Positions 1 to 54,083 of a stretch of DNA of 54,083 nucleotides are shown piece after piece. The notes under the pieces are model-generated. The model searched no databases, had not been told where the DNA came from, and saw nothing but the letters and a program-made list of their open reading frames with translations. Positions within the stretch are counted from its first letter, which is position 1, and each line of letters starts with the position of its first letter. The position numbers were made by a program, and so were the translations under genes. The stretch lies in contig DVAE01000010.1 of NCBI GenBank assembly GCA_014189675.1, forward strand, positions 1 through 54,083, written 5' to 3'. This stretch comes from Candidatus Undinarchaeales archaeon SRR5007147.bin71 (GTDB taxonomy: Archaea; Undinarchaeota; Undinarchaeia; Undinarchaeales; Undinarchaeaceae).

Positions 1-71
1 CCTCTTCCTTGGCTCCTTCAGCGCCCTCTTCCTTGGCTCCTTCAGCGCCCTCTTCCTTGGCTCCTTCAGCG
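1..71. repeat. 24-bp tandem repeat inside the L11 tail
   Basis: Three nearly identical 24-bp units (the first cut by the window edge) lie head to tail, followed by a diverged unit. On the minus strand each unit encodes eight residues of the type EGAKEEGA, so copy-number change keeps the reading frame. The array sits at the edge, so total copy number is unknown. Confidence 0.9.
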
Positions 72-787
72 CCCTCTTCTCCTTCAGCAGGCTCCTCCTC
101 CTTAGGCAAGAGCTCTAGTATGAGATTGTTTGGAATTCCTGCTTCCTTGAGTGCAGCTCGTACTTCATCGTCAGGTTTGCCCTTGAGCGCTCCGATTAAT
201 TCCTTTGCCTTTGCTTCGTTCTCTTCGCGCATCTTTTCAGCTTCTTCTGCAAGTCTTATCTTATCTTCCTCAATCTTCTGTAGCTCTGCTTCGGAAAGCT
301 CTGTCTTCCCAGATTCAATCTTTTCGTCGTACATTCCATCGTCAATATCCTTAAGTGTTTCAGGAGCTGGTTTTCCCTGAATTAGTATACCCATCGCCTG
401 GCAAGTACCAATAACGGTTTTGACGCCGGCCTTCCTTGAACCAGCCATAAGAGAACTTTCCTTCATCATAGCAATCTTAATTGCCTGTTCTATAACCATA
501 TCCGCCACTTTTTCAGTGCTTGGAGAGCCAGAACCCTTCTCTAAATTCAATTCCTTCTTGATAAGAGCAGATACCGGAGGACTTCCAACTTCAATCTCGA
601 AAGCTCTAGTTTTGGGATCAACTGTTACGAGCACAGGAACTCGCATGCCTGAGAACTCCTTAGTTGCCTCGTTTATTTTTTCAACAACCTGATTGACTGG
701 AACTCCAAGAGGTCCAAGAGCTGGACCCAGAGGTGGCCCGGCACTTGCCTGTCCGCCTGTTACCAAAGTCTTTATCTGGTTTGACAT
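1..787 (-). CDS. rpl11: Ribosomal protein L11 (uL11), C-terminus off the left edge
   Basis: Large-subunit stalk-base protein that binds the 23S rRNA GTPase centre. The ATG at 787 opens a reading frame with the uL11 signatures: a PPLGPALGP proline-rich loop near residue 20, then VNQVVEKINEAT, and the rRNA-binding C-terminal domain ending in an AMGI segment. After the normal L11 length (about 160 residues) the protein continues with a charged helix (EEDKIRLAEEAEKMREENEA-like) and an LKGKPDDEVRAALKEAG segment, then an alanine/glutamate tail built from an eight-residue repeat that runs off the window. It starts one base after the stop of Spt5 and is therefore cotranscribed with it. The tail is unusual for L11; identity of the core is secure. 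Confidence 0.95.
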   Translation of the reverse strand, partial: MSNQIKTLVTGGQASAGPPLGPALGPLGVPVNQVVEKINEATKEFSGMRVPVLVTVDPKTRAFEIEVGSPPVSALIKKELNLEKGSGSPSTEKVADMVIEQAIKIAMMKESSLMAGSRKAGVKTVIGTCQAMGILIQGKPAPETLKDIDDGMYDEKIESGKTELSEAELQKIEEDKIRLAEEAEKMREENEAKAKELIGALKGKPDDEVRAALKEAGIPNNLILELLPKEEEPAEGEEGAEGAKEEGAEGAKEEGAEGAKEE

Positions 788-788
788 A

Positions 789-1316
789 TTATCCTGGTAC
801 TGGGAAATCTCCGCCAGAGGAACTTTCCTCTGAATTTCCTTCTGATACTTCTCCTTTAGTTTCTTTTTCCGCTCCTTCAGGCTCAACCTTTTCGAGGACC
901 CTTACAGATTCTGCAGGAACTGTTATTGGAATAGCGATAGTTGCCTCGAGCAACTCAATTGTTATTTCATTCTTTGTCGTATCAATTCTTGTTATCCTTG
1001 CCTTTTCTCCCTTGAAAGGCCCATTGATAACCTCAACAATGTAACCTTCAACGAGGTTCGTAACAGCCAGTTTTGGCTTGAGGAAATGTTGTATCTCATC
1101 GAGGTTTGCCTCGCCCGAAACCAGACCTCTGGCGTGGGCTACACCACGATATGCTTTGTCAATATCGGCTCGGTCCCCTTCAACTAAGATGTAACTCTTC
1201 AGACCGGAAACTATTATTGAAGAGATGTTGTAGCCTTCCTTCTCAACGCGGTCAGCTAGCTTGCTGGCTACGTTTTTCTCCTTATTAGCTGTTGTTCTTA
1301 TAGCGTAGATTCCCAT
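789..1316 (-). CDS. spt5: Transcription elongation factor Spt5 (NusG)
   Basis: Processivity factor that clamps RNA polymerase, normally with Spt4. The 175 residues show an NGN domain at about 1-85 (starts MGIYAIRTTANKEKNV) and a KOW domain at about 90-140 with the pattern EVINGPFKGEKARITRID. A serine/glutamate-rich extension of about 30 residues follows the KOW domain and is not typical of the short archaeal Spt5. The stop lies one base from the L11 start, and SecE lies 80 bp upstream. This secE-spt5-rpl11 order is the classical archaeal arrangement. A TATA-like stretch at about 1381-1392 may give this gene its own promoter with a leader of about 40 nt. Confidence 0.95.
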   Translation of the reverse strand: MGIYAIRTTANKEKNVASKLADRVEKEGYNISSIIVSGLKSYILVEGDRADIDKAYRGVAHARGLVSGEANLDEIQHFLKPKLAVTNLVEGYIVEVINGPFKGEKARITRIDTTKNEITIELLEATIAIPITVPAESVRVLEKVEPEGAEKETKGEVSEGNSEESSSGGDFPVPG

Positions 1317-1396
1317 TTTACTGTAAAGACTCCATTAAGTTAATAGACAAAATAAGTCCTGTCTCTTATCTGACAACCCGTATATATATTTAACCT

Positions 1397-1561
1397 TCAA
1401 AATAGGCGGGCAAGGAGCTTTATTATGAATCCTAGGAATCCTATGAGAAAAATGCCCAGACCTGTGACTTTCAAAATTGTTTTGAACTCGTGACCGCCCG
1501 GCTTCTTAGCAATCCTCATTATTCGGACATACTTTTGAAGTTTATCGTTCAGTTTTCCCAT
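1397..1561 (-). CDS. secE: Protein translocase subunit SecE (Sec61 gamma)
   Basis: Small membrane subunit of the Sec61/SecYEG channel that clamps SecY. The 54-residue frame has the SecE layout: an amphipathic basic helix (KLQKYVRIMRIAKKPG) and one transmembrane segment at about residues 30-50 (KVTGLGIFLIGFLGFIIKLL). Its ATG at 1561 shares one base with the FtsZ stop codon (TGATG), so it is translationally coupled to ftsZ. The position directly before spt5 and rpl11 matches the conserved archaeal cluster and supports the call despite the small size. Confidence 0.9.
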   Translation of the reverse strand: MGKLNDKLQKYVRIMRIAKKPGGHEFKTILKVTGLGIFLIGFLGFIIKLLARLF

Positions 1562-2661
1562 CAGAGGAACTCAATGCCGTATTCCTTTTCCATCTTGGAC
1601 TTGTAGACCTTCTTCTCTTCAGAAGTTTCAGGTCCAAGAATTTGCTGCTGTGGTTTGAGACCTGTTATGACCAGCATGGTCCTCAAGGTGTTTTGGAAAT
1701 CAGGGTCGATTCTAGATCCCCAGATTATCTTTGCATTGGGATCGAGTTTGTCTGAAACAGTCTCCATAACAATCCTAGCGTCCTGTAGAGACATGTCCGG
1801 ACCGCCGATTACATTTATCAGTGCTCCAGTTGCCCCAGTTATATCCACATCAAGTAGAGGGTTTGAAAGAGCCTTCTCAACAGCGTCGCGAGCTCTATCA
1901 TCAGTATCGGACTCACCAAGACCAATCATTGCTGTACCTCCATTAGACATAATAGTCCTTATGTCAGCAAAGTCCAAGTTAACCAATCCTTCCTTAGTAA
2001 CTAGTTCAGTAATACCCTTAACAGCATTTACAAGAACTTCATCAGCAACTTTGAAAGCCGCATTGAGTGGAAGTTCAGGAACAATTTCCAAAAGCTTGTC
2101 GTTTGGAATAACAATTACTGTGTCTGTGTGTTCCCTGAGCTGCTTGAGACCTGCCTGCGCATTGTCCCATCGAACAGCTCCCTCGATGCTGAATGGCATC
2201 GTGACGATTCCAATTGTCAGAGCCTTTTCCTTCTTTGCAAGCTCTGATAGGACAGGCAAAGAACCGGTTCCGGTTCCTCCACCGAGTCCACAAGTAACAA
2301 ATACAAGATCAGAGCCCTTAATTAGTTCCTTAAGCTCTTTTTCATCTTCCTTGGCAGCTTCCATTCCAAGATCAGGGTTGCTTCCAGCCCCGAGACCGCC
2401 AGTAACGTCCTTTCCGATAAGAACTTTCTGGTCAGCTTCTGTATAAAGAAGGTCCTGAGCATCTGTGTTGACGGCTATGCACTCTGCACCATCAATGCCA
2501 ACCTCCATAAGTCTGTTTATTGTGTTATTTCCGGCTCCGCCGGCTCCAAGAACTTTAATTGAAGTTTTCTTTGCCTGTACCACTTCTTCAAGACCTGAGT
2601 CTGAAGATAGAGTATATACGTTGCCGTTGCCTTCGGCCTTGTTTTCAGTTGTAGAATCCAT
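1561..2661 (-). CDS. ftsZ: Cell division GTPase FtsZ
   Basis: Tubulin-family GTPase that forms the cytokinetic ring. In 366 residues the frame shows the nucleotide-binding core near residue 38 (KVLGAGGAGNNTINRL), an AVNTDAQDL segment, the tubulin signature GGGTGTGS, and the T7 synergy segment NLDFADIRTIMSNGGTAMIG. A short disordered N-terminus and a C-terminal EKEYGIEFL peptide, which may be the partner-docking tail, flank the core. It lies 19 bp downstream of the FKBP gene and overlaps secE by one base, linking division, secretion and transcription genes in one minus-strand run. Whether it is FtsZ1 or FtsZ2 cannot be settled by eye. Confidence 0.96.
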   Translation of the reverse strand: MDSTTENKAEGNGNVYTLSSDSGLEEVVQAKKTSIKVLGAGGAGNNTINRLMEVGIDGAECIAVNTDAQDLLYTEADQKVLIGKDVTGGLGAGSNPDLGMEAAKEDEKELKELIKGSDLVFVTCGLGGGTGTGSLPVLSELAKKEKALTIGIVTMPFSIEGAVRWDNAQAGLKQLREHTDTVIVIPNDKLLEIVPELPLNAAFKVADEVLVNAVKGITELVTKEGLVNLDFADIRTIMSNGGTAMIGLGESDTDDRARDAVEKALSNPLLDVDITGATGALINVIGGPDMSLQDARIVMETVSDKLDPNAKIIWGSRIDPDFQNTLRTMLVITGLKPQQQILGPETSEEKKVYKSKMEKEYGIEFL

Positions 2662-2680
2662 TTACTTCTCCCACGCTCGA

Positions 2681-3367
2681 TTATTCAAACACATCAATGA
2701 AAGTAACTTTTTTTATTTCACTGATGTAGTTCAATATATCTCTTGATACTATAGGCTTAATCATACTTATATATCTTCTGGTGTTTTCGTCATTTGGCGT
2801 CCTAATTTCTGCATTTCCTGAAATGATTTTTATGTCAAGATCCTTCAAATCCAGCTTAGGAAGATGAAGATAAAAGAAGGACAGCACCTGTTCCTTCTGG
2901 TCTGTTACTTTTCCTTTTACTTCGATTTCATATTCAAGTTCTTTTCCTGCAAGAGGATGATTAAAATCAACATTTATTCTTCCACCACTTACAGTTTTAA
3001 CTATTCCCTGTCTTCCTCCGACTTCCACAGGCATTCCCGGAACAGGATTCATTCTGCTTCTCTTGAATACACTTCGTGGAACCAGTTTTACCAAGTCAGA
3101 ATCCTTCGATCCGAAGGCATCCTCCTTACTTATTGTGATTTTTTTCTTGTCTCCGACACTTAGACTTGTGAGCTCCTTGTCAAGTCCTGGAAGAACGTGA
3201 CCGGCTCCGACTACAAGAGTTATAGTACCGAATTTTGAATCTTCATTGTAGATGTTTTCCTTCTTTGCAAGGACCTCATTAGTGGTATCAAAAACCCGCC
3301 CAGTATCTTTCTCTGAACCAGTATAATCTACCTTTATGAAATCCCCTTTTGAAATCTTGTCTGCCAT
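2681..3367 (-). CDS. FKBP-type peptidyl-prolyl isomerase (SlyD-like)
   Basis: Folding helper that isomerises X-Pro bonds and acts as a chaperone. The 228-residue protein begins with the FKBP core (GDFIKVDYTG, then VVGAGHVLPGLDKEL), with the inserted flap domain at about 95-150 (PGMPVEVGGRQGIV and NHPLAGKEL) typical of archaeal long FKBPs. The last 80 residues are a separate C-terminal domain, as in larger archaeal homologues. A TATA-like stretch at about 3389-3398 is 26 bp upstream of the ATG, so the mRNA is probably leaderless. The gene heads the ftsZ-secE operon. Confidence 0.92.
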   Translation of the reverse strand: MADKISKGDFIKVDYTGSEKDTGRVFDTTNEVLAKKENIYNEDSKFGTITLVVGAGHVLPGLDKELTSLSVGDKKKITISKEDAFGSKDSDLVKLVPRSVFKRSRMNPVPGMPVEVGGRQGIVKTVSGGRINVDFNHPLAGKELEYEIEVKGKVTDQKEQVLSFFYLHLPKLDLKDLDIKIISGNAEIRTPNDENTRRYISMIKPIVSRDILNYISEIKKVTFIDVFE

Positions 3368-3439
3368 GCCGTTTTAACTCGTGAGCTTTTTATTTAAAGG
3401 TTTCTGAGAATATATAACATAGCCGGACAAAGACAATAT
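3368..3439. promoter_or_regulatory. Bidirectional promoter between FKBP and HD hydrolase
   Basis: The 72-bp gap between divergent starts holds two AT-rich boxes: TTATTTAAAG near 3391-3400 (26 bp before the minus-strand ATG at 3367) and ATATATAACA near 3411-3420 (about 25 bp before the plus-strand ATG at 3440). Both placements fit archaeal TATA boxes of leaderless transcripts. Confidence 0.6.
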
Positions 3440-4624
3440 ATGAAAATAATACGTGACCCCATACACGGGAATCTTGCAATTTCAAGGGACGAGCTCCAAG
3501 TTCTCGATGCACCGGAGATGCAAAGGCTTCGAAGAGTCCGGCAATTGGGATTTGTTTATTTTGTTTATCCCTCTGCAACCCACAGCAGATTCGAACATTC
3601 ACTCGGAGCTTTCCATGTAGCAGGTAGAATAGCAAAAGCGGTTGGATTGGAAAATGATGAAGCTGAACAAGTAAAACTTGCAGCCCTACTTCACGATATT
3701 GGACACGGACCATATTCACACAGCTCTGAAATTGCATCTAATTTTTTCAAAAAAACAACTCATGAGATGTACACAAGTAAACTAATAAAAAAATCTGCAG
3801 TTTCCGACGCCCTGAAAGATGCTGGACATAATCCTGATGAAATAGCAAAAATTGCAACAGGACGTAAAAAACCGAACAGTGACATTGTATCAGGGGATAT
3901 AGACGCGGACAGGATGGACTACCTTATGCGTGATTCCTATTACACAGGAGCGGCATATGGAATTGTCGACCTGGACCACCTTCTCCTGAAGCTTATGATG
4001 ACCAAACAAGGGCTGGTAGTGGATGAAGAAGGTCTTTCTGCAGTTGAGTCGATGCTGATAGCACGCTATCTTATGTATCCGGCAGTTTACAGTCACAAGA
4101 CTTCCAGAATTGCGGACGCGATGTTCACAAATGCCCTAATAGAATGCCTTCAGGAAAAGGCTTTCACAATTGATGAATTGTTCAGGATGGATGACGCTGA
4201 AGTATTCCAGAAAATAAGATCACACGGAGGAGGAGGGGAAAGTCTTTTGGACAGTATCGAGAGAAGAGACTTGCACAAAGCGGCACTGAGACTTTCCAAG
4301 GAAGACTTCGGAAAAAGTTTTGAAGAGATTATGAGCCTGAAATCTGACATAAAAAATCTAAAGAAGTTGGAAGCAGAAATTACAGAAGAGTGTGGACTGG
4401 AAAGAAACGAGTTGCTCCTTGAGGTCCCCCAGCCCCAATATACGAAGGAAGTAAAAACTTTAATATCAGATTCTGGAAAGCTTAAGAAGCTTGAAGAATT
4501 CTCACCGCTTGTAAAAGCACTTCAGGAGGCTCAGTGGAAATATTGGAACGTGGGAGTCTACGCATCGGCAGGAAAGCTAAAAACGGTTTCAAAAAAAGCT
4601 AAGGATATTCTATTAGGAATATGA
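3440..4624 (+). CDS. HD-domain phosphohydrolase (dNTPase/SAMHD1-like)
   Basis: A 394-residue metal-dependent phosphohydrolase. It opens with IRDPIHGNL and has the family motifs in order: ATHSRFEHSLG around residue 50, the HD pair in LLHDIGHGPYSH around residue 95, and a downstream SGDIDADRMDYLMRDSYY segment. The fold and order match the archaeal/bacterial relatives of dGTPase and SAMHD1, which hydrolyse nucleotides or nucleotide derivatives; the actual substrate cannot be read from sequence. A TATA-like box sits 26 bp upstream. It is a single transcription unit, followed by about 130 bp with no gene I trust before the convergent neighbour. Confidence 0.9.
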   Translation: MKIIRDPIHGNLAISRDELQVLDAPEMQRLRRVRQLGFVYFVYPSATHSRFEHSLGAFHVAGRIAKAVGLENDEAEQVKLAALLHDIGHGPYSHSSEIASNFFKKTTHEMYTSKLIKKSAVSDALKDAGHNPDEIAKIATGRKKPNSDIVSGDIDADRMDYLMRDSYYTGAAYGIVDLDHLLLKLMMTKQGLVVDEEGLSAVESMLIARYLMYPAVYSHKTSRIADAMFTNALIECLQEKAFTIDELFRMDDAEVFQKIRSHGGGGESLLDSIERRDLHKAALRLSKEDFGKSFEEIMSLKSDIKNLKKLEAEITEECGLERNELLLEVPQPQYTKEVKTLISDSGKLKKLEEFSPLVKALQEAQWKYWNVGVYASAGKLKTVSKKAKDILLGI

Positions 4625-4754
4625 AGCACGGAGCCCTACTTGTTGTACACCCTCAGAATAATGGGGAGTGCCCAGGAAAGACTTAGTTATAGACAAAGAG
4701 AATATTAGAAAATTAAAACCGTCGGACTTTTTGGACTGGCTTTAGAACATTATT

Positions 4755-5324
4755 TTATAAAAATAGAATCATCAAGGCCATACCAGCCATTGTTATATCT
4801 TCAAATAAAGTAAACTTAGTCAGAGGTATTTTGACCAATGTACCCAAGCAAGCGCACTTAACTGGATTTTTTGACAATAAATTTTGAGCAACTCCGACAG
4901 TTCCGATGGCCATAATTACAAATGTTACATAGGCAGCGATAGTTATTTGCCATGTCAGCAGGTAGGAGATACCCAAACCGAGCTCAATTAGAGGATAAAT
5001 GTGAGCATACACTTGACTTTTCTTTGCAATTATATCATACATAGAAAATGCCTGTGCAAAGCCTTTCCAATCTGCAATTTTAAGGAGAGATACTGCAACA
5101 AAAAATACTCCCATAAACAATATCATGTAGCCAGTCATTTGCAATACTGCCGCCAAGCCAATTAGCAGAACTGCAATTACTGAATAAAGACTTGCTTTGA
5201 ACCACGGCTGACTCATAAGTGCAGGTCTGCTTTCATATTTTTCAATGCAGTTCTGGCTGCAGAAATAGTAGCCGTGTTTTTCTATAGTTCCAAGCATTCC
5301 ACATATTGGATCTTTTTTAGACAT
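4755..5324 (-). CDS. YHS-type metal-binding membrane protein, MauE/DoxX-like
   Basis: The N-terminal 30 residues form a YHS/TRASH-type metal-binding element (PICG at 6-9, CSQNC at 22-26). This is followed by four or five predicted membrane segments and a C-terminal cysteine motif KCACLG next to the last helix. The membrane part resembles MauE/DoxX-like proteins found near heavy-metal genes. The ATG is 5 bp after the superoxide dismutase stop, so the two are an operon. A role in metal supply or redox protection next to the dismutase is inference. The metal is not known. Confidence 0.7.
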   Translation of the reverse strand: MSKKDPICGMLGTIEKHGYYFCSQNCIEKYESRPALMSQPWFKASLYSVIAVLLIGLAAVLQMTGYMILFMGVFFVAVSLLKIADWKGFAQAFSMYDIIAKKSQVYAHIYPLIELGLGISYLLTWQITIAAYVTFVIMAIGTVGVAQNLLSKNPVKCACLGTLVKIPLTKFTLFEDITMAGMALMILFL

Positions 5325-5329
5325 AATAA

Positions 5330-5932
5330 TCAGTCAGATTTGAAATTATTGTGTACTTGCTCCCAGTTTATGACATTGAAGAAGGCATCAATATAATCAG
5401 CGCGCCTGTTCTGGTACTTTAGATAGTAGGCATGTTCCCAGACATCAATTGTAAGAACTGGTTTAAGACCCTGGCTTAGCGGAGTGTCCTGATTGGAGCT
5501 TTCTGTGATACTGAGTTTTCCGGAATCAAGAACCAGCCATGCCCAGCCTGAGCCGAAAACAGAGCTGGCAGCCTTGGTAAATTCTCCCTTGAAAGAATCA
5601 AAGCTTCCAAAGTCATTCTTAAGAACTTCCATAAAAGGCTCAGGGATTTCAACATCTTTTTCGAGAAGTGTCCAGAAGAAAGTGTGATTGGCGTGACCTC
5701 CGCCATGGTTAATAACATTTTGTCTTATATCATCCGGAATGGCTGACAAATCTTTTAGAAGCTCCGATGGCGACAGCTTTGCAAGCTCGTCCTGGCCATC
5801 AAGAGCTTTGTTGAGATTATTTACATAGGCCTGATGATGCTTGGAATGGTGTATCTCCATAGTCTGTGCATCTATAAAGGGTTCCAGCGCGTCGTATGCG
5901 TAATTGAGTTTCGGAAGTTCGTGGCTCGCCAT
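5330..5932 (-). CDS. sodA: Fe/Mn superoxide dismutase
   Basis: Converts superoxide to oxygen and hydrogen peroxide in the cytoplasm. The 200 residues contain the metal ligands in their usual contexts: EIHHSKHHQAYV near residue 28, GGHANHTFFW near 80, and DVWEHAYYLKYQNRRADYI near the C-terminus, ending in the family motif WEQVHNNF. Length is standard. An AATATAAAG box about 26 bp before the ATG suggests a leaderless message that also covers the YHS membrane protein. Fe versus Mn preference is not decided. It implies at least occasional exposure to oxygen. Confidence 0.96.
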   Translation of the reverse strand: MASHELPKLNYAYDALEPFIDAQTMEIHHSKHHQAYVNNLNKALDGQDELAKLSPSELLKDLSAIPDDIRQNVINHGGGHANHTFFWTLLEKDVEIPEPFMEVLKNDFGSFDSFKGEFTKAASSVFGSGWAWLVLDSGKLSITESSNQDTPLSQGLKPVLTIDVWEHAYYLKYQNRRADYIDAFFNVINWEQVHNNFKSD

Positions 5933-5970
5933 AAACTGAATATGAAATATCTTAATATAAAGCTTGTGAT

Positions 5971-6042
5971 AGCCCCGACCGGATTCGAACCAGTGTCACG
6001 AGATTCAGAGTCTCGTATGATTGACCACTACACTACGGGGCT
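5971..6042 (-). tRNA. tRNA-Gln (anticodon CTG)
   Basis: On the minus strand the acceptor AGCCCCG pairs with CGGGGCT. The anticodon stem CGAGA/TCTCG encloses the loop CTCTGAA, giving anticodon CTG (Gln, codon CAG). The T-arm has GGTTCGAATCC. No CCA is encoded. The gene lies 38 bp upstream of the dismutase start. Confidence 0.92.
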
Positions 6043-6089
6043 ATATCTCTCAATAATGATGAACTAGCTGCTTAAATAATATTTCTTGA

Positions 6090-6554
6090 CTACTGAGCAA
6101 GACTTCCAGTCTTTGTTGACTGAGACCAGTGCAGAACGCCTTCTCCGCCCATTAGTTCAGCGACTCGGTCCACAAGACTTCCGAATATCAGACGCAGGTC
6201 AGACAGGCTACCACCCGTGGAAGAAAGCATTACTCCGTCCCTTTTGTTGTCCCCAGTTCCGACAAGAATTGTCAGATCAGAATCTGACTTCCACGGAACT
6301 GTTCTGAGAAAACGCTTCTTTTTTCCTCGGAGTTTTACTGAGTATTTTATGAATTTAAAACCTTCAAGAGTTGTGCCCTTTTTTCCCGAGCCTTTGTCAT
6401 AAGCAGAGAGGGAAATTTTTGTCGGACTTATTCTCATTTTCTTGAGAGTCTTCGCAACCTGAGACTCAAAATTTGAACTGGAAATCTCCTTCATAAAATT
6501 AGAAACTGAGCCTGATTCCCTTGGAACCATCAAAAGTCCGAATTCATCACCCAT
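6090..6554 (-). CDS. Hypothetical protein, 154 residues
   Basis: No family recognised. The sequence is soluble-looking, with a basic middle (LRGKKKRFLRTVPWKSDSD) and a strand-rich segment (DLTILVGTGDNKRDGVMLSS), then a helix (LRLIFGSLVDRVAELMGG). It has no signal peptide or membrane segment. It is divergent from aTrm56 with a 38-bp gap and ends about 48 bp from tRNA-Gln. Base composition and charge look like its neighbours, which supports a real gene. Confidence 0.65.
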   Translation of the reverse strand: MGDEFGLLMVPRESGSVSNFMKEISSSNFESQVAKTLKKMRISPTKISLSAYDKGSGKKGTTLEGFKFIKYSVKLRGKKKRFLRTVPWKSDSDLTILVGTGDNKRDGVMLSSTGGSLSDLRLIFGSLVDRVAELMGGEGVLHWSQSTKTGSLAQ

Positions 6555-6592
6555 AGTCGTTAAATAGGTGTTGCAACGCTTTTATATTGTTT

Positions 6593-7105
6593 ATGGAAGC
6601 TGAAGTTCTGAGGCTCGGACACCGTGCACATAGAGATGCCCGCGTATCAACGCATATAGGATTGGTAGCGCGCGCTCTTGGAGCTTCCAAGCTGCATTAC
6701 AGCGGCCAGAAAGACGACTCGCTTGAGAAGAGCATAAATGATATAACTAGCAGATGGGGAGGAGATTTTGAGGCAGACTACGTAAAGAACTGGAAGGAAT
6801 TTGCAAAGGAATTTGACGGCCTAAAAGTGCATCTGACTATGTATGGAGAACTAGTTCAGACTAAGATTTCCGAAATGAATGGGAAAAAAGTTCTTATAAT
6901 ATTAGGAGGGCAGAAAGTTCCTGGAGAGGTCTATGACATCGCAGATTACAATATTGCTGTGACAGGACAGCCTCATTCAGAGATAGCTGCTCTGGCAGTA
7001 TTCCTTGACCGACATTCCAGAGGAAAAGCACTGGAAACAGAATTCCCTGATGCAAATATTTCTGTAAAACCATCTGAACGGGGAAAGGATATAGTGAAAA
7101 AATGA
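6593..7105 (+). CDS. tRNA (cytidine-56) 2'-O-methyltransferase aTrm56
   Basis: SPOUT-class enzyme that methylates C56 in the T-loop of archaeal tRNAs, using AdoMet. The N-terminus has the diagnostic pattern VLRLGHRAHRDARVSTHIGL followed by ARALGASKL. The C-terminal knot region shows ILGGQKVPGEVYDIADYNIAVTGQPHSEIAALA. The ATG at 6593 (170 residues) is chosen because it starts directly before the conserved core and has a TTAAATA box about 30 bp upstream; a TTG two codons earlier is possible but needless. It overlaps the ubiquitin-like gene by four bases, forming a tRNA-modification operon with the thiolase. Confidence 0.93.
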   Translation: MEAEVLRLGHRAHRDARVSTHIGLVARALGASKLHYSGQKDDSLEKSINDITSRWGGDFEADYVKNWKEFAKEFDGLKVHLTMYGELVQTKISEMNGKKVLIILGGQKVPGEVYDIADYNIAVTGQPHSEIAALAVFLDRHSRGKALETEFPDANISVKPSERGKDIVKK

Positions 7106-7302
7106 AAATAAAGATTGTAAGAAAAGAGGGAGAGAAGCGCATTGAGCTACCTGAAGGCGCTACGGCCAGTGATATTTTCGGAAAGCTTGGAGAAAGTTCT
7201 GAGACATATATAATAAAACGGGCAAAGGAAGTTATAATTGGTGAAGAGCCTCTGTCAGACGGCGATGAGCTCGAGCTAATAAAAATTATTTCAGGTGGAT
7301 AA
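7102..7302 (+). CDS. Ubiquitin-like sulfur carrier (SAMP/ThiS/MoaD type)
   Basis: A 66-residue beta-grasp protein ending in the diglycine ISGG tail needed for C-terminal thiocarboxylate formation. It starts MKIKIVRKEGEKRIELPEG and contains the DGDELELIKIISGG ending typical of ThiS/MoaD/SAMP2. It lies 4 bp inside the end of aTrm56 and is directly abutted by the tRNA thiolase at 7303. By known archaeal biology (SAMP2 and NcsA) it most likely delivers sulfur to that enzyme. Pterin or thiamine synthesis is the less likely alternative, as no such genes are nearby. Confidence 0.85.
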   Translation: MKIKIVRKEGEKRIELPEGATASDIFGKLGESSETYIIKRAKEVIIGEEPLSDGDELELIKIISGG

Positions 7303-8217
7303 ATGAACTGCGACAAGTGCCAAAATCCTGCAGTTGCCCATCTAAGGTATTCAGATATAAGGCTTTGTAAGAACCATTTCATTGGACTTACAACAGACAG
7401 AATACGCAAAACAATTAACAAAAATAAATTTTTTGAACGGGGAGACAGAGTAGCAGTCGCTGTTTCCGGAGGAAAGGATTCTATAGTAACCATTAGAGCA
7501 CTTCATGATATATCCAAAAAAAGAGGACTCGAAATTGTCGGAGTAACTATAGACGAAGGAATTGCAGGCTACAGACCTGAAAGCATAGACATTGCTGAAA
7601 GGACCTACAAGGAACTTGGAGTTGATTACACCATACTGACCTATAAAGATAGAGTTGGAAAACCCCTCGACAAAATAATGGAGAGACCGGACATAAGCAG
7701 GGCATGTGAATATTGTGGTGTTTTCAGAAGAAGATTAATTGAAGACGGTGCTAGAGAAATGGGAGCTGACAAGATAGCAACAGGACATAATCTCGACGAT
7801 GAAGCACAAAGCATATTTATGAACTACATAAGGAGTGAGTTCCCCCGAATAGCAAGAAGTGGGCCCAAGACTGCAAACAAAGAAGGATTCATACCACGAG
7901 TAAAACCTCTGTGCAATATACCAGAAAAGGAAGTAGGACTTTACGCGATATTGAAGGGCTATGAAATCCATGAAGACGAGTGCCCAAATGCAGCAAACGC
8001 ATTCAGGCTGAATATTAGAGACCACATGAACCTTATTGAAGATAAGTACCCAGGATTTAAATTTGGGATTTACAACAGTGCGGAAAACCTCAGAAGCATT
8101 CTGTCAGATATTAATATAGAGAAAAATACATTAAAAAAGTGTGAAAATTGCGGACAAAACACATCAGGAAAAATTTGCAAATTCTGCGAGCTCAAGGCTG
8201 ACGCACGAAAGAAATAG
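7303..8217 (+). CDS. tRNA 2-thiolation enzyme (NcsA/TtuA family)
   Basis: ATP-dependent thiolase that adenylates a tRNA uridine (or m5U54) and installs sulfur. The 304 residues have an N-terminal zinc site (CDKCQNPAV and a later CKNH), the PP-loop VAVSGGKDS near residue 50, a CEYCGVFRR pair, the GHNLDDEAQ motif, a third cysteine in DECPNAANAF, and a C-terminal zinc finger (CENCGQNTSGKICKFC). It directly follows the ubiquitin-like protein, the expected sulfur donor. Whether position 34 or 54 is modified cannot be told by eye. The stop is only two bases from the 3' end of the convergent SRP RNA. Confidence 0.93.
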   Translation: MNCDKCQNPAVAHLRYSDIRLCKNHFIGLTTDRIRKTINKNKFFERGDRVAVAVSGGKDSIVTIRALHDISKKRGLEIVGVTIDEGIAGYRPESIDIAERTYKELGVDYTILTYKDRVGKPLDKIMERPDISRACEYCGVFRRRLIEDGAREMGADKIATGHNLDDEAQSIFMNYIRSEFPRIARSGPKTANKEGFIPRVKPLCNIPEKEVGLYAILKGYEIHEDECPNAANAFRLNIRDHMNLIEDKYPGFKFGIYNSAENLRSILSDINIEKNTLKKCENCGQNTSGKICKFCELKADARKK

Positions 8218-8219
8218 GT

Positions 8220-8492
8220 GGCACGGCATCCGGAAATCGCCTGACACTTCTGCGGCCGCTAGCCTTGAAAAAAGGCTCCACCCCGCGACCCCGCGAGCAT
8301 TAACAGAACCTGTTAGGGCTGCTTCCTTCCGGACCTGACCCGTTTGGCAGGAACGCCAATCCCGAGGGACGAGGCTTCGACACCAAATTTCAAGACGGCT
8401 ACAAAAACGCCAATCTCTCCCCGGCACTCAGCTCCACCATAAAGCCCATTTGTGGTTACAAGGTAGGACTACTCCCCCAGCCTAGCCGCGCC
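8220..8492 (-). ncRNA. Signal recognition particle 7S RNA
   Basis: Archaeal SRP RNA of about 273 nt on the minus strand. The domain IV SRP54-binding signature (GGTCAGGTCCGGAAGGAAGC followed by AGCC on that strand) lies at about 8306-8335. The 5' end GGCGCGGC (8485-8492) pairs over eight positions with GCCGTGCC (8220-8227), which closes helix 1 and fixes both ends. A CTTGTAACC...AAATGGGC segment matches the archaeal 5' domain. A TTTTTATA box about 26 bp upstream of 8492 gives the promoter. The RNA ends two bases from the tRNA thiolase stop, so the two transcripts converge. Confidence 0.93.
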
Positions 8493-8533
8493 AGTAAATT
8501 AGTTGATTAGCCAGTATAAAAAGCTTGAGAGTT

Positions 8534-8908
8534 CTACTCGTAGAGGAGCTCGAATTCAAATCTTGTGTCCTTTTTGATTTTTCCAAGTTTGGCATGTATT
8601 GAGCGACCTTTTCTCTCTAAACGCTCCCCATTCAAAATAACAACGAGTTTCGGATCACTTCCAGGCTCTGAAAACTCGCATTCCTCTCCTTTTGGAATCT
8701 GAAGAGGGTAGTCGGTTTGAGGCTCGCGACTTTTACGGGATTCTGTTTCAAGACGTATGTATTGTTTCTGAGCGCCTGAGGTAACAAGAAATTCTTTGTG
8801 ATCTGGTCTGAAAAAAGCCCTTGCAAAGTCATTGCCAGGAGTAAACACAAAAGTTGCAGTCACTGTTTCCACGGATTCAGGAGGACGCCTTCGGCTCAAA
8901 ATACCCAT
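8534..8908 (-). CDS. Hypothetical protein, 124 residues
   Basis: Unrecognised soluble, strand-rich protein with many charged residues and no membrane segment. Landmarks are the N-terminal MGILSRRRPPE, a PLQIPKGEECEF segment and a C-terminal FEFELLYE. A GATATTTATAG box near 8930-8940 sits about 26 bp before the ATG, which supports expression as a leaderless message. It ends just before the SRP RNA promoter. No function proposed. Confidence 0.6.
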   Translation of the reverse strand: MGILSRRRPPESVETVTATFVFTPGNDFARAFFRPDHKEFLVTSGAQKQYIRLETESRKSREPQTDYPLQIPKGEECEFSEPGSDPKLVVILNGERLERKGRSIHAKLGKIKKDTRFEFELLYE

Positions 8909-8986
8909 AACAAAGAATATGTGACTATGATATTTATAGCTTCACACAAAGTTTAATAGGAGAGAAAGTCAGTACTTTTTAGTTCT

Positions 8987-9070
8987 GCCGCGGTCGCATA
9001 ACCTGGTATTGCGCTGGTCTTGAAAACCAGTTTCCTTTTGGATATGCAGGTTCAAATCCTGCCCGCGGCG
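8987..9070 (+). tRNA. tRNA-Ser (anticodon TGA)
   Basis: Acceptor GCCGCGG (8987-8993) pairs with CCGCGGC (9063-9069), discriminator G at 9070. The anticodon stem CTGGT/ACCAG encloses CTTGAAA, giving anticodon TGA (Ser, codon TCA). A long variable arm and a GGTTCAAATCC T-arm fit a class II tRNA. No CCA is encoded. The last bases are repeated twice downstream (see 9071-9186). Confidence 0.93.
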
Positions 9071-9186
9071 CTTGAGTTAGTTCACAAATGACGCGGGGTT
9101 ATTCACGAAGTGAATCTGACCCGCGGCGCTTGAGTTAGTTCACAAATGACGCGGGGTTATTCACGAAGTGAATCTGACCCGCGGCG
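9071..9186 (+). repeat. Two 58-bp repeats ending in copies of the tRNA-Ser 3' end
   Basis: Two identical 58-bp units (9071-9128, 9129-9186) follow tRNA-Ser without a gap. Each unit ends in ACCCGCGGCG, repeating the tRNA acceptor end (CCCGCGGCG at 9062-9070), so the acceptor sequence occurs three times. Within each unit, CGCGGGGT pairs with ACCCGCG around an inner perfect hairpin ATTCAC-GAA-GTGAAT. No open reading frame fits inside. It could be an integration footprint, a terminator-like hairpin or a tandem copy error. Confidence 0.85.
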
Positions 9187-9240
9187 CTTAGCCCTTTTCC
9201 CCTCATAACTTACATAAACATCTAAGAACAAAAGAAATGC

Positions 9241-10416
9241 GTGGAAAAGAAGCACTACCTTATAATCGGCGCAGGTATAATAGGGAGCTCTATAGCCAGG
9301 GAAATTTCACGAAGAGGACTTGGAAAAGTAACAGTTCTTGAGAAGGAAGGGAATCTTGGGATGCACGCATCCGGAAGAAACAGCGGTGTTGTACACTCAG
9401 GAATTAACCAGAAGCCAGGAAGTATAAAAGCAGAGCTTTGTTTGAAAGGAAATCTACTTCTTAAACAGTTCTGCAGGAAACACAAAGTACGTGTAGAGGA
9501 AGTAGGGACTTTAGTTATTTCAAACTCAGATGAAGATGATAAAATTCTTGAGAAGCTTATGTCGATGGGAAAGAAGGTGGGAGTCCGAGGACTTAAGATA
9601 ATAAACTCTGACGAACTGAAAAAGAGAGAGCCAGAAGTTGTGGGAAGAAAAGCGCTTTTGTCCACGTCAGGAGCAATTGTTGACAGCGTCGGATTTCTTG
9701 AGGCCGTTGTAAAAGACGCTAAGAAACACGGAGCGGAATTCATCATGGACTCAAAAGTAACTGGAATTCGAGGAAACTCTGTGAAAACTAGGAAAGGAGT
9801 TTTTGAAGCAGACCATATAATCAACTGCGCCGGACTTTATTCAGATAAAATAGCACATATGATGGGCTCCGGCAGAGGAATACGGATAGTTCCATTTCGT
9901 GGAGAGTACATGGAAGTAGAAAACCTAGACATACGCTCAATGGTTTACCAGGCTCCAGATCTTAATTTCCCCTTCCTTAAAGTTCATTTAACGAAGACCG
10001 TTGACGGAAAGGTCCTTGCAGGACCGACAGCAACTCTTGCTCTAGGGAGGGAGGCCTACAGGAAGGGGATAAACCCTGGTGAATTTATAGGAATGGCAAG
10101 CTCAGTGAATTTCCTGCGACTCCTCTTTGGGAAAAACTTCCGAAAGCTCGTGGCAGAAAATGCTAAAGTTACAGTCTCCAAGAAGGCATTTCTTAAGGAA
10201 ATACGAAGAATTAGTCCATCTGTCCAGAAAGGAGATTTGAAGAAGCACCCACCAGGAATAAGGGCCCAGCCAGTTAACCGGAAGGGAGAAATAGTAAACG
10301 ATATGCTTGTTGAGTTCACGGATGATGCAACGCACATACTAAATGCTGTTTCACCAGGACTTACCGCAAGCCTTTCCTTTGCTGAGTACGTGGTGGACAG
10401 AATAAAGCGGAAATAA
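9241..10416 (+). CDS. lhgO: L-2-hydroxyglutarate oxidase-like FAD enzyme
   Basis: FAD-dependent oxidoreductase of the DAO family, 391 residues, starting with GTG. The Rossmann motif IIGAGIIGSSIAREISRRG sits at residues 7-26. Next comes VLEKEG, ASGRNSGVVHSGI with the flavin-contacting region, a mid-protein CAGLYSD, and the C-terminal SPGLTASLSFAEYV. These match LhgO, which oxidises L-2-hydroxyglutarate to 2-oxoglutarate and passes electrons to the membrane or oxygen. A TTACATAAAC box at about 9208-9218 supports the GTG start and a leaderless message. Substrate assignment is by family only. Confidence 0.85.
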   Translation: MEKKHYLIIGAGIIGSSIAREISRRGLGKVTVLEKEGNLGMHASGRNSGVVHSGINQKPGSIKAELCLKGNLLLKQFCRKHKVRVEEVGTLVISNSDEDDKILEKLMSMGKKVGVRGLKIINSDELKKREPEVVGRKALLSTSGAIVDSVGFLEAVVKDAKKHGAEFIMDSKVTGIRGNSVKTRKGVFEADHIINCAGLYSDKIAHMMGSGRGIRIVPFRGEYMEVENLDIRSMVYQAPDLNFPFLKVHLTKTVDGKVLAGPTATLALGREAYRKGINPGEFIGMASSVNFLRLLFGKNFRKLVAENAKVTVSKKAFLKEIRRISPSVQKGDLKKHPPGIRAQPVNRKGEIVNDMLVEFTDDATHILNAVSPGLTASLSFAEYVVDRIKRK

Positions 10417-10448
10417 GATATAAAAGCAGTGGAGAGCTAAAGAAGGGT

Positions 10449-10592
10449 ATGGAAAATCCACACTATATTTGCACAGGGGGATGCGGAGGAGCTTCAGAAG
10501 AACAGAAAAACTGCGGAGCTGAGGACTGCAAAAATTATGACATGCCCCTTGAAGAGTGCAAGTGCACGGACGGACGACACATACCAGAATAG
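10449..10592 (+). CDS. Small cysteine-rich zinc-ribbon-like protein, 47 residues
   Basis: Encodes 47 residues with six cysteines: CTGGC near residues 8-12, C22, C27, and CKC near 37-39, plus a TDGRH ending. The spacing suggests one bound zinc. GATATAAAAG at about 10418-10427 lies 26 bp before the ATG, which argues for a real leaderless gene rather than chance. Function unknown; similar mini zinc proteins occur in small-genome archaea (from memory, not checked). Confidence 0.7.
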   Translation: MENPHYICTGGCGGASEEQKNCGAEDCKNYDMPLEECKCTDGRHIPE

Positions 10593-10633
10593 GCCTGATT
10601 AATTATATATAATGCCTGAACCACCGACTTAAT

Positions 10634-10792
10634 ATGGCAAGCGATCTAGGTCTTACTGGACTTTATGTAACAGCGAACGCCATGTTTATTGAGATACTGA
10701 CGAAGACTGGCTCATGGCTTCTTATTTCAGGACTCGCGATTATTATACTGACAGCGTTTTATATAAAAAGAAAGAGAAAACAGCAAGGATAG
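10634..10792 (+). CDS. Small single-pass membrane protein, 52 residues
   Basis: Encodes 52 residues with one hydrophobic segment at about 28-44 (SWLLISGLAIIILTAFY) followed by a basic KRKRKQQG tail, so the C-terminus is predicted cytoplasmic. ATTATATATAAT (about 10603-10614) is centred 26 bp upstream of the ATG. No family recognised. Confidence 0.65.
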   Translation: MASDLGLTGLYVTANAMFIEILTKTGSWLLISGLAIIILTAFYIKRKRKQQG

Positions 10793-10836
10793 ATATAAAT
10801 AGAAGAGTTTTCACTATTTTTGAGTAGTAAAATACC

Positions 10837-11283
10837 ATGGAATATATAATAAGTCAGATGACAGAAGTTGTAAGATTCAATCTATTTGGCTCTCATTACA
10901 TGATGGAAATGTGGTCGCTTGCAATGATTCTTGGAATATTTACATACCTGCAGACAGTCATTCTTACAGGCTCAGTTCCCATGAGTAGCATGCGAGGAAA
11001 GCTTAAACGGGTTTTTGGTCTTGTAGTAATAAGTCCCATATTTGAAGAAATAATATTCAGAATGGTTCTGATTAGTGCGCTTTACGGGTTTTTCGGAGCG
11101 TGGCTTCCCGCGATACTTGTATCAGCAGTAATGTTTGGAGGAGCTCACACATTCTATGGGAGGACACGTTTTGTTGACTCTACAATAACAGGACTTGTAT
11201 TTGGCTGGGCATTCGTAAGCTTCGGAATATTTGTTCCGATACTTGCTCACGCTACTCACAACGCTTTGGCATCAATAAGATGA
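10837..11283 (+). CDS. CPBP-family intramembrane metalloprotease
   Basis: Type II CAAX-protease-like membrane protein, 148 residues, with about four membrane helices. All three active-site motifs are present: EEIIFR (EExxxR), the histidine in FGGAHTF, and the C-terminal HATHN. The family cleaves membrane-anchored peptides or prenylated proteins; in archaea the substrates are unknown. A second, degraded copy starts four bases before its stop, so the pair is translationally coupled. Confidence 0.85.
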   Translation: MEYIISQMTEVVRFNLFGSHYMMEMWSLAMILGIFTYLQTVILTGSVPMSSMRGKLKRVFGLVVISPIFEEIIFRMVLISALYGFFGAWLPAILVSAVMFGGAHTFYGRTRFVDSTITGLVFGWAFVSFGIFVPILAHATHNALASIR

Positions 11284-11702
11284 TAAAAACAAAACTTTTT
11301 GAATTTATGTATGGAATGGACCTTTGGAGTATTCCAATAGTTCTGGCTTTGCTGGCAACAGCCTTTTCAGTTCCACTGAGAATGTGGATATTCAACGGAA
11401 GAAATTACTACTCCACTTTCAAAGGCAAGTTCAGAGGATTTGTTTTCTACAGCACAATAATGGAAGAGCTTGCACTTAGACTGATAATGCTTCCTATTCT
11501 GGTCGGGATGTTTGGACTCCTTGGAGGAATAAGCGCTCTGACGATTTCTTACATGGCATATTATGCAATAGTGTATGGTCCTGTGTTTGCAGCAGACGCT
11601 CTGGTGATAGGTGTGCTTTTCAGCTATGCTTACATAGATTTTGGACTTCCAGTGGTTATAGCGGCCCATCTATTCTACAAAATGCTTAACGCAACATTCT
11701 GA
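11280..11702 (+). CDS. CPBP-like membrane protein lacking the middle catalytic histidine
   Basis: A 140-residue membrane protein with the same layout as its upstream neighbour. It keeps MEELALR (EExxxR) and a C-terminal AAHLFYKMLN with histidine and asparagine. The middle motif where CPBP proteases have a histidine reads YAIVYGP instead, so no metal-binding histidine is visible there. It is probably a non-catalytic or altered paralogue that pairs with the intact protease. Overlap of four bases with the upstream gene supports joint translation. Confidence 0.75.
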   Translation: MIKTKLFEFMYGMDLWSIPIVLALLATAFSVPLRMWIFNGRNYYSTFKGKFRGFVFYSTIMEELALRLIMLPILVGMFGLLGGISALTISYMAYYAIVYGPVFAADALVIGVLFSYAYIDFGLPVVIAAHLFYKMLNATF

Positions 11703-11741
11703 GGAAAACTTTAAATGCTTGATAACTCACTTAGTAGAGTC

Positions 11742-12203
11742 ATGGCAAGAAAGGAAAACTCTGAAGAAGTGGAAAAAGCAAACGGAGATTTGGTGGAGCT
11801 TGAAGGAATTCACTTTGACAATGTTCTCAGAAGCATTGATTCCCATATAGGAGATGTTTTTGATACAGACAGTCTGCAGAAGCAATTTCTGAGTACCGTC
11901 GAGAGTTTGAAAGAGAAGGAAATAAAAATGAGGGAAATTCTTCTTCTTATGAATGGGGCGAGGAAAACTCTGAATGAAGAGCTCAGCCACCGAGTTAAAA
12001 CTGAACACAGCCTTTCTGAGAATCTCGCTGCATTGAGGCAAGAAAAGGAACGAATGGGGGAGCTACTTCTTTTGCACGAGCAGGAGATATATACCGCACA
12101 GGAAGAGCAGAAAAAACTTGAGAAACTGACTGAAAACCTTTCGCTGGCACTTGTTGATATGCAGAACAAGCTGGCAGAAAATGGTCAGGCTCCTAGAAAG
12201 TAG
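11742..12203 (+). CDS. Coiled-coil protein, 153 residues
   Basis: Acidic, helical protein; from about residue 55 onward almost continuous heptad-like sequence rich in Glu, Lys and Leu (for example SLKEKEIKMREILLLMNGAR). No membrane segment or known domain. The ATG at 11742 is preferred over an in-frame ATG at 11715 because TTTAAA at 11710-11715 lies 27-32 bp upstream of it, the usual TATA spacing here. The last 19 bases overlap a convergent 33-residue gene. Confidence 0.7.
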   Translation: MARKENSEEVEKANGDLVELEGIHFDNVLRSIDSHIGDVFDTDSLQKQFLSTVESLKEKEIKMREILLLMNGARKTLNEELSHRVKTEHSLSENLAALRQEKERMGELLLLHEQEIYTAQEEQKKLEKLTENLSLALVDMQNKLAENGQAPRK

Positions 12204-12286
12204 ACTTTTATCAGGGCGAACGCGAATATTATAGCGAACAGAACCCCCATAACTATAATAAATTGTAGAAGAACTTTTTTACTCAT
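12185..12286 (-). CDS. Tiny membrane protein, 33 residues
   Basis: A 33-residue frame made almost entirely of one hydrophobic helix (FIIVMGVLFAIIFAFALI) behind a short MSKKVLLQ start. Its ATG shares one base with the stop of the upstream RAM-domain gene (TGATG), the same coupling seen at ftsZ-secE. That coupling is the main support. It overlaps the end of the coiled-coil gene on the other strand. Function unknown. Confidence 0.55.
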   Translation of the reverse strand: MSKKVLLQFIIVMGVLFAIIFAFALIKVYFLGA

Positions 12287-12513
12287 CAGACTGCAATCAG
12301 TGTTGAAGTGTTTGACACTTCGTCGAGGGCACGAATTTTGTCAAGAATTACGGAATTAAGATCCTCCAGAGTTTCTGCCTGAATTTTAGCGATTATATCA
12401 TAGTCCCCGTAAACAACAGAGACATCAACAACTTCCTCAAGCTTAGACAATTCTCTAATAACAGACCGCTCAGTGCCAGTCTTCGACATTATAAGTATGA
12501 ATGCGTTTACCAT
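12286..12513 (-). CDS. Stand-alone RAM domain (Lrp/AsnC ligand-binding) protein
   Basis: 75 residues covering only the alpha/beta RAM effector domain of Lrp/AsnC regulators (AFILIMSKTGTERSVIRELS, then GDYDIIAKIQAETLEDLNSV). There is no helix-turn-helix. Such stand-alone proteins bind amino acids and form rings or partner with full-length regulators. No full-length Lrp is present in the window. It is followed by the coupled 33-residue membrane protein. Confidence 0.85.
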   Translation of the reverse strand: MVNAFILIMSKTGTERSVIRELSKLEEVVDVSVVYGDYDIIAKIQAETLEDLNSVILDKIRALDEVSNTSTLIAV

Positions 12514-12543
12514 CAGTCCACTTAAGCTAAAACTGGAAGCTTT

Positions 12544-14199
12544 CTATAAATACTTTGTCAGTTTCTCAACTCGTTCCTGACCAAGTGTTTTCAAAAACGA
12601 GGCGAGACGGGGTCCTTTTTCCTTTCCAAGAAGAACCTTGTAGAAGCTTCTGAAAAAAATTCGGGGACTGCTAAGTTCTTTCGCAGTTTCATATATTAGA
12701 GATTCAAGTTCTTTCTCAGATGAGCTGTCAATTTTTGAAACTATGTTGAGTATCGCACTTTTTTCAGCGCTTTCTATTTTCAGACCTTTTTGGAGACTGT
12801 CAAGAAGAGTGAATTTATATTCATCCGGAGCGTAGTGACTAACCCAGCTAGCGGCCATTTCAAGACGTTCTTTTAAATGGTCCAGGCCTTCTTTGCTGAT
12901 TTTCTCAGGAATATATTCTGATTGCGTTAGTTTATCTATTGCAGAATCTATGTCAAAATTACATGCTTGTACTACCATTGATGCATATCCGAAAGGAATT
13001 TGAGGAAGCATTTGCGTAGAGACACCGCCAACATTGGATAGCTCATAAACTCTCTTTTCGTGAGCCTCCTCACGATCATTATCAGCCTTTTCCTCCCCAT
13101 AATAGATGCGCTCACTCTTGTCATAATTTTCTGTTAAGAGAAGTAGCTTGTTTGTTCCGAATGGATCAAAATCAAGAGCTGCATGAGGTCGAGTCCTGAC
13201 AAGAAGATATCTGAGAAGTTTAGGAGGTATTTTTTCGGCTATCTCAGCAAAGCCAACACCTTCGCCCTTAGAGGTGCTCATCTTCTTTCCGCCAATATTG
13301 AAAAATTCGTATGCACTACCTATCTCCTTCCTGCTTGAAGGTATAGGAGGAGCATGGTCAAACACCTCATCGCAGATAGCTATTGCAACTGTTCTTGAGC
13401 CACCCACCGTAAAATGATCCTTTCCAGCAGTCTCAAAGAGAACACCAACAGTCGGCCACTTTGCCGCCCACTCAACTTTCCAAGGGAGCTTACCATTGCC
13501 ATTGTAGGGAGATATCTCACCATCGTGACCGCAGCCCTGGGCCCATTTTACAAGATCTGGAGAACATCTGTACTTCAGCATTTCAGTATCAGGATTCCAC
13601 TCATATGCTACAGTAGTTCCAATTTTTCCACAGTTCTCGCAAATAGGATTGAAGGGTAGCTTATCAGAAGCGACTGTCTTTTTGTATATTCGCTCATAGA
13701 TTGAACGTATTTTCTCATGATTGTCCAGAGCAGTCTTTATTGTTGGATTAAAATCTCCGCGCTCATACCAATTTCCTGTACTTTCCAGCTCGGCCTCAAT
13801 TCCAAATTCTTCGAATTTATCAGTGCACTCTCTGAAATAGTAATCTGCATAACTCTTGTATCCTGATTCAGGAGAAGGAATTTTGTAGAAAGGAACACCC
13901 ATATATTGCTCGTATTTTTTGCTGTCCAGGTCAGCTGGGGGCTTATCCATTGGGTCTATGTCATCAGCGCTCAAGATAAAGCGGCCCTTTACACCAAGGT
14001 CTCTGAGAGCTTTGGCAACAACATCGTGAATTATCCAACCTCTACCTGAACCTATGTGAATATGTCCAGATGGAGTTTTTTCATCAAGACATATGTAGCC
14101 TTTTTTCTTAGCTATTTTCTGCAGAGCTGGCTCTGACTCTGCCCTCTCTATGACTTGCCGCGCATATTTGTCCGCCCAAAACAGGCTGTCTCCGGTCAT
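12544..14199 (-). CDS. lysK: Lysyl-tRNA synthetase, class I
   Basis: Charges tRNA-Lys; class I LysRS is typical of archaea. The 551 residues show the HIGH-equivalent HIHIGSGRG near residue 45, a zinc-finger-like CENCGKIG...CSPDLVKWAQGCGHDG region near 190-225, and the KMSKS-equivalent KMSTSKG near 310. The C-terminal third is the helical anticodon-binding region. Start at 14199 leaves a divergent 48-bp gap to the site-2 protease containing one palindromic TATA box. A lysine enzyme of the class II type is not seen. Confidence 0.96.
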   Translation of the reverse strand: MTGDSLFWADKYARQVIERAESEPALQKIAKKKGYICLDEKTPSGHIHIGSGRGWIIHDVVAKALRDLGVKGRFILSADDIDPMDKPPADLDSKKYEQYMGVPFYKIPSPESGYKSYADYYFRECTDKFEEFGIEAELESTGNWYERGDFNPTIKTALDNHEKIRSIYERIYKKTVASDKLPFNPICENCGKIGTTVAYEWNPDTEMLKYRCSPDLVKWAQGCGHDGEISPYNGNGKLPWKVEWAAKWPTVGVLFETAGKDHFTVGGSRTVAIAICDEVFDHAPPIPSSRKEIGSAYEFFNIGGKKMSTSKGEGVGFAEIAEKIPPKLLRYLLVRTRPHAALDFDPFGTNKLLLLTENYDKSERIYYGEEKADNDREEAHEKRVYELSNVGGVSTQMLPQIPFGYASMVVQACNFDIDSAIDKLTQSEYIPEKISKEGLDHLKERLEMAASWVSHYAPDEYKFTLLDSLQKGLKIESAEKSAILNIVSKIDSSSEKELESLIYETAKELSSPRIFFRSFYKVLLGKEKGPRLASFLKTLGQERVEKLTKYL

Positions 14200-14217
14200 G
14201 CACGATATAACAGCAAA

Positions 14218-14229
14218 GTTATATATAAC
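14218..14229. promoter_or_regulatory. Palindromic TATA box serving two divergent genes
   Basis: GTTATATATAAC is a perfect 12-bp palindrome. Its centre (14223.5) is exactly midway between the LysRS ATG (14199, minus) and the site-2 protease ATG (14248, plus), 24.5 bp from each. This is the TATA distance of leaderless archaeal messages in both directions, and no other comparable box lies in the 48-bp gap. Confidence 0.75.
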
Positions 14230-14247
14230 GACTCCGAACAGGATTGC

Positions 14248-15438
14248 ATGGGTGCAGTTTTTGTTTGGATAATAGTTATTGGTCTTATTCTTGCGGGTCA
14301 GCTCATATTAGGAAGGCATAAGGGAGTATCCATTTATGGACCTCTTGCAGTATATAATACAAAAAGAGGGGTTAAACTGCTTGACAAAATAAGCGGAATT
14401 TCTCACAGATTCTGGAAAGTGTTCGGAAATTTAGGAGTGATTACTGGCTTCTTTTTAATGGCATTAGTTACTTATTCACTTCTTATAAATGCTATACGAA
14501 TTTTTAGGATTCCTGAGGCAGCCCCAGGAGCAGCGCTGGCAATACCAGGAATAACAATACCACTATGGGAGGGAATAATTGGCATTGTGATATTGCTTGT
14601 ATTCCACGAAATGTCTCACGGAGTTCTTGCAAGACTTGAAAAGGTAAAAGTCGAGTCAGTAGGAACACTTTCTTTAGGATTTATTCCAATAGGAGCTTTT
14701 GTAAGACCAAACGAAAAGTCGATAAGAAAAGCCAAACTCAGCTCGCGCATGAGAATATACGCAGCAGGCTCTTTCATGAATGTTACTCTCGCAATTATAC
14801 TTGTATCCCTTCTTGCATTTGTTGTTTTACCATATATGACAGAGCCGGTGGACGGAATAAGACTCCTTGCTGTCGAGGAAGGGAGTCCAGCTGAGCTTGC
14901 TGGGCTCTCAGAAGGCATGATAATACAGGAAATAGAAGACGGAAAAATTCATGATCTTGTGAGCTTTGTCAACACCCTGGACAAGCAGGACCTTTTCCCT
15001 GGAGACGAAGTAATACTTAAAACCGATGATTCAGATTATAAAGTAAGGACAGCGGAGAGGAAGGGCAGGGCATTCATGGGCATCACATTCTGCGGAGCGA
15101 TTCCTGCAGGAGAAATTGTAAAGCTTTTTATTGCATCGCCAATGACCATAAGAATACTTTCCCCGGAATGCTACCCCTCAACATTCCTACCCCAAAGAAC
15201 TATGTGGTTCATAATCTACGCAATTATGTGGACAGCAATATTGAATTTTGGAGTTGGACTGATAAACCTTCTTCCATTCAGGCCGCTAGACGGAGGACTT
15301 ATGTTTTCTGATGCGGTGAGGAGAATTATTAAGAACGAGAAGCTTGCGAGACAAGTTATAATAGTTGTTGGAAGTCTTGTGTTTCTTCTATTGATTTTCA
15401 ACTTCATTGGACCTAAATTACTGGGGATTTTAGCCTAA
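14248..15438 (+). CDS. Site-2 protease family zinc membrane protease with PDZ domain
   Basis: Intramembrane protease of the M50 family, 396 residues. The zinc motif HEMSH is at 120-124 in a membrane helix, a PDZ-like domain follows around 215-270 (GSPAELAGLSEGMIIQEIED), and the second ligand site NLLPFRPLDGG lies near residue 345. About six membrane helices. In other organisms such enzymes release membrane-tethered regulators. The ATG at 14248 is chosen from the TATA box geometry; longer frames would run into LysRS. The target is unknown. Confidence 0.92.
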   Translation: MGAVFVWIIVIGLILAGQLILGRHKGVSIYGPLAVYNTKRGVKLLDKISGISHRFWKVFGNLGVITGFFLMALVTYSLLINAIRIFRIPEAAPGAALAIPGITIPLWEGIIGIVILLVFHEMSHGVLARLEKVKVESVGTLSLGFIPIGAFVRPNEKSIRKAKLSSRMRIYAAGSFMNVTLAIILVSLLAFVVLPYMTEPVDGIRLLAVEEGSPAELAGLSEGMIIQEIEDGKIHDLVSFVNTLDKQDLFPGDEVILKTDDSDYKVRTAERKGRAFMGITFCGAIPAGEIVKLFIASPMTIRILSPECYPSTFLPQRTMWFIIYAIMWTAILNFGVGLINLLPFRPLDGGLMFSDAVRRIIKNEKLARQVIIVVGSLVFLLLIFNFIGPKLLGILA

Positions 15439-15510
15439 GTTACTACTCACCAATGATTAAAACCGATAGAGGGTAAAGTATTTAACATAATTTGTTCACT
15501 CTCATAGAAC

Positions 15511-16374
15511 ATGGCAAGAGGAATCAAAACTATGAGAACTCGTCTTAAAAAAATTATAAAAACTTCTAAAAAAAAGAAAGCCACTGCCGTAAAATCTTCC
15601 AAAACTCCCAAATCAAGTTCTGTAAAATCTCCAGTTAAAAGGATAAAGGCATCCCCTAGGAAGAAAGCTCCCTCTAAAACTGTGAAAAAACCTTCCTCCA
15701 GAAAAGCCAGAGTTAAAAAAGTTTCAGCAAAAAGAGCAAGTCCAACAAGAAAGATTTCTGTGAAGAAAGTAGCAGCCGGAACATCAAAGAAAACTATAGT
15801 AAGAAAGAAAAAAACAGAAGCAGAGAAAGCGAAAATCAAAGTTCTTGCAAAGAAGAAACTTAAGAAAATTAGGGCAAACAAACCAGATTTCCTAGAGGAT
15901 AGGAAATACAATGAATTCCTTTTATCTGTTGTTGGAGAGGAAGGTATAGAAGTGGCAGAGAACGTCTCACTAGAAGAGATTAGCGACGTAGAGCTTGCAG
16001 AAGGAATGGATTTGAAAGCCAACATAATCAGAAAATATCTTTATGCACTCTACGAAACAGGAGTTGTCACATACAGGAGACACCGATCAAAAACAGGGTG
16101 GTATACTTATTACTGGAAGCTTCATCCAGAAAGAATTGATATGGCTCTGAATGAAATCGCTGGAAAGGATATAAATTACTATGAAAGGGAGCTAAGGCAG
16201 GAAAGGGAAAATCAATTTTTTACATGTAAAAATAGAGAGGAATGTGGTCGTGTAATATTTGACCATGCACTAGAAACAGAGTTTAGATGTAATAAATGCG
16301 AAAAGAAGTTGGAATTTACAGACAATTCAAATATAATTGAGGGTCTCGAAAAAGAACTCGCACGCCTGAAATAG
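15511..16374 (+). CDS. tfe: Transcription factor E alpha subunit with H1-like basic tail
   Basis: Residues 131-287 are TFE-alpha: a winged helix (RKYNEFLLSVVGEEG, MDLKANIIRKYLYALYETGV, TGWYTYYWKLHPERID) and a zinc ribbon with C239, C245, C260 and C263. TFE helps RNA polymerase open promoters. Residues 1-120 are an extraordinary lysine/serine/proline/alanine-rich stretch resembling the tail of histone H1, without counterpart in ordinary archaeal TFE (about 170-180 residues). TATTTAACA about 26 bp before the ATG at 15511 shows the tail is part of the leaderless message. A DNA-compacting or non-specific DNA-tethering role for the tail is inferred. Confidence 0.9.
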   Translation: MARGIKTMRTRLKKIIKTSKKKKATAVKSSKTPKSSSVKSPVKRIKASPRKKAPSKTVKKPSSRKARVKKVSAKRASPTRKISVKKVAAGTSKKTIVRKKKTEAEKAKIKVLAKKKLKKIRANKPDFLEDRKYNEFLLSVVGEEGIEVAENVSLEEISDVELAEGMDLKANIIRKYLYALYETGVVTYRRHRSKTGWYTYYWKLHPERIDMALNEIAGKDINYYERELRQERENQFFTCKNREECGRVIFDHALETEFRCNKCEKKLEFTDNSNIIEGLEKELARLK

Positions 16375-16442
16375 TAGAACTAACTGATATAGTTAAATTA
16401 ATCTTATATGCCGAAAGGCTGCAAGGCAGTCTGGAGGGAAAC

Positions 16443-16619
16443 ATGACCAACCTACCCGACTACAAAGCCGTCGTAAAGACAGGCGACAAGCGCTGGGATG
16501 AAATTGGAGCAGGATGGAGTAAGGAAGATGGCAACATATCATTACAATTGAAAGTTGCACCTTTGCCAAACGAAGGTAAAGTAAACTTCCTGCTTGTCCC
16601 AAACGCAACAGAGCAGTAA
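16443..16619 (+). CDS. Small protein, 58 residues, with strong Shine-Dalgarno
   Basis: 58 residues: YKAVVKTGDKRWDEIGAGWSK then LQLKVAPLPNEGKVNFLLVP. The pattern W-x-E-I-G-A-x-W ... LPxxGxxxFLLVP is like small bacterial conserved proteins of unknown function (memory only). GGAGG at 16433-16437 is five to six bases before the ATG and a TATA-like box about 26 bp ahead of a short leader is near 16391-16399. A GC-rich hairpin follows at 16646-16669. The set-up differs from the leaderless neighbours and hints at recent acquisition or strong translation. Confidence 0.65.
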   Translation: MTNLPDYKAVVKTGDKRWDEIGAGWSKEDGNISLQLKVAPLPNEGKVNFLLVPNATEQ

Positions 16620-16645
16620 GCTCTGTAAGGTTTCAACCACCGCTA

Positions 16646-16669
16646 GGGGCCGCGCTTTTGCGCGGCTCC
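16646..16669 (+). terminator. GC-rich hairpin after the 58-residue gene
   Basis: GGGGCCGCGC (16646-16655), loop TTTT, then GCGCGGCTCC (16660-16669): ten pairs including one G-T. It lies 27 bp after the stop. No T-run follows, so it is either a bacterial-style terminator remnant, a 3' stabiliser or a spacer ahead of tRNA-Val. Confidence 0.55.
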
Positions 16670-16718
16670 GTATAGTCATAATCAAACTTATATAATATGC
16701 TAAACATCAATAGCCTCT

Positions 16719-16791
16719 GGGCCCGTGGTCTAGTGGTTATGACGTCACCTTTACAAGGTGAAGATCGCCAGTTCGACTCTGGCCGGGCCCA
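16719..16791 (+). tRNA. tRNA-Val (anticodon TAC)
   Basis: Acceptor GGGCCCG pairs with CGGGCCC; anticodon stem TCACC/GGTGA encloses TTTACAA, anticodon TAC (Val, codon GTA). T-arm GCCAG-TTCGACT-CTGGC. Discriminator A at 16791, no encoded CCA. TTATATAAT near 16688-16697 is a promoter box about 26 bp upstream. The 3' end is repeated at 16890-16907. Confidence 0.94.
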
Positions 16792-16907
16792 CCTAATAAT
16801 TTATTATACCTGCGAAGCAGGAAGTTGCACTTGTTGCATTTTTCATCAATGTTTTTGCCGAGGAGCAACGCGACGAGGGAAAAAGATTGCTCTGGCCGGG
16901 CCCACCT
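16777..16907 (+). repeat. tRNA-Val 3'-end duplication enclosing a 95-bp insert
   Basis: The 18-bp sequence CTCTGGCCGGGCCCACCT occurs at 16777-16794 (end of tRNA-Val) and again at 16890-16907, exactly at the stop codon of the convergent membrane-protein gene. The 95 bp between contain a perfect hairpin CCTGC-GAA-GCAGG just after the tRNA and no reading frame of note. The layout equals that of the repeats behind tRNA-Ser: tRNA, GAA-loop hairpin, copy of the tRNA end. An integrated mini-element or excision scar is the likely explanation. Confidence 0.8.
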
Positions 16908-18085
16908 TATTTCTTTGAAGTTACTAGAAGGTAGGCAGTAAAAAATGCCACAAAAAACGCAATGTCAAGCTGGTCTAAACCTGTCTCAATCCACACCACA
17001 CTGTATGCCAGGAGAATTGGATAGAAGGGTTGCAGTACGAGACTTTTAGAGGCGATACTTTTACGGGATAGCTGGAGAAGGAAGGCCAGTAAAAACATAA
17101 ATACCGCAGCGCCGGCGAGGCCAAAATCAATGACAGGAGGTCCAAGCAGAGTTGATGTAATATTCCTGTGCAAACCAAGAAGCATTTTTCCGACATAGAA
17201 GCGAGGATCTCCTTTGAAGAACAGTGCTCCGTGCTCTATACCTCCAAGCCCAGATTCCTGTGCAATTTCATCGAAGACAATGTATGTAGTTCCTGCCCGA
17301 TAAAGGAGAATTTCAACAGGACTCAGCAAAGGCATAAAAATGTAACCTAGAATTACAATAAGAGCCAGTGCGGATGCAAGACCAGTAAGGACACTTTTAA
17401 GTGACAGCTTTTGACGATAATAGCCGGACGCTATACCAGCTATAAGTATAACAAGAAGCTCTGTCCTGAACGCCATTAGAATAAATAAGAGAGATGACAC
17501 GAAAATAAGAGCGAAGAGATTTTTTCCTGTTTTTATCTGAGGAAGAAGAAGCATATAGCCTATAAAATACAAGACATAACCGAGACCCCAATACACGTTG
17601 TCAAGAAGAGAGTACCTTACAGACCCTTCAAATAAGGGAATTGCACCTACATCATATATTGTAAGCAGAATAAACGCTATCCCGGAAAGCAGAAAATAAT
17701 AAGGAAGACGATCCAAGGATTTGTTTGAAGTTCTCCACTTTGAAAGAAGGTAATAGGTCAAAAGACCCACTAAACCTGCAAAAAGTGCGGAAAATAGAAG
17801 ACCAGGATGAAAGACTCCTTGAACAACAAATGTATAGAATATTACAGAGAGTAGAATTAACCATTTAGGACTCAGGAGAGGTATTTTCTTTCCATATGCC
17901 CTATTTGCAGCTTTCATACCTGCAAAATAGAAAGGTGTTGAGATCAGAATGAAGAAAAGCCCGATAAGAGATGGTTTTGTCGGAGTAAGACCTAAAAAGA
18001 AAGAGATTCCAGCAAACAGAAGAAAAACTACATACAAGACTGGTACCAGTACTGGTCCCATCAGATCTAATTTTTTAGATTTCAT
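16907..18085 (-). CDS. Multi-spanning glycan polymerase-like membrane protein (copy 1)
   Basis: 392 residues with about eleven predicted membrane helices. The pattern resembles oligosaccharide repeat-unit polymerases (Wzy/O-antigen polymerase type), including an AFRTELLVIL segment with the arginine-glutamate pair and a long extracytoplasmic loop (around GDPRFYVGKML). The tandem neighbour has the same layout. ATG at 18085 is chosen because it begins the basic MKSKK start and overlaps the upstream stop by 11 bp. Likely makes or joins surface glycan; the call rests on topology and the shared RTE motif, not on a profile hit. Confidence 0.7.
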   Translation of the reverse strand: MKSKKLDLMGPVLVPVLYVVFLLFAGISFFLGLTPTKPSLIGLFFILISTPFYFAGMKAANRAYGKKIPLLSPKWLILLSVIFYTFVVQGVFHPGLLFSALFAGLVGLLTYYLLSKWRTSNKSLDRLPYYFLLSGIAFILLTIYDVGAIPLFEGSVRYSLLDNVYWGLGYVLYFIGYMLLLPQIKTGKNLFALIFVSSLLFILMAFRTELLVILIAGIASGYYRQKLSLKSVLTGLASALALIVILGYIFMPLLSPVEILLYRAGTTYIVFDEIAQESGLGGIEHGALFFKGDPRFYVGKMLLGLHRNITSTLLGPPVIDFGLAGAAVFMFLLAFLLQLSRKSIASKSLVLQPFYPILLAYSVVWIETGLDQLDIAFFVAFFTAYLLVTSKK

Positions 18086-19112
18086 TATATTTGTAGTACG
18101 AGAATGCGGCAATAAAATAGATCCAAACAATAAGATCGACTATTCCAGTTTCTATGCCTATTAGCAGAAAAACAAGTACAAGGCTGTGCAGAATTGCGTA
18201 GCCGCTGCCTTGTGAGGCTGCTTTGTATCCGAATCCGAGAACCCAACCAAAAAACAGGAATATGAGAGACCCCATAAATCCGAAATCAGCGTATGGAGGT
18301 CCGTAGAGCATTGATGTTGTGGAAACTCCAGACCTTACTCCGATGAAGGTTGAAATCAGTGTTCGGCCACCGTAGATTGGAAGGCTGGAAAAGATATCTA
18401 TAAAATCCGCAAACTGAACGAAGCCTTTTGTATATCCCATGGAATCTGACTGAGAAACAACAAAATCATAGGCAGAGACTGTGGAACTTATCCTGTTTGA
18501 GTCGAAGCCTCCCGTCCTGATGAGAGTTAAGGCAAAGAAGAACAGAACAGCAAGGATACCGAGCTGCATGAGCTGTTTAGTTGAAACTATCCCAGTGTAA
18601 CGAAGAACCAGTATGGTAGAAAAAAGAAAAACCATTACCTCAGTTCTGAATCCTGTGAGAGAAATCAAGAAAAGGGTCACTGCAAAGATTGCGAGCATTC
18701 TTATCTTTGACTTCCTGTGACCAGAGTACCCCACCATGAGAAGAAGTGCAGCCGGAACTATGAGGAAAGAGAGTGTAGTAAGAAGGGGGTTCATAAATTG
18801 CCTTATTGCAGGCTGGAAAAGGGGAATGCCACCCGAAGCATAAAAATTCAGGTGAAGAGACGCAATAGCTACTGCGTACATCCAGTAGCCAACTTTAAGG
18901 GCTTGTGGTAGTGATTTTTTTACTATTTTTCGTCCGAAGGAGCGTATTCCAAGCAACTCGCCTACGAAGAACATCAAAAGACAGAGTACGACAAAGCTGA
19001 ATGAAATCAGGCTGATTGAATGAGAAGAGACTAATAAAAATAGAAAAGTTAGGATAGAAAGAAGAACACTCGGTCTAAAAAATATGTCCAGCCTGGCTTC
19101 ATCATTTTTCAT
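18075..19112 (-). CDS. Multi-spanning glycan polymerase-like membrane protein (copy 2)
   Basis: 345 residues, about ten membrane helices. It shares with the downstream copy the GFRTEVMVFL motif, a central extracytoplasmic loop (TVSAYDFVVSQSDSMGYTKG) and a conserved GPPYADFGFMGS versus GPPVIDFGLAGA segment, so the two are old tandem paralogues. It overlaps both neighbours (ATGA with the upstream gene, 11 bp with the downstream one), forming a three-gene operon. Probable role: polymerising or transferring cell-surface oligosaccharide. Confidence 0.7.
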   Translation of the reverse strand: MKNDEARLDIFFRPSVLLSILTFLFLLVSSHSISLISFSFVVLCLLMFFVGELLGIRSFGRKIVKKSLPQALKVGYWMYAVAIASLHLNFYASGGIPLFQPAIRQFMNPLLTTLSFLIVPAALLLMVGYSGHRKSKIRMLAIFAVTLFLISLTGFRTEVMVFLFSTILVLRYTGIVSTKQLMQLGILAVLFFFALTLIRTGGFDSNRISSTVSAYDFVVSQSDSMGYTKGFVQFADFIDIFSSLPIYGGRTLISTFIGVRSGVSTTSMLYGPPYADFGFMGSLIFLFFGWVLGFGYKAASQGSGYAILHSLVLVFLLIGIETGIVDLIVWIYFIAAFSYYKYNEI

Positions 19113-19921
19113 TTCAGCGGCTCGTCAATAACCCTCAGCATATAATAGTCGAAAGAAGCCGGTGCCCTGCTGGAAAGCTCGGCCTCTGAAAGGTTCGAAT
19201 CCGACACTGTGCGAACATCAAGCTCCAGCCTGCTGCTGGAAACCCTTGAAAGTAAAATTCCAGTTTCACTGAAATAAGAAGAAAGCTCCTCCAGTGTCTT
19301 AAGAAGTACACCATCTAAGGAAATTATCAGTCCTTTGTCATATATTGTGACAGAAGAACCGAAACCCAGTATGTTTTCGAGGTCCTGAGAAATTGTTGGA
19401 GTTATTGGGTCTACAGAATCCACAGATATGGAACCTGAGAGGCTGGTTTCCATGATATTTTCACCGGAAAGTTTGATTGGAATGGATGCAAGGCTTGATG
19501 TGAAGAGACTAAAATCGCCCCCAGAAATAGGCTCAAGGCCGACACGAAGAACATCTGCATTTTGAACTGAAATTCTTAGTGCTTTTGCTGAAATATCCTC
19601 ACTTCCAGTAGAGGGTCCTCCGACTAGGACCTGACGACCATTATATAATATTGTGAAAACGCCTTTGGATGCTGAAAGGATTCTGCCTTCATCTGAGAAC
19701 TGCTCACCGGTACTGCGCCAAGTTCCCTCTACATGAAGATTGCTCGCAAAACCAGCATTGGATATGAGCTGCTGGGCATACACTGCCCGATATATATTTG
19801 CTCCAGTGAACTCAAGGGTGGACTCTTCAGCCAAAATTACTTTGAAAACTACAGCAAAGAAGAAAACCGCTATTATCAGCAATAGAACTTTCCTGTAGAT
19901 GTCTGGAGAGGATTTTGCCAT
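19109..19921 (-). CDS. Membrane-anchored extracytoplasmic protein, unknown
   Basis: 270 residues. An N-terminal hydrophobic helix at about 11-29 (VLLLIIAVFFFAVVFKVIL) anchors a strand-rich, serine-rich external part with no recognised domain. The ATG at 19921 is used; the frame stays open into tRNA-Gly upstream, which cannot be coding. It is first gene of the operon with the two glycan polymerase-like proteins, so a role in the same surface-glycan pathway is inferred. GATATAAAAA just before tRNA-Gly (about 19940-19950) is a plausible promoter box. Confidence 0.65.
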   Translation of the reverse strand: MAKSSPDIYRKVLLLIIAVFFFAVVFKVILAEESTLEFTGANIYRAVYAQQLISNAGFASNLHVEGTWRSTGEQFSDEGRILSASKGVFTILYNGRQVLVGGPSTGSEDISAKALRISVQNADVLRVGLEPISGGDFSLFTSSLASIPIKLSGENIMETSLSGSISVDSVDPITPTISQDLENILGFGSSVTIYDKGLIISLDGVLLKTLEELSSYFSETGILLSRVSSSRLELDVRTVSDSNLSEAELSSRAPASFDYYMLRVIDEPLK

Positions 19922-19950
19922 GAGTGACTTATTGCAATAAGATATAAAAA

Positions 19951-20022
19951 TGCGCCGACCGGGACTCGAACCCGGGTCGCGGCCTTGGCAAGGCCGAATC
20001 ATAGCCACTAGACCACCGGCGC
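19951..20022 (-). tRNA. tRNA-Gly (anticodon GCC)
   Basis: On the minus strand acceptor GCGCCGG pairs with TCGGCGC (one G-T); anticodon stem CGGCC/GGCCG encloses TTGCCAA, anticodon GCC (Gly, codon GGC). T-arm CCGGGTTCGAGTCCCGG. Discriminator A, no CCA encoded. No duplicated 3' end is seen downstream, unlike tRNA-Ser and tRNA-Val. Confidence 0.94.
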
Positions 20023-20114
20023 ATAGTAAGGGTGCTTTAAATTTATCAAGTCAGGACTATTAAAGGATTTCCATGCACAACAAGCTTAAATAATTAAGGA
20101 CTTAGATAAAGGTC

Positions 20115-21032
20115 GTGAAGACAGCAATATCAATACAAAATTTAGTGAAGAATTATGACAGTGTTGAAGCTGTGAAAGGCATAAGTTTTGATATAAAGAA
20201 GGGAGAATTTTTCGGGCTCCTTGGACCAAATGGGGCAGGGAAAACAACAACGATAAACGCGATAACCGGTCTTGTCAACATAAGTTCTGGACAGGTAAAG
20301 GTATTCGGGCATGATGTTATCAAAGACTACAGAGAAACACGAAAGAGGATAGGTCTGTCCCAGCAGGATCTTATGTCTCTAGACCGATTTCTAAGCATTG
20401 AGGGAATATTGACATATCAGGCCGGTTATTTTGGGATACGAAAATATGAGGCACAAAAGAGAGCAGAAGAACTTCTTGAGCATTTTGACATGGCTTCGAA
20501 AAAGAACGTCGATATAAGAAAGCTATCTGGTGGGATGAAACGAAGGCTCTCAATCGCGAAGGCGCTTGTACACGATCCGGATATATTGATACTAGACGAA
20601 CCGACAGCAGGACTTGATGTGGAGCTTAGAGTAGATATGTGGAGAGATCTCAGAAAGTTCGTAAAAGAAGGAAAAACTGTTCTTCTAACGACGCATTATA
20701 TTGAAGAGGCAGAGAGGCTCTGCAAGCGCGTTGGAATAATAGATCATGGACAGCTGATAGAGCTGGACACCACAAAAAACCTCGTTGACAAACTGAGCGC
20801 ACAGAGGATAACTGTTGTAGTTTCTGGTACAATTGGGAGACTTTCCGCGCCTTTGAAGAAGCTCGGAGTCTCTGTGAAAAGGAACAGGATGCGCATATAC
20901 ATTGACGGAGATTATAGCAAGGTTGGAAAAGCTCTTTATGAGATTGAAAAGATGGGACTAAAAATAATAGAGATACGCACAGCAGAGAATAGGCTAGAAA
21001 ATGTATTTCTGAGGCTGACTGGACATGAATAA
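20115..21032 (+). CDS. ABC-2 type transporter ATP-binding protein
   Basis: 305 residues with Walker A GPNGAGKTT near 42, signature LSGGMKRRLSIAKAL near 137, Walker B ILILDEPTAGLD and a switch histidine in LTTHYIEEAE. A C-terminal extension after residue 220 resembles the DrrA/NodI class. Start is GTG at 20115, supported by CTTAAATAATT about 26 bp upstream. It overlaps the permease by 8 bp. Likely drives export of a lipid, drug or surface polymer; the adjacent glycan and surface-protein genes make a cell-envelope substrate plausible. Confidence 0.93.
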   Translation: MKTAISIQNLVKNYDSVEAVKGISFDIKKGEFFGLLGPNGAGKTTTINAITGLVNISSGQVKVFGHDVIKDYRETRKRIGLSQQDLMSLDRFLSIEGILTYQAGYFGIRKYEAQKRAEELLEHFDMASKKNVDIRKLSGGMKRRLSIAKALVHDPDILILDEPTAGLDVELRVDMWRDLRKFVKEGKTVLLTTHYIEEAERLCKRVGIIDHGQLIELDTTKNLVDKLSAQRITVVVSGTIGRLSAPLKKLGVSVKRNRMRIYIDGDYSKVGKALYEIEKMGLKIIEIRTAENRLENVFLRLTGHE

Positions 21033-21789
21033 TTTAACCGGACTTTCGGCGCTTGCTCGCAGGGAAATAAAAAGATTTCTGAACATATATGGAGATACTC
21101 TAGTTACGCCCTTGATTAGTTCCTTGCTATACCTCTTCATATTTGGATATTCTATCGGTAAGCTTGTTCCAAGCTTTAGCGGAATCAGCTACATGGAGTT
21201 CATAATTCCCGGAATAATAATGATGAGTGTTATTCAGAGCTCGTATGCAAACACATCATTTTCAATATTTATATCCAAGTGGGCAGGGAATATAGCTGAC
21301 CTGCTTACTGCACCATTATCTTATATGGAAATTGTAATTGCCATAACAATTGGAGGAGTCACAAGAGGGCTTCTTGTGGCTGCCGGCGTCTACCTTGTCT
21401 CGGCATTTTTCGCCGGTTTCTTAATGTACAGCTTTCTCCATACTTTTGTATTTCTTGCGCTAATAACAATAGTATTCTCACTGGCAGGAATTGTAGTCGC
21501 AATTGTGTCAGATGATTTTGAGCACCTTACTGTCTTTAACGCCTTCATACTAACACCTCTTGTTTTTATGGGAGGAGTTTTCCATCCAGTAAATATTTTG
21601 CCTCCCTTATTCCAAAAAATAACTATGCTTAATCCCTTGTTCTATATGGTAAGCGGATTCCGGTATGGACTGACAGGAGTGGCTGAGACAAGCGTTCTCA
21701 GTAGTTTCCTTGTGCTTGTCGCATTCATAGTTGTGCTATTCGTAACTGTCGTAACAATGTTCAAAAGAGGCTATAAGCTGAGAACTTAG
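21025..21789 (+). CDS. ABC-2 type transporter permease
   Basis: 254 residues with six predicted membrane helices and the ABC-2 layout: cytoplasmic N-terminal amphipathic helix (LARREIKRFLNIYGDTL), a SFSIFISKWAGNIADLLTAPLS coupling region, and the LTPLVFMGGVFHPV segment between helices 4 and 5. Forms the membrane half of the exporter with the overlapping ATPase. It ends convergently, overlapping the surface protein gene by 4 bp. Confidence 0.92.
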   Translation: MNNLTGLSALARREIKRFLNIYGDTLVTPLISSLLYLFIFGYSIGKLVPSFSGISYMEFIIPGIIMMSVIQSSYANTSFSIFISKWAGNIADLLTAPLSYMEIVIAITIGGVTRGLLVAAGVYLVSAFFAGFLMYSFLHTFVFLALITIVFSLAGIVVAIVSDDFEHLTVFNAFILTPLVFMGGVFHPVNILPPLFQKITMLNPLFYMVSGFRYGLTGVAETSVLSSFLVLVAFIVVLFVTVVTMFKRGYKLRT

Positions 21790-24700
21790 TGTTTTATTGT
21801 AACTTTGTGAAGATCCGATGCCTCCATATATGGAACATCCTTGTAGGTTTTCACTAAGCCAGTACATCTTATCATATCTCCCTGTACAACTGTTGTGTAA
21901 TACGGATAGCGCACGTGAAGCTTTCCAGTTCCATCTGATACCAAGAAGACCTTGCCCTTGGAAGTCTCAGAAATTGATTTCACTACACCTTCTATGCGGG
22001 TTCCCTCAGCAAATTTGGATGGCTCTTCTTTTACGTGAGATATTCTAACCATCTTAAAGAATTTAAACCAGATTATGAAACCGGCAAATCCTGAAACTAT
22101 GAGAATTGCCAGGATTGATCCGAGGTTTCCGCCGATTGCGACAGCTTTCAGGGCTCGGAAGACCGCCCCCCTTTGTCCTAGCTCTTCATTGATTTCTTTT
22201 TCAATTGAATCCGCTTTAAGACCAGCTTGAATTACCAGAAGTTCGGAATCTGAATACTCACCTGCGTTATACTTTTGTATAGAGGATTGTATACTCTGGT
22301 TGAGAGCTTTTAGATCAGCATTCAATGAAGTGACATCTACTCCTCTTCTGTCAAGCTTGGATACCAAGAGGGTCAAATTTGCCATACGGAGTTTGAGTTG
22401 ATTTATAGTGACATTTAAGTCTCCGACGGTCGTGTTTGTCCAGACTTTGGAAATCTTAAGCTCAAGAGATTTCTCAACAAGAGCCTTTGAATTCTTGTCT
22501 GTCGCCTTCCATGTGGCAACATGTGTCTTTGCCTCGGCATCGCTTGGAATGTCCCAAGCAACATCGAAGGTTACAGCCTCGCCAGAGTTCAAGTCCTCTG
22601 TAGAAAGTGTAGAATTCCTTACAGTGACTGCATACCACGAGCTCGGTATACCTCCAACAGTAAGAGCAACATCCTCAAGGCTCTGGACCCCTGAGTTCTT
22701 GATCTTTACAACTGTTGAACGACTTTCTCCTTGGGCAATTGTAAGCTGATTATCATATTCAATAATGGTAAGGGCATAGTCGCTTGCGGCTCCTCCGCCT
22801 CCGCCGCCTCCGCCTCCAGCGGACACAGCACTTGTAGCTGCGCGGACATTAATTGTTTGAGTAACAGATCCATTACTTCCATATGTGTCGTTAACCCACA
22901 TAGTAACAGAATAAGCCGTTAGGCTACTTGGGGAAGGAGCTATGAAGATGTGCTCTGTATAGTTTGTAGATGCCGCAGTAGCTATATTACTGGAACTTAT
23001 TGAATTGGAGTTGTCGCTGATATAATACATTGCTCCAGTAAAGTTCTGACCGCTGTGAGCGTAAATAGCACTTCCATTTAGCTTAACTCGAGAGCCAGCA
23101 TCAACTGTTGTAGCGTTGAAAATTCCATTACTTGGGTTTGCATTATCCCCTGAGACATTTATTTTTGGAAGTGCTCCGAAGTTTTTGTTGGTGAGATTCT
23201 GGCTGTTATTAAGAGTGAACTCGCTGACACTTGAGTTGGTCATATACGCGTCGAAGTGAACTAACGGCGTGTATTTTGTTACAGGGAGATTCAGAGTAAA
23301 GAAACCGGCATTGTTTGTGGCAACGCTGTAGTTTGCAGAGCTGGTATTAAATGATACTATAGCTGCGGTGATATTATTCCAGCCGCTTGCATTACCTGTT
23401 CCATTGACATAACCTGATAGAGTTCCGTACTTTGCTCCACTTGAGAAGGCTGCAATAACCATTGCAGTTGGAAGATTATCTCCTCCAGCAGTCGAAGTAT
23501 TCCAGCCCCCAGTTGAACCGGAAACACTGTTCCTTGCCAAATAGTTAAGACCGCGCTCTATGGAGCCATGATAGAATCTGTCATTTGTTGTGGAGAAGTT
23601 TCTGTCATTATCCACAAACCAAGTTGTGTTTGTGTTATCTTCTGTAAGAGAAAGAATAGCAACCGCAGTTACATTGACAAGACCGTTTCCGTTTCCGAAG
23701 TAGCCAGCCATGCTTTGATTGGACTGAAGCCAGCGCCTTGCGGCTGTCCTGTTGTCAGAGGTATTTCCAAGTGAGGCCATCGCGTAGAGAGCCCAGGAAG
23801 TGTTTATAGTGTCGTTTCCCCAGCTTCCTCTTCCTGCTGTCCCGTTAATTTGCTGGTCTCGCAGCCAGTTGAAAGCATCATTAACAGTATCGTCGCTTGT
23901 ATTTACTCCGGACTTGTATATAGCAGCTAGAATTATAGCAGTCTCTGGAAGAGTTTTTGTGTCATTGACTATTAAAGAAAGATAGTTCGCAGAAGCTGTC
24001 AGATTTGCATAAGCGGTGTTGGAAAGACTTGACTTCTTGTGCGCTATGAGTGCCAAAGCAGTTGTGACATTTGGAGCAGCATATGTTGAGTCAAGCCAGG
24101 CAACGCTGCTATTAGAAGAATTATTGAACCTGCTGAGAACTTGTGATATGCTGGTAGTATTTGCACTATATGTGTTGTTCATAGCCCATAGTGCCCAAGC
24201 TGTTGTGTAGTTAGAAGCATTCCAGACAAACAAGGACGTGTCCATGTTCTTCTGAAGAAGTGCAGTTCCATTTTGGACAATATTTGCCCAGTTTAGAGTA
24301 GTGTTGCTTATGTTTACAGTAAGGATTAGATTTGAGACATTCCAGCGACCCCTGCTACTGTTACCTGTCGAGTTGGCAGAGAGGTTAATTGAATAGGACG
24401 TACCAGGACTTGCATTTGTCGGAACTTCAACACGTAGAGTGAATGAGACATTATCATAATTTGATATATTTAAGCCATAATCAGTACTGCTGAAGGAACT
24501 GTTCGGAGAAGTAAAGTTGAATTTCCAGCCTTCGCTCGCGTTGTTCTTGAAAATCACACGGTCCCAAGTATTTCCAGTATTATTGAGAGTTAAATTAACG
24601 AAGGCGTAGCTTTGCGTCGGAATTTCAACAGAGGTCACATTAGAATCGAAGCTAAGTATATGCAATGGCCAGAACATTTGAACAGTAACATTGCTTCCCC

Positions 24701-25733
24701 CGACAAGATTTGAATTGCTGAGGTTGAAGAGGGTATTGTTGAGGGTTCCGCCGCCGGTCTTGTTCGCAGTTACATTATGCTGATTATTTGAGTAGTTACC
24801 GCCTGAGGAATTTATTCTGTGCGTCAGTATAAAGGTAGGAGAGGTGAGCCCGCTTGCATTGGTGGTTGCATTTTTTACTGATGTTGTATTATTTGAGAAA
24901 ACTTCAACTGAAGCGATTCCCATTTCATATTTGTTTCCGTTTGCCAAGGAAGTGACAACGTAGACCTCGACATACCAGCTTGTGTTCAAGGATGACGAGC
25001 CTGTGAGAGCAGGGATTTTGCTGATATTGTGAGTTGTCCCCAAAAATGTAACATTCGAATTTGTTGCCAGAGTTATATCTGCATCACTTGTGTTCGAAAT
25101 TGTAGAGTTATATATTGTAACTGAGCTTGAGTTTGTTACATTGAATCCCCACTTGTTGTCATCCAGTGTTAAATTTACAAGTGTCGGAGACGAAGTACCA
25201 TTAAGAGTGACAGCAGGACCTGCGTGGGAATTGTTGAACACAACATTCCTGAACTCGAAGGTGCTATTACTTCCCTCAAGATAAGTTCCTATTGGTGTTC
25301 CTCTGTGAGTAGTTCCATTAACATAACGGACAATCGAGTTATTCATGGAAACTGTGCTACCTTTCAGGAAAAGAACTTCAATTCCCCCACCTGTTGCATT
25401 GGTAGTTACAGTTGTATTATTTGCATAGAGTTTTCCATTATCCCTGATTTTTAAGGTTGCATTGTGAGCGTTAGAAACATTGAAAAGAAGAGTGACGTTT
25501 TCAAGGGTGAGAGATCCGCCGGAGTTGACTGTGACATTTCCGGTAATATTAATTGTGACGTTCCCACAGCTTGTTGCGTTGACAACAGTCCAATTCCCAT
25601 TGCTTGACGGAATAGGAGTTCCTCCCGCTACACAGCCTCCAGCTAGTACAGGACCTGAGAGGGCTGCAAAGAAGAACACCGCAGCAACGCAGGACAATAA
25701 TACAAATAAGCTACTACGAGCCATCCTCACCAT
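21786..25733 (-). CDS. Giant sequon-rich surface protein with C-terminal OB fold
   Basis: About 1,315 residues. Order: signal peptide (about 1-32); beta-helix-like Asn/Thr/Val repeats (35-260); two NEW3/CARDB-like beta-sandwiches, one near 370-470; an alpha-toroid resembling terpenoid-cyclase/prenyltransferase repeats (about 490-790, repeated ALxAM and LQSN segments); a carboxypeptidase-regulatory-like fold; a poly-glycine linker; a second sandwich; a helical stalk; one membrane helix near 1200-1226; then about 80 residues that read as an OB fold (IEGVVKSISET, VFLVSDGTGKLHVRY). N-x-S/T sequons are very dense, implying heavy N-glycosylation outside. The OB fold would be cytoplasmic. ATTTAAATA 26 bp upstream supports ATG 25733. 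Likely S-layer or adhesin-like. Confidence 0.8.
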   Translation of the reverse strand: MVRMARSSLFVLLSCVAAVFFFAALSGPVLAGGCVAGGTPIPSSNGNWTVVNATSCGNVTINITGNVTVNSGGSLTLENVTLLFNVSNAHNATLKIRDNGKLYANNTTVTTNATGGGIEVLFLKGSTVSMNNSIVRYVNGTTHRGTPIGTYLEGSNSTFEFRNVVFNNSHAGPAVTLNGTSSPTLVNLTLDDNKWGFNVTNSSSVTIYNSTISNTSDADITLATNSNVTFLGTTHNISKIPALTGSSSLNTSWYVEVYVVTSLANGNKYEMGIASVEVFSNNTTSVKNATTNASGLTSPTFILTHRINSSGGNYSNNQHNVTANKTGGGTLNNTLFNLSNSNLVGGSNVTVQMFWPLHILSFDSNVTSVEIPTQSYAFVNLTLNNTGNTWDRVIFKNNASEGWKFNFTSPNSSFSSTDYGLNISNYDNVSFTLRVEVPTNASPGTSYSINLSANSTGNSSRGRWNVSNLILTVNISNTTLNWANIVQNGTALLQKNMDTSLFVWNASNYTTAWALWAMNNTYSANTTSISQVLSRFNNSSNSSVAWLDSTYAAPNVTTALALIAHKKSSLSNTAYANLTASANYLSLIVNDTKTLPETAIILAAIYKSGVNTSDDTVNDAFNWLRDQQINGTAGRGSWGNDTINTSWALYAMASLGNTSDNRTAARRWLQSNQSMAGYFGNGNGLVNVTAVAILSLTEDNTNTTWFVDNDRNFSTTNDRFYHGSIERGLNYLARNSVSGSTGGWNTSTAGGDNLPTAMVIAAFSSGAKYGTLSGYVNGTGNASGWNNITAAIVSFNTSSANYSVATNNAGFFTLNLPVTKYTPLVHFDAYMTNSSVSEFTLNNSQNLTNKNFGALPKINVSGDNANPSNGIFNATTVDAGSRVKLNGSAIYAHSGQNFTGAMYYISDNSNSISSSNIATAASTNYTEHIFIAPSPSSLTAYSVTMWVNDTYGSNGSVTQTINVRAATSAVSAGGGGGGGGGAASDYALTIIEYDNQLTIAQGESRSTVVKIKNSGVQSLEDVALTVGGIPSSWYAVTVRNSTLSTEDLNSGEAVTFDVAWDIPSDAEAKTHVATWKATDKNSKALVEKSLELKISKVWTNTTVGDLNVTINQLKLRMANLTLLVSKLDRRGVDVTSLNADLKALNQSIQSSIQKYNAGEYSDSELLVIQAGLKADSIEKEINEELGQRGAVFRALKAVAIGGNLGSILAILIVSGFAGFIIWFKFFKMVRISHVKEEPSKFAEGTRIEGVVKSISETSKGKVFLVSDGTGKLHVRYPYYTTVVQGDMIRCTGLVKTYKDVPYMEASDLHKVTIKH

Positions 25734-25813
25734 GCAAGGGACTAATCTTAGAGTATTTAAATAGTTTACGAGTTTCCCAGGAAGCGGGAAGGTTGTTACA
25801 ATTAAGGAGGTAG

Positions 25814-25847
25814 ATTTTCCCGCCAAGGACTTATGTATTTTCCCACC
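25814..25847. promoter_or_regulatory. Direct repeats in the divergent promoter of surface protein and regulator
   Basis: ATTTTCCCGCC (25814-25824) and ATTTTCCCACC (25837-25847) are near-identical, 23 bp apart (about two helix turns). A further TTTCCC and an opposing GGGAA lie at about 25779-25793. They sit between the surface protein promoter and the TrmB-like gene, 17 to 50 bp before its ATG, a good position for an operator of that regulator. Confidence 0.45.
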
Positions 25848-25863
25848 CCCAACAAAGAGTAAG

Positions 25864-26256
25864 ATGGAAGAGAATATCCGATATCTGAAAAGGCTTGGTC
25901 TGACAGAATACCAGTCAAAGGCAATGGTGGTCCTTCTTAACAAAAGAAAAACAACTGCGAAGGACATTAGTAATCTCTCAGGAATACCTCTGACAAAAAT
26001 ATACCAAGTTCTAAAAGACCTTGAAGAAAAGAAGCTTCTTTACAGTGAGGAGGACAAGCCGAGAATGTACAGGACACTGCCTGCCTACAAAATAATGAAT
26101 AGACTCCTCGGAGAGAAAAGGAGACATTTAGATAGGCTCTTAAAAGAGCGTGGAAGACGCTTAGAAAGTATCAGAAAAATTGACTTTGAAGAATATATTA
26201 GAATATACGAGGAAAAAATACACCCATGTATAGGTATCGAGCAATATGAATTTTAA
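25864..26256 (+). CDS. TrmB-like winged-helix regulator
   Basis: 130 residues. The first 75 form the TrmB-type winged helix (LKRLGLTEYQSKAMVVLL, TTAKDISNLSGIPLTKIYQVLKDLEEKKLL); the rest is a basic helical segment likely for dimer contacts. The sugar-binding domain of full-length TrmB is absent. It is divergent from the giant surface protein, with repeated ATTTTCCC motifs between them, so control of that gene is inferred. Its last 4 bp overlap the MtnA gene end. Confidence 0.82.
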   Translation: MEENIRYLKRLGLTEYQSKAMVVLLNKRKTTAKDISNLSGIPLTKIYQVLKDLEEKKLLYSEEDKPRMYRTLPAYKIMNRLLGEKRRHLDRLLKERGRRLESIRKIDFEEYIRIYEEKIHPCIGIEQYEF

Positions 26257-27206
26257 GCCTGTAGTAAGTCCTTGAAATTTTCTGGCCTGAACATCCCATA
26301 TTCAGTTATATAGGCAGTGATATAATCTGAAGGAACAAAACTAGAATCTTCTTTTAACTTCTTTCCACTTACATCGATAGAAGAGCGTGGAAGTGCAACA
26401 TAAAAAGGAATTGAATGCTCCTGAGCAAGAACTGCCTTCTCATAAGTTCCTGGATATGAATAAATATCCCCATTAGTATCGGCCTTTTCTGCAGCCATTA
26501 TGCAAATATCTATCTCCCCTGAGCGCATGACATGTCCAGTTCCAAAAGGCGGAATAGCTGCAACACTTATCCCCTCCTGAGAAAGCTCCCAGGAATTAGT
26601 CCCAGGACAGTCTTTATCTATATATACCTGAAAATTCCTTCCAAGAATGTGAGCCGAGCGTATAGGAGCAAGAGAAGTTCCGAAATCGACGCTTCCGAGA
26701 GCTCCGCCATTGCAATGAATGAGAATTTTAGAATCATTGCTTACAAGATTCCCTCCGCGCAAGCCGATGCGCTTGCACACATCAAGATAGGTAGAGGACA
26801 CCTCCTCTGCTGCGGCAAGAGCTGCCTTTTTAGCAAGCTCTATAGAATCTAGATTCTTAATTGAGGAAACAATCTTCTCAACTGAGAGGGAAACATCGGG
26901 GCTGTCGATTTCGTCTTTGAGAAGGTCGGCACTTCCATACACAGATAATCTGAAAAGCTCGTAAGCGGAACCGTCGAATTCATTGGCGGACTGAGCAACT
27001 GCATAGGCAGATGCCGCCCCGACAGAAAGGGATCCCCGTATGACACCATCTCGGATTGCAGACAGAGTTTCCTTGGCAGTTTTCAGTTCAGCTATATTGA
27101 CGGAAAATGGCAGACTCCTCTGATCTATGACCTTGACGGTCAGACCATCCATCCATAAAGACCTATAATTTTTATAGCCCTCACTACCCCCTAATTTCAC
27201 ACGCAT
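26253..27206 (-). CDS. mtnA: Methylthioribose-1-phosphate isomerase-like (MtnA/eIF2B family)
   Basis: 317-residue aldose-phosphate isomerase of the MtnA/aIF2B fold. It keeps the MtnA order: IRDGVIRGSLSVGAASAYAV, ILIHCNGGALGSVDFGTSLAPIRSAH with the catalytic cysteine, and GTYEKAVLAQEHSIPFYVALPRSSID. Two usually strict sites differ: the DETRPxxQG-type stretch reads DKDCPGTNSWEL, and the GADRI aspartate region reads AAEKADTNGD. So substrate may be MTR-1-P, ribose-1,5-bisphosphate or another phosphosugar. ATATATA about 26 bp upstream supports ATG 27206. A RuBisCO elsewhere in the window makes a nucleotide-salvage link possible. Confidence 0.78.
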   Translation of the reverse strand: MRVKLGGSEGYKNYRSLWMDGLTVKVIDQRSLPFSVNIAELKTAKETLSAIRDGVIRGSLSVGAASAYAVAQSANEFDGSAYELFRLSVYGSADLLKDEIDSPDVSLSVEKIVSSIKNLDSIELAKKAALAAAEEVSSTYLDVCKRIGLRGGNLVSNDSKILIHCNGGALGSVDFGTSLAPIRSAHILGRNFQVYIDKDCPGTNSWELSQEGISVAAIPPFGTGHVMRSGEIDICIMAAEKADTNGDIYSYPGTYEKAVLAQEHSIPFYVALPRSSIDVSGKKLKEDSSFVPSDYITAYITEYGMFRPENFKDLLQA

Positions 27207-27243
27207 AAAAAACCTTAGTAACGAAAATATATAGAGTTTTCTA

Positions 27244-27315
27244 AGCCTCAGGCGAGAGTTGAACTCGCGACCTCGTCATTACCAATGACGCGCTCTACCA
27301 CTGAGCTACTGAGGC
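27244..27315 (-). tRNA. tRNA-Thr (anticodon GGT)
   Basis: On the minus strand acceptor GCCTCAG pairs with CTGAGGC; anticodon stem CGTCA/TGACG encloses TTGGTAA, anticodon GGT (Thr, codon ACC). The D-arm reads GCTCAGTGGTAGAGC and the T-arm GCGAGTTCAACTCTCGC. Discriminator T, as is usual for archaeal tRNA-Thr. No CCA encoded. Confidence 0.93.
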
Positions 27316-27356
27316 ACGCAGAAACTATGAAATAAGCGTCTTAAATAATTATTCCA

Positions 27357-27950
27357 CTACTCTATATCGATTTCGCCCTCATCTGAAGGAAGCTTACGGA
27401 GAATTACAGTGAGTATTCCTGACTTGTAAGTGGCTTTACTCAAATTCTTATCGACGAGAACCGGAAGACGAACAAGGTTTCGAAATCCTATATAATCAGA
27501 TGAAAATCCTATATACCCAGATTCTTCCCGCTTTTTCTCAGATTTCACGCTGGCATCTATTATGAGATGACTTCCTTCCACTTTTAGAGTTATATCATCC
27601 TTCCTGAGGCCAGGGAGTTCTACTTTTACGATGACGTCTTTCCTCCCCTCCTTTACTTGGACAATGGGCTGCCTGAAGAGACCTTCCTGCATCTTGAGAG
27701 TCCTTGGAAGCTCTGGAGATTTTGAAAAGTCCCTGTTCAGCATATCTGTGAACATCTGGTTTATCCCCTTTGAAATATTTTGTATTTCTCTAAATGGGGC
27801 TGAAAGCTCAGTATACGGGAGCTCTTGTGATTTTGACTTTGTAAGACCTTTTAGCCTGTTCACTGGCTTCTTCTGAGAAACATCTTCATCTATGTAGCGT
27901 TTTGTATACTTTCGCCACCAGTCACCTTTTCTCTCAGTTTTCTTCGTCAT
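27357..27950 (-). CDS. Small heat shock protein Hsp20
   Basis: ATP-independent holdase, 197 residues. The alpha-crystallin domain lies at about 95-190: VKEGRKDVIVKVELPGLRKDDITLKVEG and the closing SKATYKSGILTVILRK with the IxI-like tail. A longer than usual N-terminal arm (about 95 residues, rich in Lys and Arg) precedes it. ATG 27950 is chosen since GATATTTAAG (27972-27981) lies 26 bp upstream; a farther in-frame start would sit inside the promoter. Divergent from hjc. Confidence 0.9.
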   Translation of the reverse strand: MTKKTERKGDWWRKYTKRYIDEDVSQKKPVNRLKGLTKSKSQELPYTELSAPFREIQNISKGINQMFTDMLNRDFSKSPELPRTLKMQEGLFRQPIVQVKEGRKDVIVKVELPGLRKDDITLKVEGSHLIIDASVKSEKKREESGYIGFSSDYIGFRNLVRLPVLVDKNLSKATYKSGILTVILRKLPSDEGEIDIE

Positions 27951-27987
27951 AGTTAATTTTAATAGCTTAGAGATATTTAAGTTTTTA

Positions 27988-28410
27988 GTGGTAATCAAAG
28001 ACAAGTACGGAAAAGGTGCAAGAGCTGAGCGTGAGCTAATAGGAATGCTCTGGGAGAGGGGATTTGCTGCACTGAGGGTAGCAGGTAGCGGTGTCTCCAG
28101 AAGACCGTGCCCTGACGTTGTGGCAAGCGATGGGAAGATGACTTTCGCATTTGAGTGTAAATCAGTTGCAGGAGACTACGTTCACCTTAGCTACGATGAA
28201 ATTGTGAAACTAATAACATTCTCACAGACCTTTGGGGCAAAGCCATGGATTGCGGTGAAGTTCGGAAGCAGCGACTGGGTCTTTCTTGATATGGCAAAGA
28301 TACAGATGACTAAAGGTGAAAATTTCAAAGTCTCGAAAACCTTTGCTTATGACGACGGAAAACGACTAGATGAGCTAATTGAAATGAATAGGGATCATTC
28401 TGATTTATAG
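27988..28410 (+). CDS. hjc: Archaeal Holliday junction resolvase Hjc
   Basis: 140-residue endonuclease that cuts four-way DNA junctions in recombination. The restriction-endonuclease-like core is intact: KGARAERELIGMLWERGFAALRVAGSG at the N-terminus, PDVVA with the catalytic aspartate, and FAFECKSV with the E-x-K pair. Start is GTG at 27988. An AT-rich TTTTAATAG stretch near 27957-27965 is the likely promoter box, sharing the gap with hsp20. The stop codon lies within an 11-bp duplicated sequence flanking a small inverted-repeat element. Confidence 0.94.
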   Translation: MVIKDKYGKGARAERELIGMLWERGFAALRVAGSGVSRRPCPDVVASDGKMTFAFECKSVAGDYVHLSYDEIVKLITFSQTFGAKPWIAVKFGSSDWVFLDMAKIQMTKGENFKVSKTFAYDDGKRLDELIEMNRDHSDL

Positions 28411-28487
28411 GCTTTGCGCGAATAGTCAGATAGTTGCCCGAAATGTCTAACTTTTCATGGAGTTATCGGGCAAAGCCTGATTTATAG
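28400..28487. mobile_element. Candidate 66-bp inverted-repeat mini-element
   Basis: A 66-bp segment (28411-28476) begins GCTTTGC and ends GCAAAGC (7-bp perfect terminal inverted repeats). The same 11-bp sequence CTGATTTATAG lies directly on each side (28400-28410 and 28477-28487), like a target-site duplication. An inner TTGCCCGA/TCGGGCAA inverted repeat adds a second stem. It sits exactly at the hjc stop. No transposase is nearby, so it would be non-autonomous; a structured 3' end of the hjc message is the alternative. Confidence 0.55.
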
Positions 28488-28542
28488 AAAAATATTTATA
28501 TGGCTAAACAGAGCCGTAGAATAAGTTTATTCCGGAGGGAAA

Positions 28543-28662
28543 ATGGAAGATACAGAAGATCAGGAAGACCGAAAAGAAGAAGACGAGGACGACAACTTCG
28601 AAGACGAGGACGACGATAACTACAGCGAAGAAGATAGTGGAGAGGAAAGCGAGGACGAGTAG
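28543..28662 (+). CDS. Tiny highly acidic protein, 39 residues
   Basis: 39 residues of which about two thirds are Asp or Glu, with three Asn/Tyr/Phe breaks and no hydrophobic core. GGAGG at 28534-28538 is four bases plus spacer before the ATG, and ATATTTATATGG near 28491-28500 is a TATA box placing the 5' end about 20 nt before the ATG. The same layout (TATA, 20-nt leader, GGAGGGAAA, ATG) occurs at the 58-residue gene. Could be a DNA mimic or polycation binder; function not known. Confidence 0.6.
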   Translation: MEDTEDQEDRKEEDEDDNFEDEDDDNYSEEDSGEESEDE

Positions 28663-28682
28663 GTGGAGCTAGAAAATTTGCC

Positions 28683-30032
28683 TTACCACTCCCATGGCTT
28701 CTTCTTTGAAAGGTAGCTTGTGATAAACTTACCAAGCTCCTCAGAATCTGAGTCCAGAATCTCCGCAGAAGCTAATATTTTACATTCTTTAGAAAGAGAT
28801 TCTGCAACATACTTTCCAATTCCGTAGTCAATTGGGCTTTTTATTATTTCATTTAAAAGAGACTCAGGACTTATATGAATCCTGTCAATCTCAACATGCC
28901 ATCGGCCTCCTGAAATCCAGGTTTTCCTCTTCTTGTGCTTTTTTGCAAATTCATCCTGGAATTTCTGGTCTACATCTGTTGGAGGCCCATCTACTTTTTG
29001 TTTTTTTGGGAGAAACTCAGTCTCCAAATCTATAAGAATATGTGAAAGTTCTCCTGAGGCGTATGAATATCCTAGAACAGGGAAATGTGCCCTTTTCATG
29101 GAAGATACAATAGTGTGCGCACTCTTCCTCAGCTGAGAATATAATATATCCTCTACAACTTTTGGAGGCTTGAATTCCATGATGACCAGATGCCCTCTCT
29201 TGGACAAGTCTTTTTTGAGTCTGTCCTTGGAAAGGGATTCTACCTCATTCGGGAAAAAGAACTCTATTCTGTGCTTTTTTCGGAAGTCTCTACAAGCATT
29301 GATGAATATTTCATACTTGTCTTTGTCGAGAGCAGCGGCAACGTTCCGATTTTTATCCGTTGGGTCTATCACAATAAGAGAATCATCGAAATTCCGTGCT
29401 GTTCCGAAATCTTCATTGTCAATTGACTGACCAAGCTTCCACTTACTTGAGGAGGAAAGAAGATTAAGGAAAGTTCCGTATTCTAAAATCAAAAGCTCAC
29501 AAAGATATCCGGAGAAGCCGCGCACCTTCTCCTTTGCACCGTATACTCCGATGCCCTGCATGAACCTTTTGAGAAGACGAACCTCATTTGCCTGCGTTCC
29601 TGAGAAATTTTTGAGAATATATTCAGTATGAAAAGGTGTCCTATCCACAGCACTCTTTATTTTGGACGCAGACTTCATTTTATAGCATGGAACTATATCA
29701 AGAGTAAACTCCTTTATTGTGCTTCTGATGTAAGGATGCTCTGCATAGACAAGCTCCGGCTTTCCACCGAGCTTCTTGATTATTTTTTTTCCGAAGGAAA
29801 TACCATCCTTTTCAAGTTTTGAACGGGAAACGTCCTCTTTGAAAGATATAAAAACGTCAACATCATGAGTTCCGGAAACCCAAGTTCCCTTGGCTATTGA
29901 GCCCTGAACAGTGGCCTCAATTCCTACATCATTGGCGGTTCTCAGAACACTTTTGGTGAATTTGTTAAGAGCGTCAATCTCTTCCTTTGAAGGAGTTACC
30001 CTCTCCAGGACATCCTTTAGGAGCTTTTCCAT
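28683..30032 (-). CDS. cca: CCA-adding tRNA nucleotidyltransferase, archaeal class I
   Basis: Adds the 3' CCA to tRNAs; needed because none of the five tRNA genes here encodes CCA. 449 residues with the class I signature GSIAKGTWVSGTHDVDVFISF near residue 44 carrying the catalytic aspartates, a third carboxylate in FTLDIVPCYK, then the RLLKRFMQGIGVYG helix region and tail domains (GYSYASGELSHILIDLE). Length is as expected. It is a single gene, 74 bp or more from the sRNA candidate upstream. Confidence 0.95.
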   Translation of the reverse strand: MEKLLKDVLERVTPSKEEIDALNKFTKSVLRTANDVGIEATVQGSIAKGTWVSGTHDVDVFISFKEDVSRSKLEKDGISFGKKIIKKLGGKPELVYAEHPYIRSTIKEFTLDIVPCYKMKSASKIKSAVDRTPFHTEYILKNFSGTQANEVRLLKRFMQGIGVYGAKEKVRGFSGYLCELLILEYGTFLNLLSSSSKWKLGQSIDNEDFGTARNFDDSLIVIDPTDKNRNVAAALDKDKYEIFINACRDFRKKHRIEFFFPNEVESLSKDRLKKDLSKRGHLVIMEFKPPKVVEDILYSQLRKSAHTIVSSMKRAHFPVLGYSYASGELSHILIDLETEFLPKKQKVDGPPTDVDQKFQDEFAKKHKKRKTWISGGRWHVEIDRIHISPESLLNEIIKSPIDYGIGKYVAESLSKECKILASAEILDSDSEELGKFITSYLSKKKPWEW

Positions 30033-30101
30033 GGGAGGGACTATGAGAAGTGGATATAAAAGAATTGCGAATCGGCGGAGAAAAAACTGAGTAAGGAGTA
30101 T

Positions 30102-30170
30102 GTTGCTCAGAAGCTACCAACCGTTCATCATCTTTGGGGCAATCAGAGGGTGTTCACTTCTTCATTGCAC
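30102..30170 (-). ncRNA. Candidate C/D box sRNA (2'-O-methylation guide)
   Basis: In the 200-bp gap between cca and the S3Ae gene the minus strand reads box C-like ATGAAGA (30159-30165), 12-nt spacer, D' CTGA (30143-30146), 11 nt, a perfect C' ATGATGA (30125-30131), 14-nt spacer, and D CTGA (30107-30110). TGC before C and GCA after D can pair as the terminal stem. TTTTTATA at about 30193-30200 is about 26 bp upstream. Box order, spacing and promoter fit archaeal C/D sRNAs. Targets not determined. Confidence 0.6.
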
Positions 30171-30236
30171 TAAAATAAGTGAGCAAGGAGGTATAAAAAG
30201 ATAGTGTAGAGGTGAATAAGAACAGAAAAAAAAATA

Positions 30237-30815
30237 TTATTCAGAAATAATTTCTGTCTTCTTGATCAGCGCATGTTTTAGTGAGTAGATGCTTTTCAGT
30301 TCTGACCTAAGCTTTCCAGACAGCTTGCCGGAGAGAATGAAATGAATAAAATCATTGAGATTTTTTGAAGAAGCTTCCTTCTTGACAATTTCTAGATATT
30401 TTGTCCTCATATCCTGCTTCAGGGACTGATTTACAGGAGACGGAGTCACAAGAACACCTTTTAGCCTGATTTTCTTTCTGTCACTGGTAGAAAAAACATC
30501 ATTAGAATATACTTTACTTGAATTTTTCCTGACAAGCCCGCGCTCAAATTCATTGTGAAGTCTGTGCCCAAGGAAAATTGTGCTTGCCTTCTCTCCCTGG
30601 ACATCATTTATTCTGAACCTCAGCTTTGTAGTAGGTCTTCGCGAATCATAACCTGCTACAACCTCAGAAAGATTTGTCTCAATAATGCGACCCGGAATTA
30701 GACGGGGATTCTCTGCGACTGTATCACAGAGGATAACATTTTTAAAAAGGTCAGGGGCAACAACGGAATACCACTTCTTTGATTTCCACTTATCCACTGT
30801 CCTTGGTGCCGCCAT
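30237..30815 (-). CDS. rps3ae: Ribosomal protein S3Ae (eS1)
   Basis: Small-subunit protein of archaea and eukaryotes, 192 residues from ATG 30815. Family features: DKWKSKKWYSVVAPDLFKNV near the start, RLIPGRIIETNLSEV, and TIFLGHRLHNEFERGLVRKN. The ATG is one base beyond the S15 stop, so it is coupled to S15; an in-frame start farther upstream would overlap the end of S15 and is not needed. Last gene of the Bud32-PCC-XTPase-S15-S3Ae operon. The S15-S3Ae pairing is common in archaea. Confidence 0.95.
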   Translation of the reverse strand: MAAPRTVDKWKSKKWYSVVAPDLFKNVILCDTVAENPRLIPGRIIETNLSEVVAGYDSRRPTTKLRFRINDVQGEKASTIFLGHRLHNEFERGLVRKNSSKVYSNDVFSTSDRKKIRLKGVLVTPSPVNQSLKQDMRTKYLEIVKKEASSKNLNDFIHFILSGKLSGKLRSELKSIYSLKHALIKKTEIISE

Positions 30816-30816
30816 A

Positions 30817-31263
30817 TTACTCTGAAACCTCACTCATAGATTTTGTGTACTTCCAGGTTTTTGGAAGCTTTCCTGAGGATACATAATAATTTGCAAGTTT
30901 CCTTATTTTTGCTTCTGTAAAATCCAGACCTCTTTTTGCGCTCAGGTCCTTTCTTGAGTTAAGAATATGACTCTTGAGCTGCTTCGCCTTTGAAAGCAAA
31001 TCAGACAAATCTGAAGGGAGTACTCCTTCCCCCGCATCTATAATTGAGGAAAGTCTTTTTCCTGTAAGAGCCTTTACATCAGGAACTCCGTATTCATCTC
31101 GGAGACGAAGGCCGATATGAGCAGGAGAAATACCTTCTGAAGATAATTTCTTTATAAGTTTTTCAACTTCTGCTGAAGAAAGAGTAACCCACTCAGGACT
31201 CTCCCGATTAAGCGGCCTTTCTGAGCCTGATTTTCCCTTCTTTCTTGAATACATCCTAGCCAT
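30817..31263 (-). CDS. rps15: Ribosomal protein S15 (uS15)
   Basis: 148 residues of the longer archaeal/eukaryotic S15 type: N-terminal MARMYSRKKGKSGSERP, then WVTLSSAEVEKLIKKLSSEG, SPAHIGLRLRDEYGVPDVKALTGK, and the rRNA-binding helices ending RKLANYYVSSGKLPKTWKY. Overlaps the XTPase gene by 8 bp. Binds the central domain of 16S rRNA. Confidence 0.96.
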   Translation of the reverse strand: MARMYSRKKGKSGSERPLNRESPEWVTLSSAEVEKLIKKLSSEGISPAHIGLRLRDEYGVPDVKALTGKRLSSIIDAGEGVLPSDLSDLLSKAKQLKSHILNSRKDLSAKRGLDFTEAKIRKLANYYVSSGKLPKTWKYTKSMSEVSE

Positions 31264-31807
31264 TCGTTTTTAGCCAATCTGCGAGAGCTCTTGCACTTTT
31301 TGCACGATGAGAATATTCTTTTTTGGAGGAATAATTTTCACCAAAAGTGAAGTCTTTACCTTCAGGAATAAACACTGGATCCCAGGCCCAGCCTCCATCA
31401 CCACGGTACTCACGCGCTATACTACCTCTACAACTACCTTTAAATACTTTTTCTTGATTTCCGTCAGAGTATGCCAATACGGAAATATACTCCGCCTTTC
31501 TGTCGGAAACACCCTCTAGAAGTTTGAGCAGACCGTCAATTCCGATGGTGTAAAATACGTATTTTGTGAAAGGGCCAGGGAAACCCCCTAGAGAATCCAC
31601 AGAAATTCCGGCGTCTTCGACAAACACTGGCTTTCCAAGTTGCTCGTAGGCTTTTCTTGCACTGTGGAGAGCTATTTCGTCAAAGGTATCCGCCTGAAGC
31701 TCCTCAATATCAATTTCACAATGCTCGAGCTCAAGGCCGACATCATTAAAAATTTCAGAAATTTCTCTGAATTTAGAAGCATTTGAGCTTGCAAAGCAGT
31801 ATTTCAT
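31256..31807 (-). CDS. rdgB: XTP/dITP diphosphatase (Ham1/RdgB)
   Basis: House-cleaning enzyme that hydrolyses non-canonical purine triphosphates to monophosphates and pyrophosphate. 183 residues with ASSNASKFREISEIF at the N-terminus, DAGISVDSLGGFPGPFTKYV in the middle and GWAWDPVFIPEG plus SHRAKSARALADWL near the end, all hallmark segments. Overlaps PCC by four bases and S15 by eight. Confidence 0.95.
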   Translation of the reverse strand: MKYCFASSNASKFREISEIFNDVGLELEHCEIDIEELQADTFDEIALHSARKAYEQLGKPVFVEDAGISVDSLGGFPGPFTKYVFYTIGIDGLLKLLEGVSDRKAEYISVLAYSDGNQEKVFKGSCRGSIAREYRGDGGWAWDPVFIPEGKDFTFGENYSSKKEYSHRAKSARALADWLKTNG

Positions 31808-32220
31808 TTTATTAATTGAAGTCCTGTACTCTCATCTGGTCCTCTTTCAACCGGATTCGGAAATTTTTTAAGATATATTTCAGCTGCGAAAATGGTGGCA
31901 GCCATGAGATGACCTCCGTAAGCCCTTCCCTCATTGTCAGCAAGAGTTATATGAGCATGAACGAATGGCTCCCTGTCAAGAAGAGTTATATTACCAGTGC
32001 AATTGAGTATTTCCGCGTGCTCATCGAGCTGCATCTCAAGATATTTTTTCTGTGTTTGGTCGTAATAAGAAAAACGACTGTCTTTCACAGCACCTATGAT
32101 ATTAAAATAGCCAGACTCTATTTTATTTTCCTTTACAAGCTGGAGAATACTCTCCTTAAGATCAGCGCCCTCCGAGAGCCTTCCAAACCACTCATTGTCC
32201 CTTTGCTTGTAGATTTTCAT
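31804..32220 (-). CDS. PCC (DUF296)-domain protein
   Basis: 138-residue stand-alone PPC/PCC domain. It starts MKIYKQRDNEWFGRLSEGADLKES and has the HAHITLADNEGRAYGGHL segment with the conserved HxH and GGH residues and a final PERGPDESTGLQLI-like end. Archaeal members are trimeric and often found near DNA or nucleotide genes; the activity is unknown. It sits between Bud32 and the XTPase with 4-bp overlaps on both sides, so it is expressed with them. Confidence 0.88.
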   Translation of the reverse strand: MKIYKQRDNEWFGRLSEGADLKESILQLVKENKIESGYFNIIGAVKDSRFSYYDQTQKKYLEMQLDEHAEILNCTGNITLLDREPFVHAHITLADNEGRAYGGHLMAATIFAAEIYLKKFPNPVERGPDESTGLQLIK

Positions 32221-32822
32221 TTGTTTTTATTCACCTTCTTCTTGTAGCGTCCGCGCCCCTCAAGCTTTTCAAGGCGCTCTAGAACGGCATCGAAGCTTTT
32301 AGAGGATGAGTATCCCTCAAGTATAGATTCAATATGTTTGCCAGAGTCCTTTGGATGGCTTGCCTTGATTGACTCTTTTAAAACTCTGATGTCAACAGCT
32401 TTCTTTTCAATGGAATCAGAAACTTCCCCGAGGCCAAAGTCAATGAAATATATGTCCTTAGCTTTGACGAGGATGTTTGAGGTTGTAAGGTCACCATGGA
32501 TAATTTCAGAATCGTGGAGCTTTGCCAGCTCGGAGCCGAGTTTCTTTGAAAGTGGAGAATTCATTACCTTGTGAAACATCTCGCCTTCTATGAACTCCAT
32601 AAATATTGTATTATTATCTTTGTCAAGATCCTTGACCGCGGGAACTTTCAGCTGGGCTCGCCTTGCCTTGTCAAGGAGGCTTGCCTCCCTGCGAGTTCTT
32701 TTTTTCCTTAGTGAAGAGTCTATCTCTGGAATCCTGTAGCCCTTTGATATTCTTTCCTTGACTACAATACCGTCTTCAAGGGAAAGTTTTGCTTCAGCCC
32801 CCACCTTCAATAACTTATTCAT
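32217..32822 (-). CDS. bud32: KEOPS complex kinase/ATPase Bud32
   Basis: Small atypical kinase needed for t6A tRNA modification with Kae1. 201 residues: an N-terminal GAEAKL loop, VVKERISKGYR, the catalytic IHGDLTTSNIL and DFGLGE, and a basic KKKVNKNK tail. ATG 32822 matches the usual Bud32 beginning (MNKLLKVGAEAKL); a start at 32846 would add eight residues. Kae1 is encoded 1.4 kb away on the same strand but in a separate unit, not fused as in some archaea. Confidence 0.94.
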   Translation of the reverse strand: MNKLLKVGAEAKLSLEDGIVVKERISKGYRIPEIDSSLRKKRTRREASLLDKARRAQLKVPAVKDLDKDNNTIFMEFIEGEMFHKVMNSPLSKKLGSELAKLHDSEIIHGDLTTSNILVKAKDIYFIDFGLGEVSDSIEKKAVDIRVLKESIKASHPKDSGKHIESILEGYSSSKSFDAVLERLEKLEGRGRYKKKVNKNK

Positions 32823-32863
32823 GAAAATATAAATAGGGAAGGCCATTAATAAGATTTGGGAGT

Positions 32864-33361
32864 ATGGAAAAAGAGGCACCGCATTATTCGCTTCCCAATG
32901 AGGAGGCCGAGAAGAATAGAACTAGCTGGGACACATATTTTGTGGACATAACCAACCTTGTTAAGGAGCGCTCTACTTGCAACCGGGCAAAGGTTGGTGC
33001 AATATTGGTGAAGAATCGTAGGATTATATCAACTGGGTACAATGGAGCAGCAAAAGGGACAAAGCACTGCTCTGAAGTAGGATGTAATGTTATCAAAGCC
33101 GGAGAAAATCCGGAGAACTTACGAGACCATTGTAGCAGGACTATTCACGCGGAACAGAATGCGATAATACAGGCGGCGCTCTTTGGAGTAGCTATTGAAG
33201 GAGCGACACTTTACTGCACGCATACGCCATGCTACACCTGTGCGAAGATGATTGCCAATGCAGGAGTAAAAGAAGTCATTTACATGAAAACTTATGATGA
33301 TAAGGACTCCTTAGCAGCCTTTGAAGAAGCCGGTATAAAGCTGCGTGAATATCAGGCCTAA
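32864..33361 (+). CDS. dCMP deaminase / ComE-like zinc deaminase
   Basis: 165-residue zinc enzyme converting dCMP to dUMP for dTTP supply. Zinc and catalytic residues are visible: TIHAEQNAIIQAA (H-A-E) and THTPCYTCAKMI (PCxxC). KVGAILVKNRRIISTGYNGA is the family N-terminal signature. TATAAATA near 32829-32836 is about 30 bp before the ATG. It is convergent with MDH, overlapping it by 4 bp. Confidence 0.94.
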   Translation: MEKEAPHYSLPNEEAEKNRTSWDTYFVDITNLVKERSTCNRAKVGAILVKNRRIISTGYNGAAKGTKHCSEVGCNVIKAGENPENLRDHCSRTIHAEQNAIIQAALFGVAIEGATLYCTHTPCYTCAKMIANAGVKEVIYMKTYDDKDSLAAFEEAGIKLREYQA

Positions 33362-34266
33362 ATTTCTGAAAACTTGTTCTTGAGAAAGTCAGATGTTTCC
33401 TGAAGAGTTTTTTTCTCAGAATCGCTTAAGTCCAATTCGGAAATGCTCTCCAAGCCAGATTTTCCAAGAATACCGGTTACTCCCATGCAGACTTCTGATA
33501 ATCCGTATTCTCCGTTCAAAAGAGTTATTACAGGCAGTTCCTTTTTCAAATCTTTAACTATAGACTCTGCAAGTTCAACAGTTGCAACTGCCGGTCCGAA
33601 AACCGTTGCGCCCTTTTTAGAGATAAGTTCAGAAGCCACTGACTTGGTTCTTTCAAAAATTTCACCTATTTTATCAGCATCCAAAATATCAGAGAGGGGC
33701 TTCCCTGAAACCTTGCAGCTTGACAATACAGGAAGCATTCTGTCTCCGTGCTGACCAAGAATGATGGCTTCAACTTCATTAAGATTTTTTCCAGTCTCAG
33801 TGGAAATAAGGCTTCTAAGGCGATAGCTGTCCAGAAGATTCCCGAGGCCGAGAACCCTCTTTGATGGGAAACCAGTCTCCTGCAGAGCCAGCATAAGCAT
33901 AAGATCACTAGGATTTGTAGTCACAAGAACAATAGAATCCGGGGCGTTTTTCTTTATGTCAACACATATTGATTTGAGTATTGCCGCGTTTCCAGCAAGA
34001 AGATCTTCGCGAGACATTCCGGGCTGTCGAGGAACTCCAGCAGTAACTATAACAAGGTCACTTTCAGCAATTTCTTCAGAGGAAGAAGCAGAAGTTACAG
34101 TTCCACCATAAGAAATACCAGAAGAGGCATGCTCGATATCCATCTGATGACCCTCTGCTAGCTCCTTGTTTATATCCAGGAGAACTATGTCTCCAAGCCC
34201 TTTCTGGGCCAGAATAAATGCTATTTCACTTCCAAGATTTCCTGTCCCTATTACTGATATTTTCAT
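33358..34266 (-). CDS. mdh: Malate dehydrogenase (LDH-like type)
   Basis: NAD-dependent enzyme interconverting malate and oxaloacetate. 302 residues from ATG 34266: GTGNLGSEIAFIL, an aspartate after strand 2 (LLDINKE) indicating NAD, AGVPRQPGMSREDL where arginine replaces the glutamine of lactate dehydrogenase, NPSDLM, and the active-site histidine in LGQHGDRMLPV. It overlaps the Kae1 stop as ATGA. Lactate as substrate is less likely because of the PRQPGMSR loop. Confidence 0.92.
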   Translation of the reverse strand: MKISVIGTGNLGSEIAFILAQKGLGDIVLLDINKELAEGHQMDIEHASSGISYGGTVTSASSSEEIAESDLVIVTAGVPRQPGMSREDLLAGNAAILKSICVDIKKNAPDSIVLVTTNPSDLMLMLALQETGFPSKRVLGLGNLLDSYRLRSLISTETGKNLNEVEAIILGQHGDRMLPVLSSCKVSGKPLSDILDADKIGEIFERTKSVASELISKKGATVFGPAVATVELAESIVKDLKKELPVITLLNGEYGLSEVCMGVTGILGKSGLESISELDLSDSEKKTLQETSDFLKNKFSEI

Positions 34267-35246
34267 AGCCAAGTCACATCCACATCATCTGTCCTGAATT
34301 TGGGATTTATCTTTGAATCTTTTATATCAATAGTATTATTAGATTTTAGCATAAGAAGGCCAGCCCAGGCAATCATCGCCCCATTATCCCCGCAGTGCTC
34401 TCTTGGACACCCGTAGTATTTTGCGCCTCTCTCCTCTGCCATTATCTCCAGCATCTTCTGAAGCTGTGAATTCGCAGCAACTCCGCCAGTAGCGAGAACT
34501 TCTTCCTTGTCAAGATGTGCCATCGCCCTCTCTGTTGCCTCTGTCAGCATAGCAAATGCTGTTTCCTGGAAAGAGTAGCAAAGATCTTCATCAGAATACT
34601 GCCCTGAGAGCTTTTTACGCTTAAGGTCAGAATAGAGTCCTGAAAAGCTCAAGTCCATTCCTTTGACGACATATGGAAGTTCAATGTAATTCTTTCCCTT
34701 AGAGGCAAGCTTCTCTATCTTTGGTCCTCCAGGATGCTGAAGTCCAAGAACACGGGAAAATGCATCCAGGCAATTTCCGACTGCGATATCCAGAGTTTCT
34801 CCAAAGACACGGTAGCGCCCCTCAGCGTATGCTATTACCTGAGAGTTTCCGCCAGATACATAGAGAATAACCGGATCTTTTGCGCCAGTTGTAACCTTTG
34901 CAATCTCAATGTGAGCAATGCAGTGATTTACTCCAATCAAGGGCTTCTTGTGTTTTAATGCGAGATATCTTGCTGCTGCTGCGCCGACACGAAGGCAGGG
35001 ACCGAGACCTGGACCCTGTGAAAAGGCAATTCCGTCTATATCATTGAAGGAGCAACTGGAAGCATCAAGAGACTCCTGTAAAACTTCTTCAAATTTTGAG
35101 GCAAGAAAATCAGCAGACTCGCTTGGCAGTATTCCGCCTTCCTCAGGAACATAGGTTTGGCGGGCGCTGGAAAGGACTTTTCCACCGTCCTCGACAACAC
35201 CAATACCAATGGTATGAGCTGTTGATTCTATTCCTAGAACACGCAT
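34263..35246 (-). CDS. kae1: tRNA threonylcarbamoyladenosine synthase Kae1
   Basis: Catalytic KEOPS subunit transferring threonylcarbamoyl to A37 of ANN-decoding tRNAs. 327 residues: LGIESTAHTIGIGVVE, SQGPGLGPCLRVGA, metal ligands in NHCIAHIEIAK, the VSGGNSQVIAY motif, and CGDNGAMIAWAG near the end. ATG 35246 is chosen because it matches family starts and lies 26 bp from TTTTATA (35269-35275); an ATG at 35255 would add three residues. Cotranscribed with mdh. Confidence 0.95.
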   Translation of the reverse strand: MRVLGIESTAHTIGIGVVEDGGKVLSSARQTYVPEEGGILPSESADFLASKFEEVLQESLDASSCSFNDIDGIAFSQGPGLGPCLRVGAAAARYLALKHKKPLIGVNHCIAHIEIAKVTTGAKDPVILYVSGGNSQVIAYAEGRYRVFGETLDIAVGNCLDAFSRVLGLQHPGGPKIEKLASKGKNYIELPYVVKGMDLSFSGLYSDLKRKKLSGQYSDEDLCYSFQETAFAMLTEATERAMAHLDKEEVLATGGVAANSQLQKMLEIMAEERGAKYYGCPREHCGDNGAMIAWAGLLMLKSNNTIDIKDSKINPKFRTDDVDVTWL

Positions 35247-35307
35247 ATCATTCATCTGTACTCGCTTGTATAAAAGGTTTAAAACCCGCAGAAACATAGA
35301 AAATGTC

Positions 35308-36465
35308 ATGGGAAAACTTGTGGGAGTAGTGGGAAAGCCAAATGCCGGAAAATCTACATTCTTTAATGCGAATACTCTAGGGAAGGCCGAAACAGGGAGC
35401 TATCCTTTTACGACAATAAAACCGAACCGCGGAGTCGGTTATATTAGAGCAGACTGCCCCTGCACTGAGCTAGGAAACTCCTGTGGAAAGTGTAAGAAAG
35501 GGACAAGATTCATTCCTGTTGAACTTTTCGACGTTGCTGGGCTTGTCCCGGACGCGCACAAAGGGCGCGGGCTTGGAAACCAGTTTCTCAACGACCTTGC
35601 ACAGGCGGACGCATTTATACACGTAGTCGACGCTTCAGGCTCGACTGATGTAGAGGGTCAGATCTGCGAGGCTGGAAGCCACAACCCAGAAGAAGATGTC
35701 ACTTTTTTGGAGAACGAACTGGACCTCTGGTTTCTTTCTCTGATAGAAAAGGGTTGGGGAAAGATAACGAGAGAGGCGGCGCATTCTAAGAAAGAAGTCC
35801 ACAAAGAGCTTGCAGATAAATTTTCAGGTATAAAGGTAAGGGAAGGGGAAATCCTAGCGGCGGCCAGAAAGGCGGAACTAGACTTAGAGAAGGCAAAGGA
35901 CTGGCCTGAGGAAGATTTGAAGAAATTTGCGACAGCTCTCCGGGAAGTATCTATGCCGATTCTGATTTGCGCCAATAAGATTGACCTAGAGACAGCAAAG
36001 GTTCTTGAGAACTCTGTTCCAACTTCTGCGGATTCCGAGCTGGCGCTGAGAAAGGCTAATGAAAGCGAAATAATAGATTATAAACCAGGAGATTCTGATT
36101 TCAAAGTTTTGGAGGCTTCTGATGAGCATATGAAAGTTCTGGAGATAATTAAGAGAGATGTCCTTGAGAAATACGGCAGCACAGGAGTTCAGCAGTGCCT
36201 TGAGAAAGTTGTTTCAGAGACTCTTAATTTGATTCCGGTCTATCCTGTCGAGGACGAGAACAAGCTGACGGACAAGAAGGGCAATGTTCTGCCTGATGTA
36301 CATCTTGTTCCTGCAGGTACAACGGCGAAGGACTTCGCTTATTTGATTCACACAGATATTGGAGATGCCTTCCTCTGTGGAATTGATGCAAGAACGAAGA
36401 AGAAGGTAGGAGCGGATTACGAGCTGAAAGCTGGTGACGTTATTAAGATTGTTGTGAAGAAATAA
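35308..36465 (+). CDS. YchF/OLA1-type GTP-binding ATPase with TGS domain
   Basis: 385 residues of the archaeal branch of Obg-related NTPases. G1 VGKPNAGKSTFFNA, G3 DVAGLVPDAHKGRGLGNQFL, G4 ANKID, and a C-terminal TGS domain (DVHLVPAGTTAKDFAYLIHTDIG). A cysteine cluster CPCTELGNSCGKCKKG near residue 50 is typical of the archaeal family. Ribosome- or translation-associated role by family. GTTTAAAACC is 26 bp upstream of ATG 35308, in the same gap as the Kae1 promoter. Confidence 0.93.
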   Translation: MGKLVGVVGKPNAGKSTFFNANTLGKAETGSYPFTTIKPNRGVGYIRADCPCTELGNSCGKCKKGTRFIPVELFDVAGLVPDAHKGRGLGNQFLNDLAQADAFIHVVDASGSTDVEGQICEAGSHNPEEDVTFLENELDLWFLSLIEKGWGKITREAAHSKKEVHKELADKFSGIKVREGEILAAARKAELDLEKAKDWPEEDLKKFATALREVSMPILICANKIDLETAKVLENSVPTSADSELALRKANESEIIDYKPGDSDFKVLEASDEHMKVLEIIKRDVLEKYGSTGVQQCLEKVVSETLNLIPVYPVEDENKLTDKKGNVLPDVHLVPAGTTAKDFAYLIHTDIGDAFLCGIDARTKKKVGADYELKAGDVIKIVVKK

Positions 36466-36551
36466 GTTAGACTCCTTTCAACTCTGATGAATATTTCACA
36501 GTAGAAAGGCGGGACTATAATTTGTATGTGCAAGCCTCTATAAATCGCTAT

Positions 36552-37217
36552 TTATTCCTCTTCACTTTCTTCATCTTCTTCTCTGGGTGCTTCGGTTTTC
36601 GGAACCGGAAGAACAAAGAAATTAATGAATTCTATAAGCCCGTAGAAGAGAGGATAGAACACAATCAATGTCAGAAAAGTCAGTTTATCGAAGGGATACA
36701 AACCGTACGCAACCGGAGTAAGGAGAATTGCAAAAAAGGATATTTCCCTGACACGGCCTATTATTCGGGCTATTTTTTTTCCGCTAGCCGCCTGAAAGAT
36801 TACCAGACCGCCATATACCGCCATGGAGAAGGCAAGGAAAATTTTTGCACTAAAGTATGCAGCGGATTGCGTCACCGAATAGCCGACATAGGCGGCACGT
36901 CCCCAGTCAAAGGCGACCCAGAGCCCTGTGAAGCCGTTTGAGGCAGCATTTCCAAGTGTTGCCCCCCTTCTCTCCTGGAAATAGTCAGAAGAAATCCAGT
37001 TAAGGTAGAGAGGAGCAAGAGAAAGCATCATCACATAATTTCCCTTGACCGCAGTAAGCAAATCTAAAAGTCTTGTCCAGAGAGCAGTAAAAGGCGCATA
37101 GGAAAGTCCTAATGACGCATAAATAATTAGCAAAAGAATTCCGAGAGCTCCCGCCAGCCTGTGGGAAGGATATTGCCCCTCATCACCGGTGCCCATCAAA
37201 TCGTCCAGCCAACTCAT
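36552..37217 (-). CDS. Polytopic membrane protein, unknown
   Basis: 221 residues with about six predicted membrane helices and a strongly acidic C-terminus (EDEESEEE). No family recognised. Landmarks are SWLDDLMGTGDEGQYPSHRLAG at the start and LGNAASNGFTGLWVAFDWGRAA in the middle. Downstream of the ABC permeases on the opposite side of YchF; it has its own gap (117 bp) to the permease stop upstream-side and may be separately transcribed. The gap at 37218-37333 shows only a weak CCTCCT/AGGAGG inverted repeat. Confidence 0.7.
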   Translation of the reverse strand: MSWLDDLMGTGDEGQYPSHRLAGALGILLLIIYASLGLSYAPFTALWTRLLDLLTAVKGNYVMMLSLAPLYLNWISSDYFQERRGATLGNAASNGFTGLWVAFDWGRAAYVGYSVTQSAAYFSAKIFLAFSMAVYGGLVIFQAASGKKIARIIGRVREISFFAILLTPVAYGLYPFDKLTFLTLIVFYPLFYGLIEFINFFVLPVPKTEAPREEDEESEEE

Positions 37218-37333
37218 AAGTTCATTAATGACTATTATCTTAAAAACTTAACTAAAATCCACCAGCCTCCTTTGCAGAAAGGGAATGTACTGACAGGAGG
37301 TAGTTTCATAAAAGCGTTTTGTAGTCAGATTAT

Positions 37334-38434
37334 TTATTCATATCGCAATGCTTCAATTGGGTCGATATTCATGGCCTGTCTGGCTGGAAGGAAACTTCCG
37401 AGAGCGCCAAGAAATCCGGAATAGAGAATTGAGATCATTATAAGACGGCCAGTTACCTCCATCAAACGCGTATCGAGGTAAATATTAAGGCTCTTTGCCA
37501 GAACAAAACTGACTAGAACTCCTAAAGTTCCACCTATTAAGCTCATTGCAACAGATTCTGTAATAACTTCAGAAAGAACTTGTTTGTTTGTTGCCCCGAT
37601 TGCTTTCATTGCCCCTATTTCAGTAGTTCTCTCGCTGACTGACATGAACATCACATTCATTATGACAATTCCCGCAACAAGTGAAGAAATTATGCCAATG
37701 GCATAAATTGCAATGTTGAGAGTCCCCATAAGATCTTGAATCTGTCGCATCATTTCTTTGTCAGACAGAGCCATAACATCAAATTCATCTATAATCTGAT
37801 TTGCAACATTTTCTGCATCATCTATATTTGCGGATTTTACGGAAATCATCATTACAGTATCCTCTTTTCCGCTCAGCCTCTGAGTCTCTTCAAGGGGCAT
37901 AAAGATACTGCTATCATCACCGGCGCTTCCTATAGTTTCTAGAACACCGACAACCTCATATTTTTTATTATAGACTATAACTTCGTCACCTACAGCTTTA
38001 TCGTGCCGTTTCGCATAAGTTGAACCGAGTACAATTTCACGGTCAGATGCATCATTGTACATTTCCCCGTCACTAAAACCTACATCAAAGCCATAGACAT
38101 CAAAAGCGTCAGAGTCCATCCCTGCAATAATTCCGGCATCAGAAATTTCCATTGTAAAAGCCCTTGCCATTTCAACATCAGCCATAGCCTCTATTTCGCC
38201 AACTATAGACTCATCAAGCTCGCTTGTAAAGGGGTCTGTCATTGAAGCACCTTCTTCCATAACGACGACGACGCCGGAAAAGAGACCCATATTTTCTTCC
38301 AAAGTAACTCTTAGCCCCTCTGAAAAGGAAACCGTGCTGGACAGGAGGAAAATACCGATAAAAATACTCAATATAGTAAGCGCAGTCCTTAGCTTGTGTC
38401 TTGACAACTGAGCGAAGACCACTTCCCAGAGCAT
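37334..38434 (-). CDS. MacB/LolC-type ABC permease (copy 1)
   Basis: 366 residues with the four-helix MacB/FtsX layout: one N-terminal membrane helix (LRTALTILSIFIGIFLL), a large extracytoplasmic domain, and three C-terminal helices including MSVSERTTEIGAMKAIGATNKQ coupling helix and a PARQAMNIDPIEALRYE end. The tandem copy upstream is similar, so the transporter is a heterodimer. ATG 38434 is one base from the stop of that copy. Confidence 0.93.
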   Translation of the reverse strand: MLWEVVFAQLSRHKLRTALTILSIFIGIFLLSSTVSFSEGLRVTLEENMGLFSGVVVVMEEGASMTDPFTSELDESIVGEIEAMADVEMARAFTMEISDAGIIAGMDSDAFDVYGFDVGFSDGEMYNDASDREIVLGSTYAKRHDKAVGDEVIVYNKKYEVVGVLETIGSAGDDSSIFMPLEETQRLSGKEDTVMMISVKSANIDDAENVANQIIDEFDVMALSDKEMMRQIQDLMGTLNIAIYAIGIISSLVAGIVIMNVMFMSVSERTTEIGAMKAIGATNKQVLSEVITESVAMSLIGGTLGVLVSFVLAKSLNIYLDTRLMEVTGRLIMISILYSGFLGALGSFLPARQAMNIDPIEALRYE

Positions 38435-38435
38435 A

Positions 38436-39536
38436 TTAATTACCCCGTATAGCCGTAATTGGGTCAACCTTTAGAGCCTTCATGGCAGGATATATTGTTG
38501 CTATAATTGTTATTGACATTGCGAACATTAGGCTGAAAGATGCCAAACCAGGAGTAACACGAGCCATTTTCATACCGATCTGGACATTAAGAGCTGAGGT
38601 TCCTAGATAACCAAAAAAGAGACCTATGAAGCCCCCAATAAGGCCCATCATAATACTTTCCTCAAAAAAGCGCATGACTATCTGCCTTTTAGTAGCTCCG
38701 ACAGCCTTCATTATTCCTATCTGACGACGCTTCTCATGAACAGACATCACCATCGTATTTACTATCCCAAACATTGCAACAAGAGTTGCAACAAAACCAA
38801 TTCCGAGAGTTATCAAACGAATTTGCTGTATTGACTCTTTTGCATTCTCAGAAACACTTTCAGTAGTTTCCACACTTAATTCAGGAAATTCTTCTTTTAT
38901 TTTTTCTGAAATTTCTTTGCTTATGCTCAAATCCTGTGGCTTCACGAAAACTAGTGTAAAATAATCTTCTTCCCCGAAAATTTCATTTAATGTTGTCCAG
39001 GAAGTTATGAGAGCAAAATCCATGAAACCGCCAACTTCCTCAAGATGACCTACAACACGAAGGTCTTCACCTTCAACAGATACTGAATCCCCAAGGTTTA
39101 AGTCGTACTGCTCTTTGGCATGATAACCCATAGTAACTTCGTAAGAACCTACTTCAGCCCAGTCACCCTCTTCAAGTTCAACCTGCCCAAGGCCAATGGA
39201 ATCGCGTTTGTCAATTTCAACACCATTTATCATAAAATCCCCCCAATGTTCAAGACGCATACCAGCCACTTCTTCAACGCCAGAAATTTGCCTTATTTCA
39301 TCAATGACATCTTCGCTAACTTTTCCTGACGGAGGTCCTGACGCAGGCTCTGCCCCGTGTTGGGTAACCACAATTTTTCCAGAAACAATGTTGAGCTGAC
39401 CCTCAACAAGGCTGTTTATACCAGAGGAAATTGAACCAAGAGAAACTATGGTTGTGATACCGATAACTATCCCCAGAATTGTGAGAAAGGTACGCATCCT
39501 GTGACTTCTAAGATCTTTCAGCGCCAGGTCTATCAT
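38436..39536 (-). CDS. MacB/LolC-type ABC permease (copy 2)
   Basis: 366 residues, same fold as its neighbour: MRTFLTILGIVIGITTIV membrane helix, extracytoplasmic domain around 45-240, MSVHEKRRQIGIMKAVGATKRQ coupling helix and MKALKVDPITAIRGN end. Forms a mixed pair with copy 1 and is powered by the ATPase at 40689-41375. Such systems work by mechanotransmission, extruding or pulling a lipid-linked or secreted substrate; the substrate is unknown. Confidence 0.93.
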   Translation of the reverse strand: MIDLALKDLRSHRMRTFLTILGIVIGITTIVSLGSISSGINSLVEGQLNIVSGKIVVTQHGAEPASGPPSGKVSEDVIDEIRQISGVEEVAGMRLEHWGDFMINGVEIDKRDSIGLGQVELEEGDWAEVGSYEVTMGYHAKEQYDLNLGDSVSVEGEDLRVVGHLEEVGGFMDFALITSWTTLNEIFGEEDYFTLVFVKPQDLSISKEISEKIKEEFPELSVETTESVSENAKESIQQIRLITLGIGFVATLVAMFGIVNTMVMSVHEKRRQIGIMKAVGATKRQIVMRFFEESIMMGLIGGFIGLFFGYLGTSALNVQIGMKMARVTPGLASFSLMFAMSITIIATIYPAMKALKVDPITAIRGN

Positions 39537-39546
39537 TTAAATTCCC

Positions 39547-40698
39547 CTATGCTTTTTTCTTGGAAGGCATAAAGGGCAGGCGGGACTTACCCTTCTTTTT
39601 GCGATAAATGTAAATAGTTTCAGCAGCAACCAGTAACAATAGTAGAATTGTCAAGGTGTTAAGAGGAGCACCCTTCCAAGGAACTTCAACATAAACTGTT
39701 TCATCATACTCTTGGTTTTCGTCATCAAGATAGTGAAGTTCCAGTTGTCCGGTTCCTCCCTTGAAATTCTTGAATCTTAGTGTTGAAAGCTTATCAGGTT
39801 TAAGCTCGTTGTCTATTTTAACTCCCATAAGCTTCCCATTCTGGATGAGCTTCACAGATATAGCCTTAGCCTTTGCTGTTCCAAGATTTTCAATCTCAAC
39901 TTTGAAATCTTCATTATCCAGCTCAGTATTCAAAACTTCAAGATTCGGAACGCCCTTGACAGGAAGACCGAGACTAAGTGTTTCAGTGTATTTGTTGCCC
40001 TTTGAGTCCTTGTATGACAGCTCTATCTCTGAATCGTAGACCTTGGCCTCTGTGCCACTCTCGACCTCAATAATAAACTCAAGCACGCTTGACCGAGAAG
40101 AGAGAATTGAAGAAATAAAGTCCGTTCCGCCCTCAAGTACGGATTTTACCTCTGCACTAGAAGAGCTGAAGGTAGCAAGTATTTCCTTGGCATCATCACT
40201 GCCAATGTTTGAAAGAGTCACATAAGTCCTAGATGTTTGCCCTGGCTCGAGGAGGCCACCTTCATAAGTCACAGCGGAAATCCTGAAAAGGACATTGCTT
40301 CCGACATCAAAGTCAAAACTAGTCACAAGATTTTGTTCAACACTATTTAGAAGATACTTTATCAAAAAAGAAAGTGTATGCTTACCTGAACTTGCATCAC
40401 CTGAAACTGTGACAGGAATATTGTGGGAAACTGAGCTTCCGGCAGCCACTCCACCTAGAAGTGTAACGCCTGAAGGAAAGCCTGCGAGGTCAGGTCCGCC
40501 TACCACTTCGTACTGGACATTTGTGATACCGTTTGCGCCTGTGTTTTCAAGAATCATGCGAAACTCGAAAGTTTCCCCAGGCTGGATATTTTCCTCAGGC
40601 AGGAGGTATGTTGCAGTGAGAGGCCCTTCAAGAGCATAAGTTGCTTGTGACATTGCAAGCAAAAGAATGAATAATACCAGTATCTTTTTTATTTCCAT
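39547..40698 (-). CDS. S-layer-like (COG1361/CARDB) membrane-anchored protein
   Basis: 383 residues: signal peptide (ILVLFILLLAMSQATYALEG), three predicted beta-sandwich repeats resembling CARDB/COG1361 domains (NTGANGITNVQYEV, LSNIGSDDAKEIL, IENLGTAKAKAISV), and a C-terminal membrane helix (LNTLTILLLLLVAAETIYIY) with a KKKGKSRLP tail inside. In archaea these proteins commonly sit beside MacB-like ABC genes, as here, and probably act as the extracytoplasmic arm. Overlaps the ATPase by 10 bp. Confidence 0.82.
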   Translation of the reverse strand: MEIKKILVLFILLLAMSQATYALEGPLTATYLLPEENIQPGETFEFRMILENTGANGITNVQYEVVGGPDLAGFPSGVTLLGGVAAGSSVSHNIPVTVSGDASSGKHTLSFLIKYLLNSVEQNLVTSFDFDVGSNVLFRISAVTYEGGLLEPGQTSRTYVTLSNIGSDDAKEILATFSSSSAEVKSVLEGGTDFISSILSSRSSVLEFIIEVESGTEAKVYDSEIELSYKDSKGNKYTETLSLGLPVKGVPNLEVLNTELDNEDFKVEIENLGTAKAKAISVKLIQNGKLMGVKIDNELKPDKLSTLRFKNFKGGTGQLELHYLDDENQEYDETVYVEVPWKGAPLNTLTILLLLLVAAETIYIYRKKKGKSRLPFMPSKKKA

Positions 40699-41375
40699 GA
40701 TTTCTGAATTTTCCCGTCTTTAATATATATCTTTCTGTCTGCGTCTTCCGCTATCTTTTTGTCATGAGTGATTGTAACAAGGGTTTTTTTCTTCTTTGAA
40801 TTCAAATGATTAAGAAGATCGACAATCTCTCTGCTTGTCTTTGAGTCCAGATTTCCAGTAGGTTCATCAGCCAATATAGCGTCAGGGTTATTAACGAGAG
40901 CTCTTGCAATAGCAACACGCTGCTGCTGACCCCCAGAAAGCTCTGTTGGTTTGTGAAGCATTCTGTCCTCAAGACCAAGAGCCTTGAGATTCTTGGCCGC
41001 TTCCTTCTCTGCCTCCTCTTTTGTAGCTCCCGCAAAACGTTGGGGGAGAGAAACATTTTCAAGAGCTGTCAGACCAGATACAAGATTGTAGGACTGGAAA
41101 ACGAAGCCAAGTTTGACTCTCCTTATACGAGCAAGTTCATTTGAAGAAAGTTTTGAAACATCTTTTCCTTCTACAAAAACCTTCCCACTAGTAGGAGAAT
41201 CGAGGCAGCCAAGCATGTGCATAATAGTGCTTTTTCCGGAACCGCTTTGTCCAATGATGGACACATATTCTCCCTTCTTTACCTTAAGAGAGGCTCCAGC
41301 GAGGGCGTGAGTCTTTGTATCACCCATAATATAGGTTTTCCAAACATCCTCAGCCCTGAACATAATCTCAGCCAT
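40689..41375 (-). CDS. MacB/LolD-type ABC ATP-binding protein
   Basis: 228 residues: Walker A GQSGSGKSTIMHMLG, the Q-loop FQSYNLV, signature LSGGQQQRVAIARAL, Walker B AILADEPTGNLD and the H-loop ITHDKKIAED. The length and LSGGQQQRV form fit the LolD/MacB class. It starts 4 bp after RsmA stops, so it may be cotranscribed with the ribosomal-protein cluster unless it has an internal promoter. Confidence 0.95.
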   Translation of the reverse strand: MAEIMFRAEDVWKTYIMGDTKTHALAGASLKVKKGEYVSIIGQSGSGKSTIMHMLGCLDSPTSGKVFVEGKDVSKLSSNELARIRRVKLGFVFQSYNLVSGLTALENVSLPQRFAGATKEEAEKEAAKNLKALGLEDRMLHKPTELSGGQQQRVAIARALVNNPDAILADEPTGNLDSKTSREIVDLLNHLNSKKKKTLVTITHDKKIAEDADRKIYIKDGKIQKSWK

Positions 41376-41379
41376 AAGC

Positions 41380-42159
41380 TCAATATTTCCTGGAGATATT
41401 TATAATATCCTCAGGACTGAGATTGAAGACCTTTGTCTGTGCTATCTCCCCAAGAGACTGCACAAAACGGGAAACTTCTTCCTTTGTTCCAATTTCGTGG
41501 TGTGAATCCATCAAAGCATTTCTGAGTTTCTTATTTTTGTGTTGGAAAATTGCCCTTGTTATATCTGCGAACTTCCTAGGAAGAACTATGTTTTTCGGTC
41601 GAAGCCTTACAAAGGCTGAATCAACCAGAGGAACTGGAAAGAATTTTCCTTTTGGAACTGTTTCCAGAAACTCTACATCTGCCCTTACTGCGCAGTTAAC
41701 AGAGAGTCTTGAGTAATTTTTTGTTCCGGGCTCAGCAACCATTCTCTTTGCAAACTCCTTCTGAAGACAGAGAACAGCAAGCTCAATCGGCTGTTCAAGT
41801 ATCTTGAAAATCAGAGGACTTGAGATAGAATAAGGAACATTTGAAATTATTTTGTTGCATTCCGGCCATTCAACTTTAAGAGCGTCGCCGATTATGACTT
41901 CCTCTACATTTTTCTGTAGAATGGGTGTGAATTTTGAGTCAATTTCTATGACTGCCAAATTACCTGTTTTTTCGAGTATTTTCTCAGTAAGGGTTCCAAT
42001 ACCAGGACCTATCTCGAGAAGCTTGTCTTCAGAATTTATTTCGGCGTATTCAACCTCTCGCTCGAGTATTGAATCACCATAGAGAAAATGCTGATCCAGT
42101 GACTTGGACAGAAAAAAATTATTCTCTTTTAGAATTTTCTTGAGATCTTGAAGAAGCAT
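41380..42159 (-). CDS. rsmA: 16S rRNA dimethyladenosine transferase RsmA (KsgA/Dim1)
   Basis: Dimethylates two adjacent adenosines near the 3' end of 16S rRNA using AdoMet. 259 residues with FLSKSLDQHFLYGDSILE, the AdoMet motif LLEIGPGIGTLTEKIL, the catalytic NVPYSISSPL, and the rRNA-binding C-terminal part. Position behind L21e-RpoF-DUF655 is the conserved archaeal order. The stop of DUF655 and its ATG share a base. Confidence 0.95.
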   Translation of the reverse strand: MLLQDLKKILKENNFFLSKSLDQHFLYGDSILEREVEYAEINSEDKLLEIGPGIGTLTEKILEKTGNLAVIEIDSKFTPILQKNVEEVIIGDALKVEWPECNKIISNVPYSISSPLIFKILEQPIELAVLCLQKEFAKRMVAEPGTKNYSRLSVNCAVRADVEFLETVPKGKFFPVPLVDSAFVRLRPKNIVLPRKFADITRAIFQHKNKKLRNALMDSHHEIGTKEEVSRFVQSLGEIAQTKVFNLSPEDIINISRKY

Positions 42160-42836
42160 TATTCCTTCGAAGCTTCAGGCTCCGGTTTCGATTCTTTTAC
42201 TGCCTCTTCTTCAGGAGCTTCCTCAGGCAGCTCTTCCTGTGCCGGCACATCATCCGCAAACAGTGGAACTCCGACCAGAAGCTTATATTTGATTTGCTTT
42301 CCTCGGTCATCTTCTCCTCTAAGCTCCCAAATTATTCTTTTGATGAGAAGCTTCTTTGGATCAGGGAGTAGTTTAACTCGCCCTGTCAAATCCGCAAAGC
42401 TCTCGAAAAGTTTCATATTTCTAATTCTGACTAGCTCCATCATGTGCTTCTTACCTACTCCAGGGAGAAGCTCAAGCCTGTGAAGCCTAGTAGTTAGAGG
42501 ACCGCATTCATTGAAGAATTTTATGAAACGCTCTTCCTGCTCACTTATCAGCTTGTCAAGAGTAAATTCTAGTTCAACCTTTCCTGTTGAAGTAAGCTCA
42601 TTGTAATTTAGGCGCTTGACTATATGATGAACGTCTTCTCTGACACCCTTTCCGATGTAGAGAACCTTGCTGGCACTTGTTGAACGACCTTCCCTTAGAA
42701 CTACCTCAAGAAGACTGAAAAACCTGTTGCCAATTATCTGGGCCACATTCTTTTCCCTTCTGTAACCAGGGATATTTGACTCCATTCTTCCCTCTGGTAA
42801 GTAATCTAGAACTATCGCAGTCTCATCAGATGGCAT
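42159..42836 (-). CDS. DUF655 family protein
   Basis: 225 residues. It begins ETAIVLDYLPEGRMES, the family signature, then AQIIGNRFFSLLEVVLREG, an OB-like strand region and a helix-hairpin-helix-like LELLPGVGKKHMMEL. The last 25 residues are an acidic tail. DUF655 always accompanies rpoF and ksgA in archaea, so a role in transcription or rRNA maturation is inferred; the helix-hairpin-helix points to nucleic-acid binding. Confidence 0.9.
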   Translation of the reverse strand: MPSDETAIVLDYLPEGRMESNIPGYRREKNVAQIIGNRFFSLLEVVLREGRSTSASKVLYIGKGVREDVHHIVKRLNYNELTSTGKVELEFTLDKLISEQEERFIKFFNECGPLTTRLHRLELLPGVGKKHMMELVRIRNMKLFESFADLTGRVKLLPDPKKLLIKRIIWELRGEDDRGKQIKYKLLVGVPLFADDVPAQEELPEEAPEEEAVKESKPEPEASKE

Positions 42837-42838
42837 GG

Positions 42839-43177
42839 TTACCCCCTATACTTCCCGACAATGTCAAGTAATTTGGAGATTTCCTCATCTGAGAGAACAA
42901 AATGCTCCTTTGAAAATAGAAGTTTAATCTCGTCGGCATTGGACGGTAAAAGGTCAGACAGGGATATTGCGTGCCTTCGTGAAAGTTTCTCAAGACCCTC
43001 AACCTCAGTTATTAGCTTTTCTGCCTTTTTTTTGTCGAGCTTTGCGAATTTGTTGCAATAATCCATAGTGAGTGTCTGCTCGTAAGTAAGCTCTCCTTCT
43101 TTCTGGCGGGCCTCAGTAAGCTCTTTGACCTCTGCAAGAGTTACCGGCTCCTGTGACAAAACTCTTTTTCCTATCAT
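42839..43177 (-). CDS. rpoF: RNA polymerase subunit F (Rpb4)
   Basis: 112-residue stalk subunit pairing with RpoE (Rpb7). MIGKRVLSQEPVTLAEVKELTE is the conserved N-terminus, and the C-terminal HRDC-like helices (ISLSDLLPSNADEIKLLF) follow. Overlaps L21e by 4 bp (ATGA) and is followed by DUF655 after 2 bp. Confidence 0.94.
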   Translation of the reverse strand: MIGKRVLSQEPVTLAEVKELTEARQKEGELTYEQTLTMDYCNKFAKLDKKKAEKLITEVEGLEKLSRRHAISLSDLLPSNADEIKLLFSKEHFVLSDEEISKLLDIVGKYRG

Positions 43178-43464
43178 TTTTTCACCTGCTCTTTTACCTT
43201 TAGAAGATGCTCAGGACGTGCTAAGAGCGTCTTATTCTTATTTCCGTCATTTATTGAAACAAGATACGCCCTTCCTCTTCGTCCTTCAACAATACCCTGC
43301 TGCCCATGGTATTTTGGGTGTGGCATACCGGAATGAACTGAAGGATTGAGTTTTACTACCACTCGAGCTCCATCTGAAAGTTTTTTCAAAGCCTCTGCTA
43401 TTGAAAATCTTCCCCCTCGAAGCTTGTGCCTGCTTCTAGACCTAAATCCCTTAGAATGCTTCAT
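43174..43464 (-). CDS. rpl21e: Ribosomal protein L21e
   Basis: 96 residues: KHSKGFRSRSRHKLRGGRFS at the start, VVVKLNPSVHSGMPHPKYHG, and GIVEGRRGRAYLVSINDG. All are family signatures. First gene of the cluster; TTTATATATAGC at about 43488-43498 lies 26-30 bp upstream. Its operon continues through rpoF, DUF655 and rsmA, possibly into the ABC genes. Confidence 0.96.
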   Translation of the reverse strand: MKHSKGFRSRSRHKLRGGRFSIAEALKKLSDGARVVVKLNPSVHSGMPHPKYHGQQGIVEGRRGRAYLVSINDGNKNKTLLARPEHLLKVKEQVKK

Positions 43465-43553
43465 CGCGTTTATTCCATAGGAAATCCTTTATATATAGCT
43501 TTCTGTGAATTTTGACCAACACATATTTAAGGGTAAAATAAGTATAGGGAATT

Positions 43554-43796
43554 GTGAACCCGATAATAATTGCAATTATTGCACTTATCGCAATATTTTT
43601 CCTTTTGAGAGCGATAAAGAAAGGGCGAAAGCAGGGATTCAGCAAAGGAGTTACGGCAGGAAAGAAGATTGAAGCTGACAAGCCAAAAGCTGACGATGGT
43701 TCAGGAAAGGAAGGCAAGTTGGCTGAGGCTGCTAAAATAATAAACAGGCCACCAAAGAAGGATAAAGATAAGAAGAAAGAAGAAAACAAAGACTAA
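43554..43796 (+). CDS. Small membrane-anchored lysine-rich protein, 80 residues
   Basis: Starts with GTG (CATATTTAAG is 26 bp upstream). One membrane helix at residues 4-20 (IIIAIIALIAIFFLLRAI), then a basic, disordered, lysine-rich tail (KKGRKQGFSKG, RPPKKDKDKKKEENKD). Precedes trkA by 36 bp. No family recognised. Confidence 0.65.
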   Translation: MNPIIIAIIALIAIFFLLRAIKKGRKQGFSKGVTAGKKIEADKPKADDGSGKEGKLAEAAKIINRPPKKDKDKKKEENKD

Positions 43797-43832
43797 GTAA
43801 ACTTTTAATAGGCAGACTCATTATACGCACTT

Positions 43833-44492
43833 ATGTACATTATTATAGCAGGTGGCGGAAACAGTGGAGAAGCTCTGGCCAAGACTCTTGTCAAAGAAAA
43901 GGAAGATGTAGTCCTCATAGAATCTGATAAGGATAAGGCAGAGAAACTGTCAGAGGAACTTGACGCTCTCATTATAAGCGGTGACAGTACAAATATTGAT
44001 ATTTTGAAGGATGCTGGGCTAAGCAAAGCAGACGCTGTTGTTGCAATGACTGGAGACGACAAGGCGAATCTTATGATATGTGAAATAGCGAATCAGGCGA
44101 ACGTTAAACGGGTTCTCGCACGAATAAATGAGCCGGAAAACGAAGAGCTGTTCGTTCAGGCCGGCGTTGAGTCAGCGATATCATCAACAAACTCCATAGT
44201 TACTGATTTCAAGAATGTTCTCAGAGGAAAAAGCTCAAAAACTATTGCAACGCTGGCCTCAGGTGCTATTGAGCTTATTGAAATATACATAGGAGATAAC
44301 AGCAAAATTGTAGGAAAGACTGTTTCCAATGTTGGAATAGACAAGAATGTAGCCAAAATTTCAAGTATAGAAAGAAGTGGTGAAATAATTATCGCAGACG
44401 ACACACGAACAATCAACAAAGGAGACATTCTTGGAGTAATTGCAAAGAGCTCCTCTGCCAAGAAAATAGTTGAGCACTTTGAGAAGAAGTAG
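43833..44492 (+). CDS. trkA: Trk potassium system regulatory subunit TrkA
   Basis: 219 residues with one RCK unit: Rossmann MYIIIAGGGNSGEALAKTL with an acidic strand-2 end (VVLIESDKDKAE), indicating NAD binding, and a TrkA-C domain at about 140-219 (IYIGDNSKIVGKTVSNVGIDKN). Gates the TrkH channel by nucleotide binding. A TTTTAATAGGC box lies 26 bp before the ATG. The next gene, trkH, begins 3 bp after its stop. Confidence 0.94.
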   Translation: MYIIIAGGGNSGEALAKTLVKEKEDVVLIESDKDKAEKLSEELDALIISGDSTNIDILKDAGLSKADAVVAMTGDDKANLMICEIANQANVKRVLARINEPENEELFVQAGVESAISSTNSIVTDFKNVLRGKSSKTIATLASGAIELIEIYIGDNSKIVGKTVSNVGIDKNVAKISSIERSGEIIIADDTRTINKGDILGVIAKSSSAKKIVEHFEKK

Positions 44493-44495
44493 CTG

Positions 44496-45983
44496 ATGAA
44501 ACACCAATTCGTAAGAACCGTCCTGTATTACCTGGGGCTTGCACTCACCATAACAGGATTTATAATGCTGCTTCCAGCAGTTGCGGCATATTTTTTCCAG
44601 GAACTTGTGTCAGCATTCTTTATACCAGCAACGATTTCCATAATCTCTGGAATTTTCATGATGACCCGCTATGAAGCAGGGGAAGTAACAATGGGACGGG
44701 CGATGACGCTGTCAGCACTTGCATTTATTGTTATAGCATTTGTAGGCGCGATTCCCTACATAATGCAGGCTCAGACTGTTTATGGAGAAGTTGGAGTAAA
44801 TGCTTATGTTAGCGCTTATTTTGAATCTATGTCAGGGTTTACCACAACAGGCCTGTCAACTCTTCCGGACATAACTGCAGTACCGGAATCTCTGTTATTT
44901 TGGAGATCTCTGACACAATGGATAGGTGGTGTAGGAATTATTGTTCTTTTCCTCCTCTTCTTCGTTTCAAAAACAATTGGATCTTCAGTTCCAGGAATGA
45001 GTGCTTACTACCTTTTCAGAGGAGGAGCCAATGAAGAGCGACTGGAGCCAAGCACAGCAAAAAGTGTCAAAGGAATTGCAAAGATCTATATTTTCTATAC
45101 AATAGCAGGGCTTGCAATTTATAGGATAGCAGGGATGCCTATGATGGATGCAATTAACCACATACTTACAAGTGTTTCGACAGGAGGATTCTCGACACAG
45201 GCCGCAAGCACAGGAATTTATGGTAGCGCCTGGATTGACGCCTCAATAGGAATATTCATGATTGTGGGAGCAACTTCTTTCCTTCTGCATTATAAACTTC
45301 TGGGATTGAGGTGGAAAGATCTTGGAAAATTCGCGAAAAGCTATGAAATGAAAGTGTGGTTTATATTCATGGCTATTTTTTCGGGGGCTCTATCACTACA
45401 CTTCTGGATTTCAGGAGTAGAGAATCCTGCATGGAAAGGAATATTCCAGATAGTGTCTGCGTCAACAACAACGGGATTCGTAAATATGGATCTCGCTGGA
45501 ATGGGAGATCTTGGACTCCTACTTATTACATTTGTCATGTTTATAGGGGGCTCCGCTGGTTCTACGGCAGGAGGTCTAAAAATAATAAGATTCCTCATAC
45601 TTCTTGAAGCAATACCATGGACTGTTAGAAAGTTTCTTCTGCCGAAAAAGGCTGTTTTACCTCTAAAATTTGGGACGCGTATCTTTGGAAAAGATGAGAT
45701 AAGCCAAGTCAGCGTTTATTTGTTCATCTATCTTTTTATTACCTTCATAGGAACAATAATATTTACAATAATAGGGTACCCATTTATAGAGTCCTTGTTT
45801 GAGATAACCTCAGCAGCGGCGACAGTTGGAATGTCCACAGGAATTACTCAATTCACAATGCCAATAATTGGAAAAATAGTTTTAATATTAGAAATGCTTC
45901 TTGGCAGGCTGGAAATACTTCCAGTTCTTGTCCTGTTTATGGCTGCACTGAACAGAAAACGGTGGGGAAGCTTTTACGAATAG
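44496..45983 (+). CDS. trkH: Trk potassium channel subunit TrkH
   Basis: 495 residues with about ten membrane helices and four pore-loop regions of the Trk/Ktr/HKT kind. Pore signatures seen: SMSGFTTTGLSTL, TSVSTGGFST, SASTTTGFVNM and AAATVGMSTGITQF, each with the selectivity glycine. Imports K+ with TrkA. Followed 30 bp later by RuBisCO. Confidence 0.95.
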   Translation: MKHQFVRTVLYYLGLALTITGFIMLLPAVAAYFFQELVSAFFIPATISIISGIFMMTRYEAGEVTMGRAMTLSALAFIVIAFVGAIPYIMQAQTVYGEVGVNAYVSAYFESMSGFTTTGLSTLPDITAVPESLLFWRSLTQWIGGVGIIVLFLLFFVSKTIGSSVPGMSAYYLFRGGANEERLEPSTAKSVKGIAKIYIFYTIAGLAIYRIAGMPMMDAINHILTSVSTGGFSTQAASTGIYGSAWIDASIGIFMIVGATSFLLHYKLLGLRWKDLGKFAKSYEMKVWFIFMAIFSGALSLHFWISGVENPAWKGIFQIVSASTTTGFVNMDLAGMGDLGLLLITFVMFIGGSAGSTAGGLKIIRFLILLEAIPWTVRKFLLPKKAVLPLKFGTRIFGKDEISQVSVYLFIYLFITFIGTIIFTIIGYPFIESLFEITSAAATVGMSTGITQFTMPIIGKIVLILEMLLGRLEILPVLVLFMAALNRKRWGSFYE

Positions 45984-46013
45984 AAATATAAATACACGTA
46001 CTTTAGGAGACTC

Positions 46014-47414
46014 ATGGCAGTACAGTTTAAGTATCTGGCTCCGAAGGGCTGGAAACCCAAAAATGCAGAGGAAAACTATCTAATCACTCTTCTTAAAATA
46101 GAACTGTCGAAAAAAGCAATAAAAGAAGCTGGAAAGACCTCGAAGAAAATTATTTTTGAGGAAGCAGCCGCTTCAGTAGCAGCTGAGTCATCTACAGGAA
46201 CCTGGACAAAAGTTTACGACGGTCCAAGATCAGGAATTCCTCTTGCAAGGAAGAAGCGCGCGCTTGCTTATGACCTTGACTACAAAAATTCAATGTTTAA
46301 AGTTGCGTATCCTGTGGAACTTTTCGAAGCTGACAATATATCAGGACTCCTTGCAGGAATTGTAGGAAACATAGCCGGAATGAAGATGGTGTCTGCTATG
46401 AGATTCTATGATGTCCGATTTCCCAGAAAAATGGTAGAAGTATTTTTGGGACCTAAATTTGGAGTACCTGGAATTAGAAAGCTTCTGAAGAAGCCTAAAG
46501 GACCGATTGTTGCAACAGTTCCGAAGCCGAAGATAGGGAGAACTTCAGGCGAGCAGGCCTCTCTTGCCTGGGAACTTTTCACATCTGGACACGGAACATA
46601 TGACGGCATAAAAGATGATGAAAATCTGACAAGCCTCGAGTTCAACAAATTCAAGGACAGGGCAAAGAAAGTCCTGGCAAAACTGAAGGACGCTGAGCTG
46701 AGAACAGGTAAGAAAAAATTCTACCTGGCAAATATAACGCATTCAAACATTGGAATTATGGAAACACGAGCTGAGACTATAAAGAAGAATGGAGGAATTT
46801 ATATGATGATTGACGTCGTAACAACAGGATTTTCTGCTGTCGATACAATGAGGAGACAGGAGACAGGACTTGCAATACATGCCCACAGGGCTATGCACGG
46901 ATTTATAACCAGAGATAACTCACCAGGTGTTCACGGAAAAGGGAAGCTGTTCGGATTTTCGATATCAATGATAGTCCTCGCAAAGATTTTCAGGCTTCTT
47001 GGAGTTGACTCGCTACACGGAGGGTCACCTCTTGCAAAAATGGAGGATTACGGAGAAGCAGAATATATTAGGAACGTTCTTCAGGACACAGAGACGCAGG
47101 AGCACGAAAAAATACCTTCTCTCGGTCAGAAATGGCACCATATCAAACCAGTTTGGATGGTTGCGTCCGGAGGTCTCCATCCAGGAGACTTTGAAGCAGT
47201 TATTAGAGCATTAGGGGAAGATATAATGCTTCAGTGCGGAGGGGGGCTTCTTGGACATCCTGGAGGAGTAGAAGCAGGAGTAATGGCGATTGAACAGGCT
47301 CGGGAAATAGCTATGAAAGGAATTCCAATCAGAGAGTGGGTAAAGCAGAACCCTGATTCTGAGCTCGCTGTGGCCGTAAAATTATGGGGATACGGACCAA
47401 AAATAGTCTACTAA
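46014..47414 (+). CDS. rbcL: Form III-type RuBisCO large subunit
   Basis: 466 residues. Catalytic residues are all present: E59, N119, K171 and K173 (VPKPKIG), the carbamylated-lysine site K200 with D202 and E203 (GIKDDEN), H291 (HRAMH), S385 (ASGGLHPG) and G409/G410 (QCGGGLLGHPGG). SGGLHPG and GHPGG look like archaeal form III. Loop 6 reads GGSPLAKMEDY rather than the usual GTAVGKLEG-type, keeping the lysine (K342). In DPANN archaea such enzymes serve nucleoside/AMP salvage. A TATA-like box 26 bp upstream gives it its own message. Confidence 0.92.
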   Translation: MAVQFKYLAPKGWKPKNAEENYLITLLKIELSKKAIKEAGKTSKKIIFEEAAASVAAESSTGTWTKVYDGPRSGIPLARKKRALAYDLDYKNSMFKVAYPVELFEADNISGLLAGIVGNIAGMKMVSAMRFYDVRFPRKMVEVFLGPKFGVPGIRKLLKKPKGPIVATVPKPKIGRTSGEQASLAWELFTSGHGTYDGIKDDENLTSLEFNKFKDRAKKVLAKLKDAELRTGKKKFYLANITHSNIGIMETRAETIKKNGGIYMMIDVVTTGFSAVDTMRRQETGLAIHAHRAMHGFITRDNSPGVHGKGKLFGFSISMIVLAKIFRLLGVDSLHGGSPLAKMEDYGEAEYIRNVLQDTETQEHEKIPSLGQKWHHIKPVWMVASGGLHPGDFEAVIRALGEDIMLQCGGGLLGHPGGVEAGVMAIEQAREIAMKGIPIREWVKQNPDSELAVAVKLWGYGPKIVY

Positions 47415-47463
47415 TCAAATAGTTTAAATATAAACATCAGTTATAGTGGGATGTGGGAGTTAT

Positions 47464-48294
47464 ATGGTAAAAAAGCTCATAAAGAAATTAAAAGGAGCAT
47501 TTTCAAGGCTTTTTGGCAGAAAACGAGTAATACGTCTTGGTATTTATGGAGAGCCGAATACCGGAAAGACAACTCTCGCCAATAAGATTTCTATGGACTG
47601 GATGGGAAAAGAAGTCGGAATCGTCTCAGAAATGCCACACGAAACCAGAACAATCCAAAAAGTTGAGCACATTGAAGTAAAGGCAGGCAAGAAAACCCTG
47701 GTGATGAACCTTCTTGACATGCCCGGACTTTCCGCGTCGGTTGATTTTAAGGAATTTACAAAATTCAAGCAAAGTGTCAGAAATGTAGACACAGATTTCA
47801 AGGACCTTAAAATTTCGGACCTGAAGAGGATAGCTGAGGAAGAAGACTTGTCTAAAACCGGGAAAAAGGCAGTTATAATACAGAGGCTTAAGGCAAAAAT
47901 AAGCAAGAAGAAGCTTCAGACTTACGTTAAAGACCTAAAAATAAAGATTACTGCAAAGAAGGGGAAGAAGATATCTAAGACGAGTGCAAGGAAAATAGCA
48001 GAGGAAGCAACTAAGGGTATTGTTGAAGCAATTAAATGGCTAGACAATGTTGACTCAGTTATAGTAATGATGGACTCAACAAAAGATCCTATGACACAAG
48101 TAAATATAATGCTTCTTGGAAATCTGGAGGCGAAAAGCATACCAATAGTTATAGCAGCCAACAAAATAGACGCCAAAAATTCCAAGCCAAATAACATAAT
48201 GAGCGCATTCCCTCAGCACCCCGTTGTACCAATATCAGCAAAAGAGGGAAGGAATCTTGAGAATCTTTATAAAACAATAGCGGAGAATGTTTAA
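47464..48294 (+). CDS. arvA: Era-like GTPase (OapA/ArvA family) with SAP-like insertion
   Basis: 276 residues from ATG 47464. G1 GEPNTGKTT (29-37), an IVSEMPHETR segment (53-62), G3 DMPG (85-88), G4 NKID (233-236), G5 SAKEG (258-262) and a QVNIMLLGNL helix. Between G3 and G4, residues about 113-148 read as a SAP-like element (LKISDLKRIAEEE...TGKKAVIIQRLKAKI) plus a basic segment, absent in ordinary members of about 200 residues. A relative in haloarchaea (ArvA/OapA) drives vesicle formation and is next to ArvB and ArvC, as here. The start could be GTG 47446; TATA is at 47423-47434. Confidence 0.82.
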   Translation: MVKKLIKKLKGAFSRLFGRKRVIRLGIYGEPNTGKTTLANKISMDWMGKEVGIVSEMPHETRTIQKVEHIEVKAGKKTLVMNLLDMPGLSASVDFKEFTKFKQSVRNVDTDFKDLKISDLKRIAEEEDLSKTGKKAVIIQRLKAKISKKKLQTYVKDLKIKITAKKGKKISKTSARKIAEEATKGIVEAIKWLDNVDSVIVMMDSTKDPMTQVNIMLLGNLEAKSIPIVIAANKIDAKNSKPNNIMSAFPQHPVVPISAKEGRNLENLYKTIAENV

Positions 48295-48295
48295 T

Positions 48296-48730
48296 ATGGC
48301 AAAAGCACGGAAAAAACCTATTAAGAAAAAGAAAATGGTGAGAAAACCAGGGAGAAGGTCGAAGAAGAGCTTGAAGATAGACTTCATTTCAATGTCAAAA
48401 TTAAAGGGTGACACAATAGAAGAGAAGATAGAAACAATACTGGACAAAGTAAAAATTGGGCATGTAGTAATTTTAGATGAAGCATTAAGTCCTGACGAAG
48501 AGGCTCACCTAGTTACAGAAACAATGGAAGGAATAAATGAAGAGTTTAGTGGAATAGAGTTCTGTAGCCTGCCACGACAAAGTGGAAAAGCCAGAATGTT
48601 GTTAGCGAGGGCGGCAAAACTTCTAGGAATAGAGATGACCAGCCCAGGTGTTACATTAGTAGGACCGTCCACAATAATAAGTGACATAAAACGCGATCTT
48701 GGCGCATTCCATGTGTCAGCTGAGTTGTAA
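48296..48730 (+). CDS. arvB: DUF2073 protein (OapB/ArvB family)
   Basis: 144 residues. A basic N-terminus (KARKKPIKKKKMVRKPGRRS, about 30 residues) precedes an alpha/beta domain (MSKLKGDTIEEKIETILDKV, HVVILDEALSPDEEAHLVTETM). The DUF2073 pattern and its place between the GTPase and the zinc-ribbon gene identify it. It starts one base after the GTPase stop. Role is taken from the haloarchaeal operon: partner of the GTPase. Confidence 0.82.
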   Translation: MAKARKKPIKKKKMVRKPGRRSKKSLKIDFISMSKLKGDTIEEKIETILDKVKIGHVVILDEALSPDEEAHLVTETMEGINEEFSGIEFCSLPRQSGKARMLLARAAKLLGIEMTSPGVTLVGPSTIISDIKRDLGAFHVSAEL

Positions 48731-48732
48731 AG

Positions 48733-49131
48733 ATGCATAAATGCCTAAAATGTGGAGAAAGGTTTGAGGAAGATGATGTTCCTATTGTCAGCGGATGTTC
48801 CTGCGGCGGGAGAATGTTTTTGTTAGTGAGGAGTGAGGAGGATGAAGAAAGGGCAGATGAAATTTATGAAGAACTTTCTGAGAAAATAGAAGAGATTAAG
48901 GAACTTCCAGAGACTCAGGAGAAAAAATCTGAAAAATCTCCTGATAAGGAGACGGAGAAACCGAAATTTGGGATAGAAACTATAAAGATAAAGAGGCCTG
49001 GAGTTTACGAAATAAATATCGAAGCCCTAATGAAAGGGAAACCGATTGTTGTTAGACAGCAAGAGGGATCTTTCATTATAAGTCTTCCTTCTATATTTGG
49101 AAGAGAGACAGAAATAATTCTTTCAAAATAA
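48733..49131 (+). CDS. arvC: Zinc-ribbon protein (OapC/ArvC family)
   Basis: 132 residues with a zinc ribbon at the N-terminus (CLKCGERF...GCSCGGRMF), an acidic linker (EDEERADEIYEELSEKIEEI) and a C-terminal domain (GVYEINIEALMKGKPIVVRQ, SLPSIFGRE). Third gene of the operon, 2 bp after the second. The combination of zinc ribbon and this order is diagnostic of the family. Function unproven here. Confidence 0.82.
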   Translation: MHKCLKCGERFEEDDVPIVSGCSCGGRMFLLVRSEEDEERADEIYEELSEKIEEIKELPETQEKKSEKSPDKETEKPKFGIETIKIKRPGVYEINIEALMKGKPIVVRQQEGSFIISLPSIFGRETEIILSK

Positions 49132-49148
49132 TTTTAAAAAAAAGAAGT

Positions 49149-49218
49149 GCCTGCAATGCGGCTGTGGGAGGTGGGAGATGGCATATTATAAAAAATATGT
49201 TGCCACCGCACCGCAGGC
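49149..49218. other. Large imperfect hairpin between convergent genes
   Basis: GCCTGC (49149-49154) pairs with GCAGGC (49213-49218), TGCGG (49157-49161) with CCGCA (49206-49210), and TGG-CATATT (49179-49187) with AATATG-N3-CCA around an A-rich loop. A 17-nt bulge on one side contains the tandem heptamer GTGGGAG-GTGGGAG (49164-49177). It lies between the convergent ends of the ArvC and membrane-protein genes. Could be a two-way terminator or a structured RNA. Confidence 0.6.
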
Positions 49219-49238
49219 AATTTTATGGTTATATCTGT

Positions 49239-49922
49239 TTACGCTTTCCTTTTTCTCTTCAGGCCGGACACAAGGTCTCTGCCGATTTCGTCACCGAGAG
49301 ACTTGAACATTGACTTAAATCCAAGACCCATTGCGATTGACAAACCAACACCAAAGGTTGCTACGATGATCAGTAGTATCTGGTCAACAAGAACTGTGTT
49401 GATGATTCGGCTTCCCAAAGAGTTGAGAGCGATTGCGGCAGATAAGTACACTACGAAGAAGAAGAATACCCTGCTCATAAGGCCTGAGTATGCCACATGA
49501 GTATCTTCTATAGCGTCTTCAATGTATCTAGCAACGACGTAACCCACTGTAAGAACCAAAATTGCTGTTAGCACATTTGGTAAGTAGTTTACTAAGCTAG
49601 TGAGGGCATTTGCGATTATTTGTATCTCAAGTACCGCGGCTGCTTCACTCAGGAAGAGTAAATAGATGAGCCATTTAGAGATATCTGAAATCAGCTTGCT
49701 GACCTTCAAATGCTCTCTTTTTATACCAACGTAACTGTCAATCTTAAATCTCTTTAGGAGTTCAAGAATTGCAGCCCCGATGATTTTCCCTACAATAATA
49801 CCAACTATGAGGAGTATTGCGGCTGCTACTATATTATCTAGCATACCCGTCATTGTACCGACTGCTGAATACAGTCCGCTTCTGACCGGGGAAATAACTG
49901 GCTCGACTATGTTTACAGGCAT
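49239..49922 (-). CDS. TM-helix family membrane protein (MscS-related)
   Basis: 227 residues with five predicted helices arranged like the conserved TM-helix protein family related to small mechanosensitive channels: LDNIVAAAILLIVGIIVGKIIG, NALTSLVNYLPNVLTAILVLTVGYVVARYIED, and FGVGLSIAMGLGFK near the end. It lacks the MscS beta-domain, so it may be a channel-like protein on its own. The preceding winged-helix gene stops one base before its ATG, so it is coupled to that regulator. Confidence 0.8.
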   Translation of the reverse strand: MPVNIVEPVISPVRSGLYSAVGTMTGMLDNIVAAAILLIVGIIVGKIIGAAILELLKRFKIDSYVGIKREHLKVSKLISDISKWLIYLLFLSEAAAVLEIQIIANALTSLVNYLPNVLTAILVLTVGYVVARYIEDAIEDTHVAYSGLMSRVFFFFVVYLSAAIALNSLGSRIINTVLVDQILLIIVATFGVGLSIAMGLGFKSMFKSLGDEIGRDLVSGLKRKRKA

Positions 49923-50135
49923 CTAATCACCTCCTTTCCAATAGTGTACCTTTACGGGACCTATTTGACTAACACCAACTTTTCCAGACCCTATTAGGAT
50001 TCCAAGGATACCATTTGCCTGGTACCTTGAGACACGCAGCTTCTGAGCCACGTCCTGGATGGAGACTCCACGGGGACTCTCCCTCACTATATCCTCTGCT
50101 TTACTTACAAGCCCATCCGGGGTCTCTGTTTGCAT
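49923..50135 (-). CDS. Small winged-helix regulator, 70 residues
   Basis: A compact helix-turn-helix: VSKAEDIVRESPRGVSIQDV, AQKLRVSRYQANGILGILIG, and a beta-wing GKVGVSQIGPVKVHYWKG. Coupled to the membrane protein gene. Its promoter has a TATA box centred at about 50162 and a perfect 7-bp inverted repeat next to it, so autoregulation is likely. Confidence 0.75.
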   Translation of the reverse strand: MQTETPDGLVSKAEDIVRESPRGVSIQDVAQKLRVSRYQANGILGILIGSGKVGVSQIGPVKVHYWKGGD

Positions 50136-50165
50136 GAAGGACTTGTTGCACCTTTGTGTATATAA

Positions 50166-50185
50166 ATGTAACGTTAAAGTTACAT
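50166..50185. promoter_or_regulatory. Operator-like inverted repeat upstream of the winged-helix gene
   Basis: ATGTAAC (50166-50172), a 6-bp spacer and GTTACAT (50179-50185) form a perfect 7-bp-arm inverted repeat. It overlaps the upstream edge of the TATA box TATATAAAT (centred about 27 bp before the ATG), where TFB contacts the BRE. Binding there would block TFB. The next 140 bp up to ndk are AT-rich with no gene. Confidence 0.6.
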
Positions 50186-50326
50186 CCTTATTATCTCTGC
50201 GTTATGAAAAGGTCATATATAAATCATTCTATTGTTAGTTATTTCTAATAAAAGTATAACATTTCTTTAACTTATCTGTTATAGAGTATTAACAGAGATG
50301 TAAAAACGATAATAAGCAAGCAAATT

Positions 50327-50746
50327 TTATACTAATTCTGATTCGCTGAAGAATATTGGAATTTCTCGTTCGGCAGATTCTATTGAATCAGAAGCGTGCA
50401 CCAAATTTCTGGGAAGCTCCTCTTCCCCAAGATCTCCACGAATTGTTCCAGGTTCAGCGTTCTCAGGATTGGTTGCGCCAATTAAGTCACGAACTTTCTG
50501 GACGGCATTTTCAGATTCAAGAATCATAGGAAGAGCAGACCCTTCCATAGCAAAATCAACAAGTCCCTGATAAAAGTCTTTTTCCGAATGCTCCTGGTAT
50601 AGTGCCTCTGCCTGCTCCTGTGAAACATTAGAAATTTTTGCAGCCCTTATTGTGAAACCTGCAGATTCTATCCTCTTTATTATTTCTCCAACAAGACCTC
50701 TTTTTACTGAGTCAGGTTTTATCATGCAAAAAGTTCTCTCAGTCAT
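50327..50746 (-). CDS. ndk: Nucleoside diphosphate kinase
   Basis: 139 residues; phosphorylates NDPs to NTPs via a histidine intermediate. ERTFCMIKPDSVKRGLVGEII at the start and the active-site segment NLVHASDSIESAEREI near residue 118. Final gene of the L7Ae-S28e-L24e-ndk cluster, overlapping L24e by 8 bp, the conserved archaeal order. The tail ends FFSESELV. Confidence 0.96.
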   Translation of the reverse strand: MTERTFCMIKPDSVKRGLVGEIIKRIESAGFTIRAAKISNVSQEQAEALYQEHSEKDFYQGLVDFAMEGSALPMILESENAVQKVRDLIGATNPENAEPGTIRGDLGEEELPRNLVHASDSIESAEREIPIFFSESELV

Positions 50747-51077
50747 TTTTCCGTTCCTCTTTCTGTTCTTGTTTTTTATCTTCTTTCTTTTCCTCGCTTT
50801 TCTCTTTTACTACTTCAGCTTCAGATCTTGGAGGTTTTCCCTTTTCTTTTTTAGGTTGGGCTTCTGACTTTGCACGAACCTCAGCTGCTATGTCGATTCT
50901 TCCTTTTGCCTTCTGATATTTACGAGTCCAGCCAAACTTGACCGGATTTCTTCCTAACTTAAGGAGATTCTTATCGCATTTGTTCGAGCAAAAGTAAAGA
51001 AGGGATCCGTCTTTCTTAACAAGAATCTTCCCAGTACCCCTCTCAATCTCTGTACCGCAAAAAGAGCATCTTTCCAT
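50739..51077 (-). CDS. rpl24e: Ribosomal protein L24e with basic/acidic tail
   Basis: 112 residues. The first 60 are L24e: zinc-finger cysteines CSFCGTEIERG and FCSNKCDKNLL, then RNPVKFGWTRKYQKAKG. The remaining 50 residues are a lysine/glutamate-rich low-complexity tail not seen in normal L24e (about 60-70 residues). Directly abuts S28e and overlaps ndk. Confidence 0.94.
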   Translation of the reverse strand: MERCSFCGTEIERGTGKILVKKDGSLLYFCSNKCDKNLLKLGRNPVKFGWTRKYQKAKGRIDIAAEVRAKSEAQPKKEKGKPPRSEAEVVKEKSEEKKEDKKQEQKEERKND

Positions 51078-51443
51078 TTAAACTGTTCTTATATCCCCCA
51101 CATCCATAAGACCGCGTTTTAGAAGGAGTATATCTCCTTCACGTATAGGTCCCTTAACATTTCTTTTTACAACGCGCCCTTTGTCTCGTCCATCAAGAAC
51201 TTCAGCTCTTACCTGAATAATACCGCCGGTTGCTCCAGTTCTCCTCATTATTTCTATAATCCGTGCAGGAATTGCAGACTCAGCTGCAAGAGGAATAACT
51301 TCTTGTTTTGACCCTTTCTTTGATTTTGTTTTTGACCCTTTCTTAGGTTCTTCTATAGAGTCTGTTCTGGATTCCTTCCGAGGTTCTTCTTTTGGCTTTT
51401 TCTTTAGATCCTGATTTTCAGGCTCAGCATCTTTCTTAGCCAT
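51078..51443 (-). CDS. rps28e: Ribosomal protein S28e with N-terminal extension
   Basis: 121 residues. Residues about 51-121 are S28e (PARIIEIMRRTGATGGIIQV, VLDGRDKGRVVKRNVKGPIREGD, LLKRGLMDVGDIR). The first 50 are a charged, lysine-rich extension with a repeated KKGSKTKSKKGSK pattern, absent from normal S28e (about 70 residues). Overlaps the L7Ae stop by one base. Confidence 0.94.
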   Translation of the reverse strand: MAKKDAEPENQDLKKKPKEEPRKESRTDSIEEPKKGSKTKSKKGSKQEVIPLAAESAIPARIIEIMRRTGATGGIIQVRAEVLDGRDKGRVVKRNVKGPIREGDILLLKRGLMDVGDIRTV

Positions 51444-51982
51444 TATTCAGCTTTTTCCTCTGCGGGCTTTTCTTTAGCTGGAGCTTTTTCAGGAGTCTCT
51501 GTTGATTCCTCAGCAGGTGCTTCTTCTGCTGGCTTTTCTTTAGCTGGAGCTTTTTCAGGAGTCTCTGTTGATTCCTCAGCAGGTGCTTCTTCTGCGGGCT
51601 TTTCTTTAGTTTGTGCTTTCTTTTCTGCGGGCTTCTTGCTTCCTGCCTTGGAGATCTCGCTTACAAGGTCTGTAAGCTGTTTCTTACCTTCGCCAGCGTC
51701 AACAATTGCAACGCATGCGGTAGGTACACTGAGGCCTGCTGCCTTCCCAAGCTCTGCCCTGAGTGGAACTCCTATACAAGGAATTTCACGCTCTTTGCAA
51801 AGCGGTGTTATGTGAGCCACTACTTCAGGGGGAGAAACATCCTCAGCAAAAATGACGAGTTTTGTTTGCTTCCTCTCAATGGCTTTTGTGGACTCATTGG
51901 TCCCTTTCCTAAGCTTTCCAGTTTCTGAAACTATATTCAAAAGACTGTAAGCCTTATTTACAAGTTCTTGGTTTTCTGTCAT
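51443..51982 (-). CDS. rpl7ae: Ribosomal protein L7Ae with repeat-bearing tail
   Basis: 179 residues from ATG 51982. Residues 1-115 are L7Ae, the K-turn binder of ribosome, C/D and H/ACA RNPs and RNase P: YSLLNIVSETGKLRKGTNE, VIFAEDVSPPEVVAHITPLC, GLSVPTACVAIVDAG. The last 65 are a tail of 22-residue Pro-Ala-Glu-Lys repeats. GAGGTGA five bases before the ATG is a clear Shine-Dalgarno; an in-frame GTG at 52012 lacks one. TATA near 52036-52046 gives a leader of about 33 nt. Its presence fits the candidate C/D sRNA in this window. Confidence 0.93.
   Translation of the reverse strand: MTENQELVNKAYSLLNIVSETGKLRKGTNESTKAIERKQTKLVIFAEDVSPPEVVAHITPLCKEREIPCIGVPLRAELGKAAGLSVPTACVAIVDAGEGKKQLTDLVSEISKAGSKKPAEKKAQTKEKPAEEAPAEESTETPEKAPAKEKPAEEAPAEESTETPEKAPAKEKPAEEKAE
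51467..51598. repeat. Two 66-bp tandem repeats coding the L7Ae tail
   Basis: Two copies of a 66-bp unit (51467-51532, 51533-51598) differ at one base and are followed by a short partial third. Each encodes 22 residues of the KEKPAEEAPAEESTE kind. The unit length is a multiple of three, so expansion or loss keeps the frame. Confidence 0.9.
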
Positions 51983-51987
51983 ATCAA

Positions 51988-51994
51988 TCACCTC
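51988..51994 (-). promoter_or_regulatory. Shine-Dalgarno site of L7Ae
   Basis: GAGGTGA on the minus strand, five bases before the ATG at 51982. It decides the start against the GTG at 52012. One of only three clear Shine-Dalgarno sites noticed in the window (others at 16433 and 28534). Confidence 0.6.
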
Positions 51995-52057
51995 TCTTTC
52001 GAGATCAATCACGTAGCGTATTTAGGGTTCAAAGAGGTATATAAATGTTGAGGAGAG

Positions 52058-53659
52058 CTACTCATGTGAGAGAATGCACTTAAGTGGTTTTCCTGTAGAT
52101 TCGATTATGGCAAATCCAACACGCTCGAACTGAATGATTTCTCCAGTCTTAAGCTTGCCAACTTCCTTCTGAGAAAGACCTTTAATAGTTTTTCCTGTTT
52201 CCGGCACAAGAATTTCAGTTTCTATTGAATCAGAAGATACCCATTGAAGTTTTTTTGTATTTGACTTAACTTTCTCAGAATCGAACTCGACTTTCCCCTT
52301 CCCTATAAACTTAACATTAAAAAGGTCTTTAAGCCTGAATATTTCTCCTTTTTTCATTGATTTTGCATCTTCTTTCGGAATGTAAAAAGTTCCCTTTGAC
52401 TTAACTTCGATTTTCTCAGGAGATGGAACAAAAAAGTAATGTTTTGCTGTCGGGCTAAGAATCTTCCTGTTTATTGTGTTTAATGCATCCATGCTTATAG
52501 TAGTGCTTCCGGAAGTCATTCGAACCTCCTTTGCGAGACGCTCGAGTGTTTCGGGAACAATTCCTCGCCTTCGGAGAGCCTGGAGGGTTGCAAGGCGTGG
52601 GTCATCCCAGCCACTTACCTTTCCGCTGTCAATAAGCTTCTGGATTTCCCTCTTAGATGTAGGAGTCCCCTCTAGATTTATTCTAGAATAGGATATAATG
52701 TGCGGGCTGTCCATGCCAAGAAGTTCCCTTATAGTATTCTGCAGTTCATCCCTCTGCTGGAACTCATTTGAGCGAAGAACGTGGGTGACCCCGCATTTTG
52801 CATCCTCTATTGCATTGGCAAAATCATATAGAGGCCAGACCCTGTATTTAGTTCCCTGTAATGGATGCTCAGCCTCGACAATTCTCATTATAGTGGGGTC
52901 ACGGAGAGTTGTGTTTTTAGATTTCATATCAAGTTTCAAGCGAAGTGTTGCACTCCCTTGTTTGAGTGTCTTCTTCATTTCTCTGAATAGTTTAAGATTT
53001 TCTTTTGAGGAATTCTTGCGGCACGTGCATTCCTCACCATCATAACGAAGTTTTCTTGATGTCTCAACAAGACACCTGCAAACGTAGGCATTTCCGGAAT
53101 TTATTAGAGATTCAGCATGTTTGTAGAATAATTCAATGTCATCTGAGTTGCTTTTTATTTTGTCACATTTTATGCCAAGCCAGGCGAGATCTTCTTTGAT
53201 TGCATCATAATATTCTGTACGCTCCTTCTCAGGATTTGTATCCTCAAACCTGAGAATTAGATTTCCGGAATATTTTTTCGCATAGTAATGATTGAAAAAG
53301 AATGAAACTGCGTGCCCGATGTGGAGATATCCGTTCGGCTCAGGGGCAAGCCGCGTTACAAATTCCCCTTTTTTTGCACCAGGAAGTTCGGGAAGCTCCC
53401 GTTCAGCTATTTCTTTTTTTTCGAAAAAGTCAGGATTTTCTTTTCTTAAGAGAGTCTCCATTTCCTCAAGACTAAGCTTGTTGACGTCCTTTACAGCTTT
53501 GGAAATGTGCTTTCTCAGGTTTACGATGTCATCTTTCAAAGAGGGATCTGAAGAAAGTGCTTTTCCAAGAACAGCTCCTTCGCTTGCTTTTCCTTTATGA
53601 AGAAATGCATTTTCAACAGCAAAAATGAAAACATCATGCTCTATCTTTTTGGCAACCAT
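52058..53659 (-). CDS. gltX: Glutamyl-tRNA synthetase, archaeal type
   Basis: 533 residues. The HIGH motif is in TRLAPEPNGYLHIGHAV near residue 110, a cysteine-bearing insert (CRCLVETSRKLRYDGEECTC) follows, and the KMSKS-equivalent is SKREIQ after LEGTPT. The C-terminal beta-barrels typical of archaeal GluRS/GlnRS-like enzymes are present. It is probably non-discriminating, with Gln-tRNA made by GatDE; no GlnRS is seen here. ATTTAAC-like box lies about 26 bp upstream. Confidence 0.94.
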   Translation of the reverse strand: MVAKKIEHDVFIFAVENAFLHKGKASEGAVLGKALSSDPSLKDDIVNLRKHISKAVKDVNKLSLEEMETLLRKENPDFFEKKEIAERELPELPGAKKGEFVTRLAPEPNGYLHIGHAVSFFFNHYYAKKYSGNLILRFEDTNPEKERTEYYDAIKEDLAWLGIKCDKIKSNSDDIELFYKHAESLINSGNAYVCRCLVETSRKLRYDGEECTCRKNSSKENLKLFREMKKTLKQGSATLRLKLDMKSKNTTLRDPTIMRIVEAEHPLQGTKYRVWPLYDFANAIEDAKCGVTHVLRSNEFQQRDELQNTIRELLGMDSPHIISYSRINLEGTPTSKREIQKLIDSGKVSGWDDPRLATLQALRRRGIVPETLERLAKEVRMTSGSTTISMDALNTINRKILSPTAKHYFFVPSPEKIEVKSKGTFYIPKEDAKSMKKGEIFRLKDLFNVKFIGKGKVEFDSEKVKSNTKKLQWVSSDSIETEILVPETGKTIKGLSQKEVGKLKTGEIIQFERVGFAIIESTGKPLKCILSHE

Positions 53660-53681
53660 AGTTTAAACTTAGATAATAAAG

Positions 53682-54083
53682 TTAAATAGATATCCTCCTG
53701 CCGTTTTTTAGCAGGTGGACGTTCTTACCAATAATGTATTTGTCATGCCCGAGCTCCTTGTTTATCTCCTCTGCAAGAGTTCCAAAGGCGGTGAGTTTTT
53801 CAATATCGCCGTGGCACGGTATGATGTGCTCAGGCTGAACCATGTGAAGGAATTCTCGGTGGTCCTCTCTTGCAGAGTGACCGGAAACATGAACATCCCT
53901 GAATATTCTGGCTCCCTGGGAAGTCAGCATATCCTCGAGGCGCTTCCTGTTCTTTATATTTACTGGAGTTGGGATTGTAATACAGGAGAACATTATTTTG
54001 TCGCCCGGATCCACTGTAAACGCATATTCCTTTCGGGCTATCCTTGAGAGAATTGCGTTTGGTTCTCCCTGACCACCTGTGCA
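53682..54083 (-). CDS. rnj: RNase J (beta-CASP), C-terminal part, right edge
   Basis: Partial protein running off the right end; the visible 133 residues begin inside the family. CTGGQGEPNAILSRIA (beta-CASP motif near the nuclease site), then DVHVSGHSAREDHREFLHMV and PCHGDIEKL with the late metal histidines. These match archaeal RNase J, a 5'-3' exoribonuclease. The frame stays open to base 54083. Lies 22 bp downstream of the GluRS promoter region on the same strand order (upstream gene to GluRS). Confidence 0.9.
   Translation of the reverse strand, partial: CTGGQGEPNAILSRIARKEYAFTVDPGDKIMFSCITIPTPVNIKNRKRLEDMLTSQGARIFRDVHVSGHSAREDHREFLHMVQPEHIIPCHGDIEKLTAFGTLAEEINKELGHDKYIIGKNVHLLKNGRRISI

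Follow-up and report, generated by a model that had tools for sequence, protein, structure and literature searches.

The only ArvA-type small GTPase found by a genome-wide homology search in the archaeon SRR5007147.bin71 carries a phylum-specific insert in its switch II region, and the identification of this insert as a SAP-type module within the anatomy of the protein is well supported. A second, insert-free ArvA was not found in this genome. We consider it probable, at roughly 60%, that the insert acts as a nucleic-acid-binding tether on the membrane GTPase switch, most likely for loading or holding nucleic acid at the site of budding.

Host genome and operon

Undinarchaeota are tiny archaea of marine and groundwater habitats, with small genomes. 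SRR5007147.bin71 is a marine member of the Undinarchaeales of 0.62 Mbp (Table 1, PMC7414124). The window, that is the whole stretch of DNA analysed here, corresponds to one entire contig (54,083 bases) of an assembly that consists of 39 contigs and totals 623,718 bases. The reading frame at 47464-48294 is open and in frame and is directly followed by two further genes of the same operon:

47464..48294, + strand: arvA/oapA, a 276-aa ArvA-type small GTPase with an internal SAP-type insert (open ORF, Pfam, ArvA homology)
48287..48730, + strand: arvB/oapB, whose start overlaps the arvA stop by 8 bases (Pfam OapB PF09846, 70.7 bits; synteny)
48733..49131, + strand: arvC/oapC, a zinc-ribbon protein (Pfam OapC PF09845, 86.9 bits)

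The order arvA-arvB-arvC was kept in relatives in a synteny comparison, and a RuBisCO gene and TrkA/TrkH lie 5' of arvA. A link to a replication origin or to chromosome position, as raised in the initial annotation, found no support: the sole Orc1/Cdc6 match in this fragmented assembly is on another contig (C38, the window being C32).

GTPase core and N-terminal helix

The product of arvA matched MMR_HSR1 (Pfam) with 47 bits, and the G1, G3 and G4 motifs expected of the ArvA family are all present, with DMPG and NKID at the positions given earlier. A SAK motif occurs at residues 258-260. The following features of the protein lie outside the insert:

47467..47514, + strand: N-terminal amphipathic basic helix, residues 2-17, candidate membrane anchor
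47548..47574, + strand: G1/P-loop GEPNTGKTT, residues 29-37 (sequence; invariant in the phylum)
47716..47727, + strand: G3 DMPG, residues 85-88 (sequence; invariant in the phylum)
48160..48171, + strand: G4 NKID, residues 233-236 (sequence; conserved)

One half of the protein alone matched ArvA of other archaea with E values down to 6e-39, and in the tree Undinarchaeota ArvA sits among the DPANN ArvA. Together with ArvB and ArvC downstream, the motifs and the core homology confirm the Arv/Oap-type identity proposed from the letters alone. In the structural model the GTPase core was predicted with moderate confidence only (pTM 0.58). Residues 2-16 were modelled as a helix with low pLDDT; the hydrophobic moment of the N-terminal helix (muH 0.70) was reached by 0.8% of shuffled sequences.

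ArvA of Haloferax volcanii (HVO_3014), a vesiculating GTPase, likewise combines a Ras-like core and intact G motifs with an amphipathic N-terminal helix, proposed to dock the protein on the membrane in haloarchaea, and with neighbouring ArvB and ArvC (PMC10927574). Haloferax volcanii that lacks arvA forms no RNA-associated vesicles, and overexpression of the gene yields more of them; loss of arvB abolishes vesicles as well, and deletion of arvC increases them (PMC10927574). Undinarchaeota ArvA differs from HVO_3014 by its SAP-type insert in switch II, and the vesicle role has been tested in Haloferax only.

Some other archaeal genomes showed peculiarities of their own. Two of them (G117 and G190) gave two ArvA-profile matches each, possibly reflecting a second related GTPase. 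In the ArvA of a third (G194; L081, L078; contig C10, about 54557-57000) an intein-like element, several hundred residues long, with Cys as its first residue and HN at its end, splits the P-loop (GPPNSGK / TSIANRI).

The switch II insert

An alignment of 54 ArvA loci delimited the insert, and the profile and model placed the following parts in and next to it:

47767..47967, + strand: phylum-specific insert, residues 102-168, about 67 aa (alignment of 54 ArvA loci)
47794..47892, + strand: SAP domain PF02037, residues 111-143 (profile; helix-extended loop-helix fold; SAP structures at the top of the Foldseek ranking)
47905..47934, + strand: third helix of the insert module, residues 148-157 (model; equivalent stretch after SAP in RpoH fusions)
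47935..47973, + strand: Lys-rich extended segment, residues 158-170, which joins the insert to the conserved long helix (sequence; pLDDT low at 165-169)

The insert lies in the switch II region, 14 residues past DMPG and before the following long helix, where other ArvA have a loop with a single residue, usually Gly, in its place. It is flanked by 'DFKEFTKF' on one side and by this conserved helix, 'ARKIAEEATKGIVEAIKWLDNVD', on the other. About 100 extra residues between G3 and G4 had initially been claimed; the alignment bears out an extra segment, of about 67 residues.

The SAP pattern first recognized by eye was recovered by the profile search. PF02037 scored 31.4 bits against the full-length protein and 34.3 bits against the insert taken by itself, above its curated cut-off of 23.9 bits (HMMER E 1.4e-7), and the inserts of two genomes of the same genus scored 34-36 bits. 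Three genus members thus pass the cut-off; UBA543 and G003 do not. The Pfam profile search gave no SAP match in the UBA543 insert, where the canonical Gly before the second helix is absent, and the G003 insert reached 15.1 bits for SAP, below the cut-off, and a weak 16.8 bits for Rho_N.

Apart from the C-terminal core, no continuous stretch was predicted by AlphaFold2 as well as the block of residues 110-160 (pLDDT about 86-91), which contains helices at 117-126, 135-145 and 148-157. The surrounding linkers (89-108 and 165-169) were poorly modelled, with pLDDT below 50. Modelled alone, the insert adopted the same fold, so that a helix-extended loop-helix, followed by a third helix, was predicted both in the full protein and in isolation, as the SAP reading had anticipated. 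In a Foldseek comparison with the PDB, nearly all of the top 28 chains contain a SAP domain, the best superposition being 1zrj with 1.0 A over 38 columns. None of the matches had an E value under 0.001, in keeping with the small size of the domain, and they included the PIAS1 p53-binding domain. VIA Z scores were 5.0 for 1zrj and 5.9 for the FAN1 SAP region, which is a level that small helical domains may reach by chance. A PDB sequence search with the insert gave weak matches only, among them the SAP domain 1zrj at E 0.92. The assignment is therefore drawn from the agreement of profile, predicted fold and structure ranking; the Z score alone would not settle it.

Several other origins of the likeness were rejected. 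A chance resemblance due to Lys-rich composition is ruled out by the HMMER E value together with the independently predicted fold. SAP domains spread through the genome are ruled out as well, the ArvA insert being its only SAP match at E up to 0.1. An intein or intron reading does not hold for a segment of only 67 aa that lacks splicing motifs, has a SAP fold and is constrained at the protein level.

Distribution and constraint

The insert was present in five of the five phylum genomes with a complete gene, across three families, and probably spans both orders of the phylum. For a sixth phylum gene (G004, L006) the contig breaks off at the very point where the insert would begin. In a profile survey, ArvA was detected in 161 of 394 archaeal genomes. 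Among the matches listed, which comprise all except the few weakest-scoring ones, no insert was seen in about 155 non-phylum ArvA genomes, and full-length non-phylum ArvA ran continuously over about 575-630 bases, with no space for it. The 54-locus alignment and this survey rule out the insert as a common ArvA feature and agree with the expectation that ordinary ArvA lack it. The initial annotation was to be given up if no SAP match or no such fold appeared, or if ordinary ArvA carried the insert too; a SAP match, a helix-extended loop-helix model and insert-free ArvA elsewhere were found. Insert-bearing ArvA are monophyletic (support 100/98). Since they form one clade, the simplest explanation is a single gain, at the root of the sampled phylum or earlier, and on the aligned genes the insert can be taken to have been gained once, before the sampled families split.

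Core sequences of different families are about 66-75% identical and their inserts 33-42%. Among members of the genus, non-synonymous sites of the insert change about 3-6 times faster than those of the core, and dN/dS ranges over 0.07-0.21 in the insert and 0.03-0.05 in the core, one value resting on few differences and the others on nearly saturated dS. All five inserts are basic, with net charges between +9 and +14; Lys accounts for 5 of the 13 residues that are invariant in the insert and, in this genome, for 18 of its 67 residues. The insert is thus a fast-evolving yet constrained basic module under purifying selection.

Related modules and basic tails

The best matches of an insert profile outside the phylum (E down to 6.6e-7) were in the N-terminal part of short archaeal proteins. 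Three of these proved to be RNA polymerase subunit H (the Rpb5 C-terminal domain) with an N-terminal SAP (PF01191 with 90-96 bits in each, SAP above the cut-off in one of the three):

L066:2495-2929, L067:2157-2603 and L068:1397-1819, other archaea: SAP-RpoH fusions (profiles)

Further matches to such SAP-RpoH fusions were in G064 and G195. The insert aligns with the RpoH fusions through the SAP part and the third helix, for example LSKTGKKAVIIQRLKAKISKKKLQTYV versus LPKSGKKIVIIKRLVEHLPEEKLRSHL, and the fusions share the SAP module, including an equivalent of the third helix. There, however, it stands N-terminal to RpoH, whereas in Undinarchaeota it lies inside ArvA; Undinarchaeota RpoH frames have only 81-110 aa. 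Nothing on archaeal SAP-Rpb5 fusions was found in the literature searched. The occurrence of an archaeal SAP-plus-helix module on the transcription machinery favours nucleic-acid binding, without proving it.

The insert shares the helix-extended loop-helix and the GKK before helix 2 with the SAP domains of human E1B-AP5 (1zrj), yeast Tho1 (4uzw, 2wqg) and FAN1. It differs from typical SAP domains by its location inside a GTPase, its extra third helix and its Lys-rich extension, and it drops below Pfam detection in the other families of the phylum. The extended SAP of SDE2 likewise consists of a SAP core and a basic tail, two lysines of which aid ssDNA binding (PMC9399289). SDE2 is, however, a eukaryotic replication-fork protein and no GTPase, and the parallel with the insert is one that we infer.

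A second basic element was observed in the operon:

48287..48379, + strand: basic N-terminal tail of ArvB, about 30 residues (alignment)

This tail is purely basic over about 25-30 aa in five aligned phylum sequences (MAKARKKPIKKKKMVRKPGRRSKKSLKI in this genome). Other aligned archaeal ArvB mostly begin at the conserved core, without a basic tail; the L015 ArvB shows a short KKKKK stretch. The ribosomal proteins L24e, S28e and L7Ae, encoded at 50739-52012, have long, low-complexity, charged K/E-rich extensions too, that of L7Ae containing EKAPAKEKPAEE repeats. Because such charged tails are found on ribosomal proteins next to the operon, basic tails alone are weak evidence, and the high Lys content of the insert may partly be a habit of the lineage. 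In a DPANN-like genome (G387), the ArvA frame (L079) has a Lys/Arg-rich N-terminal extension of about 50 aa, KTARAKSSKAKTARAK..., with a possible GTG start; here ArvA has acquired a basic appendage in another, separate lineage.

Proposed function and alternatives

For Undinarchaeota ArvA we infer nucleic-acid binding, vesiculation and cargo roles. The amphipathic N-terminal helix would dock the GTPase on the membrane, as proposed for its haloarchaeal counterpart. The SAP module and its Lys-rich tail would bind nucleic acid, DNA or RNA, and the basic tail of ArvB would probably join in. The charge and the Lys conservation of the insert are compatible with such binding. As the module appears to hang by flexible linkers on a segment expected to move with the GTP state, binding would be coupled to the membrane-active state, giving a GTP-controlled tether between membrane and nucleic acid. 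Its favoured use would be to hold or load nucleic acid where the membrane buds. DNA and RNA, indistinguishable here, would both be candidate ligands. SAP domains are not confined to dsDNA, those of SDE2 and RAD18 preferring ssDNA (PMC9399289), and the vesicles that depend on ArvA in haloarchaea contain RNA and not DNA (PMC10927574); RNA is for these reasons an equal candidate. Other archaeal vesicles carry DNA (PMC10927574), and it has been suggested that Undinarchaeota grow on extracellular DNA (PMC7414124). The further step to one protein that serves both GTP-driven budding and the loading of DNA or RNA cargo, and thus to a dedicated nucleic-acid-packaging vesicle switch, is tentative and less likely than not.

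The position of the insert can also be read differently. A location in the switch II region, 14 residues past DMPG, on flexible linkers and with every G motif intact, would suit a module that mainly regulates the enzyme, contact with DNA or RNA altering switch II and turning the GTPase on or off without any cargo role; budding might, for instance, be kept away from the nucleoid. Nothing indicates communication between module and nucleotide site, however, and the long flexible linkers favour loose tethering. We regard regulation of the GTPase by nucleic acid, and the nucleoid example with it, as rather unlikely, and nevertheless as the close, main alternative to cargo loading.

The rapid divergence of the insert between families, the loss of the canonical Gly in UBA543 and the fact that SAP domains also contact proteins, the PIAS1 p53-binding domain being among the matches, would suit a helical protein-interaction module for ArvB, ArvC or another partner, SAP-like in fold and without nucleic-acid binding in vivo. 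Against this, the basic charge is retained in all members, as are the invariant Lys residues, and the best matches outside the phylum belong to an RNA polymerase subunit, which makes this reading less likely again. The faster non-synonymous change of the insert within the genus might be expected of a loop insertion without specific function that is tolerated as neutral and became fixed a single time in a lineage of small population size. A dN/dS of 0.07-0.21 points instead to purifying selection, the insert is retained in all complete members of a phylum with small genomes, and its fold is confidently predicted; we consider neutrality very improbable.

Implications

ArvA and SAP domains are each known, and their combination appears to be new in that no direct report of it was found in the literature searched. 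The published ArvA survey chose matches of similar length and dropped 15 sequences longer than 250 aa, and Undinarchaeota are absent from its main text (PMC10927574). At 276 aa with its inserted domain, the Undinarchaeota form lies outside this limit of up to 250 aa, which is a filter of the data set and not a biological definition of ArvA, and would thus be excluded by it. Length filters of this kind would hide such variants.

That the sole ArvA copy carries a module of a type that in most cases grips DNA or RNA suggests a direct link from vesicles to genetic material. A vesicle GTPase fixed throughout a phylum together with a module of nucleic-acid-binding type offers a concrete candidate for the link to the DNA or RNA cargo of archaeal vesicles.
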